From positions 1 through 48,619 of IMG/VR virus record IMGVR_UViG_3300021389_000040: a stretch of DNA of 48,619 nucleotides, one strand, 5' to 3'. The stretch comes from a virus. The translations under genes were made by a program, and so were the position numbers. Below the pieces are notes generated by a model that saw only the letters and a program-made list of their open reading frames with translations, was not told the origin of the DNA and made no database searches. Positions 1-48,619 of this stretch are shown here, piece after piece (the first letter of the stretch is position 1; each line of letters begins with the position of its first letter).

Positions 1-2
1 GA

Positions 3-98
3 AAAGACAGAAGAGACTCACAGAGGTATGCTCAGGGTGGGATGGTGAAAGCTAATTGTGGTGCCTCCATGAAACCCACACAAAGCCGTAAGAAGTAA
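3..98 (+). CDS. C-terminal fragment of a phage protein, cut by the window edge
   Basis: An open frame runs from the first bases to a TAA at 96-98 and encodes 31 residues ending in a Lys/Arg-rich tail. The segment YAQGGMVKANCGASMKP resembles the Gly-Gly-Met, basic C-termini of small structural or hypothetical proteins I know from marine phages. No start is visible, so the gene begins outside the window. This shows that the left edge is not a natural gene boundary. The function is unknown. Confidence 0.5.
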   Translation, partial: KDRRDSQRYAQGGMVKANCGASMKPTQSRKK

Positions 99-115
99 TA
101 AAAAGACTAGCCCCA

Positions 116-144
116 TTGACAATAAGGAAGTACTAAAGTATGAT
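116..144 (+). promoter_or_regulatory. Sigma70-type promoter overlapping the first gene start
   Basis: TTGACA at 116-121 is followed by a 17-base spacer and TATGAT at 139-144. This is six of six and five of six matches to consensus. The -10 box overlaps the ATG of the gene at 140, so transcription would begin inside that gene. The promoter would serve the terminase genes, or it is a chance match. The same TTGACA box recurs before the scaffold, capsid and 10846 genes. Confidence 0.4.
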
Positions 145-526
145 AAATCAAAATGGGGCTAGGTTTGAACGAGCTAAAAGCTTTATTTCAAGGTTTACAA
201 CAGAAGACGTAAGAGGGTCTTTATACACTTGTCCCAAGAATTGTAGGGCCCGAGTTGTATTGTTGTTTGTAACCAATGCCAGCTCAATAGTAGGCGGGGG
301 TGGGGACAATACCAACATTACTGTAGAGTGGTATAGGGCCGAAGAAGACCTCCACTATTTTATTTTAGGCAGTCGTAATTTGAGTTCTACAGAATTTTTA
401 CAGTTTAGTGAGGGGTATATTGTCCTGGAACCAGGGGACAAGATTGAAATTACTCCCTCTAACAATGCCTCACCCCAAATTAGTGCTTTTTGCACGGTAG
501 AAGAAATCTTTGTACCCGTAGGATAA
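140..526 (+). CDS. Small beta-rich protein, probably virion-associated
   Basis: This 128-residue protein has no membrane segment and is rich in beta-forming stretches. The pattern of a basic N-terminus, a VVLLFVTN strand, a Gly-rich turn and a final EPGDKIEITPSNN hairpin suggests a beta-sandwich. AAGGAAG lies nine bases before the ATG and acts as the ribosome binding site. It sits just ahead of the terminase genes, where phages often keep small head or fibre-associated proteins. I do not recognise a named family, so a structural role is inferred from fold character and position. Confidence 0.6.
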   Translation: MINQNGARFERAKSFISRFTTEDVRGSLYTCPKNCRARVVLLFVTNASSIVGGGGDNTNITVEWYRAEEDLHYFILGSRNLSSTEFLQFSEGYIVLEPGDKIEITPSNNASPQISAFCTVEEIFVPVG

Positions 527-529
527 TAC

Positions 530-892
530 ATGTCAAGAGAACTTACAGAAAAACAACAGATCTTTCTCTCCGTCCTTTTTGAAGAGGCTGAGGGAGATCC
601 TCTAGCCGCAAAGAAACTTGCTGGTTATAGTGATAATGTTTCTACAAGCACTGTAGTAGGGGCTTTAGAAGAAGAAATCTCTGACCTAACCAAGAAGTTT
701 ATCGCTAGGTCTGTTACAAAAGCAGCTTTTGCAATGTCTAAGGTTCTAGTTAATCCCACAGCTCTTGGTAATAAAGAGCTTATGGCTGCAGCAAAAGATC
801 TCTTGGACCGTGGGGGCTTTGTTAAAACTGATAAAATTGAAGTAAGAGCAGATACCCCACTCTTCATTCTTCCGGCAAAAAATGATGACTGA
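530..892 (+). CDS. Probable terminase small subunit
   Basis: The 120-residue product begins with a helix-turn-helix-like segment (LTEKQQIFLSVLFEEAEGD, then KKLAGYSDN; about residues 5-35). This is the arrangement by which small terminases of the Terminase_2 type bind the packaging site. A helical middle for oligomerisation follows, then a Pro-rich tail that could contact the large subunit. It starts four bases after the previous stop, with AGGA as ribosome binding site, and its end overlaps the next gene by 11 bases. Position directly before the terminase large subunit supports the call; a second DNA-binding protein follows and could share the role. Confidence 0.65.
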   Translation: MSRELTEKQQIFLSVLFEEAEGDPLAAKKLAGYSDNVSTSTVVGALEEEISDLTKKFIARSVTKAAFAMSKVLVNPTALGNKELMAAAKDLLDRGGFVKTDKIEVRADTPLFILPAKNDD

Positions 893-1274
893 GTGGGCAC
901 CAATCATTAAGACTAGCAGGCAGATCCCCTTTGGTTATAAAGAGGATCCTGAGGATGACTGGATGCTACTGCCCGTACCAAAAGAGCTAGAGTTACTGGA
1001 GACTGCCAAAGAACACCTTAAAGTTTACAGTTATAGGGCTGTAGCAGATTGGTTACTGGAGCAATCAGGAAGATACATTTCACACTCGGGGTTGCGGCAA
1101 CGTATCTTGGGCGACAAGAAAAAAACAAGAGAGTCGGTAAACCTTGAACAGCTTGCCAAGAAGTACAAAAAAACGATTGAAAAAATCCAAGCCCTTGAAG
1201 CCCGAAAGCTTGGTAGAAAATACGACCCCAAAGATACAGAGAGTCTATGCAACTCCGCTACCCCCGAAGATTGA
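882..1274 (+). CDS. HTH-like protein upstream of terminase; second packaging-protein candidate
   Basis: The 130-residue protein has an acidic start (EDPEDDWMLLPVPKELE), a helix-turn-helix-like region around residues 45-75 (YRAVADWLLEQSGRYISHSG) and a long basic helix at 85-115. Marine phages commonly carry such a protein directly before the terminase, annotated either as small terminase or as unknown. Its last 131 bases overlap the large-subunit frame, which has no ATG of its own. The two are therefore probably translationally coupled, or were once one protein. Confidence 0.55.
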   Translation: MMTEWAPIIKTSRQIPFGYKEDPEDDWMLLPVPKELELLETAKEHLKVYSYRAVADWLLEQSGRYISHSGLRQRILGDKKKTRESVNLEQLAKKYKKTIEKIQALEARKLGRKYDPKDTESLCNSATPED

Positions 1275-2679
1275 GGTAGAAAAGGCCCAAGAGATTATCT
1301 TTAAGCCCAACCCTGGGCCCCAAACAGATTTTTTGAGTGCGGGTGAACAAGAGGCTTTGTATGGGGGTGCAGCTGGCGGGGGAAAAAGTTATGCCATGTT
1401 GGCAGACCCCGTAAGGAATTTTAATAACCCCCTTGCTAAACAGCTTCTTGTACGTAGATCTACAGAGGAACTTAGAGAACTTATTTCTGTTTCTAAACAA
1501 CTCTACCCAAAAGCCATCCCAGGGATTAAATGGTTAGAGCGTGAGAAGACTTGGATTGCTCCCTCTGGGGCAAGTCTCTGGATGTCCTATTTGGACTCAG
1601 ATGATGACGTACTGCGTTACCAAGGTCAGGCTTTTTCTTGGGTGGGTTTTGACGAACTTACACAGTGGGCTACCCCATATGCTTGGAACTATCTAAGATC
1701 CCGTTTGCGTACTACCTCACAGAGTAACCTTAAGTTGTACCAGAGGGCTACGACAAACCCTGGTGGACCAGGGATGCAGTGGGTTAAAAAGATGTTTGTT
1801 GACCCCGCCCCAGCAGGGCAAGCTTTTTGGGCTACTGACATTGAAACGGGGGGAGTTATCCACTGGCCAAAAGGACACTCTAGGGAGGGTCAGCCACTCT
1901 TTAAGAGACGTTTTATTCCCGCAACACTTTTTGATAATCCCTACTTGTCAGAGGATGGGCTCTATGAAGCTAACCTCCTTTCTATGCCAGAACACTTAAG
2001 AAAACAGCTTCTTGAGGGTAACTGGGATGTAAATGAGGGTGCAGCCTTTCCAGAGTTTAACCGTAAGATTCATGTCTGTGAGGCTTTTGAAGTCCCAAGG
2101 TCTTGGGTAAAGTTTCGGGCTGCAGACTACGGCTACGGTTCTTATACTGGGGTTCTTTGGTTTGCTATTGCACCAACAGGACAGATCTTCATTTACCGAG
2201 AACTTTATGTCTCTAAGGTTACTGCAGAAAATCTTGCAGACCTTATTTTAGATGTTGAATCAGAAGACCATATCCGGTATGGTGTATTGGACAGCTCTCT
2301 CTGGCATAACAGAGGGGATCGGGGACCCTCTCTAGCAGAGCAGATGATTAAAAAGGGTTGTAGGTGGAGACCTGCGGATAGATCTAAGGGGTCCCGTGTC
2401 GCAGGTAAGAACAAGATACACCAACTCCTACAGGTTGACCAGTACTCAGGTGAACCTGGCATTCAAATCATGGATAACTGTACAAAACTTATTTCACAAC
2501 TACCTGCTATACCCCTGGATAAAAGAAACCCTGAGGATGTAGATACAAATGCAGAAGACCACCTATATGATGCTTTGCGTTATGGGGTTATGACAAGACC
2601 CAAGAGTCACCTCTTTGACTATGACCCAATGGCTTCCCGCAGCGGCTTTCAAGCCTCCGATAATACTTTTGGCTATTAA
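1144..2679 (+). CDS. terL: Terminase large subunit (packaging ATPase and nuclease)
   Basis: This motor cuts concatemeric DNA and pumps it through the portal. The ATPase domain shows Walker A GGAAGGGKS at residues 74-82 and Walker B WVGFDEL at about 166-172. The nuclease domain begins at AADYGYGS (Asp328) and continues through GVLDSS to the late acidic AEDHLYDALRYG. The length of about 500 residues is normal. The start is unusual: no ATG or GTG precedes Walker A in frame, only several TTG codons from 1144 on. None has a clear ribosome binding site, and all lie inside the preceding gene. I took the first TTG; the true start may be later, or reached from the upstream frame. Confidence 0.95.
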   Translation: MNSLPRSTKKRLKKSKPLKPESLVENTTPKIQRVYATPLPPKIEVEKAQEIIFKPNPGPQTDFLSAGEQEALYGGAAGGGKSYAMLADPVRNFNNPLAKQLLVRRSTEELRELISVSKQLYPKAIPGIKWLEREKTWIAPSGASLWMSYLDSDDDVLRYQGQAFSWVGFDELTQWATPYAWNYLRSRLRTTSQSNLKLYQRATTNPGGPGMQWVKKMFVDPAPAGQAFWATDIETGGVIHWPKGHSREGQPLFKRRFIPATLFDNPYLSEDGLYEANLLSMPEHLRKQLLEGNWDVNEGAAFPEFNRKIHVCEAFEVPRSWVKFRAADYGYGSYTGVLWFAIAPTGQIFIYRELYVSKVTAENLADLILDVESEDHIRYGVLDSSLWHNRGDRGPSLAEQMIKKGCRWRPADRSKGSRVAGKNKIHQLLQVDQYSGEPGIQIMDNCTKLISQLPAIPLDKRNPEDVDTNAEDHLYDALRYGVMTRPKSHLFDYDPMASRSGFQASDNTFGY

Positions 2680-2689
2680 GGAACCTTAA

Positions 2690-4828
2690 ATGGAAATGAA
2701 CGACAAGCTCACTATTGACGAAGAAGGCTCTTCTTCCCTTTCGGATATTAAAACTGGGGATATGGTAGATAGCCCTTCGGGACAGATTGTATCTTTTGTT
2801 AAAGAACGCTTTGATCGTGCCTCAGACGCTCGTCATGGGGAGGAGGTTCGTTGGCTTCAAGCCTATAGAAACTATCGGGGTATTTACGGACCAGAGGTGC
2901 GGTTCACTGACACAGAAAAGTCTCGTGTTTTTATCAAGGTGACTAAGACCAAGGTTCTTGCAGCCTACGGTCAAATCACCGAAGTGCTCTTTGGTAATAA
3001 CCGTTTCCCCATTTCCATTAACCCTACAGTGCTACCTGATGGGGTTGCAGATACTGTTTATTTCGACACGCAGGCACAGACCTCTGCAATGGCCCAAGGA
3101 GCTGCTCAGGGAGCCCCTGCAAGCCCTACAGGAGGTACTCCAGCAGGGTTGCCTAAGCTGCTCCCAGGAGAGACCATGAGAGGCCTGAAAGAGCGTCTCG
3201 GGGGTCTTACTAAAGAGCTTGAGCCTGTTGCAGATAAGCTAAAAGAGGGTCCTGGTTCGGGCCCAACAGAAGTGGCATTTCATCCAGCCCTTATTTCTGC
3301 AAAGAAGATGGAGAAAAAGGTTCATGACCAGCTTGAAGAATCTAACTCTAAGAAGCACCTAAGGGCTGCAGCTTTTGAGTGTGCTCTCTTTGGTACTGGG
3401 GTGATGAAAGGCCCCTTTGCTGTAGATAAAGAATATCCTAACTGGGACGAAGACGGTACCTACAACCCCACAATTAAAACTGTGGCTGAAACCTCTTATG
3501 TATCCTTGTGGAATTTTTATCCTGATCCCGATGCAACCACTGTAGAAGACTGTGAGTACCTTGTAGAAAGACATAAACTTTCCCGCTCTCAACTGCGTGG
3601 ACTTAAACGCAGACCATACTTCCGGTCTAAAGCTATCGACCTTTCTATCACCCAAGGTGAAAACTATATCCGAGAGTGGTGGGAAGATAGTATGGATGAC
3701 GATGACGATAACCCACGGACAGAGCGTTTTGAGGTTCTAGAGTTTTGGGGTTTTGTAGATGTTGAGACGCTTAAGGGTCATAATGTAGATATTCCACCAG
3801 AGTTGCGTAAGGCGGCTCAGGTTTCTGTAAACATTTGGGTATGTAACGGTAATGTTCTTCGTCTAGTAATGAACCCATTTAAACCCACATACCTCCCTTA
3901 CTACGCAGTGCCATATGAAGTAAACCCCTACAGCCTTTTTGGTGTTGGTGTGGCTGAAAATATGGATGATACCCAACTTCTGATGAATGGCTTTATGCGT
4001 ATGGCCATTGATAATGCGGCCCTTTCAGGCAACCTGCTTATTGAGGTAGATGAATCTAATCTTGTGCCAGGACAAGACCTTACAGTTTCTCCTGGTAAAG
4101 TTTTCCGAAGAGAGGGTGGTGCTCCAGGTCAGGCTATTTTTGGCACCAAGTTCCCTAACGTCTCAAATGAGAACATGCAGATGTTTGACAAAGCAAGACA
4201 GCTTGCAGATGAGTCTACAGGGTTTCCTTCTTTTGCACACGGTCAAACTGGTGTAAGTGGTGTTGGTCGTACCGCATCAGGTATTTCTATGCTGATGAGT
4301 GCAGCTAACGGTTCTATCCGCACGGTAGTAAAAAACTTTGATGACTACCTACTCAACCCTCTTGGTAAAGCCCTCTTCCACTTTAATATGCAATTCAACT
4401 TTGACCCAGAAATCAAAGGTGATCTGGAAGTTAAAGCTGAGGGTACTGAGTCCTTGATGGCTAACGAGGTTCGTAGCCAACGTTTGATGCAGTTCCTCGG
4501 AGTTGTCCAAAACCCTGTACTAGCACCCTTTGCTAAAATGGATTACCTTATCCGTGAGATTGCAAGAAGCATGGATCTTGATCCTGACAAAGTAGCTAAC
4601 TCTATGGGTGCTGCAGCCATTCAAGCTGAGGTCTTAAAAAAGTTCCAAGCGGAAAACCCACAACCTCAGGTAGCTGGTATGCCTGGGGGGGCCCCTCAAC
4701 AGGCCCCAGCTGGGGTCCAAGCGACAGATACTACAGGGTCGGGAGGGGGTAATATTGGAACTGGGTCCGTACCCACACCAGGTGAGCCTGGGTTTAGTGG
4801 GGCTCCTGCTATAGGGGCTATGGGATGA
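2690..4828 (+). CDS. Portal protein
   Basis: The 712-residue product forms the dodecameric ring at the capsid vertex through which DNA is packaged and ejected. Its length matches P22-like or HMO-2011-like podoviral portals. It has a charged N-terminal helix region (VKERFDRASDARHGEEVRW), a central portal core (residues 340-520, with NPFKPTYLPYYAVPYEVNP and GVGVAENMDDTQLLMNGFMR), and a Gly/Pro/Gln-rich C-terminal tail. It starts ten bases after the terminase stop, behind TAAGGA. Its final ATGA overlaps the next gene. Confidence 0.92.
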   Translation: MEMNDKLTIDEEGSSSLSDIKTGDMVDSPSGQIVSFVKERFDRASDARHGEEVRWLQAYRNYRGIYGPEVRFTDTEKSRVFIKVTKTKVLAAYGQITEVLFGNNRFPISINPTVLPDGVADTVYFDTQAQTSAMAQGAAQGAPASPTGGTPAGLPKLLPGETMRGLKERLGGLTKELEPVADKLKEGPGSGPTEVAFHPALISAKKMEKKVHDQLEESNSKKHLRAAAFECALFGTGVMKGPFAVDKEYPNWDEDGTYNPTIKTVAETSYVSLWNFYPDPDATTVEDCEYLVERHKLSRSQLRGLKRRPYFRSKAIDLSITQGENYIREWWEDSMDDDDDNPRTERFEVLEFWGFVDVETLKGHNVDIPPELRKAAQVSVNIWVCNGNVLRLVMNPFKPTYLPYYAVPYEVNPYSLFGVGVAENMDDTQLLMNGFMRMAIDNAALSGNLLIEVDESNLVPGQDLTVSPGKVFRREGGAPGQAIFGTKFPNVSNENMQMFDKARQLADESTGFPSFAHGQTGVSGVGRTASGISMLMSAANGSIRTVVKNFDDYLLNPLGKALFHFNMQFNFDPEIKGDLEVKAEGTESLMANEVRSQRLMQFLGVVQNPVLAPFAKMDYLIREIARSMDLDPDKVANSMGAAAIQAEVLKKFQAENPQPQVAGMPGGAPQQAPAGVQATDTTGSGGGNIGTGSVPTPGEPGFSGAPAIGAMG

Positions 4829-5013
4829 ACTTAAAGCCCTTTGTAAACAACAAAGACCTCTACGAAGATTTTCTTCTCTACCTAGATCAAGTTATCGAAA
4901 ATAAAAGAAGGATTCTTGAACAGGCTACAGAAATTAACCTTGTGTATCAAACGCAGGGTCAAATTTCTGCACTAAGAAAACTTAAAACCTTGAGGGAACA
5001 GGTTAATGGCTGA
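4825..5013 (+). CDS. Small helical protein after the portal
   Basis: This 62-residue, highly helical and charged protein starts in the ATGA overlap with the portal stop, and overlaps the next gene by eight bases. The tight coupling on both sides shows that it is translated. Small coiled-coil proteins at this position can be head-assembly factors, but nothing in the sequence identifies a function. Confidence 0.7.
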   Translation: MNLKPFVNNKDLYEDFLLYLDQVIENKRRILEQATEINLVYQTQGQISALRKLKTLREQVNG

Positions 5014-8000
5014 CCCAGTAAAAGATGCAAAGAAAGCTTTTGGGGCTACGGGACCTATGGTCCCCCCAAGGGCGGACTATAAGCCTGCCACAAACACTAA
5101 AAAAGTAGATACTTTTGGGGACACAATTTCTCAAATGTCAGGGGAGGCTTTTACCAACGCACTTAATAAAGTTGTTAATGCGGGAGACATTCAAATTGAC
5201 CCAAATGACCCCCGCCTACTAACAGCCTTTAAGCAGGCAAACCAGTACATCTCTGATCTAGCTGTTGGGGGTCTCTACACTATTGAGGGTGCTACACAAG
5301 CCGCTGCAGGTGCTATTGGGGAGGTTTTTGGTGGTAGCCCAAACAACGAAAGAAAACTCGCCAACGATATTATGGGTATGGGAGATGCTTTCGCGGGTTC
5401 AGGTGTAGCTAGGGGTGCAAACCTCCTTGATGACTTTCTGGAAACTGGGTCTACTGCAGTTTTACGAGCTAAACCCATACAAAAAATTAAAACCCCTGAC
5501 ACTAATAGTGCAGTACCCAGCACACTGGAAAGCCCACCTATGGAAACTGAGGTCTTTGACCTCTTTGAGCCACCTAAGATGGGTCCCAGCGAATGGTTCG
5601 ATAACCAATTTGAAGTGTTAAAGGAAGACTTAAAAACCGCAGGTCCAAGTCTTCAAGAGAGTTATTCCAGTAAAATAAAAGCCATTGAGACCTTGGGCAA
5701 AGACAAGTTGTTGGGCCTAGCAGAAAATATTCCCCACTTTAACGACCCGAGTTATAAAGATTATCTTAAGGGTTTAGAATCTGTAGCGGGGGGTTTGGGT
5801 GTCTACCCCCCAAATTTCATAGAGCTTTTAAATGATCTTAGCGTGGCCTACCCTAAAAAGCTAGACCCAGGGCGTCAAGACCTGACAGATGTGAATTTAC
5901 CCCTAAGGTCAACTGTAGGAGAGAGGGCCGCCACAACTGCAAAAAATAGACCCTCAGATAAAGCCGCAGAAGACCTTGGTTTTAAAGATACGGTTTACCA
6001 TACAACACTAGACGAGGGTAATTTTACAACCTTTGATCCTGATAAAACTACACCTGGACACGGAAAAGCTGCACAAGACTATTTGGGGGTGCACGTTGGC
6101 ACCCCTAGGGCTGCTGCCGAGAGGAATTACACGGTAGGAGCAAGTGTAGATAACCCAATGGGATCAACGTTAGAGTTAAGGGCTAGGACGGACAAACCCC
6201 TGACTGGAGAGGGGCTTTCAAAAACCCTTGGGCTAAACCCAGAAGAATACCACCTAGGCTTTAAGGAGGGACCCTTCACGGAAAGAGAGCTTGGGTACCT
6301 TATTGATGACTATGAGGATCTTTTTAGTGCACAGAACCCAAACTTTAAAGGTGACTTACGTGAGTTTGCGACAAAGGACCTAAGAAGAAAACTTGCCGAC
6401 GAAGGTTATACACATATCCCCTATATTAATGACGTAGAAGACCCTGGAAGTACAAGTCTTATTATGCTTACAGATAGATCAAAAGATAGCCCTGCAGTAC
6501 TTCGGGATGTAAGAGCTAAGTTTGACCCCCAAAAAATTACGGACCCCGACCTACGCTTCGCAGAAGGTGGGCTAACAGAAGATACAATGGAGCAACAGAT
6601 GAACAAACTATTTGCCGAGGGTGGTATTAATACTGGTAGCGCTGAAATTGACCCTGTGAGTGGTAATGAAGTACCCCCTGGCTCTATGCCAGAAGAAGTT
6701 CGGGATGATATTGACGCCAAACTCTCAGGTGGAGAGTATGTGGTACCTGCAGATGTGCTTCGTTTCTATGGTGTATCCTTCTTTGAAAAGCTACGTAAAA
6801 AGGCTAAAGAGGGGCTTCAAACAATGGATGAGGATGGTCGTATTGGTGGGGAGCCTGTACCCAACGATATGGAAGAAGACGATGACTTCCCTTTTGGCTT
6901 AGATGAGTTGGAGGCAGAAGGTCCTGACATGGGCATGGCCGAAGGTGGTCTAGCCACAGAACCAGCAAATGACTTTAAACCTTCAAACTGGGCTTTTGGG
7001 GGCTCAACTTTTGGTGGCTCTCCTGCGACCAGTGCCAACCAGATGAAACAATTTCTAGATAAAAATGGTAATATTGTCAACGTTCTGTACATTAAGGGTA
7101 AACCAATCGTGGATGTTCAAGCTTTGGGTTATACAGAATATACAGGTGAGAACACCCCAAAAGCCACTGGTGAAGTTGTAGAGTCTGTCAAACCCTCGTC
7201 GGATAACTCTGATAGAAGTGATAGGGATGATAATTCTGTAGTAGGTGGAACAGGTGCTAGTGCCGAAAAAGGTGCCCCTAGCTGGGCTGAGGGTGTAGAT
7301 TGGGCAGGTATTTCCCCTGCAGATGCTGTGAGTCTTGGTACCAATAGGATGACTAACAACTTCCTTGAGAAGGGCCTCATGGGTGTTGCCAGTATGGTAA
7401 ACCCTGCTTTGGGGCTTGGGGCTGCTGGTGTCATTAACGCCAGTAACATAAGAGATGTTAAGAACTCTATTGCATCTCTTGAGGCAGCTGGGAATACTGC
7501 TGCAGCCTCAGAACTACAGAAAAAATTAGATGCGGATATTGGGGCTAAGGGGCCTGCTTGGGGGTTTATCTCAGACCTAATTACAGGTAAGCCCTTTTCT
7601 GCAACTACAACACCCACAACCACCAAGACAACTACAACCCCTACAATTATCAAGACAACTACAACCCCTACAACAAGAGCGGGTGTTAGTTCAGCTCCAT
7701 CGTCTGTAAATGATTCTGGGTTTCTTGGTTCCAGTTCTTATGCCCAGGAACAAAGATCTGGAGATAGTAGTGGGGGTAAAGCTACAGCTGCTGCAAACTC
7801 AAAGGAAAGTGTTGCGCAAGCCCAGGCTCGGTCTGGTTCTATTGCAAGTGGAAAATCTCAAGCGGCTGGTGCTACTTCACCCTCAAGAGATATCCAATCA
7901 GAGGCTTACTCCGGTAAGGGGTACACTCAAGGTCGAGCAAAGGGCGGCTTGATTGAAAAACCAAAAAAGGTTCCTGCTAAAAAGACTTCCACCAGACGTA

Positions 8001-8014
8001 AAACAAAGATTTGA
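5006..8014 (+). CDS. Large head-associated protein with ADP-ribosyltransferase-like segment
   Basis: The 1002-residue protein is modular. Residues 1-320 are mainly helical. Residues 325-520 look like an ADP-ribosyltransferase-type domain (DTVYHTT, FDPDKTTPGHG, LGVHVGTPRAA, then DEGYTHIPYINDVED). From residue 515 come repeated FAEGG and MAEGG motifs and a segment (EVPPGSMPEEV, LSGGEYVVPADVLRFYG, FFEKLR) shared by many marine phage virion proteins. A Thr-rich low-complexity stretch at about 870-890 precedes a basic C-terminus. Its place between portal and scaffold suggests a protein packaged in the head and perhaps injected. Catalysis is not proven, because the NAD-binding residues cannot be assigned with certainty. 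Confidence 0.75.
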   Translation: MADPVKDAKKAFGATGPMVPPRADYKPATNTKKVDTFGDTISQMSGEAFTNALNKVVNAGDIQIDPNDPRLLTAFKQANQYISDLAVGGLYTIEGATQAAAGAIGEVFGGSPNNERKLANDIMGMGDAFAGSGVARGANLLDDFLETGSTAVLRAKPIQKIKTPDTNSAVPSTLESPPMETEVFDLFEPPKMGPSEWFDNQFEVLKEDLKTAGPSLQESYSSKIKAIETLGKDKLLGLAENIPHFNDPSYKDYLKGLESVAGGLGVYPPNFIELLNDLSVAYPKKLDPGRQDLTDVNLPLRSTVGERAATTAKNRPSDKAAEDLGFKDTVYHTTLDEGNFTTFDPDKTTPGHGKAAQDYLGVHVGTPRAAAERNYTVGASVDNPMGSTLELRARTDKPLTGEGLSKTLGLNPEEYHLGFKEGPFTERELGYLIDDYEDLFSAQNPNFKGDLREFATKDLRRKLADEGYTHIPYINDVEDPGSTSLIMLTDRSKDSPAVLRDVRAKFDPQKITDPDLRFAEGGLTEDTMEQQMNKLFAEGGINTGSAEIDPVSGNEVPPGSMPEEVRDDIDAKLSGGEYVVPADVLRFYGVSFFEKLRKKAKEGLQTMDEDGRIGGEPVPNDMEEDDDFPFGLDELEAEGPDMGMAEGGLATEPANDFKPSNWAFGGSTFGGSPATSANQMKQFLDKNGNIVNVLYIKGKPIVDVQALGYTEYTGENTPKATGEVVESVKPSSDNSDRSDRDDNSVVGGTGASAEKGAPSWAEGVDWAGISPADAVSLGTNRMTNNFLEKGLMGVASMVNPALGLGAAGVINASNIRDVKNSIASLEAAGNTAAASELQKKLDADIGAKGPAWGFISDLITGKPFSATTTPTTTKTTTTPTIIKTTTTPTTRAGVSSAPSSVNDSGFLGSSSYAQEQRSGDSSGGKATAAANSKESVAQAQARSGSIASGKSQAAGATSPSRDIQSEAYSGKGYTQGRAKGGLIEKPKKVPAKKTSTRRKTKI

Positions 8015-8039
8015 CAACAGCTTTAATTTGTAGTAATGT
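8011..8039 (+). promoter_or_regulatory. Candidate sigma70 promoter before the scaffold gene
   Basis: TTGACA at 8011-8016 overlaps the stop codon of the preceding gene. A 17-base spacer and TAATGT follow. The -35 box is perfect and the -10 box is weaker, keeping T1, A2 and T6. A stem-loop lies just downstream of the predicted start point. Confidence 0.45.
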
Positions 8040-8056
8040 AAGAGTACATAGGCTAC

Positions 8057-8074
8057 TCGGGGCTTCGGCCCCGA
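8057..8074 (+). promoter_or_regulatory. UUCG-type hairpin before the scaffold gene
   Basis: A perfect seven-base stem (TCGGGGC paired with GCCCCGA) closes a TTCG tetraloop, one of the most stable RNA loops. There is no T-run after it, so it is unlikely to be a strong terminator. It could protect the 5' end of a scaffold-capsid transcript or trim a longer one. Confidence 0.55.
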
Positions 8075-8095
8075 CCCCACCATAAAGGATTAAGA

Positions 8096-8971
8096 ATGGC
8101 TGTATTAGAAGCGGTAGAAAAAGTTAGAGTTGCTGGTTTTGTAGACTCCGGTCACAGCAGAAGAAATCAAGACCGTATTAAGCGGGAAGAAGAAGAACTT
8201 CAAAGACTTATCTCTGGAGAGGACTCGCAAGAAAAACCCGATGACTCAGAAGAAGAGATAGAAGATACAGAATCAAAAACCGAGAAGCCCATTTCAAAAG
8301 AAGAAGAGTCTTTTAAAAAACGTTACGGTGATCTTAGACGCCACACCCAACAAAAAGAAAAAGAGTGGGAAGACCGTTTAAAACAACTGGAGGGTAACTC
8401 TAAGATCTTAAACCCCCCGAAGTCTGATGAGGATATTGAGGCTTGGGTTAATAAGCACCCTGATGTAGCTGCAATCGTACAGGCTATGGCAGCTAAAGAG
8501 GCTGAAAAACGTTTTAGTGGTGCGGAGCAGAGACTCCAAGAGTTGGATGAAGAACGCTTTGAACTCCAAAGACAAAAAGCTGAAACGTCTATCCTTAAAA
8601 GCCACCAAGACTTTAACACCATTAAGGTCTCTGATGACTTCCATGATTGGGCAGAAGATCAACCAAAGTGGGTTCAAGATGCAGTATACGAAAACGCAGA
8701 TGATCCCAAGTCAGTAATTCGTGTTATTGATCTTTATAAGATTGACCGTGGCCTTACCAAGACAGACAGACAACGTTCAGACAAACAAGCCGCTAGCTCT
8801 ATTAAGGCCAGCTCTCGACCAGCCATTGAAGAAGATGAAAGTTCTAGCTACTTTAGTGAGTCCCAAGTGTCTAAAATGAGTGCTGTGGACTACGAGAAAA
8901 ATGAGTCTAAAATTATGGAAGCTATGAGAGCAGGTAAGTTTAGATATGACCTTTCTGGTGGTGCACGTTAA
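8096..8971 (+). CDS. Capsid scaffolding protein
   Basis: This 291-residue protein is very acidic and lysine-rich, with a predicted coiled coil (EEEELQRLISGEDSQ; later QRLQELDEERFELQRQKAE), and lies directly before the major capsid gene. Podoviral scaffolds have this size, composition and position: they fill the procapsid, guide coat assembly and leave before packaging. The basic C-terminal region (about 245-291) is where scaffolds usually contact the coat. AAGGATTAAG before the ATG acts as ribosome binding site. Confidence 0.85.
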   Translation: MAVLEAVEKVRVAGFVDSGHSRRNQDRIKREEEELQRLISGEDSQEKPDDSEEEIEDTESKTEKPISKEEESFKKRYGDLRRHTQQKEKEWEDRLKQLEGNSKILNPPKSDEDIEAWVNKHPDVAAIVQAMAAKEAEKRFSGAEQRLQELDEERFELQRQKAETSILKSHQDFNTIKVSDDFHDWAEDQPKWVQDAVYENADDPKSVIRVIDLYKIDRGLTKTDRQRSDKQAASSIKASSRPAIEEDESSSYFSESQVSKMSAVDYEKNESKIMEAMRAGKFRYDLSGGAR

Positions 8972-8974
8972 CTG

Positions 8975-9002
8975 TTGACAACCTACTACCAATAGGTATA
9001 AC
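8975..9002 (+). promoter_or_regulatory. Strong sigma70 promoter for the major capsid gene
   Basis: TTGACA at 8975-8980, a 16-base spacer and TATAAC at 8997-9002 match consensus in 11 of 12 positions. It lies just after the scaffold stop and about 230 bases before the capsid ATG. It would give extra transcription of the most abundant virion protein. Confidence 0.65.
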
Positions 9003-9006
9003 TGTA

Positions 9007-9050
9007 GGTAAGATTAAAGGCCCCTTTTTGGACAACCCCTTAATCTTACC
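9007..9050 (+). promoter_or_regulatory. Long stem-loop at the 5' end of the capsid leader
   Basis: GGTAAGATTAA at 9007-9017 pairs perfectly over 11 bases with TTAATCTTACC at 9040-9050 around a 22-base loop. The predicted transcription start is at about 9009, so the stem would form at the very 5' end of the mRNA. The leader then runs unstructured to 9232, with a second small hairpin (ACACT, loop GCGT, AGTGT) at 9184-9197. A role in mRNA stability is inferred. Confidence 0.6.
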
Positions 9051-9232
9051 TATTTCTACTAAATAGACGAATAACAATCAAAGACTACCCGAATCTAATT
9101 GGGCCTCGCACAGGTTGATCCCCAGATGTGACACCCCATATTAAACGGCCTCTGCTGATAGTGGTTTGTTCTCATGTGATGCTACACTGCGTAGTGTCTC
9201 TACATATCCGCCATAACACAAAGGAATTTAAT

Positions 9233-10306
9233 ATGGCTTTCGCATCTGCACCAGGCTACGGCAACCTGCCTAATGGCAACTTCTCCCCCGTAATTTATTC
9301 TAAAAAAGTACAGTTGGCTTTCCGCAAGAAAACCACTGTTGCTGATATCACCAACTCGGACTACTTTGGTGAAATCTCGGCTCAAGGTGATACCGTTCGT
9401 ATTATCAAAGAACCAGAGATCTCGGTAAGTCCATATGCTCGTGGTACCCAGATTACTGCACAGGACCTGACTGACGAAGACTTCTCGCTCACCGTAGACA
9501 AAGCTAACTACTTTGCATTTAAAACGGATGACATTGAAGAGAAGCATTCGCATGTAAACTTCATGGATCTTGCCACTAACCGTGCAGCCTACCGCTTGGC
9601 TGACCAGTACGACCAGGAAGTTCTTGGCTACCTGTCGGGTTATAAGCAGTCGGCAGTACACGACAGTGCTGATACAGTTAATGACCAAGTAAATGGTACC
9701 AAGGCTATTACTACTGCTGGTAGCGACGAATTGCTGACTTCGATGAAGTTGACAAAAGGCTCGTTTGGTAACATCACTACTGCTTCGGCAGGCAACCACT
9801 CGATTCCTGTTGCAGCCCGTCTGCCAGGTGCCACCGCGTTGCCAACGGAATACGTATCCCCAGTGATGCTTATCAACCGCATGGGACGTCTTCTGGACCA
9901 ACAGAATGTGGACAAGGCTGGTCGTTGGTTGGTCATTGACCCAGTTATGATGGAAGTACTTTCGGACGAAGATTCGCGTTTTATGAATGCGGACTTTGGT
10001 GACTCGGGTGCTCTCCGTAACGGTTTGGTAATCAATAACTGGAATGGTTTCCGTGTGTACCTCTCCAACAACCTGCCTCAGGCTGGTGGTGGCGCGGCTA
10101 CTTCGGGTGCTACCAACCAGAACACTGACTACGGTGTTATTGTTGCTGGTCATGATTCGGCTGTTGCTACTGCAGAGCAGATTAATAAGACCGAGACTTA
10201 CCGTGACCCTGACAGCTTTGCTGACATTGTTCGTGGTATGCACCTCTACGGTCGTAAGATCCTGCGTCCTGAGGCTATTGCAACAGCAAAATATAACCTT
10301 GCGTAA
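9233..10306 (+). CDS. Major capsid protein
   Basis: The 357-residue product forms the icosahedral shell. It starts MAFASAPGYGNLPNGNF, and the N-terminal region with QGDTVRI, SPYARGTQIT and DEDFSLTVDKANYFAF is typical of P22-coat/N4-gp56-type HK97-fold capsid proteins. The frame is open back to 9128, but the ATG at 9233 has a good AAAGGAATT ribosome binding site and gives the expected N-terminus. Codon use is rich in TCG and CTG compared with neighbouring genes, as expected for a very highly expressed protein. Confidence 0.93.
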   Translation: MAFASAPGYGNLPNGNFSPVIYSKKVQLAFRKKTTVADITNSDYFGEISAQGDTVRIIKEPEISVSPYARGTQITAQDLTDEDFSLTVDKANYFAFKTDDIEEKHSHVNFMDLATNRAAYRLADQYDQEVLGYLSGYKQSAVHDSADTVNDQVNGTKAITTAGSDELLTSMKLTKGSFGNITTASAGNHSIPVAARLPGATALPTEYVSPVMLINRMGRLLDQQNVDKAGRWLVIDPVMMEVLSDEDSRFMNADFGDSGALRNGLVINNWNGFRVYLSNNLPQAGGGAATSGATNQNTDYGVIVAGHDSAVATAEQINKTETYRDPDSFADIVRGMHLYGRKILRPEAIATAKYNLA

Positions 10307-10313
10307 GGTCTTT

Positions 10314-10335
10314 AGGTGCCCCTTCGGGGGCACTT
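10314..10335 (+). terminator. UUCG-loop hairpin after the capsid gene
   Basis: GTGCCCC at 10316-10322 and GGGGCAC at 10327-10333 form a seven-base perfect stem closing TTCG. Two weaker pairs extend it to 10314-10335. The following TTACTTTAC is only moderately T-rich, so it may be a leaky terminator or a 3' stabiliser that sets capsid mRNA levels. Confidence 0.5.
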
Positions 10336-10373
10336 ACTTTACAACAAGCATGTGAATTCAAAAGGAATCCTAA

Positions 10374-10781
10374 ATGGCTATTTCACAATCTCTCCGTAAC
10401 CGAGCTATCGTAATCGAAAAAGAAGTCTCTTTGGCTGCTACTTCGGGTACGACTGTCGGTGTCTCTGTACCCGCAGGCACTTTGATTATTGCTGCTGGTT
10501 TTGAACCCTCGGTAGCAGTACCAGATGTTACTACATACACTCTGGATGTCACCGATGGCACTACCGTATTTGCTAACGACTTGAATTTTGATAATACTGC
10601 TGCTGGGACGGTAAAGCTTGGTACTACGGCTGGACTGGTTTCGGCTGCTGATACCATTGATGTGGTTACGACCATTTCAGGTACCCCTGGTGTAATCACG
10701 GGTCGAGTCTTTATCGTTGCAATTGATGTCAATGAGTCTGTACGCCCTGCTGCAGAAGTTGACAGAGACGTACTGGCTTAA
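10374..10781 (+). CDS. Probable head decoration or minor structural protein
   Basis: The 135-residue protein is rich in Val, Thr, Ala and Gly, with little charge and repeated beta strands (TVGVSVPAGTLIIAAGFEP; TYTLDVTDGTTVF). It directly follows the capsid gene behind AAAGGAATCC. This is the usual place for capsid decoration or head-completion proteins. I recognise no named family, so the role comes from position and composition. Confidence 0.65.
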   Translation: MAISQSLRNRAIVIEKEVSLAATSGTTVGVSVPAGTLIIAAGFEPSVAVPDVTTYTLDVTDGTTVFANDLNFDNTAAGTVKLGTTAGLVSAADTIDVVTTISGTPGVITGRVFIVAIDVNESVRPAAEVDRDVLA

Positions 10782-10787
10782 TAAAAT
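10759..10787 (+). promoter_or_regulatory. Strong sigma70 promoter before the tail genes
   Basis: TTGACA at 10759-10764, a 17-base spacer and TAAAAT at 10782-10787 match 11 of 12 consensus positions. The promoter lies across the end of the preceding gene. Its start point, at about 10794, falls just before the hairpin at 10797. Confidence 0.6.
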
Positions 10788-10796
10788 AAGTCTCCT

Positions 10797-10832
10797 GGGG
10801 TTAGCTTAGTGCTAGCCCCATTCTCTCTTTTA
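10797..10832 (+). terminator. Rho-independent terminator-like hairpin
   Basis: GGGGTTAGC at 10797-10805 pairs with GCTAGCCCC at 10811-10819, with one G-T pair and loop TTAGT. The T-rich tail ATTCTCTCTTTT follows. It would end capsid-region transcripts, yet it lies immediately after a strong promoter, so it could also be a 5' stem-loop on the new transcript. Confidence 0.6.
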
Positions 10833-10845
10833 AAAGGGTAATTAG

Positions 10846-11217
10846 ATGGCAAGTCTAGACAACAGGGTTTTTGATAATGGTTTGTCTGTGTTGGACACAG
10901 AAGCAAACAAAATTATCATCACCTCTCAAGAACCTACCACTTATACAGAAGCAAACTCAACGTATGCTCTTGGTAACAGCACCTCTCTGTCAATTGGGGC
11001 TCCACAAGATCGCTCTGGTGGTGGGAGAGAAGTTGTTGTAGCTGCTATCACCGATGGGTCCGTTACGGCTTCTGATACAGCCACTCACTACGCTATTGTA
11101 GATACAGTTAATAGTAGGTTGCTAGCTACAGGTTCTCTCTCGGCAACTCAAGTAGTCACCTCGGGTAACACATTTACGTTGTCTTCTGTAACTATCGGCA
11201 TCCCTGATCCAGCATAA
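10846..11217 (+). CDS. Small virion structural protein of a marine-phage type
   Basis: The 123-residue protein begins [19 protein letters not shown] and contains [18 protein letters not shown] and a beta-rich C-terminal half ending in IGIPDPA. I recognise this pattern from structural proteins between capsid and tail genes of marine alphaproteobacterial phages. The exact role, head-tail or fibre base, is not known. It starts behind AAAAGGGTAATTAG, just after the hairpin at 10797. Confidence 0.7.
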
Positions 11218-11228
11218 GGCAAATAAAA

Positions 11229-11591
11229 ATGGTTACTCTCGTAAACAGAGCCAAGATGACCACTGCCACCACTGGCACTGATACGATTACCCTTGGCACT
11301 GCCGAGAGTGGCTATCAATCCTTTGCTGATGCTGGTGTAGTTGATACTGATGTGGTGCGCTACGTCATCGAAGATGGTACGGCTTGGGAGATTGGCACAG
11401 GAATCTACACCGCCTCTGGCACCCTTACGCGGGTGCTGGGTGAAAGTTCTACGGGGGCTCTGCTGAACCTGACGGGCAGTGCGGTGGTTTATGTATCGGC
11501 TACGGCTGCTGACTTCACCCAAAGCATCGACGGTGGTTCTGCAAGTACGGTCTACATCGCGGCACAATCTATTGACGGGGGAACAGCATAA
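11229..11591 (+). CDS. Small beta-rich tail or fibre-associated protein
   Basis: This 120-residue protein has the motif [20 protein letters not shown] followed by [16 protein letters not shown]. This pattern is common in small phage proteins encoded next to tail fibres. The frame is compact, its stop overlaps the next ATG, and GC content rises here relative to upstream genes. It is probably a structural accessory of the fibre module that follows. Confidence 0.65.
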
Positions 11592-12199
11592 TGGCTGACC
11601 AAATCCAACTTCGCCGTGACACGGCTGCTAACTGGACGAGCGCCAATCCTACGCTCGCATCGGGGGAGTTCGGCCTAGAGACTGATACTGACCAATTTAA
11701 GGTTGGAGACGGTACGACCGCTTGGACCTCCTTGGGTTACGGTGGTATCCAAGGACCGCAGGGTATTCAGGGTATCCAAGGCGAGACTGGTCCGCAGGGT
11801 CCACAAGGCGAACCCGGTGAAGTAACTGCCGATGGTGTATTTACCCTGACCAACAAGACCTTGGTAGCGCCAATCCTTGAAGGCACCGTTGTCGAAGAAG
11901 TCTACGCTTGGACTGCAACCACTGGCGCTGTGACTACGGAATTGGAACCAACCAACGGCTCTGTCCAAACGGTTACTCTGACAGGCTCAATCACGTCGCT
12001 GACTGATAACATTGCCGCTGGTGAAGCTATCACGCTCATCATTGACGATGGTACTGCTTACACGATCACATGGCCAACAACGACATGGGTAAACAACGCT
12101 GGTGATGCTCCTACGCTGGCCACTGACGCCGTGACAGTCATTGCACTGTGGAAGGTATCGACCACGCTCTATGGCGCACTTGTAGGGGATGGTTCATAA
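11591..12199 (+). CDS. Tail fibre protein with collagen-like stretch
   Basis: The 202-residue product has an N-terminal domain (IQLRRDTAANWTSANPTLA, EFGLETDTDQFKVGDGTTAW; residues 4-50) found at the start of many phage fibre and tropism proteins. A collagen-like GPQGIQGIQGETGPQGPQGE stretch at about 54-75 favours a trimeric rod. A beta-rich C-terminal domain follows. Its stop shares TAATG with the next gene, so the two are probably made together as parts of one receptor-binding structure. Confidence 0.75.
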   Translation: MADQIQLRRDTAANWTSANPTLASGEFGLETDTDQFKVGDGTTAWTSLGYGGIQGPQGIQGIQGETGPQGPQGEPGEVTADGVFTLTNKTLVAPILEGTVVEEVYAWTATTGAVTTELEPTNGSVQTVTLTGSITSLTDNIAAGEAITLIIDDGTAYTITWPTTTWVNNAGDAPTLATDAVTVIALWKVSTTLYGALVGDGS

Positions 12200-13113
12200 T
12201 GCTGTGGTCTAAGGTTATTGGTGCTGGTGGGGCGAGTGGTGCGAGTGGTGCTACGATCCTGTCCGTAGAGACTCCAACAGGAGTGGTAAATTGGACAGGT
12301 TCAGAGCCGTTGGTTCTTGACACGTTTGGAGAATACGGGGTCACGGCCCTATCCGACGAGACGATAGTTGTGAAGACGTGGGGCGGCGGTGGGGCTTGTG
12401 GCTACGACTATCAGCAGGGCATAACCTCCACCTCAAGTCAGGCTTCTGGTGCTGGAGGTGGCTACAGCGAAGCGAACCTGCTTCTAGTCTCCGGCACACA
12501 GTATATAATGCAGGTCGGTCAGGGCGGGGCGCGGACAACCGACACATCAGACAATGGTGCGACCTATCTGGCAGGTGGCGTAAACTCTTCTTTCGGTGGA
12601 ACACAGGGCGGTGGCTACACCGGAGTGTTTCTATCGTCCGTTAGCCAAGCCAACGCACTGCTTATTGCGGGCGGCGGAGGCAGTGGTGGTGAAGCAGGCT
12701 TCGACACCTCCTTTGGTCCGGGGGGCGGCCTTACAGGCGGAGGCGGTAACGATAGCAATCAGTCCGGTACAGGGGGGACTCAAGCGTCGGGCGGAAGCCC
12801 TTCTCTCTATAACTTTGCAACTGCTGGGGCAGCGCTTCGCGGTGGCGGTGGCGGAGTTACGCCGGCAAATCAGGCGTCTCTTGGCGGCGGTGGCGGTGGA
12901 TACTTCGGCGGAGGCGGTGGGAATGTGGGCGGTGGTGGTGGTGGGTCAGGGTTTGTGTCGACAAATCCGGCTATTACTAGCGGGACAACGACCATCGGCT
13001 CCGGTTCCTCTCCGGCAAATGCAGCCGATCCGGAAAGAGGTACTTCGGGTAACGGCGGTGTGCCGGGGACAACGTCCGGAAGCGACGGCAAAATCATCTT
13101 GAGCGTAGCGTAG
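12199..13113 (+). CDS. Glycine-rich tail fibre / receptor-binding protein
   Basis: About 304 residues, dominated by Gly-Gly-Gly runs interspersed with Ser, Thr and Ala (residues 90-290), like the glycine-rich fibre-tip domains of phage adhesins. Residues 20-45 carry WTGSEPLVLDTFGEYGV, the usual beta lead-in. The frame is open from 12148, but ATG 12199 overlaps the previous stop as TAATG and gives a sensible N-terminus. GC content is much higher than in the surrounding genome. Probably a receptor-binding tip exchanged between phages. Confidence 0.75.
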   Translation: MLWSKVIGAGGASGASGATILSVETPTGVVNWTGSEPLVLDTFGEYGVTALSDETIVVKTWGGGGACGYDYQQGITSTSSQASGAGGGYSEANLLLVSGTQYIMQVGQGGARTTDTSDNGATYLAGGVNSSFGGTQGGGYTGVFLSSVSQANALLIAGGGGSGGEAGFDTSFGPGGGLTGGGGNDSNQSGTGGTQASGGSPSLYNFATAGAALRGGGGGVTPANQASLGGGGGGYFGGGGGNVGGGGGGSGFVSTNPAITSGTTTIGSGSSPANAADPERGTSGNGGVPGTTSGSDGKIILSVA

Positions 13114-13122
13114 GAGGCTTAA

Positions 13123-13551
13123 ATGCCACATCTGAAGATCACAAACGGCCAGCCTGAGATTTACTCAATCGGGCAACTACGTCGTGACAATCCGAACACG
13201 TCCTTCCCGAAATCGCCGAGTGACGCGCTTCTGGCAGACTGGGGCGTCTACCCCTACACCGTGCAGGATCAGCCGACGGTTGACTACATGACCCAGACGC
13301 TCAAGCCGACTTCACTTGCAGAGGTCAATGGTGCATGGACCCAAGGGTGGGAAGTCATCAACATGTCCGTCGAGGACGCAGGGCGCAACATCAGACCGCA
13401 CCGTGACAACCTACTGCAACAGACCGACTGGATGGCCCTGAGCGATATCACGATAGAGCCGTATTGGCGTGAATACAGGCAACAGTTGCGCGACGTGACC
13501 GCCCAAGAGGGCTTCCCCTACGCGGTCATCTGGCCCACCAAACCGGAGTAA
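13123..13551 (+). CDS. Tail fibre assembly chaperone-like protein
   Basis: The 142-residue protein ends with a domain (residues 95-142: RDNLLQQTDWMALSDITIE, YRQQLRDV, GFPYAVIWP) typical of the small phage tail assembly chaperone family (Phage_tail_APC-type). These help fold or attach the adhesin encoded just upstream. It lies nine bases after the glycine-rich fibre gene and shares its high GC content, so fibre and chaperone probably moved together. Confidence 0.7.
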   Translation: MPHLKITNGQPEIYSIGQLRRDNPNTSFPKSPSDALLADWGVYPYTVQDQPTVDYMTQTLKPTSLAEVNGAWTQGWEVINMSVEDAGRNIRPHRDNLLQQTDWMALSDITIEPYWREYRQQLRDVTAQEGFPYAVIWPTKPE

Positions 13552-13554
13552 TCA

Positions 13555-14382
13555 ATGCTTGGCTTTTCCCCTCTCGCCTCTGCTACGCTAGGTGATGATG
13601 GGGTTGTACTGGGTACAACCCTGGTACCTACACAAATTATTACTTCACCTGTAGTAGTCTCTGTTTCTAATCTCTTGCAGGCTCAGGCTTTACTTGTCAC
13701 GGCTATTGTGAGTAGTAGCCCCACCCTTTCCGGTGCCACCTTGCTGGTAGAGCACTCTCTCGGTGGTTCTGATATATTCCTTGGGACCCCTCTAGTTGGG
13801 ACCCCCACCCTAGTACTTAACCACAGCCTAGCGGGACAAGGGGTCTTAACTCTAAATCCCAACATAGGCCTTATTTCTCTGGGTGCCGTTCAAGCACTTA
13901 CTGGTGAAAGTGTACTTCTTGGGGTTCCAGATCTAAGCACCCCAGATCTAAGCCTGCTACTAAATATACTTGCCTCCAGTTTTAATACCCAAAACCCTAC
14001 CCTTGGCCCCAGTTCTATTGCACAGGGACATAGCCTTCTAGCACAACTGGTTGTAACCCCTGATCCTACCGTGGGTCCAATAAGTCTCGTACAAGGGCAA
14101 ACCTTTGTTTTAAGTGCTGTTACCTCTGGTAGTGTCTCGGTGGGGTCCCCACAACTTATTACCACCTCAACCCTTGTTCCTCTGTTGGTAGTGGCTGGTA
14201 CCCCCGTGATTTCTTTATCGGGGTTAACCCAAAGAATCTTTGTGGTCTCAGATTTTAGCCTAAACAGGGTTGGTTATGTGGGCTCAGAGGCTAGAAGGTC
14301 TGCTTATGTTAATGCCACACTCCCTAGGTACGCACAGATACCACATAACAGCAAAGAAGAAAGATCTGTAAATGAGTCTTAG
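13555..14382 (+). CDS. Repetitive structural protein of the tail region
   Basis: The 275-residue protein begins MLGFSPLASATLGDDG, a start I recognise from marine phage tail-region proteins. Residues 20-230 consist of irregular hydrophobic repeats of the form P-x-L-x3-L-x5-L, with Ser, Thr and Val dominating. It ends in a basic tail. Composition returns to the genome average after the GC-rich module. It overlaps the next gene by 11 bases. The function is unknown; a fibre or tail-sheath-like structural role is plausible. Confidence 0.6.
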   Translation: MLGFSPLASATLGDDGVVLGTTLVPTQIITSPVVVSVSNLLQAQALLVTAIVSSSPTLSGATLLVEHSLGGSDIFLGTPLVGTPTLVLNHSLAGQGVLTLNPNIGLISLGAVQALTGESVLLGVPDLSTPDLSLLLNILASSFNTQNPTLGPSSIAQGHSLLAQLVVTPDPTVGPISLVQGQTFVLSAVTSGSVSVGSPQLITTSTLVPLLVVAGTPVISLSGLTQRIFVVSDFSLNRVGYVGSEARRSAYVNATLPRYAQIPHNSKEERSVNES

Positions 14383-14695
14383 ATGGCCACCAAAGGATAA
14401 AGATGAGACCCTAGACTACAGTCTTGATTGGTCTAGGGCCCTAGACGCAGGGGAGACCTTGGTTAGCATTAACTGGTCTCTTGTGAACTCTCTAGATGCA
14501 AAAGTTCCTCTTGGCCCTGGTATTACCGTAGAGGGTCTTCGTAATCTAACTCAAACTCAAACAAACACAGTTGCGACCATTTATCTATCTGGGGGTTTTG
14601 ATAACCAGGAGTACAAGCTTTTTTGCACCGCAACCACTTCTTTGGGTCGGGTTAAAGAGCGTTCTGTAAAAATCCGCATTAGGGAGTATAACTAA
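14372..14695 (+). CDS. Fibre-tail adaptor-like protein
   Basis: The 107-residue protein has the start WPPKDKDETLDYSLDWSRAL and a beta-rich body ending in RSVKIRIREY. This matches small phage fibre-tail adaptor proteins that attach fibres to the tail hub. It overlaps its neighbours at both ends, consistent with a tightly coupled tail operon. Confidence rests on the recognisable N-terminal motif and the context. Confidence 0.65.
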   Translation: MSLRWPPKDKDETLDYSLDWSRALDAGETLVSINWSLVNSLDAKVPLGPGITVEGLRNLTQTQTNTVATIYLSGGFDNQEYKLFCTATTSLGRVKERSVKIRIREYN

Positions 14696-15384
14696 TGAGT
14701 TATCATTTTCTTGGCCTAGTTAATGACATCAACAGACGTCTTAATGAAGTAGAGCTTACAACGACAAACTTTGCTTCCTGCACGGGGTTTTACTCCTTTG
14801 CCAAGGATGCTGTAAACAGCTCCCTTCGGGACATTAATACACAGACATTTGAGTGGCCATTCAACCACGACACCCAGAGAGAGCAGTTACACCCAGGGGA
14901 TGTACGGTACTTTATTCCACGGGAAGTTAAAACCCTAGACATAGATTCTTTCCGTATTGTGCGGGATGATGATCTGGGAAATGCCACTGTAAAACTTCGT
15001 ATCCTGTCTTATGAGGATTATCTCTCTAAGTTTGTAGACTACCAATACAGAGAAGATGAAAGTGTTAGGGGGCTACCACAGTCTGTTTTTAGGTCCCCCT
15101 CTTTAGAGTTTGGTGTTGTCCCACCCCCAGATAAAGAGTACACAATTGAGTATGAGTATTACAGAAACCCAGTGCCCCTAAACCTACATTCAGACGTACC
15201 AACAGTACCTAGTGAGTTTAGAAACGTTGTTGTAGATGGTGCGATGTCTTATGTATACTCTTTTAGGGGAGACACAGAGAGCTCTCAGTTAAGTACCCAG
15301 AAGTTTCAAATGGGGCTTAAGAGCATGAGAACCCTTTACATCAATAGGTATGAGTACCTAAGAGATACTAGGATATCCTTCTAA
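14695..15384 (+). CDS. Head-tail adaptor (gatekeeper-type) protein
   Basis: The 229-residue protein resembles podoviral adaptor proteins that form the ring below the portal. It is mostly helical at the N-terminus (LVNDINRRLNEVELTT), has a central beta insertion (FIPREVKTLDIDSFRI), and a C-terminal helix rich in Tyr and Arg. It lies before the nozzle-type gene and overlaps it by one base, the usual adaptor-nozzle order. Residue-level homology cannot be proven from the sequence alone. Confidence 0.65.
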   Translation: MSYHFLGLVNDINRRLNEVELTTTNFASCTGFYSFAKDAVNSSLRDINTQTFEWPFNHDTQREQLHPGDVRYFIPREVKTLDIDSFRIVRDDDLGNATVKLRILSYEDYLSKFVDYQYREDESVRGLPQSVFRSPSLEFGVVPPPDKEYTIEYEYYRNPVPLNLHSDVPTVPSEFRNVVVDGAMSYVYSFRGDTESSQLSTQKFQMGLKSMRTLYINRYEYLRDTRISF

Positions 15385-16922
15385 TGCCTACACAGTGGCA
15401 AACATTCCCAGTGGAGTTTAAGGGGGGTCTCATCTCAAACATGAGTCCTCTCCAGCAGGGCTTAAACGCCGTGGGCTCTGCTATTCAACTTCAAAACTTT
15501 GAACCCTCTAAATTTGGTGGTTATAAAAAGGTTTTGGGTTTCTCCAAGTACTTTTCTGAGCTAGTTCCAGGTACTGGACCCATGCTTGGAGTAAAGGTAG
15601 CCAACGCAGATAAAGTTATCGCAGTTAGGAAGAATGAAGATAACCTCTCTGAGTACTACATTAATGGTGTGTCTTGGGTTTCCCTTGGTGCAGCAACCTC
15701 TTTGGGGGGTAAAGTGCGTGGAGAGTCTTTTAACTTTAATGGTACACACAAGATCTTCTTTGTGGATGGCGTAAACAAACCCGCACTCTTTGAAGATGAC
15801 ACAGACACCCTTTCATTTCTTACTGTACCCTCCAGCGTAGAGGGGGGTTCTCAAGTGGTTGTGTATAAAAATCACGTCTTTGTTGCAAAGAACACTGAGC
15901 TCTCTTTCTCTGCGCCCTTTGATGAGTCTGACTGGTCTGTTGCGAATGGTGGGGGTACGGTTAATATTGGTCACGCTATCACAGGACTTATTGTGTTTAG
16001 AGATCAACTTATTGTATTCAGCCGAAATAAGATCTCAAGATTGGTTGGTAACTCTGTCGCAGACTTTCAACTACTCCCAATTACTGCTGATATCGGTTGC
16101 CTCTACCCAGATACAATTCAAGAAGTTGGTGGGGACATCATGTTCCTGGCCCCAGACGGGCTTAGGTTGCTGGGGGCTACTGAGCGTATTGGGGACTTTG
16201 GTTTAGAGGTTGCATCCGACCCTATCAGCAAAGAGACACTGCGTTTTATCAACACCACACAAACTTTCTCTAGTGTTGTTCTCAGAGAAAAAGCTCAGTA
16301 TAGGATCTTTTCCTACATCGAGTCTGTCACAGAGAGTAGTGCTGAGGGTCTGCTAGCTACAAAGTTCTCCGATCAGGGTGCGGTTGGTATGGCTTGGGCC
16401 TCTCTTAAGGGGTTTAAGGTATCTTGTGCCGATGGTAGATATGTGCCCAATAAAGAGGTAGTCGTCTTTGCGAATGAAGATGGTTATGTGTATCGCATGG
16501 ACACCCAGTCAAGTCGAGATGGCAACCCCATTGAGGCGATTTACCAGTCCCCCTTTATGCCTATAACAGACCCACAAAAACGTAAAACACTTTATAAGAT
16601 GGCGTTGTATACCGACACTGCAGGTACTTTCACTGTAGACGTCAACATCTTGTTTGACATCCATGCTATTAGCAATTATAATAGTAAGGTACAGGCCCCC
16701 ACAATTCGCCTAGAGAGTGCCTCAGCTGGTGTGTCTATTTATGGCCTAAGTACCACATTGTATGGGGCTGCAATATACGGTGGAGAACTAGACAAGGTTT
16801 ATGATACTCCACTGGTTGGTTCAGGTAAAACCTTTTCTCTTAGGATTGAAGATAATAGCACTAACCCATCTTTTACACTAGATACAGCCGTTTTTGAGTT
16901 TAGAGAGCAGGACAGACAATGA
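15384..16922 (+). CDS. Tail nozzle / stabilisation protein
   Basis: The 512-residue protein is beta-rich. Its N-terminal pattern (FKGGLISNMSPLQQG, LQNFEPSKFGGYKKV) and propeller-like repeats (GLIVFRDQLIVFSRNKISRL; GGDIMFLAPDGLRLLG) are typical of podoviral nozzle or P22 gp10-like tail proteins. These close the channel below the adaptor and contact the host envelope. It overlaps the fibre gene by four bases (ATGA). Confidence 0.7.
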   Translation: MPTQWQTFPVEFKGGLISNMSPLQQGLNAVGSAIQLQNFEPSKFGGYKKVLGFSKYFSELVPGTGPMLGVKVANADKVIAVRKNEDNLSEYYINGVSWVSLGAATSLGGKVRGESFNFNGTHKIFFVDGVNKPALFEDDTDTLSFLTVPSSVEGGSQVVVYKNHVFVAKNTELSFSAPFDESDWSVANGGGTVNIGHAITGLIVFRDQLIVFSRNKISRLVGNSVADFQLLPITADIGCLYPDTIQEVGGDIMFLAPDGLRLLGATERIGDFGLEVASDPISKETLRFINTTQTFSSVVLREKAQYRIFSYIESVTESSAEGLLATKFSDQGAVGMAWASLKGFKVSCADGRYVPNKEVVVFANEDGYVYRMDTQSSRDGNPIEAIYQSPFMPITDPQKRKTLYKMALYTDTAGTFTVDVNILFDIHAISNYNSKVQAPTIRLESASAGVSIYGLSTTLYGAAIYGGELDKVYDTPLVGSGKTFSLRIEDNSTNPSFTLDTAVFEFREQDRQ

Positions 16923-18343
16923 GTGGATACACAAGACAGGATAGCACTAATAAAATCTCTAACGGTAGTGTTATTGATGCAGATGATCTAGACCTTGAGT
17001 TTAATGCGGTAGAAGTTGCTTTTAACACTTCAACAGGACACACTCATAGTGGTGCTGCTGGAGAGGGTGCCCCTGTTACTGTACTGGGGCCAGAACAAGA
17101 ACTCCGAATGACATCTGCTGCACTTACAGCTAAGACAGATAACTCCTACGATATTGGTACAACAACTGTTGCTTGGAAGGACCTCTACCTTGAGGGTGTG
17201 GCTAAGGTTGGCTCTCTTACGGTAGGGGGTACAGCTGTAACAGCTACGGCTACTGAGTTGAACGTTCTTGATGGTCTCACAGCCTCCACTGTTGAACTCA
17301 ACTACGTTGATGGGGTAACTTCTTCGATCCAGACTCAGCTCGGGAGTAAACAACCCCTGGATGCGGGTCTTACTTCCCTCTCCAACCTAACAACATCTGC
17401 AGACAAGATGGTATATACTACCGCAAGTGATACCTATGCAGCTACAGACCTTACGTCCGCAGGCAGAGCACTTCTTGATGATACCGATGCTGCAGCCCAG
17501 TTGATTACCCTGGGCCTTAATGCCACAGCTGCAGAGATCAACCTACTTGATGGGGTAACTGCAAGTACCACAGAGATCAACCTACTCGATGGGGTAACTG
17601 CAAGTACAGTAGAGCTTAACTACGTTGATGGTGTAACTGCTCCTATCCAGACACAGTTTAGTGGTAAACAACCACTAGACTCAGACCTTACTGCTTTGGC
17701 TAACCTTGCCACTACAGGTGTTGTTGTTCGCACAGGTACAGGTACTGCTGCCACTCGTGCTATTGGTGCTGGTATAGGTCTTACTATTAGTAATGGAACT
17801 GGTGTTGCTGGTGATCCCACCCTAGCAGCAGATCTGGCCTCTCAAGTGGAAGCTGAGACTGGTACGGATAACACTAAACTTATGACCCCCCTAAGGGTTA
17901 AACAAGCGGTTGATGATAGGGTCTCTACAGACTCAGACCTAGTAGGTGTTGACCCCACACTACTCACCACACGAGGTACGATTGCAACGGCGATTGCGGC
18001 AATACCTACACCGTCCGCGCCAACAACCGCAGAGGTGCTTTCTGCCACGGCTGGGGGACTGTCCGGTGCGGTTGGGACAGAGATTGTTGCATGGAATGGC
18101 AGCGCAACCGACATTGCCATAAACGGCACAATTGCAGGCAGCAGCCTGTATTATAATGTCAACGTCACCGCGCTTAACCCGTTTTCAACGCTATTACAAG
18201 CGCCTGCCTTTTCCACAATAACAGCCAGCAACGGCCTTCCATTGACAGGGACTTGGAGAGCAAGGACTGCTTGCCCAGGCAAGTATCAAGATGTCGATAA
18301 TAACCGGATATTCATTCCAACACTTTGGTTAAGGATTAGTTAA
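16919..18343 (+). CDS. Tail fibre protein with degenerate repeats
   Basis: The 474-residue protein begins with a tail-attachment segment (residues 1-70, including GHTHSGAAGEGAPV) and a TDNSYDIGTTTVAWKDLYLE motif seen in many fibres. Residues 105-250 hold repeated units of the type ATEINLLDGVTAST and VELNYVDGVT, probably a trimeric beta rod. From about residue 345 (base 17960) the composition changes to GC-rich, and a different C-terminal tip follows. The tip and the next gene look like a replaceable receptor-binding cassette. Confidence 0.8.
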   Translation: MSGYTRQDSTNKISNGSVIDADDLDLEFNAVEVAFNTSTGHTHSGAAGEGAPVTVLGPEQELRMTSAALTAKTDNSYDIGTTTVAWKDLYLEGVAKVGSLTVGGTAVTATATELNVLDGLTASTVELNYVDGVTSSIQTQLGSKQPLDAGLTSLSNLTTSADKMVYTTASDTYAATDLTSAGRALLDDTDAAAQLITLGLNATAAEINLLDGVTASTTEINLLDGVTASTVELNYVDGVTAPIQTQFSGKQPLDSDLTALANLATTGVVVRTGTGTAATRAIGAGIGLTISNGTGVAGDPTLAADLASQVEAETGTDNTKLMTPLRVKQAVDDRVSTDSDLVGVDPTLLTTRGTIATAIAAIPTPSAPTTAEVLSATAGGLSGAVGTEIVAWNGSATDIAINGTIAGSSLYYNVNVTALNPFSTLLQAPAFSTITASNGLPLTGTWRARTACPGKYQDVDNNRIFIPTLWLRIS

Positions 18344-18775
18344 ATGGAATTCAGAAACTCCGCATATAACGAGCATGGCACCATTGATTGCGAGATTAAC
18401 CATCCAGATTACGGGTGGATACCGCACACAATTCCAGCCGATGAAAACCCGCAATTGCAAGCTGCTGCGATTGCATCTGTCCCGACCCCATATATGCCAC
18501 CGCCGCCACCAGACCCCGCCGAAACTCTCGCCGCAGAACGTGCCACTATGTCCTGCACACCAATGCAGGGTATGCTTGCCCTAGGGGAATCCCAGTGGAA
18601 TAAGGTGCTTGATTATCGTAATACTACCGCCACTTGGCAGGAGAAGGTTATTATTGATAGTGCTTTAGACTGGAGGCGGAATTCTCAAAATATTATGTTC
18701 TTCCAGTATCTCTTGGGTTACACTGATACTCAAGTAGATGACCTATTCCGTGCTGCTGCAAAGGTAATTATCTGA
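18344..18775 (+). CDS. Fibre-linked chaperone-like protein with composition boundary
   Basis: The 143-residue protein begins one base after the fibre stop. Residues 1-65 (NHPDYGWIPHTIPADE, then a Pro-rich PPPPPDPAE) look like a fibre assembly accessory and are GC-rich. Residues 68-143 (ATMSCTPMQGMLALGESQW, then YLLGYTDTQVDDLF) are conserved-looking and have normal composition. The join at about base 18550 probably marks a recombination point used to swap fibre tips. Confidence 0.6.
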   Translation: MEFRNSAYNEHGTIDCEINHPDYGWIPHTIPADENPQLQAAAIASVPTPYMPPPPPDPAETLAAERATMSCTPMQGMLALGESQWNKVLDYRNTTATWQEKVIIDSALDWRRNSQNIMFFQYLLGYTDTQVDDLFRAAAKVII

Positions 18776-19056
18776 TGAGAAACCCTATCTCTCAAGTTGG
18801 TCATGTATTTTATGAGGTAGGGTACTTCTTTATGGCTACAGGAAGCCGTATGGTTAATGCCCTGTTTTACAGGGGTTCTATACACCAGACACTTTCAGCT
18901 AGGACACAAATGGAGTCTAAGAACTCTCTAGAGTGGTTACACCGTAAGTGGCGTATCAACAAAATGTTCTTCTGGCAAGAAGATCACTGTGCAAGTGCTT
19001 GGAACAGTGAAGTATCTAGGGCAAGAAAAACGCTACAAAGAAATGGTGAGTTGTGA
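18775..19056 (+). CDS. Small basic protein of unknown function
   Basis: This 93-residue basic protein has an N-terminal amphipathic or weakly hydrophobic stretch (VGHVFYEVGYFFMATGSRMVN) and a Trp-rich C-terminal half. Its start overlaps the previous stop (TGATG). It precedes the genes for ejected proteins. A virion role is likely by position only. The 98 bases after it hold a small hairpin (ACCCT, loop GCTCTG, AGGGT) and the ribosome binding site of the next gene. Confidence 0.55.
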   Translation: MRNPISQVGHVFYEVGYFFMATGSRMVNALFYRGSIHQTLSARTQMESKNSLEWLHRKWRINKMFFWQEDHCASAWNSEVSRARKTLQRNGEL

Positions 19057-19154
19057 TTCACCGCTGCTATTTAGACAAAGACCCCCAGATGTGTACCCTG
19101 CTCTGAGGGTTGTGGTCAAAGGGTCCAACAAAGCCCTACAGTTAAGGAATAACA

Positions 19155-20726
19155 ATGGCTAAGAAATTCTTGGGGTTTACCCCAGATCAGCAATACACTA
19201 TCCTATCTAAACTGGGTTATGAGGGGCCTAAAGACTCCCAGATGATGGATGCCTTTGTTTCATCAAAGCCAATGGCCGCATCTAAAATGGGGGACTACAC
19301 GAGAAGGGCCCAGGAGCTTCTGGATAAACCACGGATGGCCACTGGTGGCGTTGTCCCCACAGCCCCAGTTGTGGCACCACTTACTACTACCCAGCAGACA
19401 GATGTTACTACTGCGGGCACTCAGGCAGACACTAACCCAGCTGCAGCAAACCTCAAACTTCAATCAGACCTTAATAAAGCTCAGGGTGAGTTTGCAGAAA
19501 TCCAAAAACAATTGGTGGCTAATCCCACCGACTCAGGTTTGATTAACGCTTTCTCCCAAGCCCAGACAAAGCTACAGGGTGCTCAAACTGCGTATGGTAC
19601 TGTTGGGATTCCCTCTGCTGGGGAAGCTATTGGTGCTGCAGTACAAACGCCTCAGAATTTAGTTACACAGGCACAGGCAACCCCTACCGCTGTTAGCGCA
19701 GATCAGTTTCTGACTCAGGGCACTGGACAGGCTGGTGAGGCTAGTGTTGTGGAGGTGGCTAAGGCTGATACAGCTGCCCAAGCTACGGCCCCCACAAAAG
19801 AAGATGCTGCTGTTATTGATACAACTGTAGTTGGTGATAAGGTAAAAGAAGAGCTAGAGGGTCTCCAAGCAGCTACTGCGGAGCCATCTAAGGCCGCTAC
19901 AGTACAAGGTCAACTAGAGGGCCTCATGTCCCAGTTCGAGGGTGGTGCAACGCCTCCTTGGGCCTCTGGGGCTATGCGTCAAGCTATGGGAATCATGCAG
20001 CAGCGTGGTCTCGGTGCGTCCTCAATTGCAGGACAGGCTGTTGTACAGGCCGCTATGGAATCTGCTTTTGCTATTGCATCTCAAGACGCCTCTACTGTTG
20101 CTCAGTTTGAATTGCAAAGCTTGAGTAACGAGCAACAGACTTCTATCTTTAAGACTCAACAGCTAGTCTCTAGTATGTTTACGGACCAAGCAGCAGAGAA
20201 TGCCTCTAAGCAGTTTAATGCTGCTAGTCAAAATCAAGTAGATCAGTTCTTTGCAGGCCTTCAAGAGTCTGTCTCTCGCTTTAATGCTGACCAGATTAAC
20301 GGTATTGCCCAATTCAATGCAGGACAAGAGAACTCCGTAGAGCAGTTTAACTCTAGCATGAAGGCTCAAAGGGACCAGTTTAATGCACAGAACTCCCTAA
20401 TCATTGAACAAGCAAATGCACAGTGGCGTCAAAATATTGCTACAGTAGACACCGCTATGATTAATGAAGCTAACATGACCAATGCTAAGAATGCCAATGC
20501 AATGACCCAAGCTGCTATGGATCAGATTTGGCAAAGAGAAAAAGACCTCATGGCGTTTTCTTTTCAGTCCTTTGAGAATCAGCTTGAGAGAGATAACAGC
20601 CTGATTCTTGCAGATAAACAAAACGCTGCAGCACAAAAACAGCTAAACTCAGAGATAGACTTTAAAGAAAACCAAGCAAAAGGTGCAATGATTGGTAATC
20701 TTGTGTCTAAACTCTTTTCATGGTAA
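19155..20726 (+). CDS. Probable internal (ejected) virion protein, Gln-rich
   Basis: The 523-residue protein has a short N-terminal domain with the MATGGV motif at about residue 61, a low-complexity Ala/Thr/Gln middle, and a long helical C-terminal region (residues 290-520). That region contains repeated QFNA-type units such as ISRFNADQ, AQFNAGQENSVEQFN and RDQFNAQN. Podoviral ejection proteins are long, helical and Gln/Ala-rich, and are encoded after the tail genes with a transglycosylase nearby, as here. The ribosome binding site is AAGGA, seven bases before the ATG. Confidence 0.65.
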   Translation: MAKKFLGFTPDQQYTILSKLGYEGPKDSQMMDAFVSSKPMAASKMGDYTRRAQELLDKPRMATGGVVPTAPVVAPLTTTQQTDVTTAGTQADTNPAAANLKLQSDLNKAQGEFAEIQKQLVANPTDSGLINAFSQAQTKLQGAQTAYGTVGIPSAGEAIGAAVQTPQNLVTQAQATPTAVSADQFLTQGTGQAGEASVVEVAKADTAAQATAPTKEDAAVIDTTVVGDKVKEELEGLQAATAEPSKAATVQGQLEGLMSQFEGGATPPWASGAMRQAMGIMQQRGLGASSIAGQAVVQAAMESAFAIASQDASTVAQFELQSLSNEQQTSIFKTQQLVSSMFTDQAAENASKQFNAASQNQVDQFFAGLQESVSRFNADQINGIAQFNAGQENSVEQFNSSMKAQRDQFNAQNSLIIEQANAQWRQNIATVDTAMINEANMTNAKNANAMTQAAMDQIWQREKDLMAFSFQSFENQLERDNSLILADKQNAAAQKQLNSEIDFKENQAKGAMIGNLVSKLFSW

Positions 20727-20731
20727 GATAG

Positions 20732-21460
20732 ATGAGCTATATTAAATCACTACTAAGCGCAGATAATATCTTAGGTAAAATTCAGTCTGGAGAACACTCT
20801 CAGGAGGTTAGGGTTCAGGCAACCAAAGGTCTGCTCCAAAGACCTAAGCGCAGATCTGTCCTAGAGGACCAGACAGAGGAAATTCCATTTCAAAGTGCAT
20901 ACTCTGCTTTGGACAGCATTCAAGCTAGGATTGACGCGGAGAAGGGCAAAGAAGAAATGCCAGAGGGCACTGGAAGTAACCTTGAAGTTGTCGGCGTACA
21001 GAGACCTAGACTAAGAGAGTCTGGTGGTTTTGTGCCTGTGCCAGGTAGTCTAGACGATCTTGCCTCCGCAAGGGAGGCTCTTGCGGCAGTAGAGTCGCGG
21101 GGTAGTGGAGACTACTCTGCTCTAGGGCCTCTCGTAACTAAGGGTATGTATAAAAATCAAAGGGCCTATGGTCGGTATCAGGTTATGGAGGGTAATATTG
21201 GACCCTGGACTAAAGAGGTTTTTGGTCAACCGATGACTAAAGAGGACTTTTTAAGTGATCCAGCCGCTCAAGATGCTGTAGTAGAGCACCAACTAAAAAA
21301 GAGTTTTAGTAAGTACGGCAACTATGATGATGCAGCCTCGATCTGGTTTTCTGGTCAACCCCTAAGCAAAGCAGGAAATAAGTCGGATGGGTACAACACT
21401 GTACCACAATACGTAAAAAAATTCAGGGGCTATTTTAGTGACTACAAGAGGGATATGTAA
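20732..21460 (+). CDS. Lytic transglycosylase-like virion protein
   Basis: The 242-residue protein has a C-terminal catalytic-looking domain (residues 105-235) with AAVESRGSGDYSALGP, where the Glu is the likely general acid. RAYGRYQVMEGNIGPWT and ASIWFSGQP follow. This pattern fits SLT-type murein-degrading domains that open a path through peptidoglycan during DNA entry. The first 100 residues are charged and probably anchor it in the virion. It is the only peptidoglycan hydrolase-like gene seen and might also serve lysis. Confidence 0.75.
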   Translation: MSYIKSLLSADNILGKIQSGEHSQEVRVQATKGLLQRPKRRSVLEDQTEEIPFQSAYSALDSIQARIDAEKGKEEMPEGTGSNLEVVGVQRPRLRESGGFVPVPGSLDDLASAREALAAVESRGSGDYSALGPLVTKGMYKNQRAYGRYQVMEGNIGPWTKEVFGQPMTKEDFLSDPAAQDAVVEHQLKKSFSKYGNYDDAASIWFSGQPLSKAGNKSDGYNTVPQYVKKFRGYFSDYKRDM

Positions 21461-21957
21461 TGTTTAAAGCACCAATTCCAGGCATGTCTCTTACGGGAGA
21501 ACCTAAAAAATACCCTTGGGAACGTCCCCCAGAGCTTGCTTCTGCAGAAGATGTTGCAGAGTATTATCTAGATAAATTCTCCGAGAAAGAATCAATGGAC
21601 ACTATCCTTGATTACTTGGCTGTTGGGGATTTGACCCTAAAAGAGTTGGTAGAGGGTATCCTTAGGCTAGGTGTTTCTAAGGGTCTACACACTATTGATG
21701 CTGGCCTTCTTGTTGCCCCAGTTCTGCACAAGACCATAAAACTTGTTGCGGATGCTGTTGAAATTGAGTATGATGAAGGCTTGGTGGACAAGAAAGAGCA
21801 AGAAGCTCGGGCAAAAGACCGTGAGTTCCTCTTCTCCAAAAAACTACTTTCAAAAATTAAACCAAGAACACTAACAGACCCCCTAGATGAAGCTTTTGAT
21901 ATCGCGGAAGAAGTTGCGGAAGAGAAGCCCAAAGGGCTGGTTGAAAGAAGGAAGTAA
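21460..21957 (+). CDS. Charged protein of the ejection-protein cluster, unknown function
   Basis: The 165-residue protein starts one base into the previous stop (TAATG). It has a short Pro-rich start, a helical middle with a moderately hydrophobic stretch (TIDAGLLVAPVLHKTIKLV, residues 77-96), and a strongly charged C-terminal tail. Position among ejected virion proteins suggests it is carried in the head, but no family is recognised. Confidence 0.6.
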   Translation: MFKAPIPGMSLTGEPKKYPWERPPELASAEDVAEYYLDKFSEKESMDTILDYLAVGDLTLKELVEGILRLGVSKGLHTIDAGLLVAPVLHKTIKLVADAVEIEYDEGLVDKKEQEARAKDREFLFSKKLLSKIKPRTLTDPLDEAFDIAEEVAEEKPKGLVERRK

Positions 21958-21959
21958 AA

Positions 21960-23054
21960 GTGGCTGCAGGTATTTGGTCTGGTATTTACCAGGGTTATCA
22001 AGACGCTGAAAAAGTAAAGCGGGAGGAGGGGGACAGACAAGAGCGGAGAGACCTTATTGCTCAAGAGCGTGAGGATAAACTCAAGATGTTCCAGCAGGAA
22101 CGTTTGGATAAGTTTGCCACAAACACACTAGAAAGCTTTAAAACCTACAAGGGCTCTGGTGTTACCCGCTCTGGACCCGCTAACCAAGATACCCCAGGAT
22201 CTCAAAGTTTTAACTTTGGGGTTCTAAAGGGTTTTGGTTTGAAGGATGAACAGATCCTAGCTATTGATGGTATGGGTAAGGGGGCTTCAACAAAAGTCAT
22301 AGAAACCCTAGCTAAGTATGCAGACCCAGATAATCCCTACACAGAAGCTGAGATTAACCAAATTACCGAGTCTATTGTTGTGGGTGATAGGGTTGATATT
22401 GACCCAGAGGAACTCCTTGCTGCTCAGGGTATCACAAAAGACCAATTTGACCCAATCACTTGGAAAGATATCCTCCTGAAAGGCAGACAAAATTTGGTGC
22501 GTGAGCCAGAGGTGGCATCAGTTTACTCGGGGAGATCTACCCCACTTTCTAACGAAGATGTCTTTAAAGAGGTTAAGCCTGTTGTTGAAGGGCTGTCAGG
22601 TCTTCTTACTGTTAAGCTTGGTAAGGAGCCCCCAGAGTCAACTCTCCGTGCCGAGATTGCTATGGCCAAAGACAAGCTAGAAAAGGGTGATCCTACAAAA
22701 GCTTTGGAGGTCTTTAGTGATGAAGAGGTTGTAGCTTTCTACAGCCGTATTGAGAGACAAAACCCCAGGGTGTTTGGTGCGGACTCTGACGTCTTCTTGG
22801 GTACCTTGGAGCCCTTTAAGCAGCGGTACCAAGATATCCTTGCAGGTAACTCTACTGCAGTATCCGATCCCCCAGAAGGTACAGGAGCACCCTCCGCACA
22901 AGAGCTTGCATTCCTGGATCTCAACCTGGACAATGAAGTTGTAGTTAGGAAGTTTATTGAGCTGTACGGGGAAGAAGAGTATAAAAAGATACTTGAAGCT
23001 CGTAATCAAGTTACCCCTAACCAGGTTCCGTTGGAGCTTGGTGGCCTAAACTAA
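21960..23054 (+). CDS. Probable internal virion protein, helical
   Basis: The 364-residue protein starts with GTG behind AGGAAG. Residues 1-60 form a strongly charged helix (EKVKREEGDRQERRDLIAQE) and the rest is helical and acidic, with an IPEGTG-type linker near the end. It has no catalytic motif. Size, helicity and location between the transglycosylase and the giant protein fit an ejection protein. Confidence 0.6.
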   Translation: MAAGIWSGIYQGYQDAEKVKREEGDRQERRDLIAQEREDKLKMFQQERLDKFATNTLESFKTYKGSGVTRSGPANQDTPGSQSFNFGVLKGFGLKDEQILAIDGMGKGASTKVIETLAKYADPDNPYTEAEINQITESIVVGDRVDIDPEELLAAQGITKDQFDPITWKDILLKGRQNLVREPEVASVYSGRSTPLSNEDVFKEVKPVVEGLSGLLTVKLGKEPPESTLRAEIAMAKDKLEKGDPTKALEVFSDEEVVAFYSRIERQNPRVFGADSDVFLGTLEPFKQRYQDILAGNSTAVSDPPEGTGAPSAQELAFLDLNLDNEVVVRKFIELYGEEEYKKILEARNQVTPNQVPLELGGLN

Positions 23055-23067
23055 CTAGGATTTTTGT

Positions 23068-26000
23068 ATGAATGAAGATATTGTACCCTCTTGGGCAAAA
23101 GAGATCCCAAACATTAAGCCCCTAAAGGCTGCACCCCCTTCTGCTGAGGGGGGTTTTACCCCTGATTGGGCAAGTGGTATCTCTAACACAAAACCCCTCG
23201 TGGGTTTCGGTGGGGCAACAGAGGAAGAGAAACCAACGGGGCTTACTCGTTCTGAGGTACTTAATAACCCCGAAAGAATGTCTGCTATTAAAGACACAAT
23301 GATGCTGTACCAAGGGGGTAAAAACATTGCAGGTAAAGCAGTGCGGGTTGGGAAGAGCCTTCTTGGGGCAACTGACCTACAGCTGATGGGGGATGAAACA
23401 GACGAAGAAGTCTACGATAAGTGGTTGGAGCACTCTCGTCTGCTTACGGCTGGACAATCTACAACACTGGTAAATGAGGTTGCACTTGTTTCTAGGTTGG
23501 ATGATAGTGCGCGTCAGACACTTAAAAAGGGCTATGACCTTTTTGATTCACTTCAAAATGTCTACACTGGGGATAGCACCCTTGGGGAGAAGTGGGAAGC
23601 CACAAAGGACTACACATCCGCTGTAGTTTGGGACCCAACAACTTTTGTTAGTTTTGGTGTAGGTAAGGCTTACACCGCTGCAGGGACTAAGGCGGCTGCT
23701 GTTGCCTTAAGAGCTTCTGTCTCTGCGGGTAAGTCCCTGGCAGTTAAGGCTGTTGCTAAACAGGGCCTTAAAGGCGTTGCTGCAGAAACTGCTGTGAAAA
23801 CTATTCTAGACCAAGCTTTTGATAATGGTATTAGAACTATTGGTAAAGCTGCAGCTAAAAAGGAGTTTGGTATCCAACTGGCTACAGACTTTGCTCTAGA
23901 GGTTGGCAAAGACACCCTCAGACAGACTAAGCTAGACATGGTGCTGGACGAAGAACGAGAGTATAAGTACTCCCAAACAGCAATTGCTGCACTAGGTGCT
24001 ATTGTTCTCCCCTCTGTTATCTATGGTGCAAAGGGTGTGGCTAAGGTTGCTAGTAAAGCCTCTGGCAAGATTGCCGAGAAGTATGGTACAAAAGACCTCT
24101 TTGCTGAGTATGCAAACGCATCTTTTAAATCCGCAAGGATGTCTCCACAACAACTAAAAGCTGAACTCCTAGGCAAGCTAAACAAGCCGAAGCTGGCGTC
24201 CTCTATTGGAGACTCTTTTGACAACTTCTTGAAGGATAGGGAGTCTCTTGTGTCTTGGAAAGAGGCAAAAGTAAAGGCCGAGGAGGCTATCCGAGCCAGT
24301 GGGAATGTACCCACAAACACATTTGAGTTGTTCTCTTTCTATAACAGGGTTTTCTTTGGGGGTATAAATAGTTCTGGAAAAGAGCTTGGGGAGGGTTTGG
24401 TTCATGCTCTCAAAAGAGATGGCATTGCAATAAAGCTTTTGGACGAAGACGATAAAGTTGCTAACTTCCTAGGTGATGCAATTTCTTACGTTGATAATAA
24501 AACTATGAAAAAGGTACTCACGGACTACCAAAAAGTCACGGGTACGGATCTTGGGTTTAACCTTAAATCTAAAACTTTGACAGAAGATGTTGGAAACTTT
24601 TGGAAGACCAACAGTAGTATGGCAGGTATGACAAACCAGCTAAACAGTTTGGGTTCCCGCATCTTGGGAAGAGAAATGACTTTGCAGGATTTGGTGGACT
24701 TGGCCACAGCCAATAAAGCCGGAGTAAGTTCTAAAGACCCCGCCTACGGTGCTTGGTTGTTGTCTGTTAGGAACAGAGCCCTGACCGCACACCCAAGTAC
24801 GACTGCAATCAACGCTAGGGGTTGGGCATATATGTCGGGTGCAAATAGTATCTCAGATCTAGTAGAAGGTTCCTTGAACTACGGTGCAGGGAAACTCCTC
24901 AACAAGCCTGCACTAGCTCTTAAGGGTAAAGGCACATTTCTGGGTGTGGGACGTAAAGCCTATAACATCTTGAACTGGGATGCTACGGTTCAGGAAGGTG
25001 TTGGGTTGTTGGAAGCAATCCCAAGGGCAAAAGAGGATCTATTTAAAATCCTTGCTGGTGACGCAGGTATGAGAGACCCCAGAGAGTTTTATAATCTTGG
25101 TGATAAAAACGCGGCAGTAAATGCCACAGAGGGTTATATTAAGCTGGTACAAACAGTCTGGGGCGTAAACCTTCTAGACGCAGAGACTAAGCTCATTAGT
25201 TTTGTCTCCAACTTTGACCAAGCCCTTATGAAGAATTTTGATACAAACCTTAAAGACTTCATGGGCAATCCTAAGTGGCAGGTTGAACTTCGTACCACAA
25301 AGTTTCTAGATACATATGAGGAGGCTCTTGATAAGACCTTGAGAGAGACTGGGGCAAAGTCTTGGACAGATAAGTCTGGGAATGGTCCCGCACTGGCTGC
25401 AGCAAAGTTTATTGAAAAGGTCTCTAACAGCTCGTCAACAGGTTGGGTGCTGCCTTTTGGTCGTTGGTTTAATACCTCCACAGCTTTTATTAGTGACTAC
25501 TCTGGTGCATCCTTACTGTACAATGCAGCAATGAGGGGTACTAATATTAAAAAGGCGGGGGAGGTAGATATTGTCTCGGACATGGCCAAGGCAGCTAGCT
25601 TCTGGGGGGGCGTAGCCCTGTTCCAGGAAAAGGCAGAGGAGAAGTTGGCTAGTGGTACACCTTGGAACTTTGAAGTGCATGAGGATGGTACTAGAGAGGA
25701 TATCACAAACCAGTTCCCCAGAAATGTTTTTGCCTTTGCATCTCAAGCAGTAGCTCATGCTAGAAGAGATGGTTACGAGAATATACCCAAAGAGTTAAAC
25801 CAAGATGGGGCAGAGACACTACTACTATCTGCCTTTAAGGGTACAGAAAACACTATTGAGGACCTTAAGCTAATTTTGGGATCTCTCTACGAAGGCGATA
25901 TTGGCCCTGCTTTGGTGGATATTGTTTCTAAGGTAGTAAGCTCTAACGTTTCTGCAATTACCCGTGGTGTTGATCCTGTTAACACTGGAGTTCTTCTCTT

Positions 26001-26625
26001 CTCAGAGGACCTAGGAAACCCAGACAGACGCCAAGGAGCTAAGTCTCTTAATGAAGCTTTTAGGTATTTGGATGGTATTGTAAAACTACCCGCTGTACCT
26101 GAAAGACAAGACCCCACTAAGGGTACCTCTGGTGTTAGAGACATAGGAAAAGTTTTCTCTGGCTTTAGTACAAAGAATCCCGTAGCTGTTGCGGATAGGA
26201 TGATTGCCGCAGTTGGACAACAGAACTGGAGAAATATCCGCTGGGTTGGAGACCCGATGGTTAAAAACCGGATGGATGAAATCTTTTCAACTGTTGTTAA
26301 CACTGTTGCAAGAGACCGTCTTGAGTCTTTCCCAGACTTCTTCGATAAGCCTATTGAAAAGCAACAAATTGTTGTCAAAAACATGCTTGATGAAGCAAAG
26401 TCTGTTACCCGCAAGCTTTTTGAAAGTGGTATTGAGAGTAAGGACAGGGGCCTATTTCTTTTGAGTAAGCTGAACTCTTTCTCTGATAAGAGAGCGCTAG
26501 ATCGGGCTCAGAAGATCCTGGGTGTTACTGACCTAGCAGAACTGCTAGCAGAAGATGGTGGGGTGGATATGTTAGAAACCCTGCTGTACACAGCAAAAAT
26601 AGAGTCCGAAGACTCAGGTTTTTAA
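23068..26625 (+). CDS. Giant internal virion (ejection) protein
   Basis: At 1185 residues this is the largest gene in the window and the last of the rightward block. The N-terminus has two copies of a short motif (PSWAKEIPNIKPL at 7-19 and PDWASGISNTKPL at 31-43). The body is helical, with Ala-rich amphipathic stretches (residues 195-330, such as AKVASKASGKIAEKYG) suited to crossing or lining the envelope. Large last-gene proteins in podoviruses are ejected to form the DNA conduit. I recognise no enzymatic domain. It is followed at once by a terminator. Confidence 0.65.
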   Translation: MNEDIVPSWAKEIPNIKPLKAAPPSAEGGFTPDWASGISNTKPLVGFGGATEEEKPTGLTRSEVLNNPERMSAIKDTMMLYQGGKNIAGKAVRVGKSLLGATDLQLMGDETDEEVYDKWLEHSRLLTAGQSTTLVNEVALVSRLDDSARQTLKKGYDLFDSLQNVYTGDSTLGEKWEATKDYTSAVVWDPTTFVSFGVGKAYTAAGTKAAAVALRASVSAGKSLAVKAVAKQGLKGVAAETAVKTILDQAFDNGIRTIGKAAAKKEFGIQLATDFALEVGKDTLRQTKLDMVLDEEREYKYSQTAIAALGAIVLPSVIYGAKGVAKVASKASGKIAEKYGTKDLFAEYANASFKSARMSPQQLKAELLGKLNKPKLASSIGDSFDNFLKDRESLVSWKEAKVKAEEAIRASGNVPTNTFELFSFYNRVFFGGINSSGKELGEGLVHALKRDGIAIKLLDEDDKVANFLGDAISYVDNKTMKKVLTDYQKVTGTDLGFNLKSKTLTEDVGNFWKTNSSMAGMTNQLNSLGSRILGREMTLQDLVDLATANKAGVSSKDPAYGAWLLSVRNRALTAHPSTTAINARGWAYMSGANSISDLVEGSLNYGAGKLLNKPALALKGKGTFLGVGRKAYNILNWDATVQEGVGLLEAIPRAKEDLFKILAGDAGMRDPREFYNLGDKNAAVNATEGYIKLVQTVWGVNLLDAETKLISFVSNFDQALMKNFDTNLKDFMGNPKWQVELRTTKFLDTYEEALDKTLRETGAKSWTDKSGNGPALAAAKFIEKVSNSSSTGWVLPFGRWFNTSTAFISDYSGASLLYNAAMRGTNIKKAGEVDIVSDMAKAASFWGGVALFQEKAEEKLASGTPWNFEVHEDGTREDITNQFPRNVFAFASQAVAHARRDGYENIPKELNQDGAETLLLSAFKGTENTIEDLKLILGSLYEGDIGPALVDIVSKVVSSNVSAITRGVDPVNTGVLLFSEDLGNPDRRQGAKSLNEAFRYLDGIVKLPAVPERQDPTKGTSGVRDIGKVFSGFSTKNPVAVADRMIAAVGQQNWRNIRWVGDPMVKNRMDEIFSTVVNTVARDRLESFPDFFDKPIEKQQIVVKNMLDEAKSVTRKLFESGIESKDRGLFLLSKLNSFSDKRALDRAQKILGVTDLAELLAEDGGVDMLETLLYTAKIESEDSGF

Positions 26626-26628
26626 ACC

Positions 26629-26662
26629 AAAAAAAGAGGCCCCTCACGGGGCCTTTTCTTTT
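26629..26662. terminator. Bidirectional rho-independent terminator between convergent halves
   Basis: AGGCCCC at 26637-26643 and GGGGCCT at 26648-26654 form a seven-base stem with loop TCAC. TTTCTTTT follows on the plus strand. An A-run on the other side becomes a T-run on the minus strand. It therefore ends both the rightward virion operon and the leftward gene block. Confidence 0.85.
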
Positions 26663-26879
26663 AGTCATCTTCTAGCATGAAGTCTGCCCAAGCGTAGGCT
26701 TCTCTTTTGATAGCCCCCATTTGAACCTGCCCTGGGGATCTAGCTAGCAGGGCTGCTGCCATCATAGCTGCCATCTGTCTTCGGGCTGTCATTGGCTTAG
26801 GTGGTTGAAGTGTATTTGACTTCTCTGCTACGAACTTCTTAGCCTCTACTTCTAGAGGTAGCTTCTTTTGTCTCGCCAT
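26661..26879 (-). CDS. Small basic/Ala-rich protein, unknown function
   Basis: The 72-residue protein has a basic N-terminus (MARQKKLPLEVEAKKF) and an Ala/Met-rich helix (RRQMAAMMAAALLARSPG). It is the last gene of the leftward block and abuts the terminator. It is probably cytoplasmic or weakly membrane-associated. I recognise no family. Confidence 0.5.
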   Translation of the reverse strand: MARQKKLPLEVEAKKFVAEKSNTLQPPKPMTARRQMAAMMAAALLARSPGQVQMGAIKREAYAWADFMLEDD

Positions 26880-26883
26880 CTAT

Positions 26884-27078
26884 CTACACACCTTTACCCC
26901 AGAACAAGCACTTGTAGGTGCTTCTGTGTGGGGGCAGGGCCCTATTGCTTGTCCATAGTACTGCTTGTGTTGCTGCATACTCTTGGCACTCTCGTTCACT
27001 TTTAAAATAGACTGTGGGTGACTGGGTAAAACACTCTTGTAGCTCAAGGGTGCAAATAAGAAAAATTACAGTAATCAT
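26884..27078 (-). CDS. Small Cys-containing protein with N-terminal hydrophobic segment
   Basis: The 64-residue protein begins MITVIFLICTLELQECF, a short hydrophobic stretch that could be a signal or anchor. A C-terminal domain with Cys at ERECQEY and YKCLFW follows, allowing a disulphide in the periplasm. Its ATG overlaps the previous stop (ATGA), so it is co-translated. An envelope role such as lysis or exclusion is possible but unproven. Confidence 0.5.
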   Translation of the reverse strand: MITVIFLICTLELQECFTQSPTVYFKSERECQEYAATQAVLWTSNRALPPHRSTYKCLFWGKGV

Positions 27079-27425
27079 GGTGACTCCCTCTCTTGAAACT
27101 GTGGGTCGTCTAACATATTTTGAAGTGTTTTTCTTGTCTCCTCCACACCAGCGTATTTAAGTAAAAGCCTTGCACCAGAGTAGATTAACTTACGTGCATC
27201 ATAGGCTTTAGTTGTACCCCCCTTTTTACCCCACCGCCAAGCTCCCTTTACTACGTTGGCTAGGTGGAAGCTATCTCCCAACCAATCTTGATCGCCTTTG
27301 TATTCAAGCAGGTCGTTTAGAGTTAGGGCACCAGTTGGGAAGTCATAGTATCCCGAAGGACCACCATCTGACTTCTCTGCTTGGGAAGTTCTATTTGTTA
27401 GGTTGGGTAGTCCTGGCACTTTCAC
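27075..27425 (-). CDS. DUF3310-like small protein
   Basis: The 116-residue protein contains DLLEYKGDQDWLGDSFHLANVV and AWRWGKKGGTTKAYDARKLI. This layout recalls DUF3310-type phage proteins (a G/LGNA-like helix, then WRAGKK, then a DLKKA helix). The family is common in phage nucleotide-metabolism regions but has no settled function. The resemblance is weak, and the N-terminal Cys motif of the family is missing. Confidence 0.5.
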   Translation of the reverse strand: MKVPGLPNLTNRTSQAEKSDGGPSGYYDFPTGALTLNDLLEYKGDQDWLGDSFHLANVVKGAWRWGKKGGTTKAYDARKLIYSGARLLLKYAGVEETRKTLQNMLDDPQFQERESP

Positions 27426-27449
27426 TTTATCCCCTTTTGTTTTAGTTTC

Positions 27450-27526
27450 TGGTCCTCCCCCCAGGATTCGAACCTGGAACCTGCCGATTAGAAGTCGGCT
27501 GCTCTATCCAATTGAGCTAGGGGAGG
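27450..27526 (-). tRNA. tRNA-Arg (anticodon TCT)
   Basis: The 77-base minus-strand sequence folds into a full cloverleaf. The acceptor is CCTCCCC with GGGGAGG, the D-stem GCTC/GAGC, the anticodon stem GCCGA/TCGGC around CTTCTAA, and the T-arm CCAGG/CCTGG with TTCGAAT. Discriminator A and an encoded CCA end follow. It reads AGA, a codon used often in these genes, so it probably compensates for a host that rarely uses it. Confidence 0.95.
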
Positions 27527-27530
27527 TATC

Positions 27531-27606
27531 TGGCGAAGGTGGCAGGATTTGAACCTGCGATCATGGTTTTGGAGACCACTGCTTTAGGCCACTAAGCTAC
27601 ACCCCC
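27531..27606 (-). tRNA. tRNA-Trp (anticodon CCA)
   Basis: The 76-base minus-strand sequence folds as a cloverleaf. The acceptor is GGGGGTG with CACCTTC (two G-T pairs), the D-stem GCTT/AAGC, the anticodon loop CTCCAAA, and the T-arm GCAGG/CCTGC with TTCAAAT. Discriminator G and an encoded CCA follow. It lies four bases from tRNA-Arg, so the two are probably cut from one transcript. Confidence 0.93.
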
Positions 27607-27612
27607 AATTAA

Positions 27613-27804
27613 CTACTTAGTCGAAAACAGGGACTTCACCGCAGATATAGATGCAGACTGAACATCCAGAAGGGCTCGATCTTTTAAGGCACCTTTAGGG
27701 CAGCTAGAGGAAATAATCTCTGCAAGATTTTCCGCAGCAGCCTTGATGTCATCCACGGTAAGATTTCCTGGCGGGTTAAAGTCCCGATTAGTAAGAGTAG
27801 TCAT
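27613..27804 (-). CDS. Acb2-like small protein (candidate cyclic-nucleotide sponge)
   Basis: The 63-residue protein has an N-terminal FNPPGNLTVDDIKAAAENLA segment and a C-terminal helix (DRALLDVQSASISAVKSLF). This layout resembles the short helical-hairpin proteins of the Acb2/T4 Vs.4-type group, known to bind the cyclic oligonucleotide messengers of CBASS defence. The match is by pattern only and the ligand-contact residues cannot be checked. It lies between nrdJ and the tRNA genes, a typical place for small accessory genes. Confidence 0.4.
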   Translation of the reverse strand: MTTLTNRDFNPPGNLTVDDIKAAAENLAEIISSSCPKGALKDRALLDVQSASISAVKSLFSTK

Positions 27805-27859
27805 ATTAAAACTCCTGTAAGCAGTTTAATCACTTGCTTAGGTGAAAGTTTAGCAGGTT

Positions 27860-29827
27860 TTATCGGATAGGGCAAGCACCAGTTGCACAGGCTTCGTCAG
27901 AAAGATCATCTGTAGAGCCTAGTTTTTCTAGGCTGACTGGCCACAAAGTGTCTACATAAAGCTGATAGGTCTCTTCTGTTACAACTTCTTGTGGAAGATA
28001 CGCATACCCAAGATCTGCAGCTGTCTTAGTTGGGTCGTTACGGTAGATGAAAGAAACACCCACATAGCTGTCCCAATTAGTTAGGATCCAATCCGTGATT
28101 GCTGGAACCTCAGAGGGGTCGTAGGAAATTGTGACAGAACAGTTATGGTCTACGTAGTGGTCCATCATAAGCTTGTAACGATCAAGCTGATCCACAGCAC
28201 TCTCAATGTTTACGTGTTTACCATCTACAATATCAAAGTCTACATCTGTGTATTCCACTGGAAATGTGACCAACACACTGTCTGGCTCAAAGGGTTTATC
28301 TACAATCTTGTAACCAGCCTCTTTTAGTTCTGGAAGAACTTCATCGTGTTTAGAGAAGGTTACGTTGTTGAAGATGTATTTTCCAAGGGGTTTGTGTACC
28401 CCCTCGGTAGTGTCCATAATCTTTGAGAGAGTGCCCGAGGGTTTAATAGTGGTGATAGCCTTAGATCGTGGGAGGCCTAACTCATCGGCCATAGAGTTAG
28501 CACCAGCTTGAGCAGCCAAACGAGCAGCTTTAAGTCCCTCCACAACTGCTGGATCTTTATCCAACCACTTAACCAAGCCTGTTGCACCTACACCACAGAG
28601 ACGAAGGAACTCGTTTAGCTCGTGCCAAGACCGTTGCAGAACCCCATCTTCGAGATTTACACAGGTTTGTCGGTAGTTAGCTCGACCAGCAAGGTTGATT
28701 GCAGAAAGCAGTCCCTCACGATCCCCGATAAATTTACCCCAGTCTACCTCCACAAGATTGCAAAAGCTTTTGTTACCCAGTAGGATCTCTGCGCAAGGAT
28801 TAACTCCCTTAAACCAAGGTGCACGTTTGAGTGCGGCCTCACCGTTAATAAACCCTGGCTCAGAACCTCCAGCCTCTACAACCTTGTTAAAAATGTGGCT
28901 AAGTTCCCATTTTGTAGGCTTGTTGTAGAAAACGATAGAGTTGTTTGACTGCTGTCGGTGCTCGTTACCGTGCAACCAGAAGTCTTTTTTGGCAACGATA
29001 AAGTCATCAACCTCCGGTGAGTCTACTGGTAGCACTGCAATCTCTGCAGACCTACGAGAAGACAGTGTGGTGCCCAACCAGTTAAGTAGGTCCAAGATAT
29101 CCATTCGGGATAGCAGGGTACCAGCACGTTTATTAAGCAGGTTACAGATAGAATTCATTGCTGTTGAGAAGGTTTCATCCCCAGAGCTAATCCAACCGTA
29201 CCCCTTTAGGCGGTCTCCTGCAGGTCGGATCTCTGTGTAGTCGAGTACAATTTTATCCACGGGATCTTTAAGTGCCAGCAGCTTACCTGGAGCCTTAGCC
29301 CAGGAGTCTGCACTGTCCCCAATGGTAAGGTGCCAGACCTTACTCTGGCCTTCCATATAGGTGCGTACAGTGTTGAGGTCGTTACCCCCCTTTGCAGTTC
29401 GGGTAGACCGAATCGTTTTAACCTCTACAGGTTTTGTAAAGCCATTGAGTGTACCCACAATTGGCTCAAAGCCAACCCCACAGCCTTGAAGCAGCAACCA
29501 AAAAGCATCAACTACATCGTGTACGGTTTCGATACGACCGAAGCTACAGTTAAATTGTGAGCTCTCCCGCTTCTTGGCTACATCTGTACCACCCAGCCAA
29601 AGGGTTCGGCCAGATACTGTTGCCTTACGCTCAAGCATAAGCTTGCGGAGACCCCCAAGCTCTTCTGACTCAGAGTTGGTTAGGGTAGATTTCTTGGCCC
29701 GTTCCCAGAGCCAGCGTTGGTGGTCAATAACCCGATCTACAGTCTCTGTCCAAGTTTCAAAGCCACCAGATTCTTTTGGGCGGTTGTAGGTTCGTCGAGT
29801 TACAATTTGCGCGCGAGTAGATGTCAT
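27860..29827 (-). CDS. nrdJ: Adenosylcobalamin-dependent (class II) ribonucleotide reductase
   Basis: The 655-residue enzyme reduces ribonucleotides to deoxyribonucleotides and supplies DNA precursors. The active-site region shows FNCSF (residues 93-97) and NPCAEILLGNKSFCNL (about 345-360), and the C-terminal redox pair is in CATGACPIR. Length and the absence of an ATP-cone or metal-subunit partner fit the monomeric, B12-dependent class seen in marine podophages. The host must therefore provide cobalamin. It follows the mazG-like gene in the same leftward block. Confidence 0.93.
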   Translation of the reverse strand: MTSTRAQIVTRRTYNRPKESGGFETWTETVDRVIDHQRWLWERAKKSTLTNSESEELGGLRKLMLERKATVSGRTLWLGGTDVAKKRESSQFNCSFGRIETVHDVVDAFWLLLQGCGVGFEPIVGTLNGFTKPVEVKTIRSTRTAKGGNDLNTVRTYMEGQSKVWHLTIGDSADSWAKAPGKLLALKDPVDKIVLDYTEIRPAGDRLKGYGWISSGDETFSTAMNSICNLLNKRAGTLLSRMDILDLLNWLGTTLSSRRSAEIAVLPVDSPEVDDFIVAKKDFWLHGNEHRQQSNNSIVFYNKPTKWELSHIFNKVVEAGGSEPGFINGEAALKRAPWFKGVNPCAEILLGNKSFCNLVEVDWGKFIGDREGLLSAINLAGRANYRQTCVNLEDGVLQRSWHELNEFLRLCGVGATGLVKWLDKDPAVVEGLKAARLAAQAGANSMADELGLPRSKAITTIKPSGTLSKIMDTTEGVHKPLGKYIFNNVTFSKHDEVLPELKEAGYKIVDKPFEPDSVLVTFPVEYTDVDFDIVDGKHVNIESAVDQLDRYKLMMDHYVDHNCSVTISYDPSEVPAITDWILTNWDSYVGVSFIYRNDPTKTAADLGYAYLPQEVVTEETYQLYVDTLWPVSLEKLGSTDDLSDEACATGACPIR

Positions 29828-29880
29828 AAGACTCTTTCTATATATTACTTGGAGTTGTTGAGTGCTTTTTTCTTAAACTT

Positions 29881-30327
29881 CTAAGCTTTTGTCATAAAGG
29901 TATGCTTTTCTTGAGCAGCATTCCCTACAAGATCCTGTAAGTTTACCTTAGGGTAATCAAGGTTCTTCATGATTTTTCCATCTGCTCTTCGGTGAACAGT
30001 CCCATCTGGTTGGGTGCAACGCCCCAAATTATTTGTATGCACCCTGCGAATAGCCTCATCCAGATCCCAACCCCTAGCCTTAGCATAGCCATAAGCCACA
30101 TAAACAAGATCTGAAAGCTCTTTCAGCTCGTCTTTCGGGTTGTCTTCCTCAGCAAACCATTCCTCAAACTCTTCTTCGATAAGCTTTTCATAGAGCTCTG
30201 GTGTTCCAATTTGCCCAGTTACATCCGCAAACTCTTTTACCATACCCATAACTGTCATGTTGTACAACTTAGCCTTCTGTTGGTCTGGAAGCTCCTGGTT
30301 ATAGTAATCCCAAAGTGTGTCACTCAT
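29881..30327 (-). CDS. MazG-like nucleotide pyrophosphohydrolase
   Basis: The 148-residue protein carries the all-alpha NTP-PPase pattern: LIEEEFEEWFAEEDN (residues 49-63), then KELSDLVYVAYGYAKARG with its conserved acidic residues, then RVHTNNLGR. Such enzymes hydrolyse (d)NTPs or alarmone-like nucleotides, and in phages are linked to nucleotide salvage. It lies before nrdJ, and its ATG overlaps the previous stop (ATGA). Confidence 0.8.
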   Translation of the reverse strand: MSDTLWDYYNQELPDQQKAKLYNMTVMGMVKEFADVTGQIGTPELYEKLIEEEFEEWFAEEDNPKDELKELSDLVYVAYGYAKARGWDLDEAIRRVHTNNLGRCTQPDGTVHRRADGKIMKNLDYPKVNLQDLVGNAAQEKHTFMTKA

Positions 30328-30485
30328 GTTTCTTCTACCTCTAGATCTAGGATCTTGATATCATCAATATCATATATTGCATTGTACAATAAGTCTGCTA
30401 GCTCTGACAAGATGTTCTGTCTGTCTGAACCACAGAAATTTGCATCTGTATCTACTTCTAAGTCTACAACCAACCGACACTTCAT
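30324..30485 (-). CDS. Small acidic protein, unknown function
   Basis: The 53-residue protein starts MKCRLVVDLEVDTDANF and ends in an acidic helix and strand (DIDDIKILDLEVEET). The frame is open further upstream, but ATG 30485 has GGAAA just before it and lies directly after the previous stop. This alpha/beta pattern is common in small phage proteins of replication operons. The function is unknown. Confidence 0.55.
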   Translation of the reverse strand: MKCRLVVDLEVDTDANFCGSDRQNILSELADLLYNAIYDIDDIKILDLEVEET

Positions 30486-30486
30486 A

Positions 30487-31278
30487 TTATTTTCCATATG
30501 CTTTTTTAAGGGTGCTAAGGCTAACAAACTCAGGGTCAAAATGCCCATTATCTACATTGCGGAGGATAACAGCACCCTTCCACCAATCATTGTTAGCCTG
30601 TCCTGCCCAAGCTTCTTCTTTACCCTTGTAGCAACCAACAACCATACCGATGATAGGGTGGGGGTATGCCGAGTCTTTAAAGAATAAACTCCGTTTGTGG
30701 CTATGGCCACAGATAGCAGACCTATTGAGCTTGTTGATGAGTCCATACCCATGATGCATCCCAGACATTGCAGTTCCATAGTTGCCAGAACTGAAATAGT
30801 GAGAGTGGAGGATGCCGTTGATGTCTAAGATAGCTGGGGCAGAATTCTCATAGCGATAGTACTCATCAAACCAGTGGTCTGTTTGTAGGTGTTTGAAGCT
30901 CACCCCGTACTTAGAACCCTCAAGTCTTGGGTCGAGACTAATAGCCTTTGTAATGCGGTTTTCATGGTTTCCCTCAAAACCAACTCGGTTTGGCCGCTTC
31001 TTTTTACTAATACGATACCTACCCCACAGACGATCCATAGCTTCGTTGTAGTGCTCAACATCACGCTCATAGCTCTGTGCTACAATAGCTTGTGGGTATC
31101 GGGTGTCATAACTATTAAGGGACTTCATGTCTGCCCCATCCCCAAGATCTACAGTATAGTCTGGCTTAATGTCCTCAATAAGAGCTCCTAGCCAGTCAAA
31201 CCGCTCGTTGCTTACCTCAGGGTCTGTGTGTGCACAAGACCAAACGATTGCTACTTTACTCAAAAGTACTTCTCCCAC
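30487..31278 (-). CDS. Calcineurin-like metallophosphoesterase
   Basis: The 263-residue protein contains the spaced motifs of this superfamily: WSCAHTD (about 13-19), VDLGDGADM (43-51), GNHENR (102-107), HSHYF (about 158) and CGHSHK (189-194). These normally bind two metal ions and hydrolyse phosphodiesters of nucleotides or nucleic acids. The first motif reads C-A-H instead of D-x-H, so one metal ligand is changed. The substrate is unknown; DNA or RNA processing is likely in this replication context. Confidence 0.8.
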   Translation of the reverse strand: MGEVLLSKVAIVWSCAHTDPEVSNERFDWLGALIEDIKPDYTVDLGDGADMKSLNSYDTRYPQAIVAQSYERDVEHYNEAMDRLWGRYRISKKKRPNRVGFEGNHENRITKAISLDPRLEGSKYGVSFKHLQTDHWFDEYYRYENSAPAILDINGILHSHYFSSGNYGTAMSGMHHGYGLINKLNRSAICGHSHKRSLFFKDSAYPHPIIGMVVGCYKGKEEAWAGQANNDWWKGAVILRNVDNGHFDPEFVSLSTLKKAYGK

Positions 31279-31304
31279 CAGTGTTTGAATACCTGCGCCA
31301 AAAT

Positions 31305-31577
31305 TTAGTTTTCATACATCACCTTTATGGGTTCAATCCTACTGTAGAAGTGATCTGTTATGTTTGAAACAGACTTAAAGTTTGGGAACCAGTACTCCTT
31401 GTGAGCTATCTGGCCATCAACCTCAACCTTGCAAACTAACATATACTCAGCCCCCCTTGGGATGTTTGGGTCGCCTACCTCATTCCTGTGATAGGGCCCA
31501 GACACAACACCCCAAATAAGGGTAAAAGGCTCTTCTTTTTTCCTAAGACGAAGCTTGTGTAGGATCTTTTTTAGCAT
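31305..31577 (-). CDS. Small protein with basic N-terminus, unknown function
   Basis: The 90-residue protein has a Lys/Arg-rich N-terminal helix (LKKILHKLRLRKKEEP) and a beta-rich remainder ending at KVMYEN. It overlaps the previous nuclease gene by 35 bases, a sign of translational coupling. A nucleic-acid-binding partner of that nuclease is possible, but nothing beyond composition supports it. Confidence 0.55.
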   Translation of the reverse strand: MLKKILHKLRLRKKEEPFTLIWGVVSGPYHRNEVGDPNIPRGAEYMLVCKVEVDGQIAHKEYWFPNFKSVSNITDHFYSRIEPIKVMYEN

Positions 31578-31920
31578 GTGTTGTCAGCTCCATAAAATGG
31601 TCTAAGTCTAAAACCACTAGGGGTTTTTGTCTATCACCTTGGATTACAAGTAGTGGTTCATATGTACCACTATTTACGCTGGCCTGTGTGTAGGGCCCAT
31701 AAACTGCAAAAGCTCTGTTCCTCTTGCACTCTACCGCATAGGGAAATGCGGCTCCCGCCAGAGGAGATAGTTGAACATCCATCCCCCCTTGACCCATCGC
31801 AGTAGACCTAACATCATCCAGAGTCAGGTGGGGAAAGGATATAAGAACCTTATCCCTAACTAGCTGCTGGAGTTTTCGCCCCTTGCTCTTACGAGAGGCA
31901 GTTGATATACCCCCACTCAT
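31543..31920 (-). CDS. PD-(D/E)XK nuclease, Holliday-junction resolvase-like
   Basis: The 125-residue protein shows a basic, helical start (SRKSKGRKLQQLVRDKVL), then GQGGMDVQLSPLAG and YAVECKRNRAF. The G-D and E-x-K elements (about residues 45-48 and 62-64) form the classic catalytic core. Short phage enzymes of this type resolve branched DNA before packaging. It is coupled to the exonuclease gene by an ATGA overlap. Confidence 0.7.
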   Translation of the reverse strand: MSGGISTASRKSKGRKLQQLVRDKVLISFPHLTLDDVRSTAMGQGGMDVQLSPLAGAAFPYAVECKRNRAFAVYGPYTQASVNSGTYEPLLVIQGDRQKPLVVLDLDHFMELTTHAKKDPTQASS

Positions 31921-32768
31921 TCAATAAGCTCCGTAACTCTGGGTTCATTTTTTACATCTACAAAGTGTACCAGACCTGTAGAGTAGATGAAAGTACGAAC
32001 TTCTGGCCAGCAAGTTTTACGGAACTCACAGTAGTTACAGTTGATACCCAAGACAGTATTGGAGGATGTCTTTGACTGGGGTACTGGGGCCAACCGTTCT
32101 GCTGGCATAGGCCCTGCTACCATAACTTTAGCTTGTTCAATCTCTGCTTGTTTCTTGTCTAGTTCGGGAGACAGGTCATAGCGATCCAAACAAAGCTTAA
32201 AGCGGTCTTTTTGTACGACAAGAAATGCCGCCTCTTTTTTATGACTGACTCGACTGTCATCTTTACTTGCATATAGATAAGAACTAAGCTGACTGATGTA
32301 GCCAAAAGGATCATCTTGTCGTAGTCCATTGGAGCTAAACTTTTGGAAGCTGTATTTTGAGGCCGATTTAACATCTACTACCATCCCATCAATGATACAG
32401 TCTTGGTGGCCTTTTACACCATGAACATGAAGTTGCTCTTGTTCACCTTGCACATCGTGCCCTGCAGCCTTTGCAAGAGATATGATAAGAGCTTCTAACA
32501 GATCCCCGTAGAAAAAAGTACCTAGGGACTCTGCACTTAGAGGCTCTGCCTTCTCAGAATCGTTTACTTTATACCAAAGCTTTCGAGCACAGGGAGTGCC
32601 TACTGAGGATAGGGATAGGTAAGCTCTTGGTTTAGGTGGGGTGGAGAACCTTTGGAAGGACACATCGGAGATCAGCTCTCCTAAGTGTTTACTGGCTGCT
32701 TTATCCCAACCCCCCTCACCTTTTACTACTTGTTCAATGTCGTAGATAAGGGTGTCGATTGTTTTCAT
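31917..32768 (-). CDS. RecB/Cas4-like exonuclease with Fe-S cysteines
   Basis: The 283-residue protein has the catalytic run GHQDCIIDGMVVDVKSAS (about residues 119-136; D and D-x-K). An early CARKLWY (Cys about 60) and late CNYCEFRKTCW (about 247-257) together supply the four cysteines for an iron-sulphur cluster, as in Cas4/AddB-type nucleases. It probably degrades or trims DNA ends in recombination-dependent replication or host-DNA breakdown. Confidence 0.82.
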   Translation of the reverse strand: MKTIDTLIYDIEQVVKGEGGWDKAASKHLGELISDVSFQRFSTPPKPRAYLSLSSVGTPCARKLWYKVNDSEKAEPLSAESLGTFFYGDLLEALIISLAKAAGHDVQGEQEQLHVHGVKGHQDCIIDGMVVDVKSASKYSFQKFSSNGLRQDDPFGYISQLSSYLYASKDDSRVSHKKEAAFLVVQKDRFKLCLDRYDLSPELDKKQAEIEQAKVMVAGPMPAERLAPVPQSKTSSNTVLGINCNYCEFRKTCWPEVRTFIYSTGLVHFVDVKNEPRVTELIE

Positions 32769-33010
32769 ACGGAGATTCCTAGCTTCTTGAAAGTGTCTTT
32801 AACTACGAGATCAATAAAGTTTTTAGGAACTTTCCGGCTCTCGTACTCAGCGAGTTCAGATGGTGTAGACATGTAGGCAAGGACTACGTGCATTGCATCC
32901 CACACGTCTAGATCTTCTTCTGTACCCATCTCTTCGATAGTAGTAAGCATTTCCAACAACATCTGTCTGGTAAAGTTGTGGGCAATATCGTAATCAACTT
33001 CAAACTTCAT
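32765..33010 (-). CDS. Small acidic helical protein, unknown function
   Basis: This 81-residue, strongly acidic, helical protein has no recognised motif. Its end overlaps the exonuclease start (ATGA), so the two are co-translated and it may be an accessory of that nuclease. Confidence 0.6.
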   Translation of the reverse strand: MKFEVDYDIAHNFTRQMLLEMLTTIEEMGTEEDLDVWDAMHVVLAYMSTPSELAEYESRKVPKNFIDLVVKDTFKKLGISV

Positions 33011-33024
33011 TAGTAGCTCCTAGT

Positions 33025-33195
33025 TTAAGGGTGGGTTCTTGTTATTTCAAGATACTTGGCGATGGTGCTCCAAGGGATGTGACCCATTTGGTAAGGTCCA
33101 TCTGGCTCCATACTGAGCAGCCAGATACCTTCGAGGTCTGCTTCAAGGGTTAGCTTACGGTAAGTTGTATTAGGGTCGCTCAATGAACTCTCCAT
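33025..33195 (-). CDS. Small protein, unknown function
   Basis: A 56-residue product if read from the ATG at 33195. The frame is open further upstream, but that part lies inside the preceding gene and has no better ribosome binding site. It ends with an aromatic segment (IWLLSMEPDGPYQMGHIPWS). It shares 26 bases with the upstream gene. The start is uncertain. Confidence 0.45.
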   Translation of the reverse strand: MESSLSDPNTTYRKLTLEADLEGIWLLSMEPDGPYQMGHIPWSTIAKYLEITRTHP

Positions 33196-33586
33196 TCTTA
33201 AGGTCAAACACACGGATTTTTCCGCTCCAACGGTAGTACTTTCTCCCCCCATCAATCATGTTTCCATTCTTGAAGCTCTTGTAGTCATGACCATAGCTGC
33301 TGTAGTGTAGTTTGCCATCATCACCTTCTACCATCGCAAACTCAAGGCCCTCTACTTTATCTGCCCCCATGATTACTGGGTGCTTACCCAGCCTACCAAC
33401 ACCAAAGTACTTATTACCAAACTCTGGGTGAGGGGTGTCCCGGTAGTAGACATCCACCGTGAGGCCACCTAGTTCTGATGTACAAATATACCTAACTGGA
33501 ACCCCATCTTTCTCTGTACACAGTTTTGTAATTGTGGCTACATCAAAGAGAGGTTCGTGATGTATTCCATCTGAGGGCTGTGTCAT
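33170..33586 (-). CDS. Hypothetical protein beside thyX
   Basis: The 138-residue protein is beta-rich, with aromatic-Gly stretches (NKYFGVGRLGKHPVIMGAD; KYYRWSGKIRVFD). Its ATG overlaps the thyX stop (ATGA), so it is made together with thymidylate synthase. I recognise no family. Confidence 0.6.
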   Translation of the reverse strand: MTQPSDGIHHEPLFDVATITKLCTEKDGVPVRYICTSELGGLTVDVYYRDTPHPEFGNKYFGVGRLGKHPVIMGADKVEGLEFAMVEGDDGKLHYSSYGHDYKSFKNGNMIDGGRKYYRWSGKIRVFDLKNGEFIERP

Positions 33587-34467
33587 AGAACTCCTTCCAC
33601 TAAGAGTGGTGCAGCTACAGGAAACTGCTTTTTTAGTTCTACATAAACTTTTTCGGCTACATAGCGTGTCTCGGCTTGAGTGTCCTTACCTAACCGAAGT
33701 TTGCACATATTGGCAAAGGCCCCTAGCGTACCACTCCAAGTCCAAGAAGTCATAAGGGACTGTGGAAGCACCATACGGGCTTGTTCGGGCGCAATACCAA
33801 TACCAATCATCCACTGGTATCTGCTAAGAGCCTCCATGTTAAACTCGTGCGTACCTACATCTACACCAACCCATTCTATAGGTTTTGTACTTGCACCGTT
33901 TCCGTCATCAGGGTACTCAACGCTACCTTGCTTAACGTCTTCAGCCTTACCCCTCCAATCAGGTTCATAGAACTCTACATCATCAGTGATATACCTACGT
34001 GAGTACTCACTCATAATGAGGTACTCATGCTTAACCAAGTGTCTAGCTACAAAGATAGGTGCCTTAACCTCAAAGGAAAAGAACCCGTGGTTGAAAGGTG
34101 TATCATGAGTAGGTGTATTGCGCCATGTCCATAGTAGCTCTGTTAGTTTGTCATAATCACACTGCGTATCTCTGTCGTACTCTTCTATAATAGTATCATC
34201 AATACTTGAGTGTAGCTTCTCAAAGTCATCCACAGTCATGCCCCTAGCCAAGAACTCAAGTAACCGTTTGTCTTTGTCCTTAAGTGTATTCTGCGGTGGG
34301 AAGTCACTAAAGTACAGCTTATTATCAATTACCTCAGCTTTTTTTGGCTCAGTATCCCAATCACTACGCTTACCAAAGGAACGGCGGGCAGCATTTGTAA
34401 TTCCTAGGTCGGAACCAGTTGGGGGAACATCAGGATTAAGGACAACTTTTATCTGTTCTTCTTGCAT
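33583..34467 (-). CDS. thyX: Flavin-dependent thymidylate synthase, variant motif
   Basis: The 294-residue enzyme makes dTMP from dUMP with FAD and methylene-tetrahydrofolate. The start GSDLGITNAARRSFGK and the late QARMVLPQSLMTSWTW and RLGKDTQAETR are typical ThyX signatures. The central RHR-x7-S motif reads K-H-E-x7-S (Lys146, His147, Glu148, Ser156), which changes both arginines that normally help bind substrate. With nrdJ it supplies deoxynucleotides. An HNH gene overlaps its start by 32 bases. Confidence 0.88.
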   Translation of the reverse strand: MQEEQIKVVLNPDVPPTGSDLGITNAARRSFGKRSDWDTEPKKAEVIDNKLYFSDFPPQNTLKDKDKRLLEFLARGMTVDDFEKLHSSIDDTIIEEYDRDTQCDYDKLTELLWTWRNTPTHDTPFNHGFFSFEVKAPIFVARHLVKHEYLIMSEYSRRYITDDVEFYEPDWRGKAEDVKQGSVEYPDDGNGASTKPIEWVGVDVGTHEFNMEALSRYQWMIGIGIAPEQARMVLPQSLMTSWTWSGTLGAFANMCKLRLGKDTQAETRYVAEKVYVELKKQFPVAAPLLVEGVL

Positions 34468-35005
34468 TGGGATAATACTTTCTGTGTACCACTTTATTTA
34501 TGACAGTCTTACTAACGCCAAACTTCTCCACTAAGTCCGAAGTAAACCCGTTGGGAGCCTTACGGCCACCAAGCTCAGAATATGCGTCCCTTATGTACCA
34601 AACCTCGTCATCTGTAAGTTTAGCGTTAGTGGATGTAAAGCCCTGTGATCCTCTGGCTATTTTAGCTACCCTAGTCCTACTTTCCTTTGTTTTATCCATC
34701 TCGTTATCAGATGCGGAACCAAGCCTAAGATTTGCTTTACTAAAATCTAGTGTGTTTGCATTTAAGTGCATAACGTGTATGCCTTTATGTAGGGCAGCCT
34801 CATCATACCAGAGGTAACCAGCGAATTTGTGTATAGGCAACCCGTACACCACACCACACCAGTTTGTAGAGAAAGTGGGATACTTCTGTTTTGGGCTTAA
34901 AGATACTTTTAGTATGCCATTAGGCCCATACATTAGCCCACACAAAGTAACGTAATAACCACGATCCTTAGCTTCTCTAAGACGTTGGTGGTATAATTCA
35001 CTCAT
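34436..35005 (-). CDS. HNH homing-type endonuclease next to thyX
   Basis: The 189-residue protein has a nuclease-like core (HVMHLNANTLDFSKANLRLG, about residues 77-96) of the HNH_3 type seen in free-standing phage homing endonucleases. Its C-terminal helix-turn-helix segment (LTDDEVWYIRDAYS, VEKFGVSKTVINKVVH) would provide DNA specificity. It lies between thyX and a short duplicate of the thyX 5' end, which suggests insertion by homing. Confidence 0.75.
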   Translation of the reverse strand: MSELYHQRLREAKDRGYYVTLCGLMYGPNGILKVSLSPKQKYPTFSTNWCGVVYGLPIHKFAGYLWYDEAALHKGIHVMHLNANTLDFSKANLRLGSASDNEMDKTKESRTRVAKIARGSQGFTSTNAKLTDDEVWYIRDAYSELGGRKAPNGFTSDLVEKFGVSKTVINKVVHRKYYPNARRTDKSCP

Positions 35006-35034
35006 CTCTATCTCCTTTGTGCTATTTCACCCAA

Positions 35035-35190
35035 TCACAACCTCCCCTCCTGTTGCTCAAACCTTTTAAGCGCCGCGATAAGTTCTTTACAAAGGGTGTA
35101 GTGAAATGTGCCAACAAAATCACTCTCTGGATCGTCAACCTGACCCCCATACCAAATATCAATAAGGTCCCCTCTCCTAACTACAATCAC
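35035..35190 (-). CDS. Small ORF with GTG start between HNH and leader ORF
   Basis: A 51-residue frame starts VIVVRRGDLIDIWYGG and ends KRFEQQEGRL. Its GTG overlaps the TGA of the leader ORF (GTGA), so it can be translated by re-initiation, or joined to the leader by a -1 shift to give a protein of about 70 residues. Codons and composition look protein-like. The function is unknown. Confidence 0.5.
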   Translation of the reverse strand: MIVVRRGDLIDIWYGGQVDDPESDFVGTFHYTLCKELIAALKRFEQQEGRL

Positions 35191-35246
35191 AAGTCACTAC
35201 CCGTAGGTGGTACATCAGGGTTTAGTCTAACTTCAATCTGACTCAT
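35187..35246 (-). CDS. Leader ORF duplicating the ThyX N-terminus
   Basis: The 19-residue frame MSQIEVRLNPDVPPTGSDL has GAGG before its ATG. Its segment LNPDVPPTGSDL is identical to residues 10-21 of ThyX encoded about 800 bases downstream, although the DNA has diverged. Normal ThyX proteins have GSDL near the start, so this looks like a remnant or duplicate of the thyX 5' end separated from the gene by the HNH insertion. Confidence 0.5.
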   Translation of the reverse strand: MSQIEVRLNPDVPPTGSDL

Positions 35247-35289
35247 TTTCTTTTACCTCGCATCTGCTATACTCTATCACACCAGTTGA

Positions 35290-35318
35290 AAAGATAAGGG
35301 GCTAGATCTACTAGCCCC
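35290..35318 (-). terminator. Terminator after the SSB gene
   Basis: On the minus strand GGGGCTAG pairs with CTAGCCCC around TAGAT and is followed by TTATCTTTTC. The eight-base GC-rich stem and T-rich tail fit a rho-independent terminator that separates the polymerase/SSB genes from the thyX block. The bases from 35319 to 35362 show nothing else. Confidence 0.75.
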
Positions 35319-35362
35319 AGTAAGGTCCCAACAGCCTAGAACAACTTTTATTTTTTTTTACC

Positions 35363-35911
35363 TCAAAAGGGGATGTCATCGTCTAGATGAGCCGTGGTTG
35401 AAGGTTGGGTGGTAGCTGCGGGGGGTTTAGCAACTGCCTTAGGCGTGGTTGTCGGACCGTCTTCATCTTCGTCTTCATCTTTAACATAGGGTTTGTGCTT
35501 CGTGACCTTAATCTTCTCCAGGCGAGTACCAACGATACCCTTACGAGAGGTGTCGTAGACCGACAAGATGACTTCCCCCTCTGAGCCATTGCCAATGGCG
35601 CCATCCATATCATAGTCCCAAAGCTGACCATCTTCTTTGGTTACAGTTGGTGCCCCACCACCGTAGTTCTCTGTCCACTTGCGAGTAAACTTAACCTTAG
35701 TAAGCCCGTCATTCTCTTGGCTGGGGGAACCCTTCTTCATGGAACGGGCCTTAGCCAGCTTGGCCATGTTCTCCGAGTCCATTTCAACATCAACAGATGT
35801 TTGGCCGCCGATATCTACCAAAGCATTCTCAAACCCAGTCAAGTCGCGATTCTCAGCGAACACTTTCGCCCAGTAGATCAAGCCAGTCAGTTTTACTTTA
35901 CGTGTTGCCAT
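35363..35911 (-). CDS. Single-stranded DNA-binding protein
   Basis: The 182-residue protein has a beta-rich N-terminal OB-like domain (residues 1-135), a low-complexity Thr/Ala/Pro linker, and the acidic C-terminal tail LDDDIPF. That tail is the hallmark by which SSBs of the gp2.5 or bacterial type recruit polymerase and helicase. It lies beside the polymerase, and has its own promoter and AAGGA ribosome binding site. Confidence 0.8.
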   Translation of the reverse strand: MATRKVKLTGLIYWAKVFAENRDLTGFENALVDIGGQTSVDVEMDSENMAKLAKARSMKKGSPSQENDGLTKVKFTRKWTENYGGGAPTVTKEDGQLWDYDMDGAIGNGSEGEVILSVYDTSRKGIVGTRLEKIKVTKHKPYVKDEDEDEDGPTTTPKAVAKPPAATTQPSTTAHLDDDIPF

Positions 35912-35943
35912 TTGTAGCAGTCCTTTGTTTTATCTCATGTGAA

Positions 35944-35973
35944 ATAGTAGCAGGTTTTTTCCGTGGTCGTCAA
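35944..35973 (-). promoter_or_regulatory. Candidate sigma70 promoter for the SSB gene
   Basis: On the minus strand TTGACG (35973-35968), an 18-base spacer and TACTAT (35949-35944) lie between the polymerase C-terminal gene and ssb. The -35 box matches five of six. A separate promoter would explain high SSB expression. Confidence 0.45.
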
Positions 35974-35982
35974 GTGGTTTAG

Positions 35983-36543
35983 TTAATGGATCTCCGAATA
36001 TCTATCCCCGAACTGGGGATCAATGTCTAGAGGAACATTAAGGTTAAGCTTTTTGTTGACCTCTGCGATAGCATCTTTCATTTTGGTCACTACAGCCTCC
36101 CTTGTGCCAAGCTTAACAGGTGTCATGGTCTCGTCGTGGAATTGGGCTACCCCACGAATGCCCTTAGCCCAACAGTGGGCTAACCAACTATCAAAACAAA
36201 ACACACCAGTGCTTTGGTTAAGGCTAGAAAAAACATCTCTCTCATTACGCAAACTGATCCAGAACCTAGATACAGGATTATACAACCACATCTTACCCCC
36301 AATGCGCCTAACCTGAGTCTTATCTGCGACGGCCTTAATGGACCAGTTCATTTTCCAAAAACCCTCAAGTAGTTGGGCCGCATCTGTCTCAGACATGCCT
36401 GTTGACCTAGCAAGCTTTACTTTACCAACTCCGTAGGTCGCGCTGTAGTTTACAACTTTTGCTTTCTTTCTCTCTGAGGAGAGTTGTTTGAACAATCTCT
36501 TTTGATCTTCCTCAGGTAGCTTCTTCATCTCTTCGAGAGTCAT
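35983..36543 (-). CDS. DNA polymerase, C-terminal part (fingers and catalytic palm)
   Basis: This 186-residue piece carries family-A motif B (KKAKVVNYSATYG, residues 26-38) and motif C (QFHDE, His136-Glu138). It lacks the exonuclease and motif A, which are in the gene at 36957-38312. It has its own ATG with GAGG seven to eight bases upstream and overlaps the endonuclease gene by 32 bases. It must pair with the N-terminal part to form an active enzyme. Confidence 0.88.
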   Translation of the reverse strand: MTLEEMKKLPEEDQKRLFKQLSSERKKAKVVNYSATYGVGKVKLARSTGMSETDAAQLLEGFWKMNWSIKAVADKTQVRRIGGKMWLYNPVSRFWISLRNERDVFSSLNQSTGVFCFDSWLAHCWAKGIRGVAQFHDETMTPVKLGTREAVVTKMKDAIAEVNKKLNLNVPLDIDPQFGDRYSEIH

Positions 36544-36967
36544 TCAGATATTTCCTCGCAGATTCTAGTAACTCTTCGCTATCTTGAAATAGTCCAAGTC
36601 CCCTGTTGCAGTTATGGCAGAGTAATCCCCTTGCTTTCCCTGTTTTATGGTCGTGGTCTAAGTTCATACCCGTGACATGATCTTCCCTCATCTTAAATCC
36701 GTGTGTCTTGCATATAGCACAGACACCACCCTGCTCTTCTATCTTACTCAGGACCCAATCCCTAGAAACACCATAAGACCTTTTATAGTGTTTATCTGAA
36801 TAGACTTGACGCCTACATTCATCAGTACAGTAGTGGTGCGATGGTCCGCACGGTTTAAATACTTTACCGCACCACTTGCAACCCTTATCTTTAAAATGTT
36901 TTTGTGGATACTTACTGGGAGCAGCAGTAAAGTCTTTTTCTAAGGTGTTTGTAAATTTAATCCCCAT
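36512..36967 (-). CDS. Endonuclease VII-like HNH homing nuclease inside the polymerase
   Basis: The 151-residue protein has two zinc-binding parts (CKWCGKVF with CTDEC, and CAICK with CHNC) and the catalytic LDHDHKTGKARGLLCHNCN. This is the recombination endonuclease VII/HNH pattern. I chose ATG 36967, behind AAGGAAA, rather than the frame start at 36988. That ATG overlaps the stop of the polymerase N-terminal part. Its position exactly between two polymerase halves marks it as a mobile homing gene. Confidence 0.82.
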   Translation of the reverse strand: MGIKFTNTLEKDFTAAPSKYPQKHFKDKGCKWCGKVFKPCGPSHHYCTDECRRQVYSDKHYKRSYGVSRDWVLSKIEEQGGVCAICKTHGFKMREDHVTGMNLDHDHKTGKARGLLCHNCNRGLGLFQDSEELLESARKYLNDSRRDEEAT

Positions 36968-38312
36968 GAGTTTCCTTATACCAACCATAAAAATCGTACT
37001 CTGATTGTGTAATTCTACCTGCCAAAAGGCTTAGGGTCAAGTGAGGATCAAAACCTGGAACAGACATGTTATCTACGTATTCAGGGTCTAGGGGTTGTAT
37101 GTAGTGTCGTTTAGTCGTGTCTTCAAGAGACACCATATCTGCACCACAGAACTCGTAACCTTCATCTGCAATCAATGCACCACGAACTTCTTTACCCCAA
37201 GCTTTATCAACACCAGGAAGATTTACTAGGGGCTTAGAATGTTTAAACCTCAGGGTGTTAGTAAGCCCAGCAATCTCTGCCCTGACTCTCCCATCAACCT
37301 GCTTGTCTAGCATACCTTGAAAGATTGATAGTCGGTGTTGCAGTACTGTTAATCCGTCGAGGACTTCTACTGCGGGGTCAAATTCCACAAGAACTTTAAC
37401 AGAGGGTGTCAGCTCTCCATCCTTGCGAACTTGGGGTACCATACGCTCAGTACTATCTTCATTTCGTTTGTAGTCAAAGGTGCAGGGCTTCCACCCCAAA
37501 GAGAACAGCCAGTCTTTTACCTGATCCGAAGACCCTGGATTGGCTGCTTCTTCCCCCTTTAGTACCGTTACCTCCTCAGTGTGTGTGCGTTCAAGACCGA
37601 GGTCATCAAGAGTGGCGAACCACCTATCTCCATTAGCAGATGGTGTACCATCTTTTTTAAAGATAACCTTAGGTGGGCTTACTCTTTTATAGAGCTTCCT
37701 TGGGGGCATAACCTGCACCAACTCTGCGTATTTCTCCTCCTGTAACTCCGTCAAAGTAGAAATGCTCTTGTGTACTAGATCTAGGTCAAGTCGAATACCT
37801 ACCTGCTCTTGGTGAGCAGCACAGCGCATTTTGAATGTTAGGTATTGAAGAAATCTATCCATTTCCTCCCTATCTTTGTAGAGAAACTTAAGCTCTTTCA
37901 GCTTCTCTTGCCACAAGCGCCAGTTAATCTTTACGTCTTCCTCGCAGCGGTGTTGGTACTCTTCGGGAGTAAGGCTCTCCCAATCGGTTACAACAGGTTT
38001 TGGAATACCGTAGTCTTCCCCATAACCTTCGAGACCATGCTTTAGTCTGTCATGGTCAAGATACCAACACAAAGGCAGGGTGTCGTAGAGCTTGTGCTTT
38101 GACAGATCTATACTCAAGACCTTCTCAACCACCCTGACGTCAAATCTGATGACGTTATGACCTATGAGGATCTTGTTGTTAGCAAAGAAGTCTTTGATGT
38201 CGTCGTAGTCAAAGAGGCTGTGGTAGTCTTTACCGTCTGTAGTATAGGAGAGCACATGGATCTTAGTCACTTCATCATATAACCCATCACACTCCAAGTC
38301 AAAAACTGCCAC
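36957..38312 (-). CDS. DNA polymerase, N-terminal part (exonuclease and motif A)
   Basis: The 451-residue piece starts with GTG right after the previous stop, behind GGAGGG. The proofreading exonuclease shows DLE at residues 5-7, GHNVIRFD at 51-58 and EEDVKIN at 124-130. The polymerase begins at CGADMVSLED (Asp392, motif A) and the frame stops 59 residues later at YKETHGD. Motifs B and C are in the separate gene at 35983-36543. The two halves total 637 residues, a normal length for the family. Confidence 0.88.
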   Translation of the reverse strand: MAVFDLECDGLYDEVTKIHVLSYTTDGKDYHSLFDYDDIKDFFANNKILIGHNVIRFDVRVVEKVLSIDLSKHKLYDTLPLCWYLDHDRLKHGLEGYGEDYGIPKPVVTDWESLTPEEYQHRCEEDVKINWRLWQEKLKELKFLYKDREEMDRFLQYLTFKMRCAAHQEQVGIRLDLDLVHKSISTLTELQEEKYAELVQVMPPRKLYKRVSPPKVIFKKDGTPSANGDRWFATLDDLGLERTHTEEVTVLKGEEAANPGSSDQVKDWLFSLGWKPCTFDYKRNEDSTERMVPQVRKDGELTPSVKVLVEFDPAVEVLDGLTVLQHRLSIFQGMLDKQVDGRVRAEIAGLTNTLRFKHSKPLVNLPGVDKAWGKEVRGALIADEGYEFCGADMVSLEDTTKRHYIQPLDPEYVDNMSVPGFDPHLTLSLLAGRITQSEYDFYGWYKETHGD

Positions 38313-38510
38313 TTATCCCTCCATAATCTCTGACCTACACACGGTCAGTGTATCTTTATCAAGCCGAGAATGGTAAGCCATAACCTCACCACCTGCAACA
38401 TAAAAGTTCATGCTGTGTATGTTTTGAGTTGGGCAACTTTGAAGATGTCCCAGTGCAACCTTAACAGCTAAAGTTAGTTCTTTTGGTGGTACCGATAAGA
38501 TAAACTTCAT
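38313..38510 (-). CDS. Small protein upstream of the polymerase, unknown function
   Basis: The 65-residue protein MKFILSVPPKELTLAVKVALG ends directly before the polymerase GTG, and its 3' end supplies the polymerase ribosome binding site. It is a small alpha/beta-like protein with no recognised family. Confidence 0.6.
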   Translation of the reverse strand: MKFILSVPPKELTLAVKVALGHLQSCPTQNIHSMNFYVAGGEVMAYHSRLDKDTLTVCRSEIMEG

Positions 38511-38533
38511 TTAATTACCCCTTTGGTAAGTAA

Positions 38534-38569
38534 GGTGCACCCTTAATAAAGTGTAACATAGGGTGCATC
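38534..38569 (-). repeat. Inverted repeat between primase-helicase and polymerase genes
   Basis: GGTGCACCCT at 38534-38543 pairs with AGGGTGCATC at 38560-38569 (nine of ten) around a 16-base AT-rich loop. Only TTACTT follows on the minus strand, so it may be a weak terminator, an operator or an mRNA processing hairpin. Confidence 0.5.
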
Positions 38570-38649
38570 TAAAGGATCACCTGCAACAGGTTTATAGCCC
38601 TTGCAGCAGTCGTAGCGTGTTCAAGGTCTGTATGGTAGATGTATTTCAC
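38569..38649 (-). CDS. Possible 26-residue peptide coupled to the primase-helicase
   Basis: A GTG at 38649 overlaps the primase-helicase TGA (GTGA), with GAGG seven bases before it. The frame reads VKYIYHTDLEHATTAARAI and ends LLQVIL. It stops exactly at the inverted repeat. It is short, so it could be chance, but the coupling and ribosome binding site favour translation. Confidence 0.4.
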   Translation of the reverse strand: MKYIYHTDLEHATTAARAINLLQVIL

Positions 38650-40217
38650 TCTGAGACCTCTGTCAGGATTGTAGATTCGGGGTCATAGTAGACACCCCCA
38701 GCCTGTCCCAACTTACTGAATGGCCTGTTCTTGTCAAAGTTAAACCGAGTGGTGTTCTGCTCTATCTCATCCTCGCTATCAGCGTCTCGCTCAAGTAGCA
38801 CACAGATGATAGCCTCTTCTTCTAGTGCAGCTGCATATTTAGTCCTTCCGTCATCATTTACCTGTGAGATAAAGATCACACCGATGTTCAACTCCTTACA
38901 CAGTTGGGCCATACGAGATCCAAGAGCCGTAAGCATAGAGGTTGCACCATCTACACCGTTTGCGGACAGATAGGCCAGCCGTTGGATGTGGTCAACGAAA
39001 ATAAAGTCTGCTCCATAGACAGTGGCAGCCAAACGAACATACTCAAGGATCTTCATGGGATCATCACCAGCCCGCATTTCAAACACAATAGTTCGCTCAC
39101 CTTTAGTGGCCTCTTTTGCCGCCACGATGACATCTTCCTCGCTGGTATCATTCCACTTAGCATCATCTTTGGTACGTACATTTTTACCTAGTTGGTAGGT
39201 AGCCATTGCACGGTAGGTAGTGGATTTCATTTCTTCTGCGTGAAGAAGTGCAATACGGGTGTCTTCATCTTTTAGCATTGCGGTCTCAAAGTACCGGATA
39301 AGTTCTGTCTTACCTGTACCACGAGGGGCCTTGATGAAGGTAATACCACCCTTTACTAGCCCACGAGACTTTTCATCCCACCCAGAGTGTCCTGTTGGGA
39401 CATACTCGTATGGGTTCTCCTCTAACAGTGCCTTCTCTACTGCATCGTCAGTACAGAAGAAGTTATCGGGAGAGTACCGTTGTGGTTTTAGTGCTGCCCA
39501 CTTAAGTGTCTCCCCATCCCCATTCATGAGGAACTCGTTGGCGTCCTTCCACTTCGTCAACGGGACATAGTAAAACTTCTCGGGGATAGCCGCATAGAGC
39601 TTTTCTGCTGCCCTGCGCCCAGCGTCATCAAGTTCCCCTGCGTATACAACCTCTTGAAAAGATTTAATATACTCAATATTTTTCTTAATAAACTTTTCGC
39701 TGATCGCTGCCGAGGGTAAGGACTTAACGGGGTAAGTTTTACCCAGAACCTGAAAGAGGGAGGCTGCATCAAACTCCCCTTCGGTAAGGTACAGGCGTTT
39801 GCCACCTGCATTAGACAAGGGCCCAAAGAGGCTGTCCATAGTAATACCACGGTCTTTGGTCCAGAAGACCTTCTCTTCATAGCCCCGATATTTTATATTC
39901 TCAGGGTGCTTAAAGGCATATCTAATTGGGGTGTCATCAGCACCCAATTGCAATTGGATACCGTAAATCTTTGCCACCTCTGGGTCGAGGCCTCGGATAT
40001 TATCGTAAGAAGATTTGGTCACTTCAAGGTGTTTAACGTCCACTTTTTTCTCCGGTTTAGGGTACTCTTTTGTAGCCCAGGGGAATACCTCTTTGTTCGA
40101 GGGGTATGGGGTAGCGCAGCTGTGACAAAAACCAATACGGTCTTCATCTTTATAGGAAAAAGCGTCTGTACTACCACAGTGCACATACGGGCAAGGTTGA
40201 TGGATAAGGTCGGACAT
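38646..40217 (-). CDS. Primase-helicase (T7 gp4-like)
   Basis: The 523-residue protein unwinds DNA and primes synthesis. It has a four-Cys zinc ribbon (Cys9, 14, 31, 34), a Toprim domain (TEGEFDAAS at 145-153 and AGELDDAGRRAAE at 193-205), and a RecA/DnaB-type helicase with Walker A APRGTGKTE at 297-305 and Walker B DFIFVDHIQRL at about 405. Length and order match T7-like primase-helicases. With the split polymerase and SSB it makes the phage replisome. Confidence 0.92.
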   Translation of the reverse strand: MSDLIHQPCPYVHCGSTDAFSYKDEDRIGFCHSCATPYPSNKEVFPWATKEYPKPEKKVDVKHLEVTKSSYDNIRGLDPEVAKIYGIQLQLGADDTPIRYAFKHPENIKYRGYEEKVFWTKDRGITMDSLFGPLSNAGGKRLYLTEGEFDAASLFQVLGKTYPVKSLPSAAISEKFIKKNIEYIKSFQEVVYAGELDDAGRRAAEKLYAAIPEKFYYVPLTKWKDANEFLMNGDGETLKWAALKPQRYSPDNFFCTDDAVEKALLEENPYEYVPTGHSGWDEKSRGLVKGGITFIKAPRGTGKTELIRYFETAMLKDEDTRIALLHAEEMKSTTYRAMATYQLGKNVRTKDDAKWNDTSEEDVIVAAKEATKGERTIVFEMRAGDDPMKILEYVRLAATVYGADFIFVDHIQRLAYLSANGVDGATSMLTALGSRMAQLCKELNIGVIFISQVNDDGRTKYAAALEEEAIICVLLERDADSEDEIEQNTTRFNFDKNRPFSKLGQAGGVYYDPESTILTEVSE

Positions 40218-40227
40218 TGGTACCTCT

Positions 40228-40410
40228 TTAACTTGGGGGTTTATACACAGGGCAGGTACCCGAGAAGTCTACTGTAGCAATTGGGGCATTGTCGGGGTCG
40301 TGGTACCACCACCTTCTTGCCCCCACCCTAACCGCAGGGGAGAGAAAACGGTGACACTCCTGATTAGTACAGTCGGATCCGCAGAAAGACTTATCTTTAT
40401 AGCATAGCAT
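40228..40410 (-). CDS. Small Cys-rich protein of a common phage type
   Basis: From ATG 40410 it has 60 residues with four N-terminal cysteines (LCYKDKSFCGSDCTNQECH), a WW pair and a late Cys. I recognise this Cys-rich pattern in small phage proteins near replication genes. It is likely to bind zinc. The frame is open to a TTG at 40419, but the ATG fits the GGAGG better. The role is unknown. Confidence 0.6.
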   Translation of the reverse strand: MLCYKDKSFCGSDCTNQECHRFLSPAVRVGARRWWYHDPDNAPIATVDFSGTCPVYKPPS

Positions 40411-40415
40411 ATCTA

Positions 40416-40553
40416 TCAAGGCCTCCGACTATAGTACTGGCGGAGCTTTCCCGCAGTAAAGATGCGAGTACGATAGACTGGTTCTAGCCACACCCAGTCT
40501 CCATACCACAATCGCACGGGGTACCAAGCAAACCAACGAATTCTATTTTCCAT
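40416..40553 (-). CDS. Small Trp-rich basic protein
   Basis: The 45-residue frame MENRIRWFAWYPVRLWYGDW continues with W and Y residues and ends basic (KLRQYYSRRP). GAGGA lies eight bases before its ATG, and the ATG overlaps the end of the previous gene. Six Trp residues in 45 is unusual and suggests membrane-interface or RNA/protein binding. No family is recognised. Confidence 0.55.
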   Translation of the reverse strand: MENRIRWFAWYPVRLWYGDWVWLEPVYRTRIFTAGKLRQYYSRRP

Positions 40554-40848
40554 CGTGGGAGTCCTCTTTTATCTTTGCTACATGCTTCTTAAGCTCTACC
40601 CAAAACTCTCTGTATTGTTTTGATCCGTATACGAAGGTGCATTCTAACTGGGCCAGATTAAGTGCACTTTCTAGTAGCTGCTGTAGTTTCTCAATGCGCT
40701 CACGTGCATCATTGCAGACCCCCGCTACAGCTTCTGCAGGCATGACTCGCATGTCTTGAATGTAGTGGTTAGCCCTATCTGATGTAAGGGCTGTGAGTCG
40801 TAAGCGGGAGTCTAAGTTTATTTTAAACTCGAGTACGTTGTCAACCAT
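40543..40848 (-). CDS. Small helical protein, unknown function
   Basis: The 101-residue protein has a beta start (VLEFKINLDSRLRLTAL) and a long charged helix (ARERIEKLQQLLESALNLA). Its ATG overlaps the end of the upstream GC-rich gene by eight bases. No function is apparent. Confidence 0.55.
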   Translation of the reverse strand: MVDNVLEFKINLDSRLRLTALTSDRANHYIQDMRVMPAEAVAGVCNDARERIEKLQQLLESALNLAQLECTFVYGSKQYREFWVELKKHVAKIKEDSHDGK

Positions 40849-41317
40849 TATAAGTCCAGCTCCTTAGTTTAATTCGTATCGGTGCTTGGGTCTGATTCTT
40901 TGTGGGGAAATCTTCTTCAAGACCGAGTGCATGGCCCAGAGGCGTGTTAGCCCAATGCGCGGCGTCTGCGTGGGATTTGGCTGCGGCTTGGGCGGCGGTA
41001 CGGTCTGCAAAATGGCCGATATAAGACCCGCCACCAGTCACACCCTCAACCAACCGCCAGTATTTTCCGTCCGGCGCGACTTCATAGCGGCAATCCACAT
41101 CATGGACGCTACCGTCTGACTGATATTTCCACACCAGCTTTTTCGGCCCGCACAGGTCCAGCACGGCGGCGGCAGACTTTGCATACTCCTTGCGCAGGAA
41201 CGCCCACTCTTTTTCGTGAACATCACCAGCACAGGTCCAAGGTGCGGGTAAGCGACCACTGCCCTCCGCGCAGTAAATAGCCTTTGCCAGCGCCTCAATC
41301 ATCTTTTCGCGGTTCAT
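40841..41317 (-). CDS. Hypothetical protein of a GC-rich accessory block
   Basis: The 158-residue protein has an N-terminal helix (MIEALAKAIYCAEGSG), a beta segment (RYEVAPDGKYWRLVEG) and an Ala-rich stretch (DRTAAQAAAKSHADAAHWA). Its GC content and codons differ clearly from flanking genes. Together with the next two genes it looks like an acquired block from a GC-richer alphaproteobacterial phage or host. Confidence 0.6.
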   Translation of the reverse strand: MNREKMIEALAKAIYCAEGSGRLPAPWTCAGDVHEKEWAFLRKEYAKSAAAVLDLCGPKKLVWKYQSDGSVHDVDCRYEVAPDGKYWRLVEGVTGGGSYIGHFADRTAAQAAAKSHADAAHWANTPLGHALGLEEDFPTKNQTQAPIRIKLRSWTYNG

Positions 41318-41538
41318 GGTTTTGGTCCTTTGAGTTGGGCGAGTGCGGTTGAGAGACGTTTAACCATTCTCCCAACAGCTTTTTTGTGTTCTGCTGGCGG
41401 CACTATTCCACGCATTTTTAGGCGAAAAAGATCATCATGGTCTTGCTGATATGCAGCAGCATCCATCCACGATAGTTCTGGGAATTGGTCCGCAATACTT
41501 GGAGCGTCCCACCCAAGAATAACACTTTTTGATTTCAT
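41314..41538 (-). CDS. Small protein of the GC-rich accessory block
   Basis: The 74-residue protein MKSKSVILGWDAPSIADQF has a basic C-terminal helix (HKKAVGRMVKRLSTALAQLK). It overlaps its neighbours by four bases on each side (ATGA), so the three genes form one operon. The function is unknown. Confidence 0.55.
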   Translation of the reverse strand: MKSKSVILGWDAPSIADQFPELSWMDAAAYQQDHDDLFRLKMRGIVPPAEHKKAVGRMVKRLSTALAQLKGPKP

Positions 41539-41906
41539 GGTTTTTGCTCCTTGATTGCGGCGAGGGCGATACGTGCTGGGTTTGCATCATAGTCCCGCTT
41601 GCGGTATCTAATATGCACCGGATGGTCGGCGGGATACTCGTTCTGGGAGTATCCATCAAGATCGTCGCGACACTCTTTCAAAGCCTCCACCAGCGCCTGC
41701 ACCCGTGGGTCAGCCATGATCTGCTCTGGGGTGGGTGGCAGGTCTGCACGCTTGTTCGCATCCTCCAGTTGGGCGGATAGGGCGGCGTAAACGGAATAGC
41801 GAATGAATTTACCACTGATTGCTGGTCGCATAACGGGGGTTATTCCGCCAGCGAGAGCATCTGGCGTAAACCGATCAACGGCTTCGGGGGTTGTGTTTTG
41901 TGGCAT
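41535..41906 (-). CDS. Hypothetical protein, first gene of the GC-rich accessory block
   Basis: The 123-residue protein has a Pro/Thr-rich start (MPQNTTPEAVDRFTPDAL) and a helical C-terminal half with LVEALKECRDDLDGY. Proteins of this kind, with a long acidic helix and a HPVHIRYRKRDYDANPARIALA-like end, occur in lambda-like and alphaproteobacterial phage early regions without known function. Confidence 0.55.
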   Translation of the reverse strand: MPQNTTPEAVDRFTPDALAGGITPVMRPAISGKFIRYSVYAALSAQLEDANKRADLPPTPEQIMADPRVQALVEALKECRDDLDGYSQNEYPADHPVHIRYRKRDYDANPARIALAAIKEQKP

Positions 41907-41935
41907 TGCTATGTCTCCCTATTGTAAGGTAAGTG

Positions 41936-42061
41936 TTACCAATTTGAGTCATCATCATCTTCGATGTCTTCTTCATAGTCGTTACAGGGTTCTTCCACAA
42001 ACTCAGAACACTCCTCGCAGAAAAACCCCTCTCCCTTTTGCAGGGGCACTAACTCACACAT
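41936..42061 (-). CDS. Small acidic Cys-pair protein
   Basis: The 41-residue frame MCELVPLQKGEGFFCEEC has a CEEC pair and further cysteines that could bind zinc. A highly acidic tail (EEDIEDDDDSNW) follows. Its ATG overlaps the previous stop (ATGTGTGA), so it is probably coupled. Such acidic mini-proteins can inhibit host DNA-binding proteins, but that is speculation. Confidence 0.5.
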   Translation of the reverse strand: MCELVPLQKGEGFFCEECSEFVEEPCNDYEEDIEDDDDSNW

Positions 42062-42413
42062 TCCAGTCTACCCCAATCCAATCAGTATCTTCATCAAGCA
42101 TCTCTACGCCAGAGCTTACAACAAGACTTTCATAGGTCGGGAGACTCCCAAAGTGTAATCCATAGGCATCTTTATGACACTTATAGCAAGACCCACTCAC
42201 ATTTTCAAAGTTGTAGTTGTCGCCATCCTTGAGTACACCCGTAACACCGCTACTAAGCCTCCAACTGTTCCCATGAATATAACCCCCCGACCAAGCCACA
42301 AGGACTCTATAAGAGGTAGGTTCTACTCGTGGAAACTTAAGCACAACCCAAAAGTCGGGTTGATTGACTTTATCCCCATACCCCAGTTTAAGGTCTTTAA
42401 GTGTATTTCCCAT
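42054..42413 (-). CDS. Hypothetical protein with Cys pair
   Basis: The 119-residue protein is beta-rich, with a NYNFENVSGSCYKCHKDAYG segment whose CxxC could bind metal, and an acidic end. It is the first gene after the AT-rich intergenic region and its promoter. The function is unknown. Confidence 0.6.
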   Translation of the reverse strand: MGNTLKDLKLGYGDKVNQPDFWVVLKFPRVEPTSYRVLVAWSGGYIHGNSWRLSSGVTGVLKDGDNYNFENVSGSCYKCHKDAYGLHFGSLPTYESLVVSSGVEMLDEDTDWIGVDWNV

Positions 42414-42462
42414 TTTGGTTCTCCTTCAAGTGCAATAGTAGCACTATAATTTTATTGTTGTA

Positions 42463-42482
42463 AAGGGTTTTTGAAAACCCTT
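42463..42482. repeat. Hairpin AAGGGTTTT/AAAACCCTT
   Basis: Nine bases on each side pair perfectly with two bases between, in an AT-rich setting. It may be a terminator or an operator; no strong T-run adjoins it on the minus strand. Confidence 0.5.
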
Positions 42483-42522
42483 AGGTTTACCTTAAGTATT
42501 TTCTTACTCTAAGTATATAGTT

Positions 42523-42553
42523 ATAGAGGTTAACCCTAAGGTATAACCTCTAT
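42523..42553. repeat. Perfect 10-bp inverted repeat (ATAGAGGTTA)
   Basis: ATAGAGGTTA at 42523-42532 and TAACCTCTAT at 42544-42553 flank an 11-base centre. The symmetry and AT-rich context fit a protein binding site. It lies just downstream (in minus-strand sense) of the promoter at 42573-42600, where a repressor or activator would act. Confidence 0.55.
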
Positions 42554-42572
42554 GTATTACATAAAGTATTCT

Positions 42573-42600
42573 AAAATACAGCATTTCTTTGGTGTGTCAA
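42573..42600 (-). promoter_or_regulatory. Candidate sigma70 promoter for the leftward early genes
   Basis: On the minus strand TTGACA (42600-42595), a 16-base spacer and TATTTT (42578-42573) lie between gene 42717-42980 and the genes from 42413 leftward. The -35 box is perfect and the -10 box matches four of six. It could drive the replication block. Confidence 0.5.
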
Positions 42601-42631
42601 CCCCCTTTTTCCACCACAACTGGTGAGTATA

Positions 42632-42681
42632 GGAAGCCTCAGGATCTCTGGTGGGTTTGCACCTACAGGCCTGAGGCTTCC
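42632..42681. repeat. Perfect 12-bp inverted repeat (GGAAGCCTCAGG)
   Basis: GGAAGCCTCAGG at 42632-42643 and CCTGAGGCTTCC at 42670-42681 flank a 26-base loop. The stem lies just after the minus-strand gene 42717-42980, so it may be a transcript end or processing structure; no T-run follows. Confidence 0.6.
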
Positions 42682-42716
42682 AGAGAGGCCCTACAGGAGC
42701 CCTTCTCTACCTTAGG

Positions 42717-42980
42717 CTACATGGGTGTAGGAGTAACCCAAGGTGATGCCCTGAGGGGCTTCCTACAGCCCAGAATAGCATCTGTATTGCGGCCCGTGAG
42801 GTGGTAGGCATCAACCAGCCCAAGATCAACATACCCATCTAGGCTTTGAATCACCTCATGGATACTGACCAGTTGTCCATAGTAACCTAAGTCCTCTGCC
42901 TGCTGGTGCAAGTAACCTAAGCTATCACTAAATACCTCCTCAACCACGGAACCCCTTGACACAATATGTAGTCTATACAT
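42717..42980 (-). CDS. Small hypothetical protein
   Basis: The 87-residue protein MYRLHIVSRGSVVEEVFSDS is a short alpha/beta protein seen in several phage early regions. The ribosome binding site AAAGG precedes the ATG. The last 20 residues, Pro/Thr-rich, run toward the inverted repeats and may be less conserved. The function is unknown. Confidence 0.55.
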   Translation of the reverse strand: MYRLHIVSRGSVVEEVFSDSLGYLHQQAEDLGYYGQLVSIHEVIQSLDGYVDLGLVDAYHLTGRNTDAILGCRKPLRASPWVTPTPM

Positions 42981-43011
42981 GGATCAACCTTTCTTTCTGC
43001 TATAAAACATT

Positions 43012-43731
43012 TTAATCTTTCCTTACGAGCAGATAAGCGATACCATTAATCACAACTTCCTTGTGGGTATATGGTATACGTATATCAAGACCTGTGATCT
43101 CAAAGAATACATCTGCATCAAAACCTGGGAGGTCTCTTACCTGTTGAATACTCTCTTCTGTGGCTGAGGAATAAGCTTTACGCCACTCTTCTTTCATATC
43201 ATTAGTTTTGAGGTAGCCCCCTACTTTCTTGGCCTGTGGGTTACTCTTTACTTGGGAATCTGACATTTCAGAGAAAGCTACCCAAGTAGTTGGGGAGGGG
43301 AGGTACAGCCAAATAGGCTTTACGGCTAGATCCCAGAGGAACTTGTTGACAAGCTTATTAAAGCAGTATATTTCCTCCGCCTTAATTGTGTTGAAGTGTC
43401 CCACATGCCTACTCCCAGAGTTCCAATCTCCAGAGTTGTAGTCCCCACAGTTCTGGTGCCCAGAGTTGTAGTCCCCACAGTTCTGGTGCCCAGAGTTGTA
43501 GTCCCCACAGTTCTGGTGCCCTGAGTTGCTGTACCCTGAGTTGCGGTATCCAGAGTTGTGGTCCCCAGAGTTGTAGTTCCCAGAGTTGCAGTCCCCAGAG
43601 TTGTAGTCCCCTGAGTTGTAGTCCCCTGAGTTGCGGTACCCAGAGTTGTATTCCCCATAGTTGCAGTCCCCAGAGTTGTAGTTCCCAGAATTGTAGTTCC
43701 CAGAGTTGCAGTCCCCAGAGTTGTAGTCCAT
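43012..43731 (-). CDS. Pentapeptide-repeat protein with globular C-terminus
   Basis: The 239-residue protein begins with about 22 tandem pentapeptides of the type xxNSG or xxNCG (residues 2-110), which should form a right-handed beta-helix. A C-terminal globular domain follows (AVKPIWLYLPSPTTWVAF, later VFFEITGLDIRIPYTH). Similar repeat proteins occur in other phages with unknown role; known pentapeptide-repeat proteins can mimic DNA or bind envelope proteins. Three identical 30-bp units in the repeat show recent expansion. Its start overlaps a small upstream frame as TAATG. Confidence 0.8.
   Translation of the reverse strand: MDYNSGDCNSGNYNSGNYNSGDCNYGEYNSGYRNSGDYNSGDYNSGDCNSGNYNSGDHNSGYRNSGYSNSGHQNCGDYNSGHQNCGDYNSGHQNCGDYNSGDWNSGSRHVGHFNTIKAEEIYCFNKLVNKFLWDLAVKPIWLYLPSPTTWVAFSEMSDSQVKSNPQAKKVGGYLKTNDMKEEWRKAYSSATEESIQQVRDLPGFDADVFFEITGLDIRIPYTHKEVVINGIAYLLVRKD
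43431..43520 (-). repeat. Three perfect 30-bp tandem copies in the pentapeptide gene
   Basis: The 30-base unit repeats without mismatch at 43431-43460, 43461-43490 and 43491-43520, coding for HQNCG-DYNSG pairs. Surrounding 15-base units are diverged. Perfect identity indicates recent duplication by slippage, so repeat number probably varies between related phages. Confidence 0.9.
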
Positions 43732-43835
43732 TAGATTTCTCCATTCATGGCCATATAGATGGCAGTTACTGAGTCGATTTCCCCTGAGAGGTAAGAGGAG
43801 ATTATATCTGCTCGTTGGTTGGATGGTTTATGATG
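43731..43835 (-). pseudogene. Small ORF lacking a start codon
   Basis: An open frame of 34 codons ends RADIISSYLSGEIDSVTAIY with MAMNGEI after it. Its TAA overlaps the pentapeptide gene ATG (TAATG), as in coupled genes. GAGG lies at the right distance, but the expected start codon is CAT rather than ATG. It is either a gene that lost its start, or carries a sequence error. Confidence 0.35.
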
Positions 43836-43848
43836 CTACCTCAGGCTG

Positions 43849-43878
43849 TTAAATAATGATAGGACCCCAGTGGGATCC
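43849..43878 (-). terminator. Terminator after the M28-like peptidase gene
   Basis: On the minus strand GGATCCC and GGGGTCC form a seven-base stem (one T-G pair) with loop ACT. TATCATTATTT follows. A TTGATG-16-TATCAT promoter-like pair overlaps the same bases, so the site could also start the next leftward gene. Confidence 0.55.
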
Positions 43879-43919
43879 ATCAAGGTTAATTGTGGTTAGA
43901 TTTTGTACCTAATCACCCC

Positions 43920-44855
43920 TCATGCCACTGAGCGGAATTGGCGTATCTGACTATATAGATACTCTGCATCAACACCCCAATCATCCAGTACACATGCAAT
44001 CTCATCAGGAAAGTCCCAGATGAGGTTATTAAGGTCATCTACGTTAGTTCTTTCACCCACAGTGCTTGGACGATCCCGAGGGGTACTAAAATCATCATCC
44101 AAATAGTATTTATCCATATAGGCTGCAGGATCCCGCTCAAAAACCAACTTAGACCAATCCGCATTGATAAGTTTATCAAGCAAATGTTCTGCAAAGAATA
44201 GATTCTGCGTCTCTCCCTTGCTGTGCTGGTTGAGATACCCAACACTGAGATTTGTACACTCAGACACAAGATGCATGTATTCGTTGCTGTCGGTATAACT
44301 ACCCGTGGTATCGGGACGCAGAGTGGGCATATCTAAAGCTGTTGCAAGAGACATAGCGAAGGCATCACTTGCGGTACGCAAACCCATCTGGTGTGTGATG
44401 ATAGATTCTTCGCCTTTACGGTCAAAGCTAATCATAGCCTCTAGATGTTCTAACCAATGTGGGTTTGAAGCTGCAAGGAGGCTAGAACCTATACAACCAG
44501 ACTCTTCGCCGTAGTGAACTATATACACCCCAGGTATCTTAGCCTCAATCATACCCAAGATGAGCCAGATACCAGTGGTACAGTCAGCACCAAGACACTC
44601 TGATTGTACCGCAGATATAATATCTCCCTGCACTACCACTTCCTGCATACCAGAGGTTCTGTGCACCGTATCATAGTGTGCGGTAAAGCACAGATTAGGT
44701 TGCACTAGACCACGGGGAACCTTACCATATACAGTGAGGATATAATTACCGAACTCGTCTCTCTCACCAAACACAGGTTCAAGGTACTTCTTACAGAACT
44801 CTTCTTCTGACCAAGAGTCTATTGGCCGTTTGTATTTAAGCATTTCGACAAGCAT
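43920..44855 (-). CDS. M28-like zinc peptidase/aminopeptidase
   Basis: The 311-residue protein shows the metal-binding layout of M28/M20 peptidases: CFTAHYDTVH, LGADCTTGIWL, VHYGEESGCIGSS and DTTGSYTDSNEY, in the family order. The frame is open to 44918, but ATG 44855 has a perfect GGAGG seven bases before it and shares TAATG with the previous gene. The substrate is unknown; trimming of host peptides or peptidoglycan-derived peptides is possible. Such an enzyme is uncommon in phages. Confidence 0.75.
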   Translation of the reverse strand: MLVEMLKYKRPIDSWSEEEFCKKYLEPVFGERDEFGNYILTVYGKVPRGLVQPNLCFTAHYDTVHRTSGMQEVVVQGDIISAVQSECLGADCTTGIWLILGMIEAKIPGVYIVHYGEESGCIGSSLLAASNPHWLEHLEAMISFDRKGEESIITHQMGLRTASDAFAMSLATALDMPTLRPDTTGSYTDSNEYMHLVSECTNLSVGYLNQHSKGETQNLFFAEHLLDKLINADWSKLVFERDPAAYMDKYYLDDDFSTPRDRPSTVGERTNVDDLNNLIWDFPDEIACVLDDWGVDAEYLYSQIRQFRSVA

Positions 44856-46516
44856 TATACTGCCTCCTTCAATTCGTATGTTGTATCGACCAACACGTAG
44901 TCGTTTTCTTCTGCCCAACCCTTAAAAACTAGGGACTCCTCCCCACCTACAATTGCGACAACTCCAAACCCTTCGTTGTGGTGTTCATCACATTGTCCAC
45001 AGTAGAAGTAACCACCCTCCTCTAGAAGAAAGGTATCACCCTCCTCTGTGGTAAGGGTTAGATCGAGGTCATAATAGTAACCATCTATCTGCACATAATT
45101 ATACTGTAGGGGGTCGTGCACAAGCCTTATCTCCCAACCCCAGCGGCCCTTTCCTACGCGTACCTCGTCTAAGTCTTCTCTGAAGTACTCATACCCTGAC
45201 TCGTCACAGAAGGCGTAGATTTCATTGTAGCAACAGGAACAATAGGTCTCACCGTTTTCGTTATTGTAAGCGTCATCTTCGTATACAACCTCTTCGCAGG
45301 AAGTACAAAAGAACCTATCAGGACTCCCTAGCAACCCATCATAGGTGCTTGCATCATAGTCAGCAGAACTGTCGGAGATAACAAGGTGTTCTCCAACAAC
45401 CTCCAAGTCTTGTTCAAGATCAAGGTAGGGTGCAATTACACCCCCACCACACTCAATCTTGAGAAGTCTGGCACCAAGCCAAGAGGAACTCCTTTGTTCA
45501 GCCCCCAGCGTGTTAAGATACCCATCCACCATGTCAATGGGGTACTCAGAAGACCCATAAATAGGTCCTGCTTGCGGCTTCCCGCCTTCGTTGATATACA
45601 CGACACACCGTGCAGCGATACGCTTACTCACATCTTCTACCCACACAGAGAGGAAATCCCCGCTGGCATACGCAGCAGCAGGGTGTTGTGGTAGGTGGTC
45701 AAAAGAGTGCCGCATACAAGAGTTGGCGAGGGATTTCCGAAACCGAGTAGTCTCGATATTTTGCATCGTGGACTGAGATCCCTTGTAGGCGTTAACAAAG
45801 TGATCCTCTTCCTTACCTGTATGCAAGGTAAAGTTGCCTTGTGGGTACTCTTTGTTGAACTTGTCAACAAGGGCCTCCACACCCACCACACTCAACTCTG
45901 GAAACATAAGTTTGAATGCCCGACCTGGTCGTAGTGCTGTTCTGCGGTCCCGATCTTTATCCTTTTTACTCATAAAGACAGAGACCTTACCCTGAAACTT
46001 TGGTGAGATCGCGGGTTGAAAGATTTGGGTTTTCCATAGAGACCCGTTTAAACCACAACCACAGCCCTTGAAGAACTCCCACAGACGTACCTCTTTGTGG
46101 TTTAAGACGTCCCCGTAGGTAAAGTCTAGGAGGCCTACAGAGTCTCCCTCACAACTAAGTTTACTCAGCGCCAAGCGGTCTTGGTTAATCAGGCCTGTAG
46201 TAGTAAAGAACCAAGAGGTCTCGTAGTTGGTGTCTTGGAGTAAGCCACTCCGAGAGTGATGGCCCCCAGTTTCGTATATGTGTATGGCACCATCAATTTT
46301 TGCAAAGTAAGTGGCATTCCTGTGGGTAGACCAAAACTTAGTAATAAGAGCCTCATAACTCAAAAACTCCTCGGGGTCTACCTCCTTAGAAAGGTCCACC
46401 CAATCCTCCACGATACCTACGTACTGGCTATATCTTGAGGAGAGTTTTAGACAACCTCCGTAAACGTTGACAGCTATCCCCAACAAAGGGCTATAGTAGT
46501 ATTCAGGCGTAGTCAC
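44855..46516 (-). CDS. Large protein of unknown function with zinc-ribbon-like C-terminus
   Basis: The 553-residue protein starts with GTG 46516, eight bases after AAGGAG; the frame is open nine bases further, but that codon overlaps the binding site. Residues 200-370 hold a region (RPGRAFKLMFPEL; SLANSCMRHS; HPAAAYASGDFLSVWVED; RIAARCVVYI) that I recognise from phage proteins of unknown function. The C-terminal third has paired cysteines (FFCTSCEE, YCSCCYN, YFYCGQCDEHH) that could form two zinc ribbons. It is co-translated with the peptidase. Confidence 0.65.
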   Translation of the reverse strand: MTTPEYYYSPLLGIAVNVYGGCLKLSSRYSQYVGIVEDWVDLSKEVDPEEFLSYEALITKFWSTHRNATYFAKIDGAIHIYETGGHHSRSGLLQDTNYETSWFFTTTGLINQDRLALSKLSCEGDSVGLLDFTYGDVLNHKEVRLWEFFKGCGCGLNGSLWKTQIFQPAISPKFQGKVSVFMSKKDKDRDRRTALRPGRAFKLMFPELSVVGVEALVDKFNKEYPQGNFTLHTGKEEDHFVNAYKGSQSTMQNIETTRFRKSLANSCMRHSFDHLPQHPAAAYASGDFLSVWVEDVSKRIAARCVVYINEGGKPQAGPIYGSSEYPIDMVDGYLNTLGAEQRSSSWLGARLLKIECGGGVIAPYLDLEQDLEVVGEHLVISDSSADYDASTYDGLLGSPDRFFCTSCEEVVYEDDAYNNENGETYCSCCYNEIYAFCDESGYEYFREDLDEVRVGKGRWGWEIRLVHDPLQYNYVQIDGYYYDLDLTLTTEEGDTFLLEEGGYFYCGQCDEHHNEGFGVVAIVGGEESLVFKGWAEENDYVLVDTTYELKEAV

Positions 46517-46518
46517 AT

Positions 46519-46911
46519 TCAGCACTCCTTAAGGATCCAATATGTTTTCATATCACTGCGGTACGTAAAGCCCTCAGATTTAACGGCCTCTTCTCTGGAG
46601 ACAGACTCTAAATGCCCTACATCTATTACTTCACCAGAGCCCAGCATTTCAAGGGTGCAGTGCATACGAGAACCCCCTACACGCAAAACCGACTCTTGGT
46701 TTTTTAGGTATCCACTTGGTAAGATGTGTTGATAAAAGTCTGCCTCCTTCACAATAAAGGCGGGTTCAAGGTCCCCCTTGTAACAACCAATCGCAAGAAT
46801 CACATTACCAGACAGTTTGTCCAGTGCCCGAAGTGTGTCCACAAAACGCAAAAACTTTGCTTTGGTGTGGAGGTCCTCGGGGTTATCAATAGAAAAGATC
46901 ACACTGTTCAT
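46519..46911 (-). CDS. Hypothetical protein upstream of the large Cys-rich gene
   Basis: The 130-residue protein starts MNSVIFSIDNPEDLHTKAKF and is alpha/beta with a GSRMHCTLEMLGSGEVIDVGH segment. It begins at ATG 46911 behind AAGGAGTGCTGAAT, the same leader as the next gene. The frame is open to 46920, but that codon overlaps the binding site. Function unknown. Confidence 0.6.
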   Translation of the reverse strand: MNSVIFSIDNPEDLHTKAKFLRFVDTLRALDKLSGNVILAIGCYKGDLEPAFIVKEADFYQHILPSGYLKNQESVLRVGGSRMHCTLEMLGSGEVIDVGHLESVSREEAVKSEGFTYRSDMKTYWILKEC

Positions 46912-46950
46912 ATTCAGCACTCCTTGGGTGTGGTTTTGGCGGGTTTCATG

Positions 46951-47034
46951 TTAAAAAGAACCCAACAGTAGCGTAAGATAGAGGGTCACAAAGATGGCGA
47001 CAATACACAACAAATCTTCAATAAACTCTGGCAT
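46951..47034 (-). CDS. Single-span membrane mini-protein
   Basis: The 27-residue frame MPEFIEDLLCIVAIFVTLYL continues hydrophobic to LLLGSF. It has one predicted transmembrane helix, and AAGGAGG lies seven bases before its ATG. It lies between a double terminator and gene 46911. A membrane role such as a small holin-like or regulatory peptide is possible. Confidence 0.55.
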   Translation of the reverse strand: MPEFIEDLLCIVAIFVTLYLTLLLGSF

Positions 47035-47070
47035 TCTAAGCCTCCTTCGCATTGTCCATAGTAGTTGCAC

Positions 47071-47093
47071 TAATAAAACCCCCAAAAAGGGGG
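47071..47093 (-). terminator. Second of two tandem terminators
   Basis: On the minus strand CCCCC and GGGGG flank TTTTT and are followed by TTTTATTA. It lies 16 bases after the stronger terminator at 47109-47141 and would stop read-through. Confidence 0.65.
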
Positions 47094-47108
47094 CTTATCG
47101 TAGGGCAA

Positions 47109-47141
47109 CAAAAAACCCCCCTACAACTTGCGGGGGGTTTT
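47109..47141 (-). terminator. Strong terminator overlapping the gene end
   Basis: On the minus strand AAAACCCCCC pairs with GGGGGGTTTT (ten bases) around a ten-base loop, followed by TTTTTTGTTG. The stop codon of gene 47121-47291 lies at the stem-loop junction, so the hairpin overlaps the coding end. Confidence 0.85.
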
Positions 47142-47291
47142 AAGGCCTTGCTGTGAGAGTAGCGCAGACCACGCACCCCGCTTGTTTGGGCGTAGTAACG
47201 CCACCTTAGCACCGCCACTTTTAGGATAAGACGGTTTGGCCCCCAGCGCATACTTGCCAGAGGCCAGCTTAATAACACCGTCTATGTTCAT
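47121..47291 (-). CDS. Small basic protein, unknown function
   Basis: The 56-residue frame MNIDGVIKLASGKYALGAKP ends basic (GLKTPRKL). Its ATG overlaps the stop of the preceding gene (ATGA), and its stop lies in the terminator hairpin. Its basic, Gly/Lys-rich composition suggests nucleic-acid binding. A longer open frame on the same strand in another phase (47036-47278) is judged to be a shadow. Confidence 0.55.
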   Translation of the reverse strand: MNIDGVIKLASGKYALGAKPSYPKSGGAKVALLRPNKRGAWSALLSQQGLKTPRKL

Positions 47292-47815
47292 GCCATTTCC
47301 GCACGGACAAGATCCAACACATCACCCAAAGACAAGCCATTGTCCTTGAGATACTTAGCAAGATGTTTCGCGGCATCCGCAGGTTCCTTCACCTTCTTTT
47401 CAGAAACCGCCTTAGGAAATGCTTGTGCAAAGCGTGAATCCTTTATCGTCACCTTACCACAAATATGCAGCGCCTTCACCTTTTCAGCATCAAAACCCCA
47501 ATTACCACCACGTTTAAACACCACACCATAATCTTTATCCCCCGCAAACTTATACGATACATTCACAAGAACTTGAGACAAGATACGCTTGAGTGGTTCA
47601 GCAAACTTAGTACGGTCACCTTTTAGTTCCCCATCCCTATTGGACTTCACAAGGGCAATCTTGCCCTCTTTACCGTGGGTGAGACAAAGCAACTTCGCAA
47701 GGGCGTTCCAGTTGTCACCTTGCGCTTGCTCAACTGCCCATAAAACAGTTGGCAAAAAGTTGTATTCAGAGGCACGCACACTTGTGCCCCAATTAGCTAC
47801 CATATCAATAGTCAT
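47288..47815 (-). CDS. Hypothetical protein, first gene of the leftward block
   Basis: The 175-residue protein has an N-terminal helical part (LPTVLWAVEQAQGDNWNALA), a central region (NVSYKFAGDKDYGVVFKRGG) and a basic C-terminal half (FAQAFPKAVSEKKVKEPADA). It is the first gene downstream of the non-coding right end, so it is a likely early-expressed protein. AAGGAG lies before its ATG. No family is recognised. Confidence 0.6.
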   Translation of the reverse strand: MTIDMVANWGTSVRASEYNFLPTVLWAVEQAQGDNWNALAKLLCLTHGKEGKIALVKSNRDGELKGDRTKFAEPLKRILSQVLVNVSYKFAGDKDYGVVFKRGGNWGFDAEKVKALHICGKVTIKDSRFAQAFPKAVSEKKVKEPADAAKHLAKYLKDNGLSLGDVLDLVRAEMA

Positions 47816-48619
47816 AGTTTTTCTCCTTCACTATGCGAGATTGCATAAAGATACCGCCCCATTGCAAGGGCGATACTGTTTATTACAATCTTTTATTGTA
47901 CCATTTAAAACTGTCCTATTCACCACAGCGGTATCCTGTGGACTATAGAGGCGGACATAATTCCCCTATCTATAACCTATACACCGCGCAATCGCTTAGA
48001 TTGCATTTAAGACATCATCGGCTTGCCAAAGCCTAGTCCGAGGTGGAAAGATTACCACCTTGCGCGGGAAATATTCAATTGTCAAAGAGCGTGGCCAGTA
48101 TAAGACATGACAGCGTAGCACGGTTAAACCGTTACAATCTGACAAGGCGTTAGCCCCTATGCCCTAAACCCTGCGGCCTAGTCAGTTAGAAACAAGTTGA
48201 GCGAGGTGGTTGTCAATCCGTTGCGCCTCTTGTTCCGTGAAACCTTTATGCCGAAACCTATAACGGATTGCAACAACTATTTTCAACTATTTTATAAGCC
48301 GTTGAAATAAAAGGATATTCTACCGAAAGAATATGGTTGTTCCTGATTCGTTCCTAATTAGCGTTAAGCTGTTGTAAAGGATAAGACGCGCGCGCGTATA
48401 TCTATAACCACAACTAGGACTATTTTTGACCAAACGGTAAAAGAATCCTTACTGTTTCCGTTAGGTATATTCCTTACTGTTTCCGTTAGGTATATTCCTT
48501 ACTGTTTCCGTTAGGTATATTCCTTACTGTTTCCGTTAGGTATATTCCTTACTGTTTCCGTTAGGTATATTCCTTACTGTTTCCGTTAGGTATATTCCTT
48601 ACTGTTTCCGTTAGGTATA
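47816..48619. other. Non-coding right end with inverted repeats and iterons
   Basis: This 804-base stretch has no convincing gene. It contains a weak plus-strand promoter match (TTGCAA, 16 bases, TACAAT at 47862-47889). Several inverted repeats are present: GCAATC/GATTGC 47988-48004, AGGTGG/CCACCT 48041-48060, ACGGTTAAACCGT 48120-48132, CAATCCGTT 48214-48222 with AACGGATTG 48262-48270, and ATATTC/GAATAT 48315-48334. The 12-base palindrome ACGCGCGCGCGT lies at 48386-48397. CAACTATTTT is doubled at 48274-48293, and the 25-bp array follows. An origin, terminus or packaging-control role is inferred. Confidence 0.6.
48447..48619. repeat. 25-bp tandem repeat array at the window end
   Basis: The unit CCTTACTGTTTCCGTTAGGT plus ATATT occurs six times in full at 48447, 48472, 48497, 48522, 48547 and 48572, and a seventh time as 23 bases to the last base. 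I see no mismatch between copies. The array is cut by the window edge, so the true copy number is unknown. It resembles iterons or an assembly end in a repeat. Confidence 0.95.

Follow-up and report, generated by a model that had tools for sequence, protein, structure and literature searches.

A T7-like DNA polymerase gene divided between motif A and the O-helix, probably by a mobile homing cassette

The window, i.e., the whole stretch of DNA analysed here, comprises the 48,619 bases of one IMG/VR virus record; among annotated viruses, the Zobellviridae and Roseobacter phage CRP-6 are its nearest relatives. Its polymerase region lies on the minus strand and contains, in order, the N-terminal half of a DNA polymerase (N-half), an endonuclease VII (Endo VII)-type gene, and the C-terminal half (C-half), with the following features:

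36957..38312 (-): DNA polymerase N-half, 451 aa, GTG start, TAA stop; 3'-5' exonuclease domain, thumb/palm, and motif A (PHROG 17, 8e-67)
37137..37139 (-): motif A aspartate codon (GAD), from alignment to T7 polymerase
36960..37013 (-): split-specific N-tail ITQSEYDFYGWYKETHGD, the closing segment of the N-half, from the count of tail motifs
36512..36967 (-): Endo VII-type (DHHRN) nuclease gene, 151 codons, with an alternative in-frame ATG at 36988 (PF02945, 2.2e-18)
36554..36557 (-): GAGG ribosome binding site of the C-half, within the nuclease gene
35983..36543 (-): DNA polymerase C-half, 186 aa; fingers O-helix/motif B and palm motif C (PHROG 17, 4e-27; PF00476, 6.1e-13)
36475..36543 (-): split-specific C-tail MTLEEMKKLPEEDQKRLFKQLSS, the opening segment of the C-half, from the motif count and structure prediction
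36445..36471 (-): O-helix/motif B RKKAKVVNY (R...K...Y), from alignment to T7 polymerase
36130..36138 (-): motif C HDE, from alignment to T7 polymerase

The N-half has the exonuclease motif FDLECD at its N-terminus and motif A (GADMVSLED) close to its C-terminal end, and the C-half carries the O-helix RKKAKVVNY and motif C HDE. The criteria for a family A (T7-like) polymerase, namely the motif A aspartate, the R..K..Y of the O-helix, the HDE of motif C, and the DxE of the exonuclease, are all fulfilled. The matches of the two halves to PHROG 17 adjoin, one reaching up to column 1040 and the other starting from 1042. At this locus, a family A DNA polymerase gene of the T7-like kind is interrupted between motif A and the O-helix. 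The initial annotation had put the exonuclease and motif A in one frame, motifs B and C in another, and the insertion between motif A and the O-helix; its coordinates, frames, and sum of 637 residues are correct on re-examination, the motifs lie in the halves where it had put them, and its insertion point is supported. It had also proposed that little is lost, and the 637 aa of the two halves, compared with mostly 610–617 aa in intact relatives, indeed indicate no loss and a gain of about 20 residues.

The three reading frames overlap. The Endo VII-like frame spans 36512–36988(-), the ATG at 36967 being the likely start, and from this codon the nuclease gene overlaps the stop of the N-half by 11 nt. 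The C-half begins at an ATG in the last part of the nuclease gene, the two overlapping by 32 nt, and GAGG stands 10 nt ahead of this ATG, as expected from the earlier proposal that this half has its own start signals. Slightly downstream of the polymerase there is an HNH_3-type endonuclease gene (34436–35005(-)), which sits between a ThyX-like gene (33583–34467) and a gene at 35363–35911 whose product ends in DDDIPF, like single-stranded DNA-binding protein. The window also has two tRNA genes, Arg (TCT) and Trp (CCA), at 27450–27606(-).

Besides the window, 19 IMG/VR records have a polymerase gene split at this point, and the catalytic residues are kept in all 20. An identical architecture in 19 further records excludes chance and sequencing error, the latter having been named at the outset as an observation that would refute the split. 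The comparison with intact relatives, also suggested then, could be made with the 283 intact locus entries recovered by the same searches (entries, not all distinct contigs). The 19 records differ by what stands at the split:

Endo VII-type gene, 11 records: L006, L008, L087, L089, L166, L175, L176, L177, L178, L181, L183
HNH_3-AP2 gene, 4 records: L100, L112, L147, L180
no nuclease gene, 4 records: L179, L182, L184, L185

L127 was rejected as a split, having only a single in-frame stop, and is not counted. All split genomes are metagenomic contigs; a search for the tails in 50,697 phage records gave no clear split relative, and a scan of species genomes for the C-tail gave no match. No clear ribosome binding site precedes the C-half in L008 and L089.

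There is a second fission site in the same gene, at the exonuclease/polymerase boundary. It is found in L006 (2048–2647), L014 (2430–3029), L297 (about 3017–3650), L138 and L140 (3081–3596), L175 (2094 onward), and also L009–L011, and its fillers vary: DNA methyltransferase-like genes (two different), a PAPS-reductase-like gene, an HNH gene, or an unknown 350-aa ORF. With both sites occupied, the polymerases of L006 and L175 are in three pieces. At 12 other loci (L274, L275, L277, L280–L283, L286, L288, L290, L291, and L304), the exonuclease and polymerase parts are in two overlapping frames without any insert (gap of 44–47 nt, out of frame), which could mean a natural split of the gene or a programmed frameshift.

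The split halves share segments at the break. All split N-halves end in a segment resembling ITQDEYDFYKWY (..FYxWY..), and all split C-halves begin with one resembling MTLEEMKALPxEQQKALYKRI (..EEMKxLP..). The N-tail motif is present in the window and in 37 of 37 split locus entries, and among the 283 intact entries only in one (L269); the C-tail motif is likewise in the window and 37/37 split entries and in none of the 283 intact ones, so that the two together mark 37/37 split and 0/283 intact entries. The tails do not differ between splits with an Endo VII gene and splits with an HNH_3-AP2 gene. Most intact relatives have at this place a short linker such as AGVITQEDIDKHNSGERSLKALRKNYK, and longer or intermediate linkers occur in intact L188, L197, L258, L259, and L269. 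Because intact L269 carries the N-tail motif, part of the tails may derive from an old long linker and not from a new adaptor.

The structural context of the break is given by L092, an intact sister, whose AlphaFold2 model (pLDDT 90.8) has T7 DNA polymerase as its best Foldseek match (1.7e-28). The split site falls in a loop between helices 435–444 and 447–464, the latter being the O-helix. A break in the loop before the O-helix falls within the fingers, so that motif A is on one chain and motifs B and C are on the other. The predicted structure of the C-half alone (pLDDT 89) has a short helix in the tail (residues 3–7) and an O-helix that is extended at its start (residues 11–36); the C-tail is thus predicted to lengthen the O-helix. 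The association of the two halves is inferred.

On a tree of the polymerase core (74 rows, split region omitted), split polymerases are interspersed among intact ones, and a smaller tree agrees. The distribution requires 12 changes between split and intact, at least 9 of them forced by well-supported branches, and such parsimony counts do not distinguish gain from loss. The direction can be inferred from a single pair, L006 (split) and L014 (unsplit at the motif A/O-helix site), which share 98% protein identity over the core. Their DNA identity drops sharply at position 3481 of L006 and returns at about 4108: 60/60 bases are identical at 3412–3471 and 42/60 at 3472–3531, then comes the nuclease, then 45/60 at 4072–4131 and 60/60 in each following block. 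The tract of ~630 bp in L006, standing where L014 has ~143 bp, covers the nuclease gene together with the adjoining ends of both polymerase halves. Homing in which the flanks are co-converted from a diverged donor is expected to leave just this pattern, and a gain by L006 is inferred because L014 shares the short linker of its intact neighbours. This pair is the only direct footprint of homing. The window and L008 have 64% identity in the nuclease and 50% in the polymerase core, which may point to horizontal spread; this is suggestive, not decisive.

The earlier identification of an Endo VII-like gene of homing type between the halves is sustained by the PF02945 match and the DHHRN signature. 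The CX2C, DHxH, R, CX2C, N signature is kept in all 11 Endo VII-type rows (the window and 10 relatives), and it is the one of active F-CphI and T4 Endo VII (PMC6083498). The nuclease meets the definition of the DHHRN (Endo VII) homing endonuclease family; its site-specific cleavage and homing are inferred, with only the footprint in L006 and L014 to support them. Two unrelated nuclease types, Endo VII and HNH_3-AP2, are found at the one split site, and the split can also outlive the nuclease. L178 and L179 have 77% and 74% DNA identity in two blocks, and L179 has lost some two thirds of the nuclease gene, the remaining 3' end holding the start of the C-half. This loss apparently arose by deletion between two short GCTAGA-containing repeats. 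Nuclease loss with retention of the split is thus seen at the sequence level in L179, and it is supported in L182, L184, and L185, where short spacers resemble the end of the AP2-type gene, as in L180. Between L178 and L179, dN/dS is 0.09 in each half (0.07–0.12 in intact controls), so both polymerase halves are under purifying selection in the pair measured. The proposal that the active site is built from two polypeptides follows from the anatomy of the locus and from this selection; it remains an inference, without experimental data.

One might suppose that the nuclease gene lies inside a group I intron that is spliced from the polymerase mRNA, as in Yersinia phage Berlin and LUZ24. Endo VII-type genes are known in group I introns of T7-like polymerase genes (PMC6083498), and Escherichia phage Bas94 (L170) has an annotated joined polymerase CDS that contains an Endo VII gene. 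The Bas94 insert breaks the O-helix and leaves some 270 nt outside the ORF, as an intron would, whereas all 413 nt between the halves of the window are coding, with ORFs overlapping on both sides. The C-half has its own start, its tail, and usually a ribosome binding site, and the separate frames persist in splits that lack the nuclease. A search of Rfam with window positions 35900–38400 found no RNA family at E ≤ 1, and none of the other split loci searched has an Rfam intron at the gathering score near the split. The catalytic core that would define a group I intron is therefore not met, for want of both an Rfam match and non-coding space; the initial annotation had reasoned in the same way that no room is left for a typical one, and we regard splicing as highly improbable. 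L008 does have an Rfam group I intron (7–234, 87.8 bits), upstream of its split polymerase and not at the split. An intein or split intein was also rejected, as the halves are in different frames with stops and the ~18–23 extra residues per side are too short. That the nuclease has inactivated the polymerase gene, and that another polymerase replicates the genome, is hardly credible: the reading frame is broken, but both halves are complete, with catalytic residues and start signals intact, across 20 records, dN/dS is about 0.09, and no second family A polymerase was found in the window record. Nor was a full-length second polymerase copy, besides the split pieces, found in eight split records.

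A single ancient split, inherited vertically, with the intact relatives arising by re-fusion, is harder to dismiss, though still unlikely. It would account for the identical site and tails of all splits, the intermediate linkers of intact L188, L197, L258, L259, and L269 can be read as re-fusions, and parsimony cannot separate gain from loss. Yet re-fusion would have to recreate the same short linker many times, and the ordinary short linker of L014, shared with its neighbours, against the diverged tract with its flanks in the near-twin L006 fits acquisition by L006. The tree and this pair both speak against a single vertical origin, without formally excluding it.

We therefore consider it probable that a mobile homing cassette has turned this family A DNA polymerase into a case of "genes in pieces". 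Of the two criteria for such a case, the first is fulfilled, since a nuclease gene separates two ORFs of one conserved enzyme of which intact relatives exist; for the second, assembly of the halves into an active enzyme, the purifying selection on both halves is only indirect evidence. The putative cassette would consist of the terminator tail of the N-half, a free-standing Endo VII-type gene, and the C-half start codon with its adaptor tail. When a split donor and an intact relative infect the same cell, the donor's nuclease would cut the relative's polymerase gene near the motif A/O-helix junction, as inferred from its family and from the pattern of the tract, and repair would copy the nuclease gene and its flanks into the recipient, turning an intact polymerase into a split one, as the sequences of L006 and L014 show. 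One mRNA may then serve the three overlapping ORFs; the start codon and ribosome binding site from which the C-half would be read are visible in the last part of the nuclease gene, and expression is inferred. The two polypeptides would presumably join non-covalently into a T7-like polymerase, uniting motif A with motifs B and C, with the help of the tails. Later the nuclease can be lost while the split stays, for which L179 gives the sequence evidence and L182, L184, and L185 give support. That the cassette supplies the segments through which the halves reassemble is inferred, such assembly not having been demonstrated, and the mechanism has no expression, protein, or cleavage data behind it. 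What the initial annotation could not see is the recurrence and mobility of the split, its specific tails, the second nuclease family, and its survival after nuclease loss. A bolder reading, which we hold to be as easily wrong as right, is that mobility belongs to the split as a whole and not to the nuclease gene alone. Two unrelated nuclease families would then share one portable gene-fission cassette, comprising a stop, a start, and two assembly adaptors, which would make a two-subunit enzyme of the intact polymerase in each lineage it enters and leave the gene split after the nuclease decays.

Homing endonuclease genes are known to split essential phage genes, e.g., nrdA of Aeh1 by mobE, T4 gene 60 by mobA, and gene 43 of phage 25 (PMC2988022). 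The nrdA/mobE locus of Aeromonas phage Aeh1, known to us through secondary accounts, resembles the window in that a free-standing homing endonuclease gene makes two ORFs of an essential phage gene, and its halves assemble into an active enzyme (Friedrich 2007, Crona 2011, via PMC2988022 and PMC3267527); the title of Crona 2011 refers to interaction domains derived from the mobile element (via PMC3267527). The enzyme, nuclease family, and phage group are different there, and as far as these accounts go, it is the window's split that recurs in many lineages, shows a transfer footprint, has either of two nuclease types at the same site, and persists in descendants without a nuclease. Aeromonas phage 25 also has a two-piece DNA polymerase with a homing (seg-like) gene between 43A and 43B, which co-purify and are active, but it is a family B enzyme (PolB) in which an untranslated spacer may have split the gene first (PMC2988022). 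In the OM43 phages MEP401 and MEP402, a Zobellviridae-related family A polymerase is split by a small ORF of 78 codons and unknown kind, which the authors suspected to be an intron (PMC10580990); by our reading of L169, the break in MEP401 is upstream of motif A and leaves motifs A, B, and C on one chain. F-CphI and the intron-encoded Endo VII homing endonucleases share the family signature of the window's nuclease, and several target T7-like polymerase genes, but they are intron-borne or intron-associated, whereas the window's nuclease splits the coding sequence directly (PMC6083498). In the open-access literature we found no earlier report of this split site, of a fission cassette with shared tails and two nuclease families, or of its recurrent transfer. 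Homing-gene splitting of phage genes and split family A polymerases are thus known; the site, the shared-tail cassette, and the recurrent transfer are, within that literature, without an earlier report.

Functional split genes of this sort can be masked by annotations such as "DNA polymerase, partial" or "intron". The split also suggests a place in the fingers where T7-like polymerases tolerate a cut, which is of use in the design of split polymerases. Finally, L014/L006 for the gain and L178/L179 for the loss of the nuclease are natural before/after pairs, which bear on how a selfish gene turns a one-chain into a two-chain enzyme and on the long-standing question of the origins of split proteins and multi-subunit enzymes.
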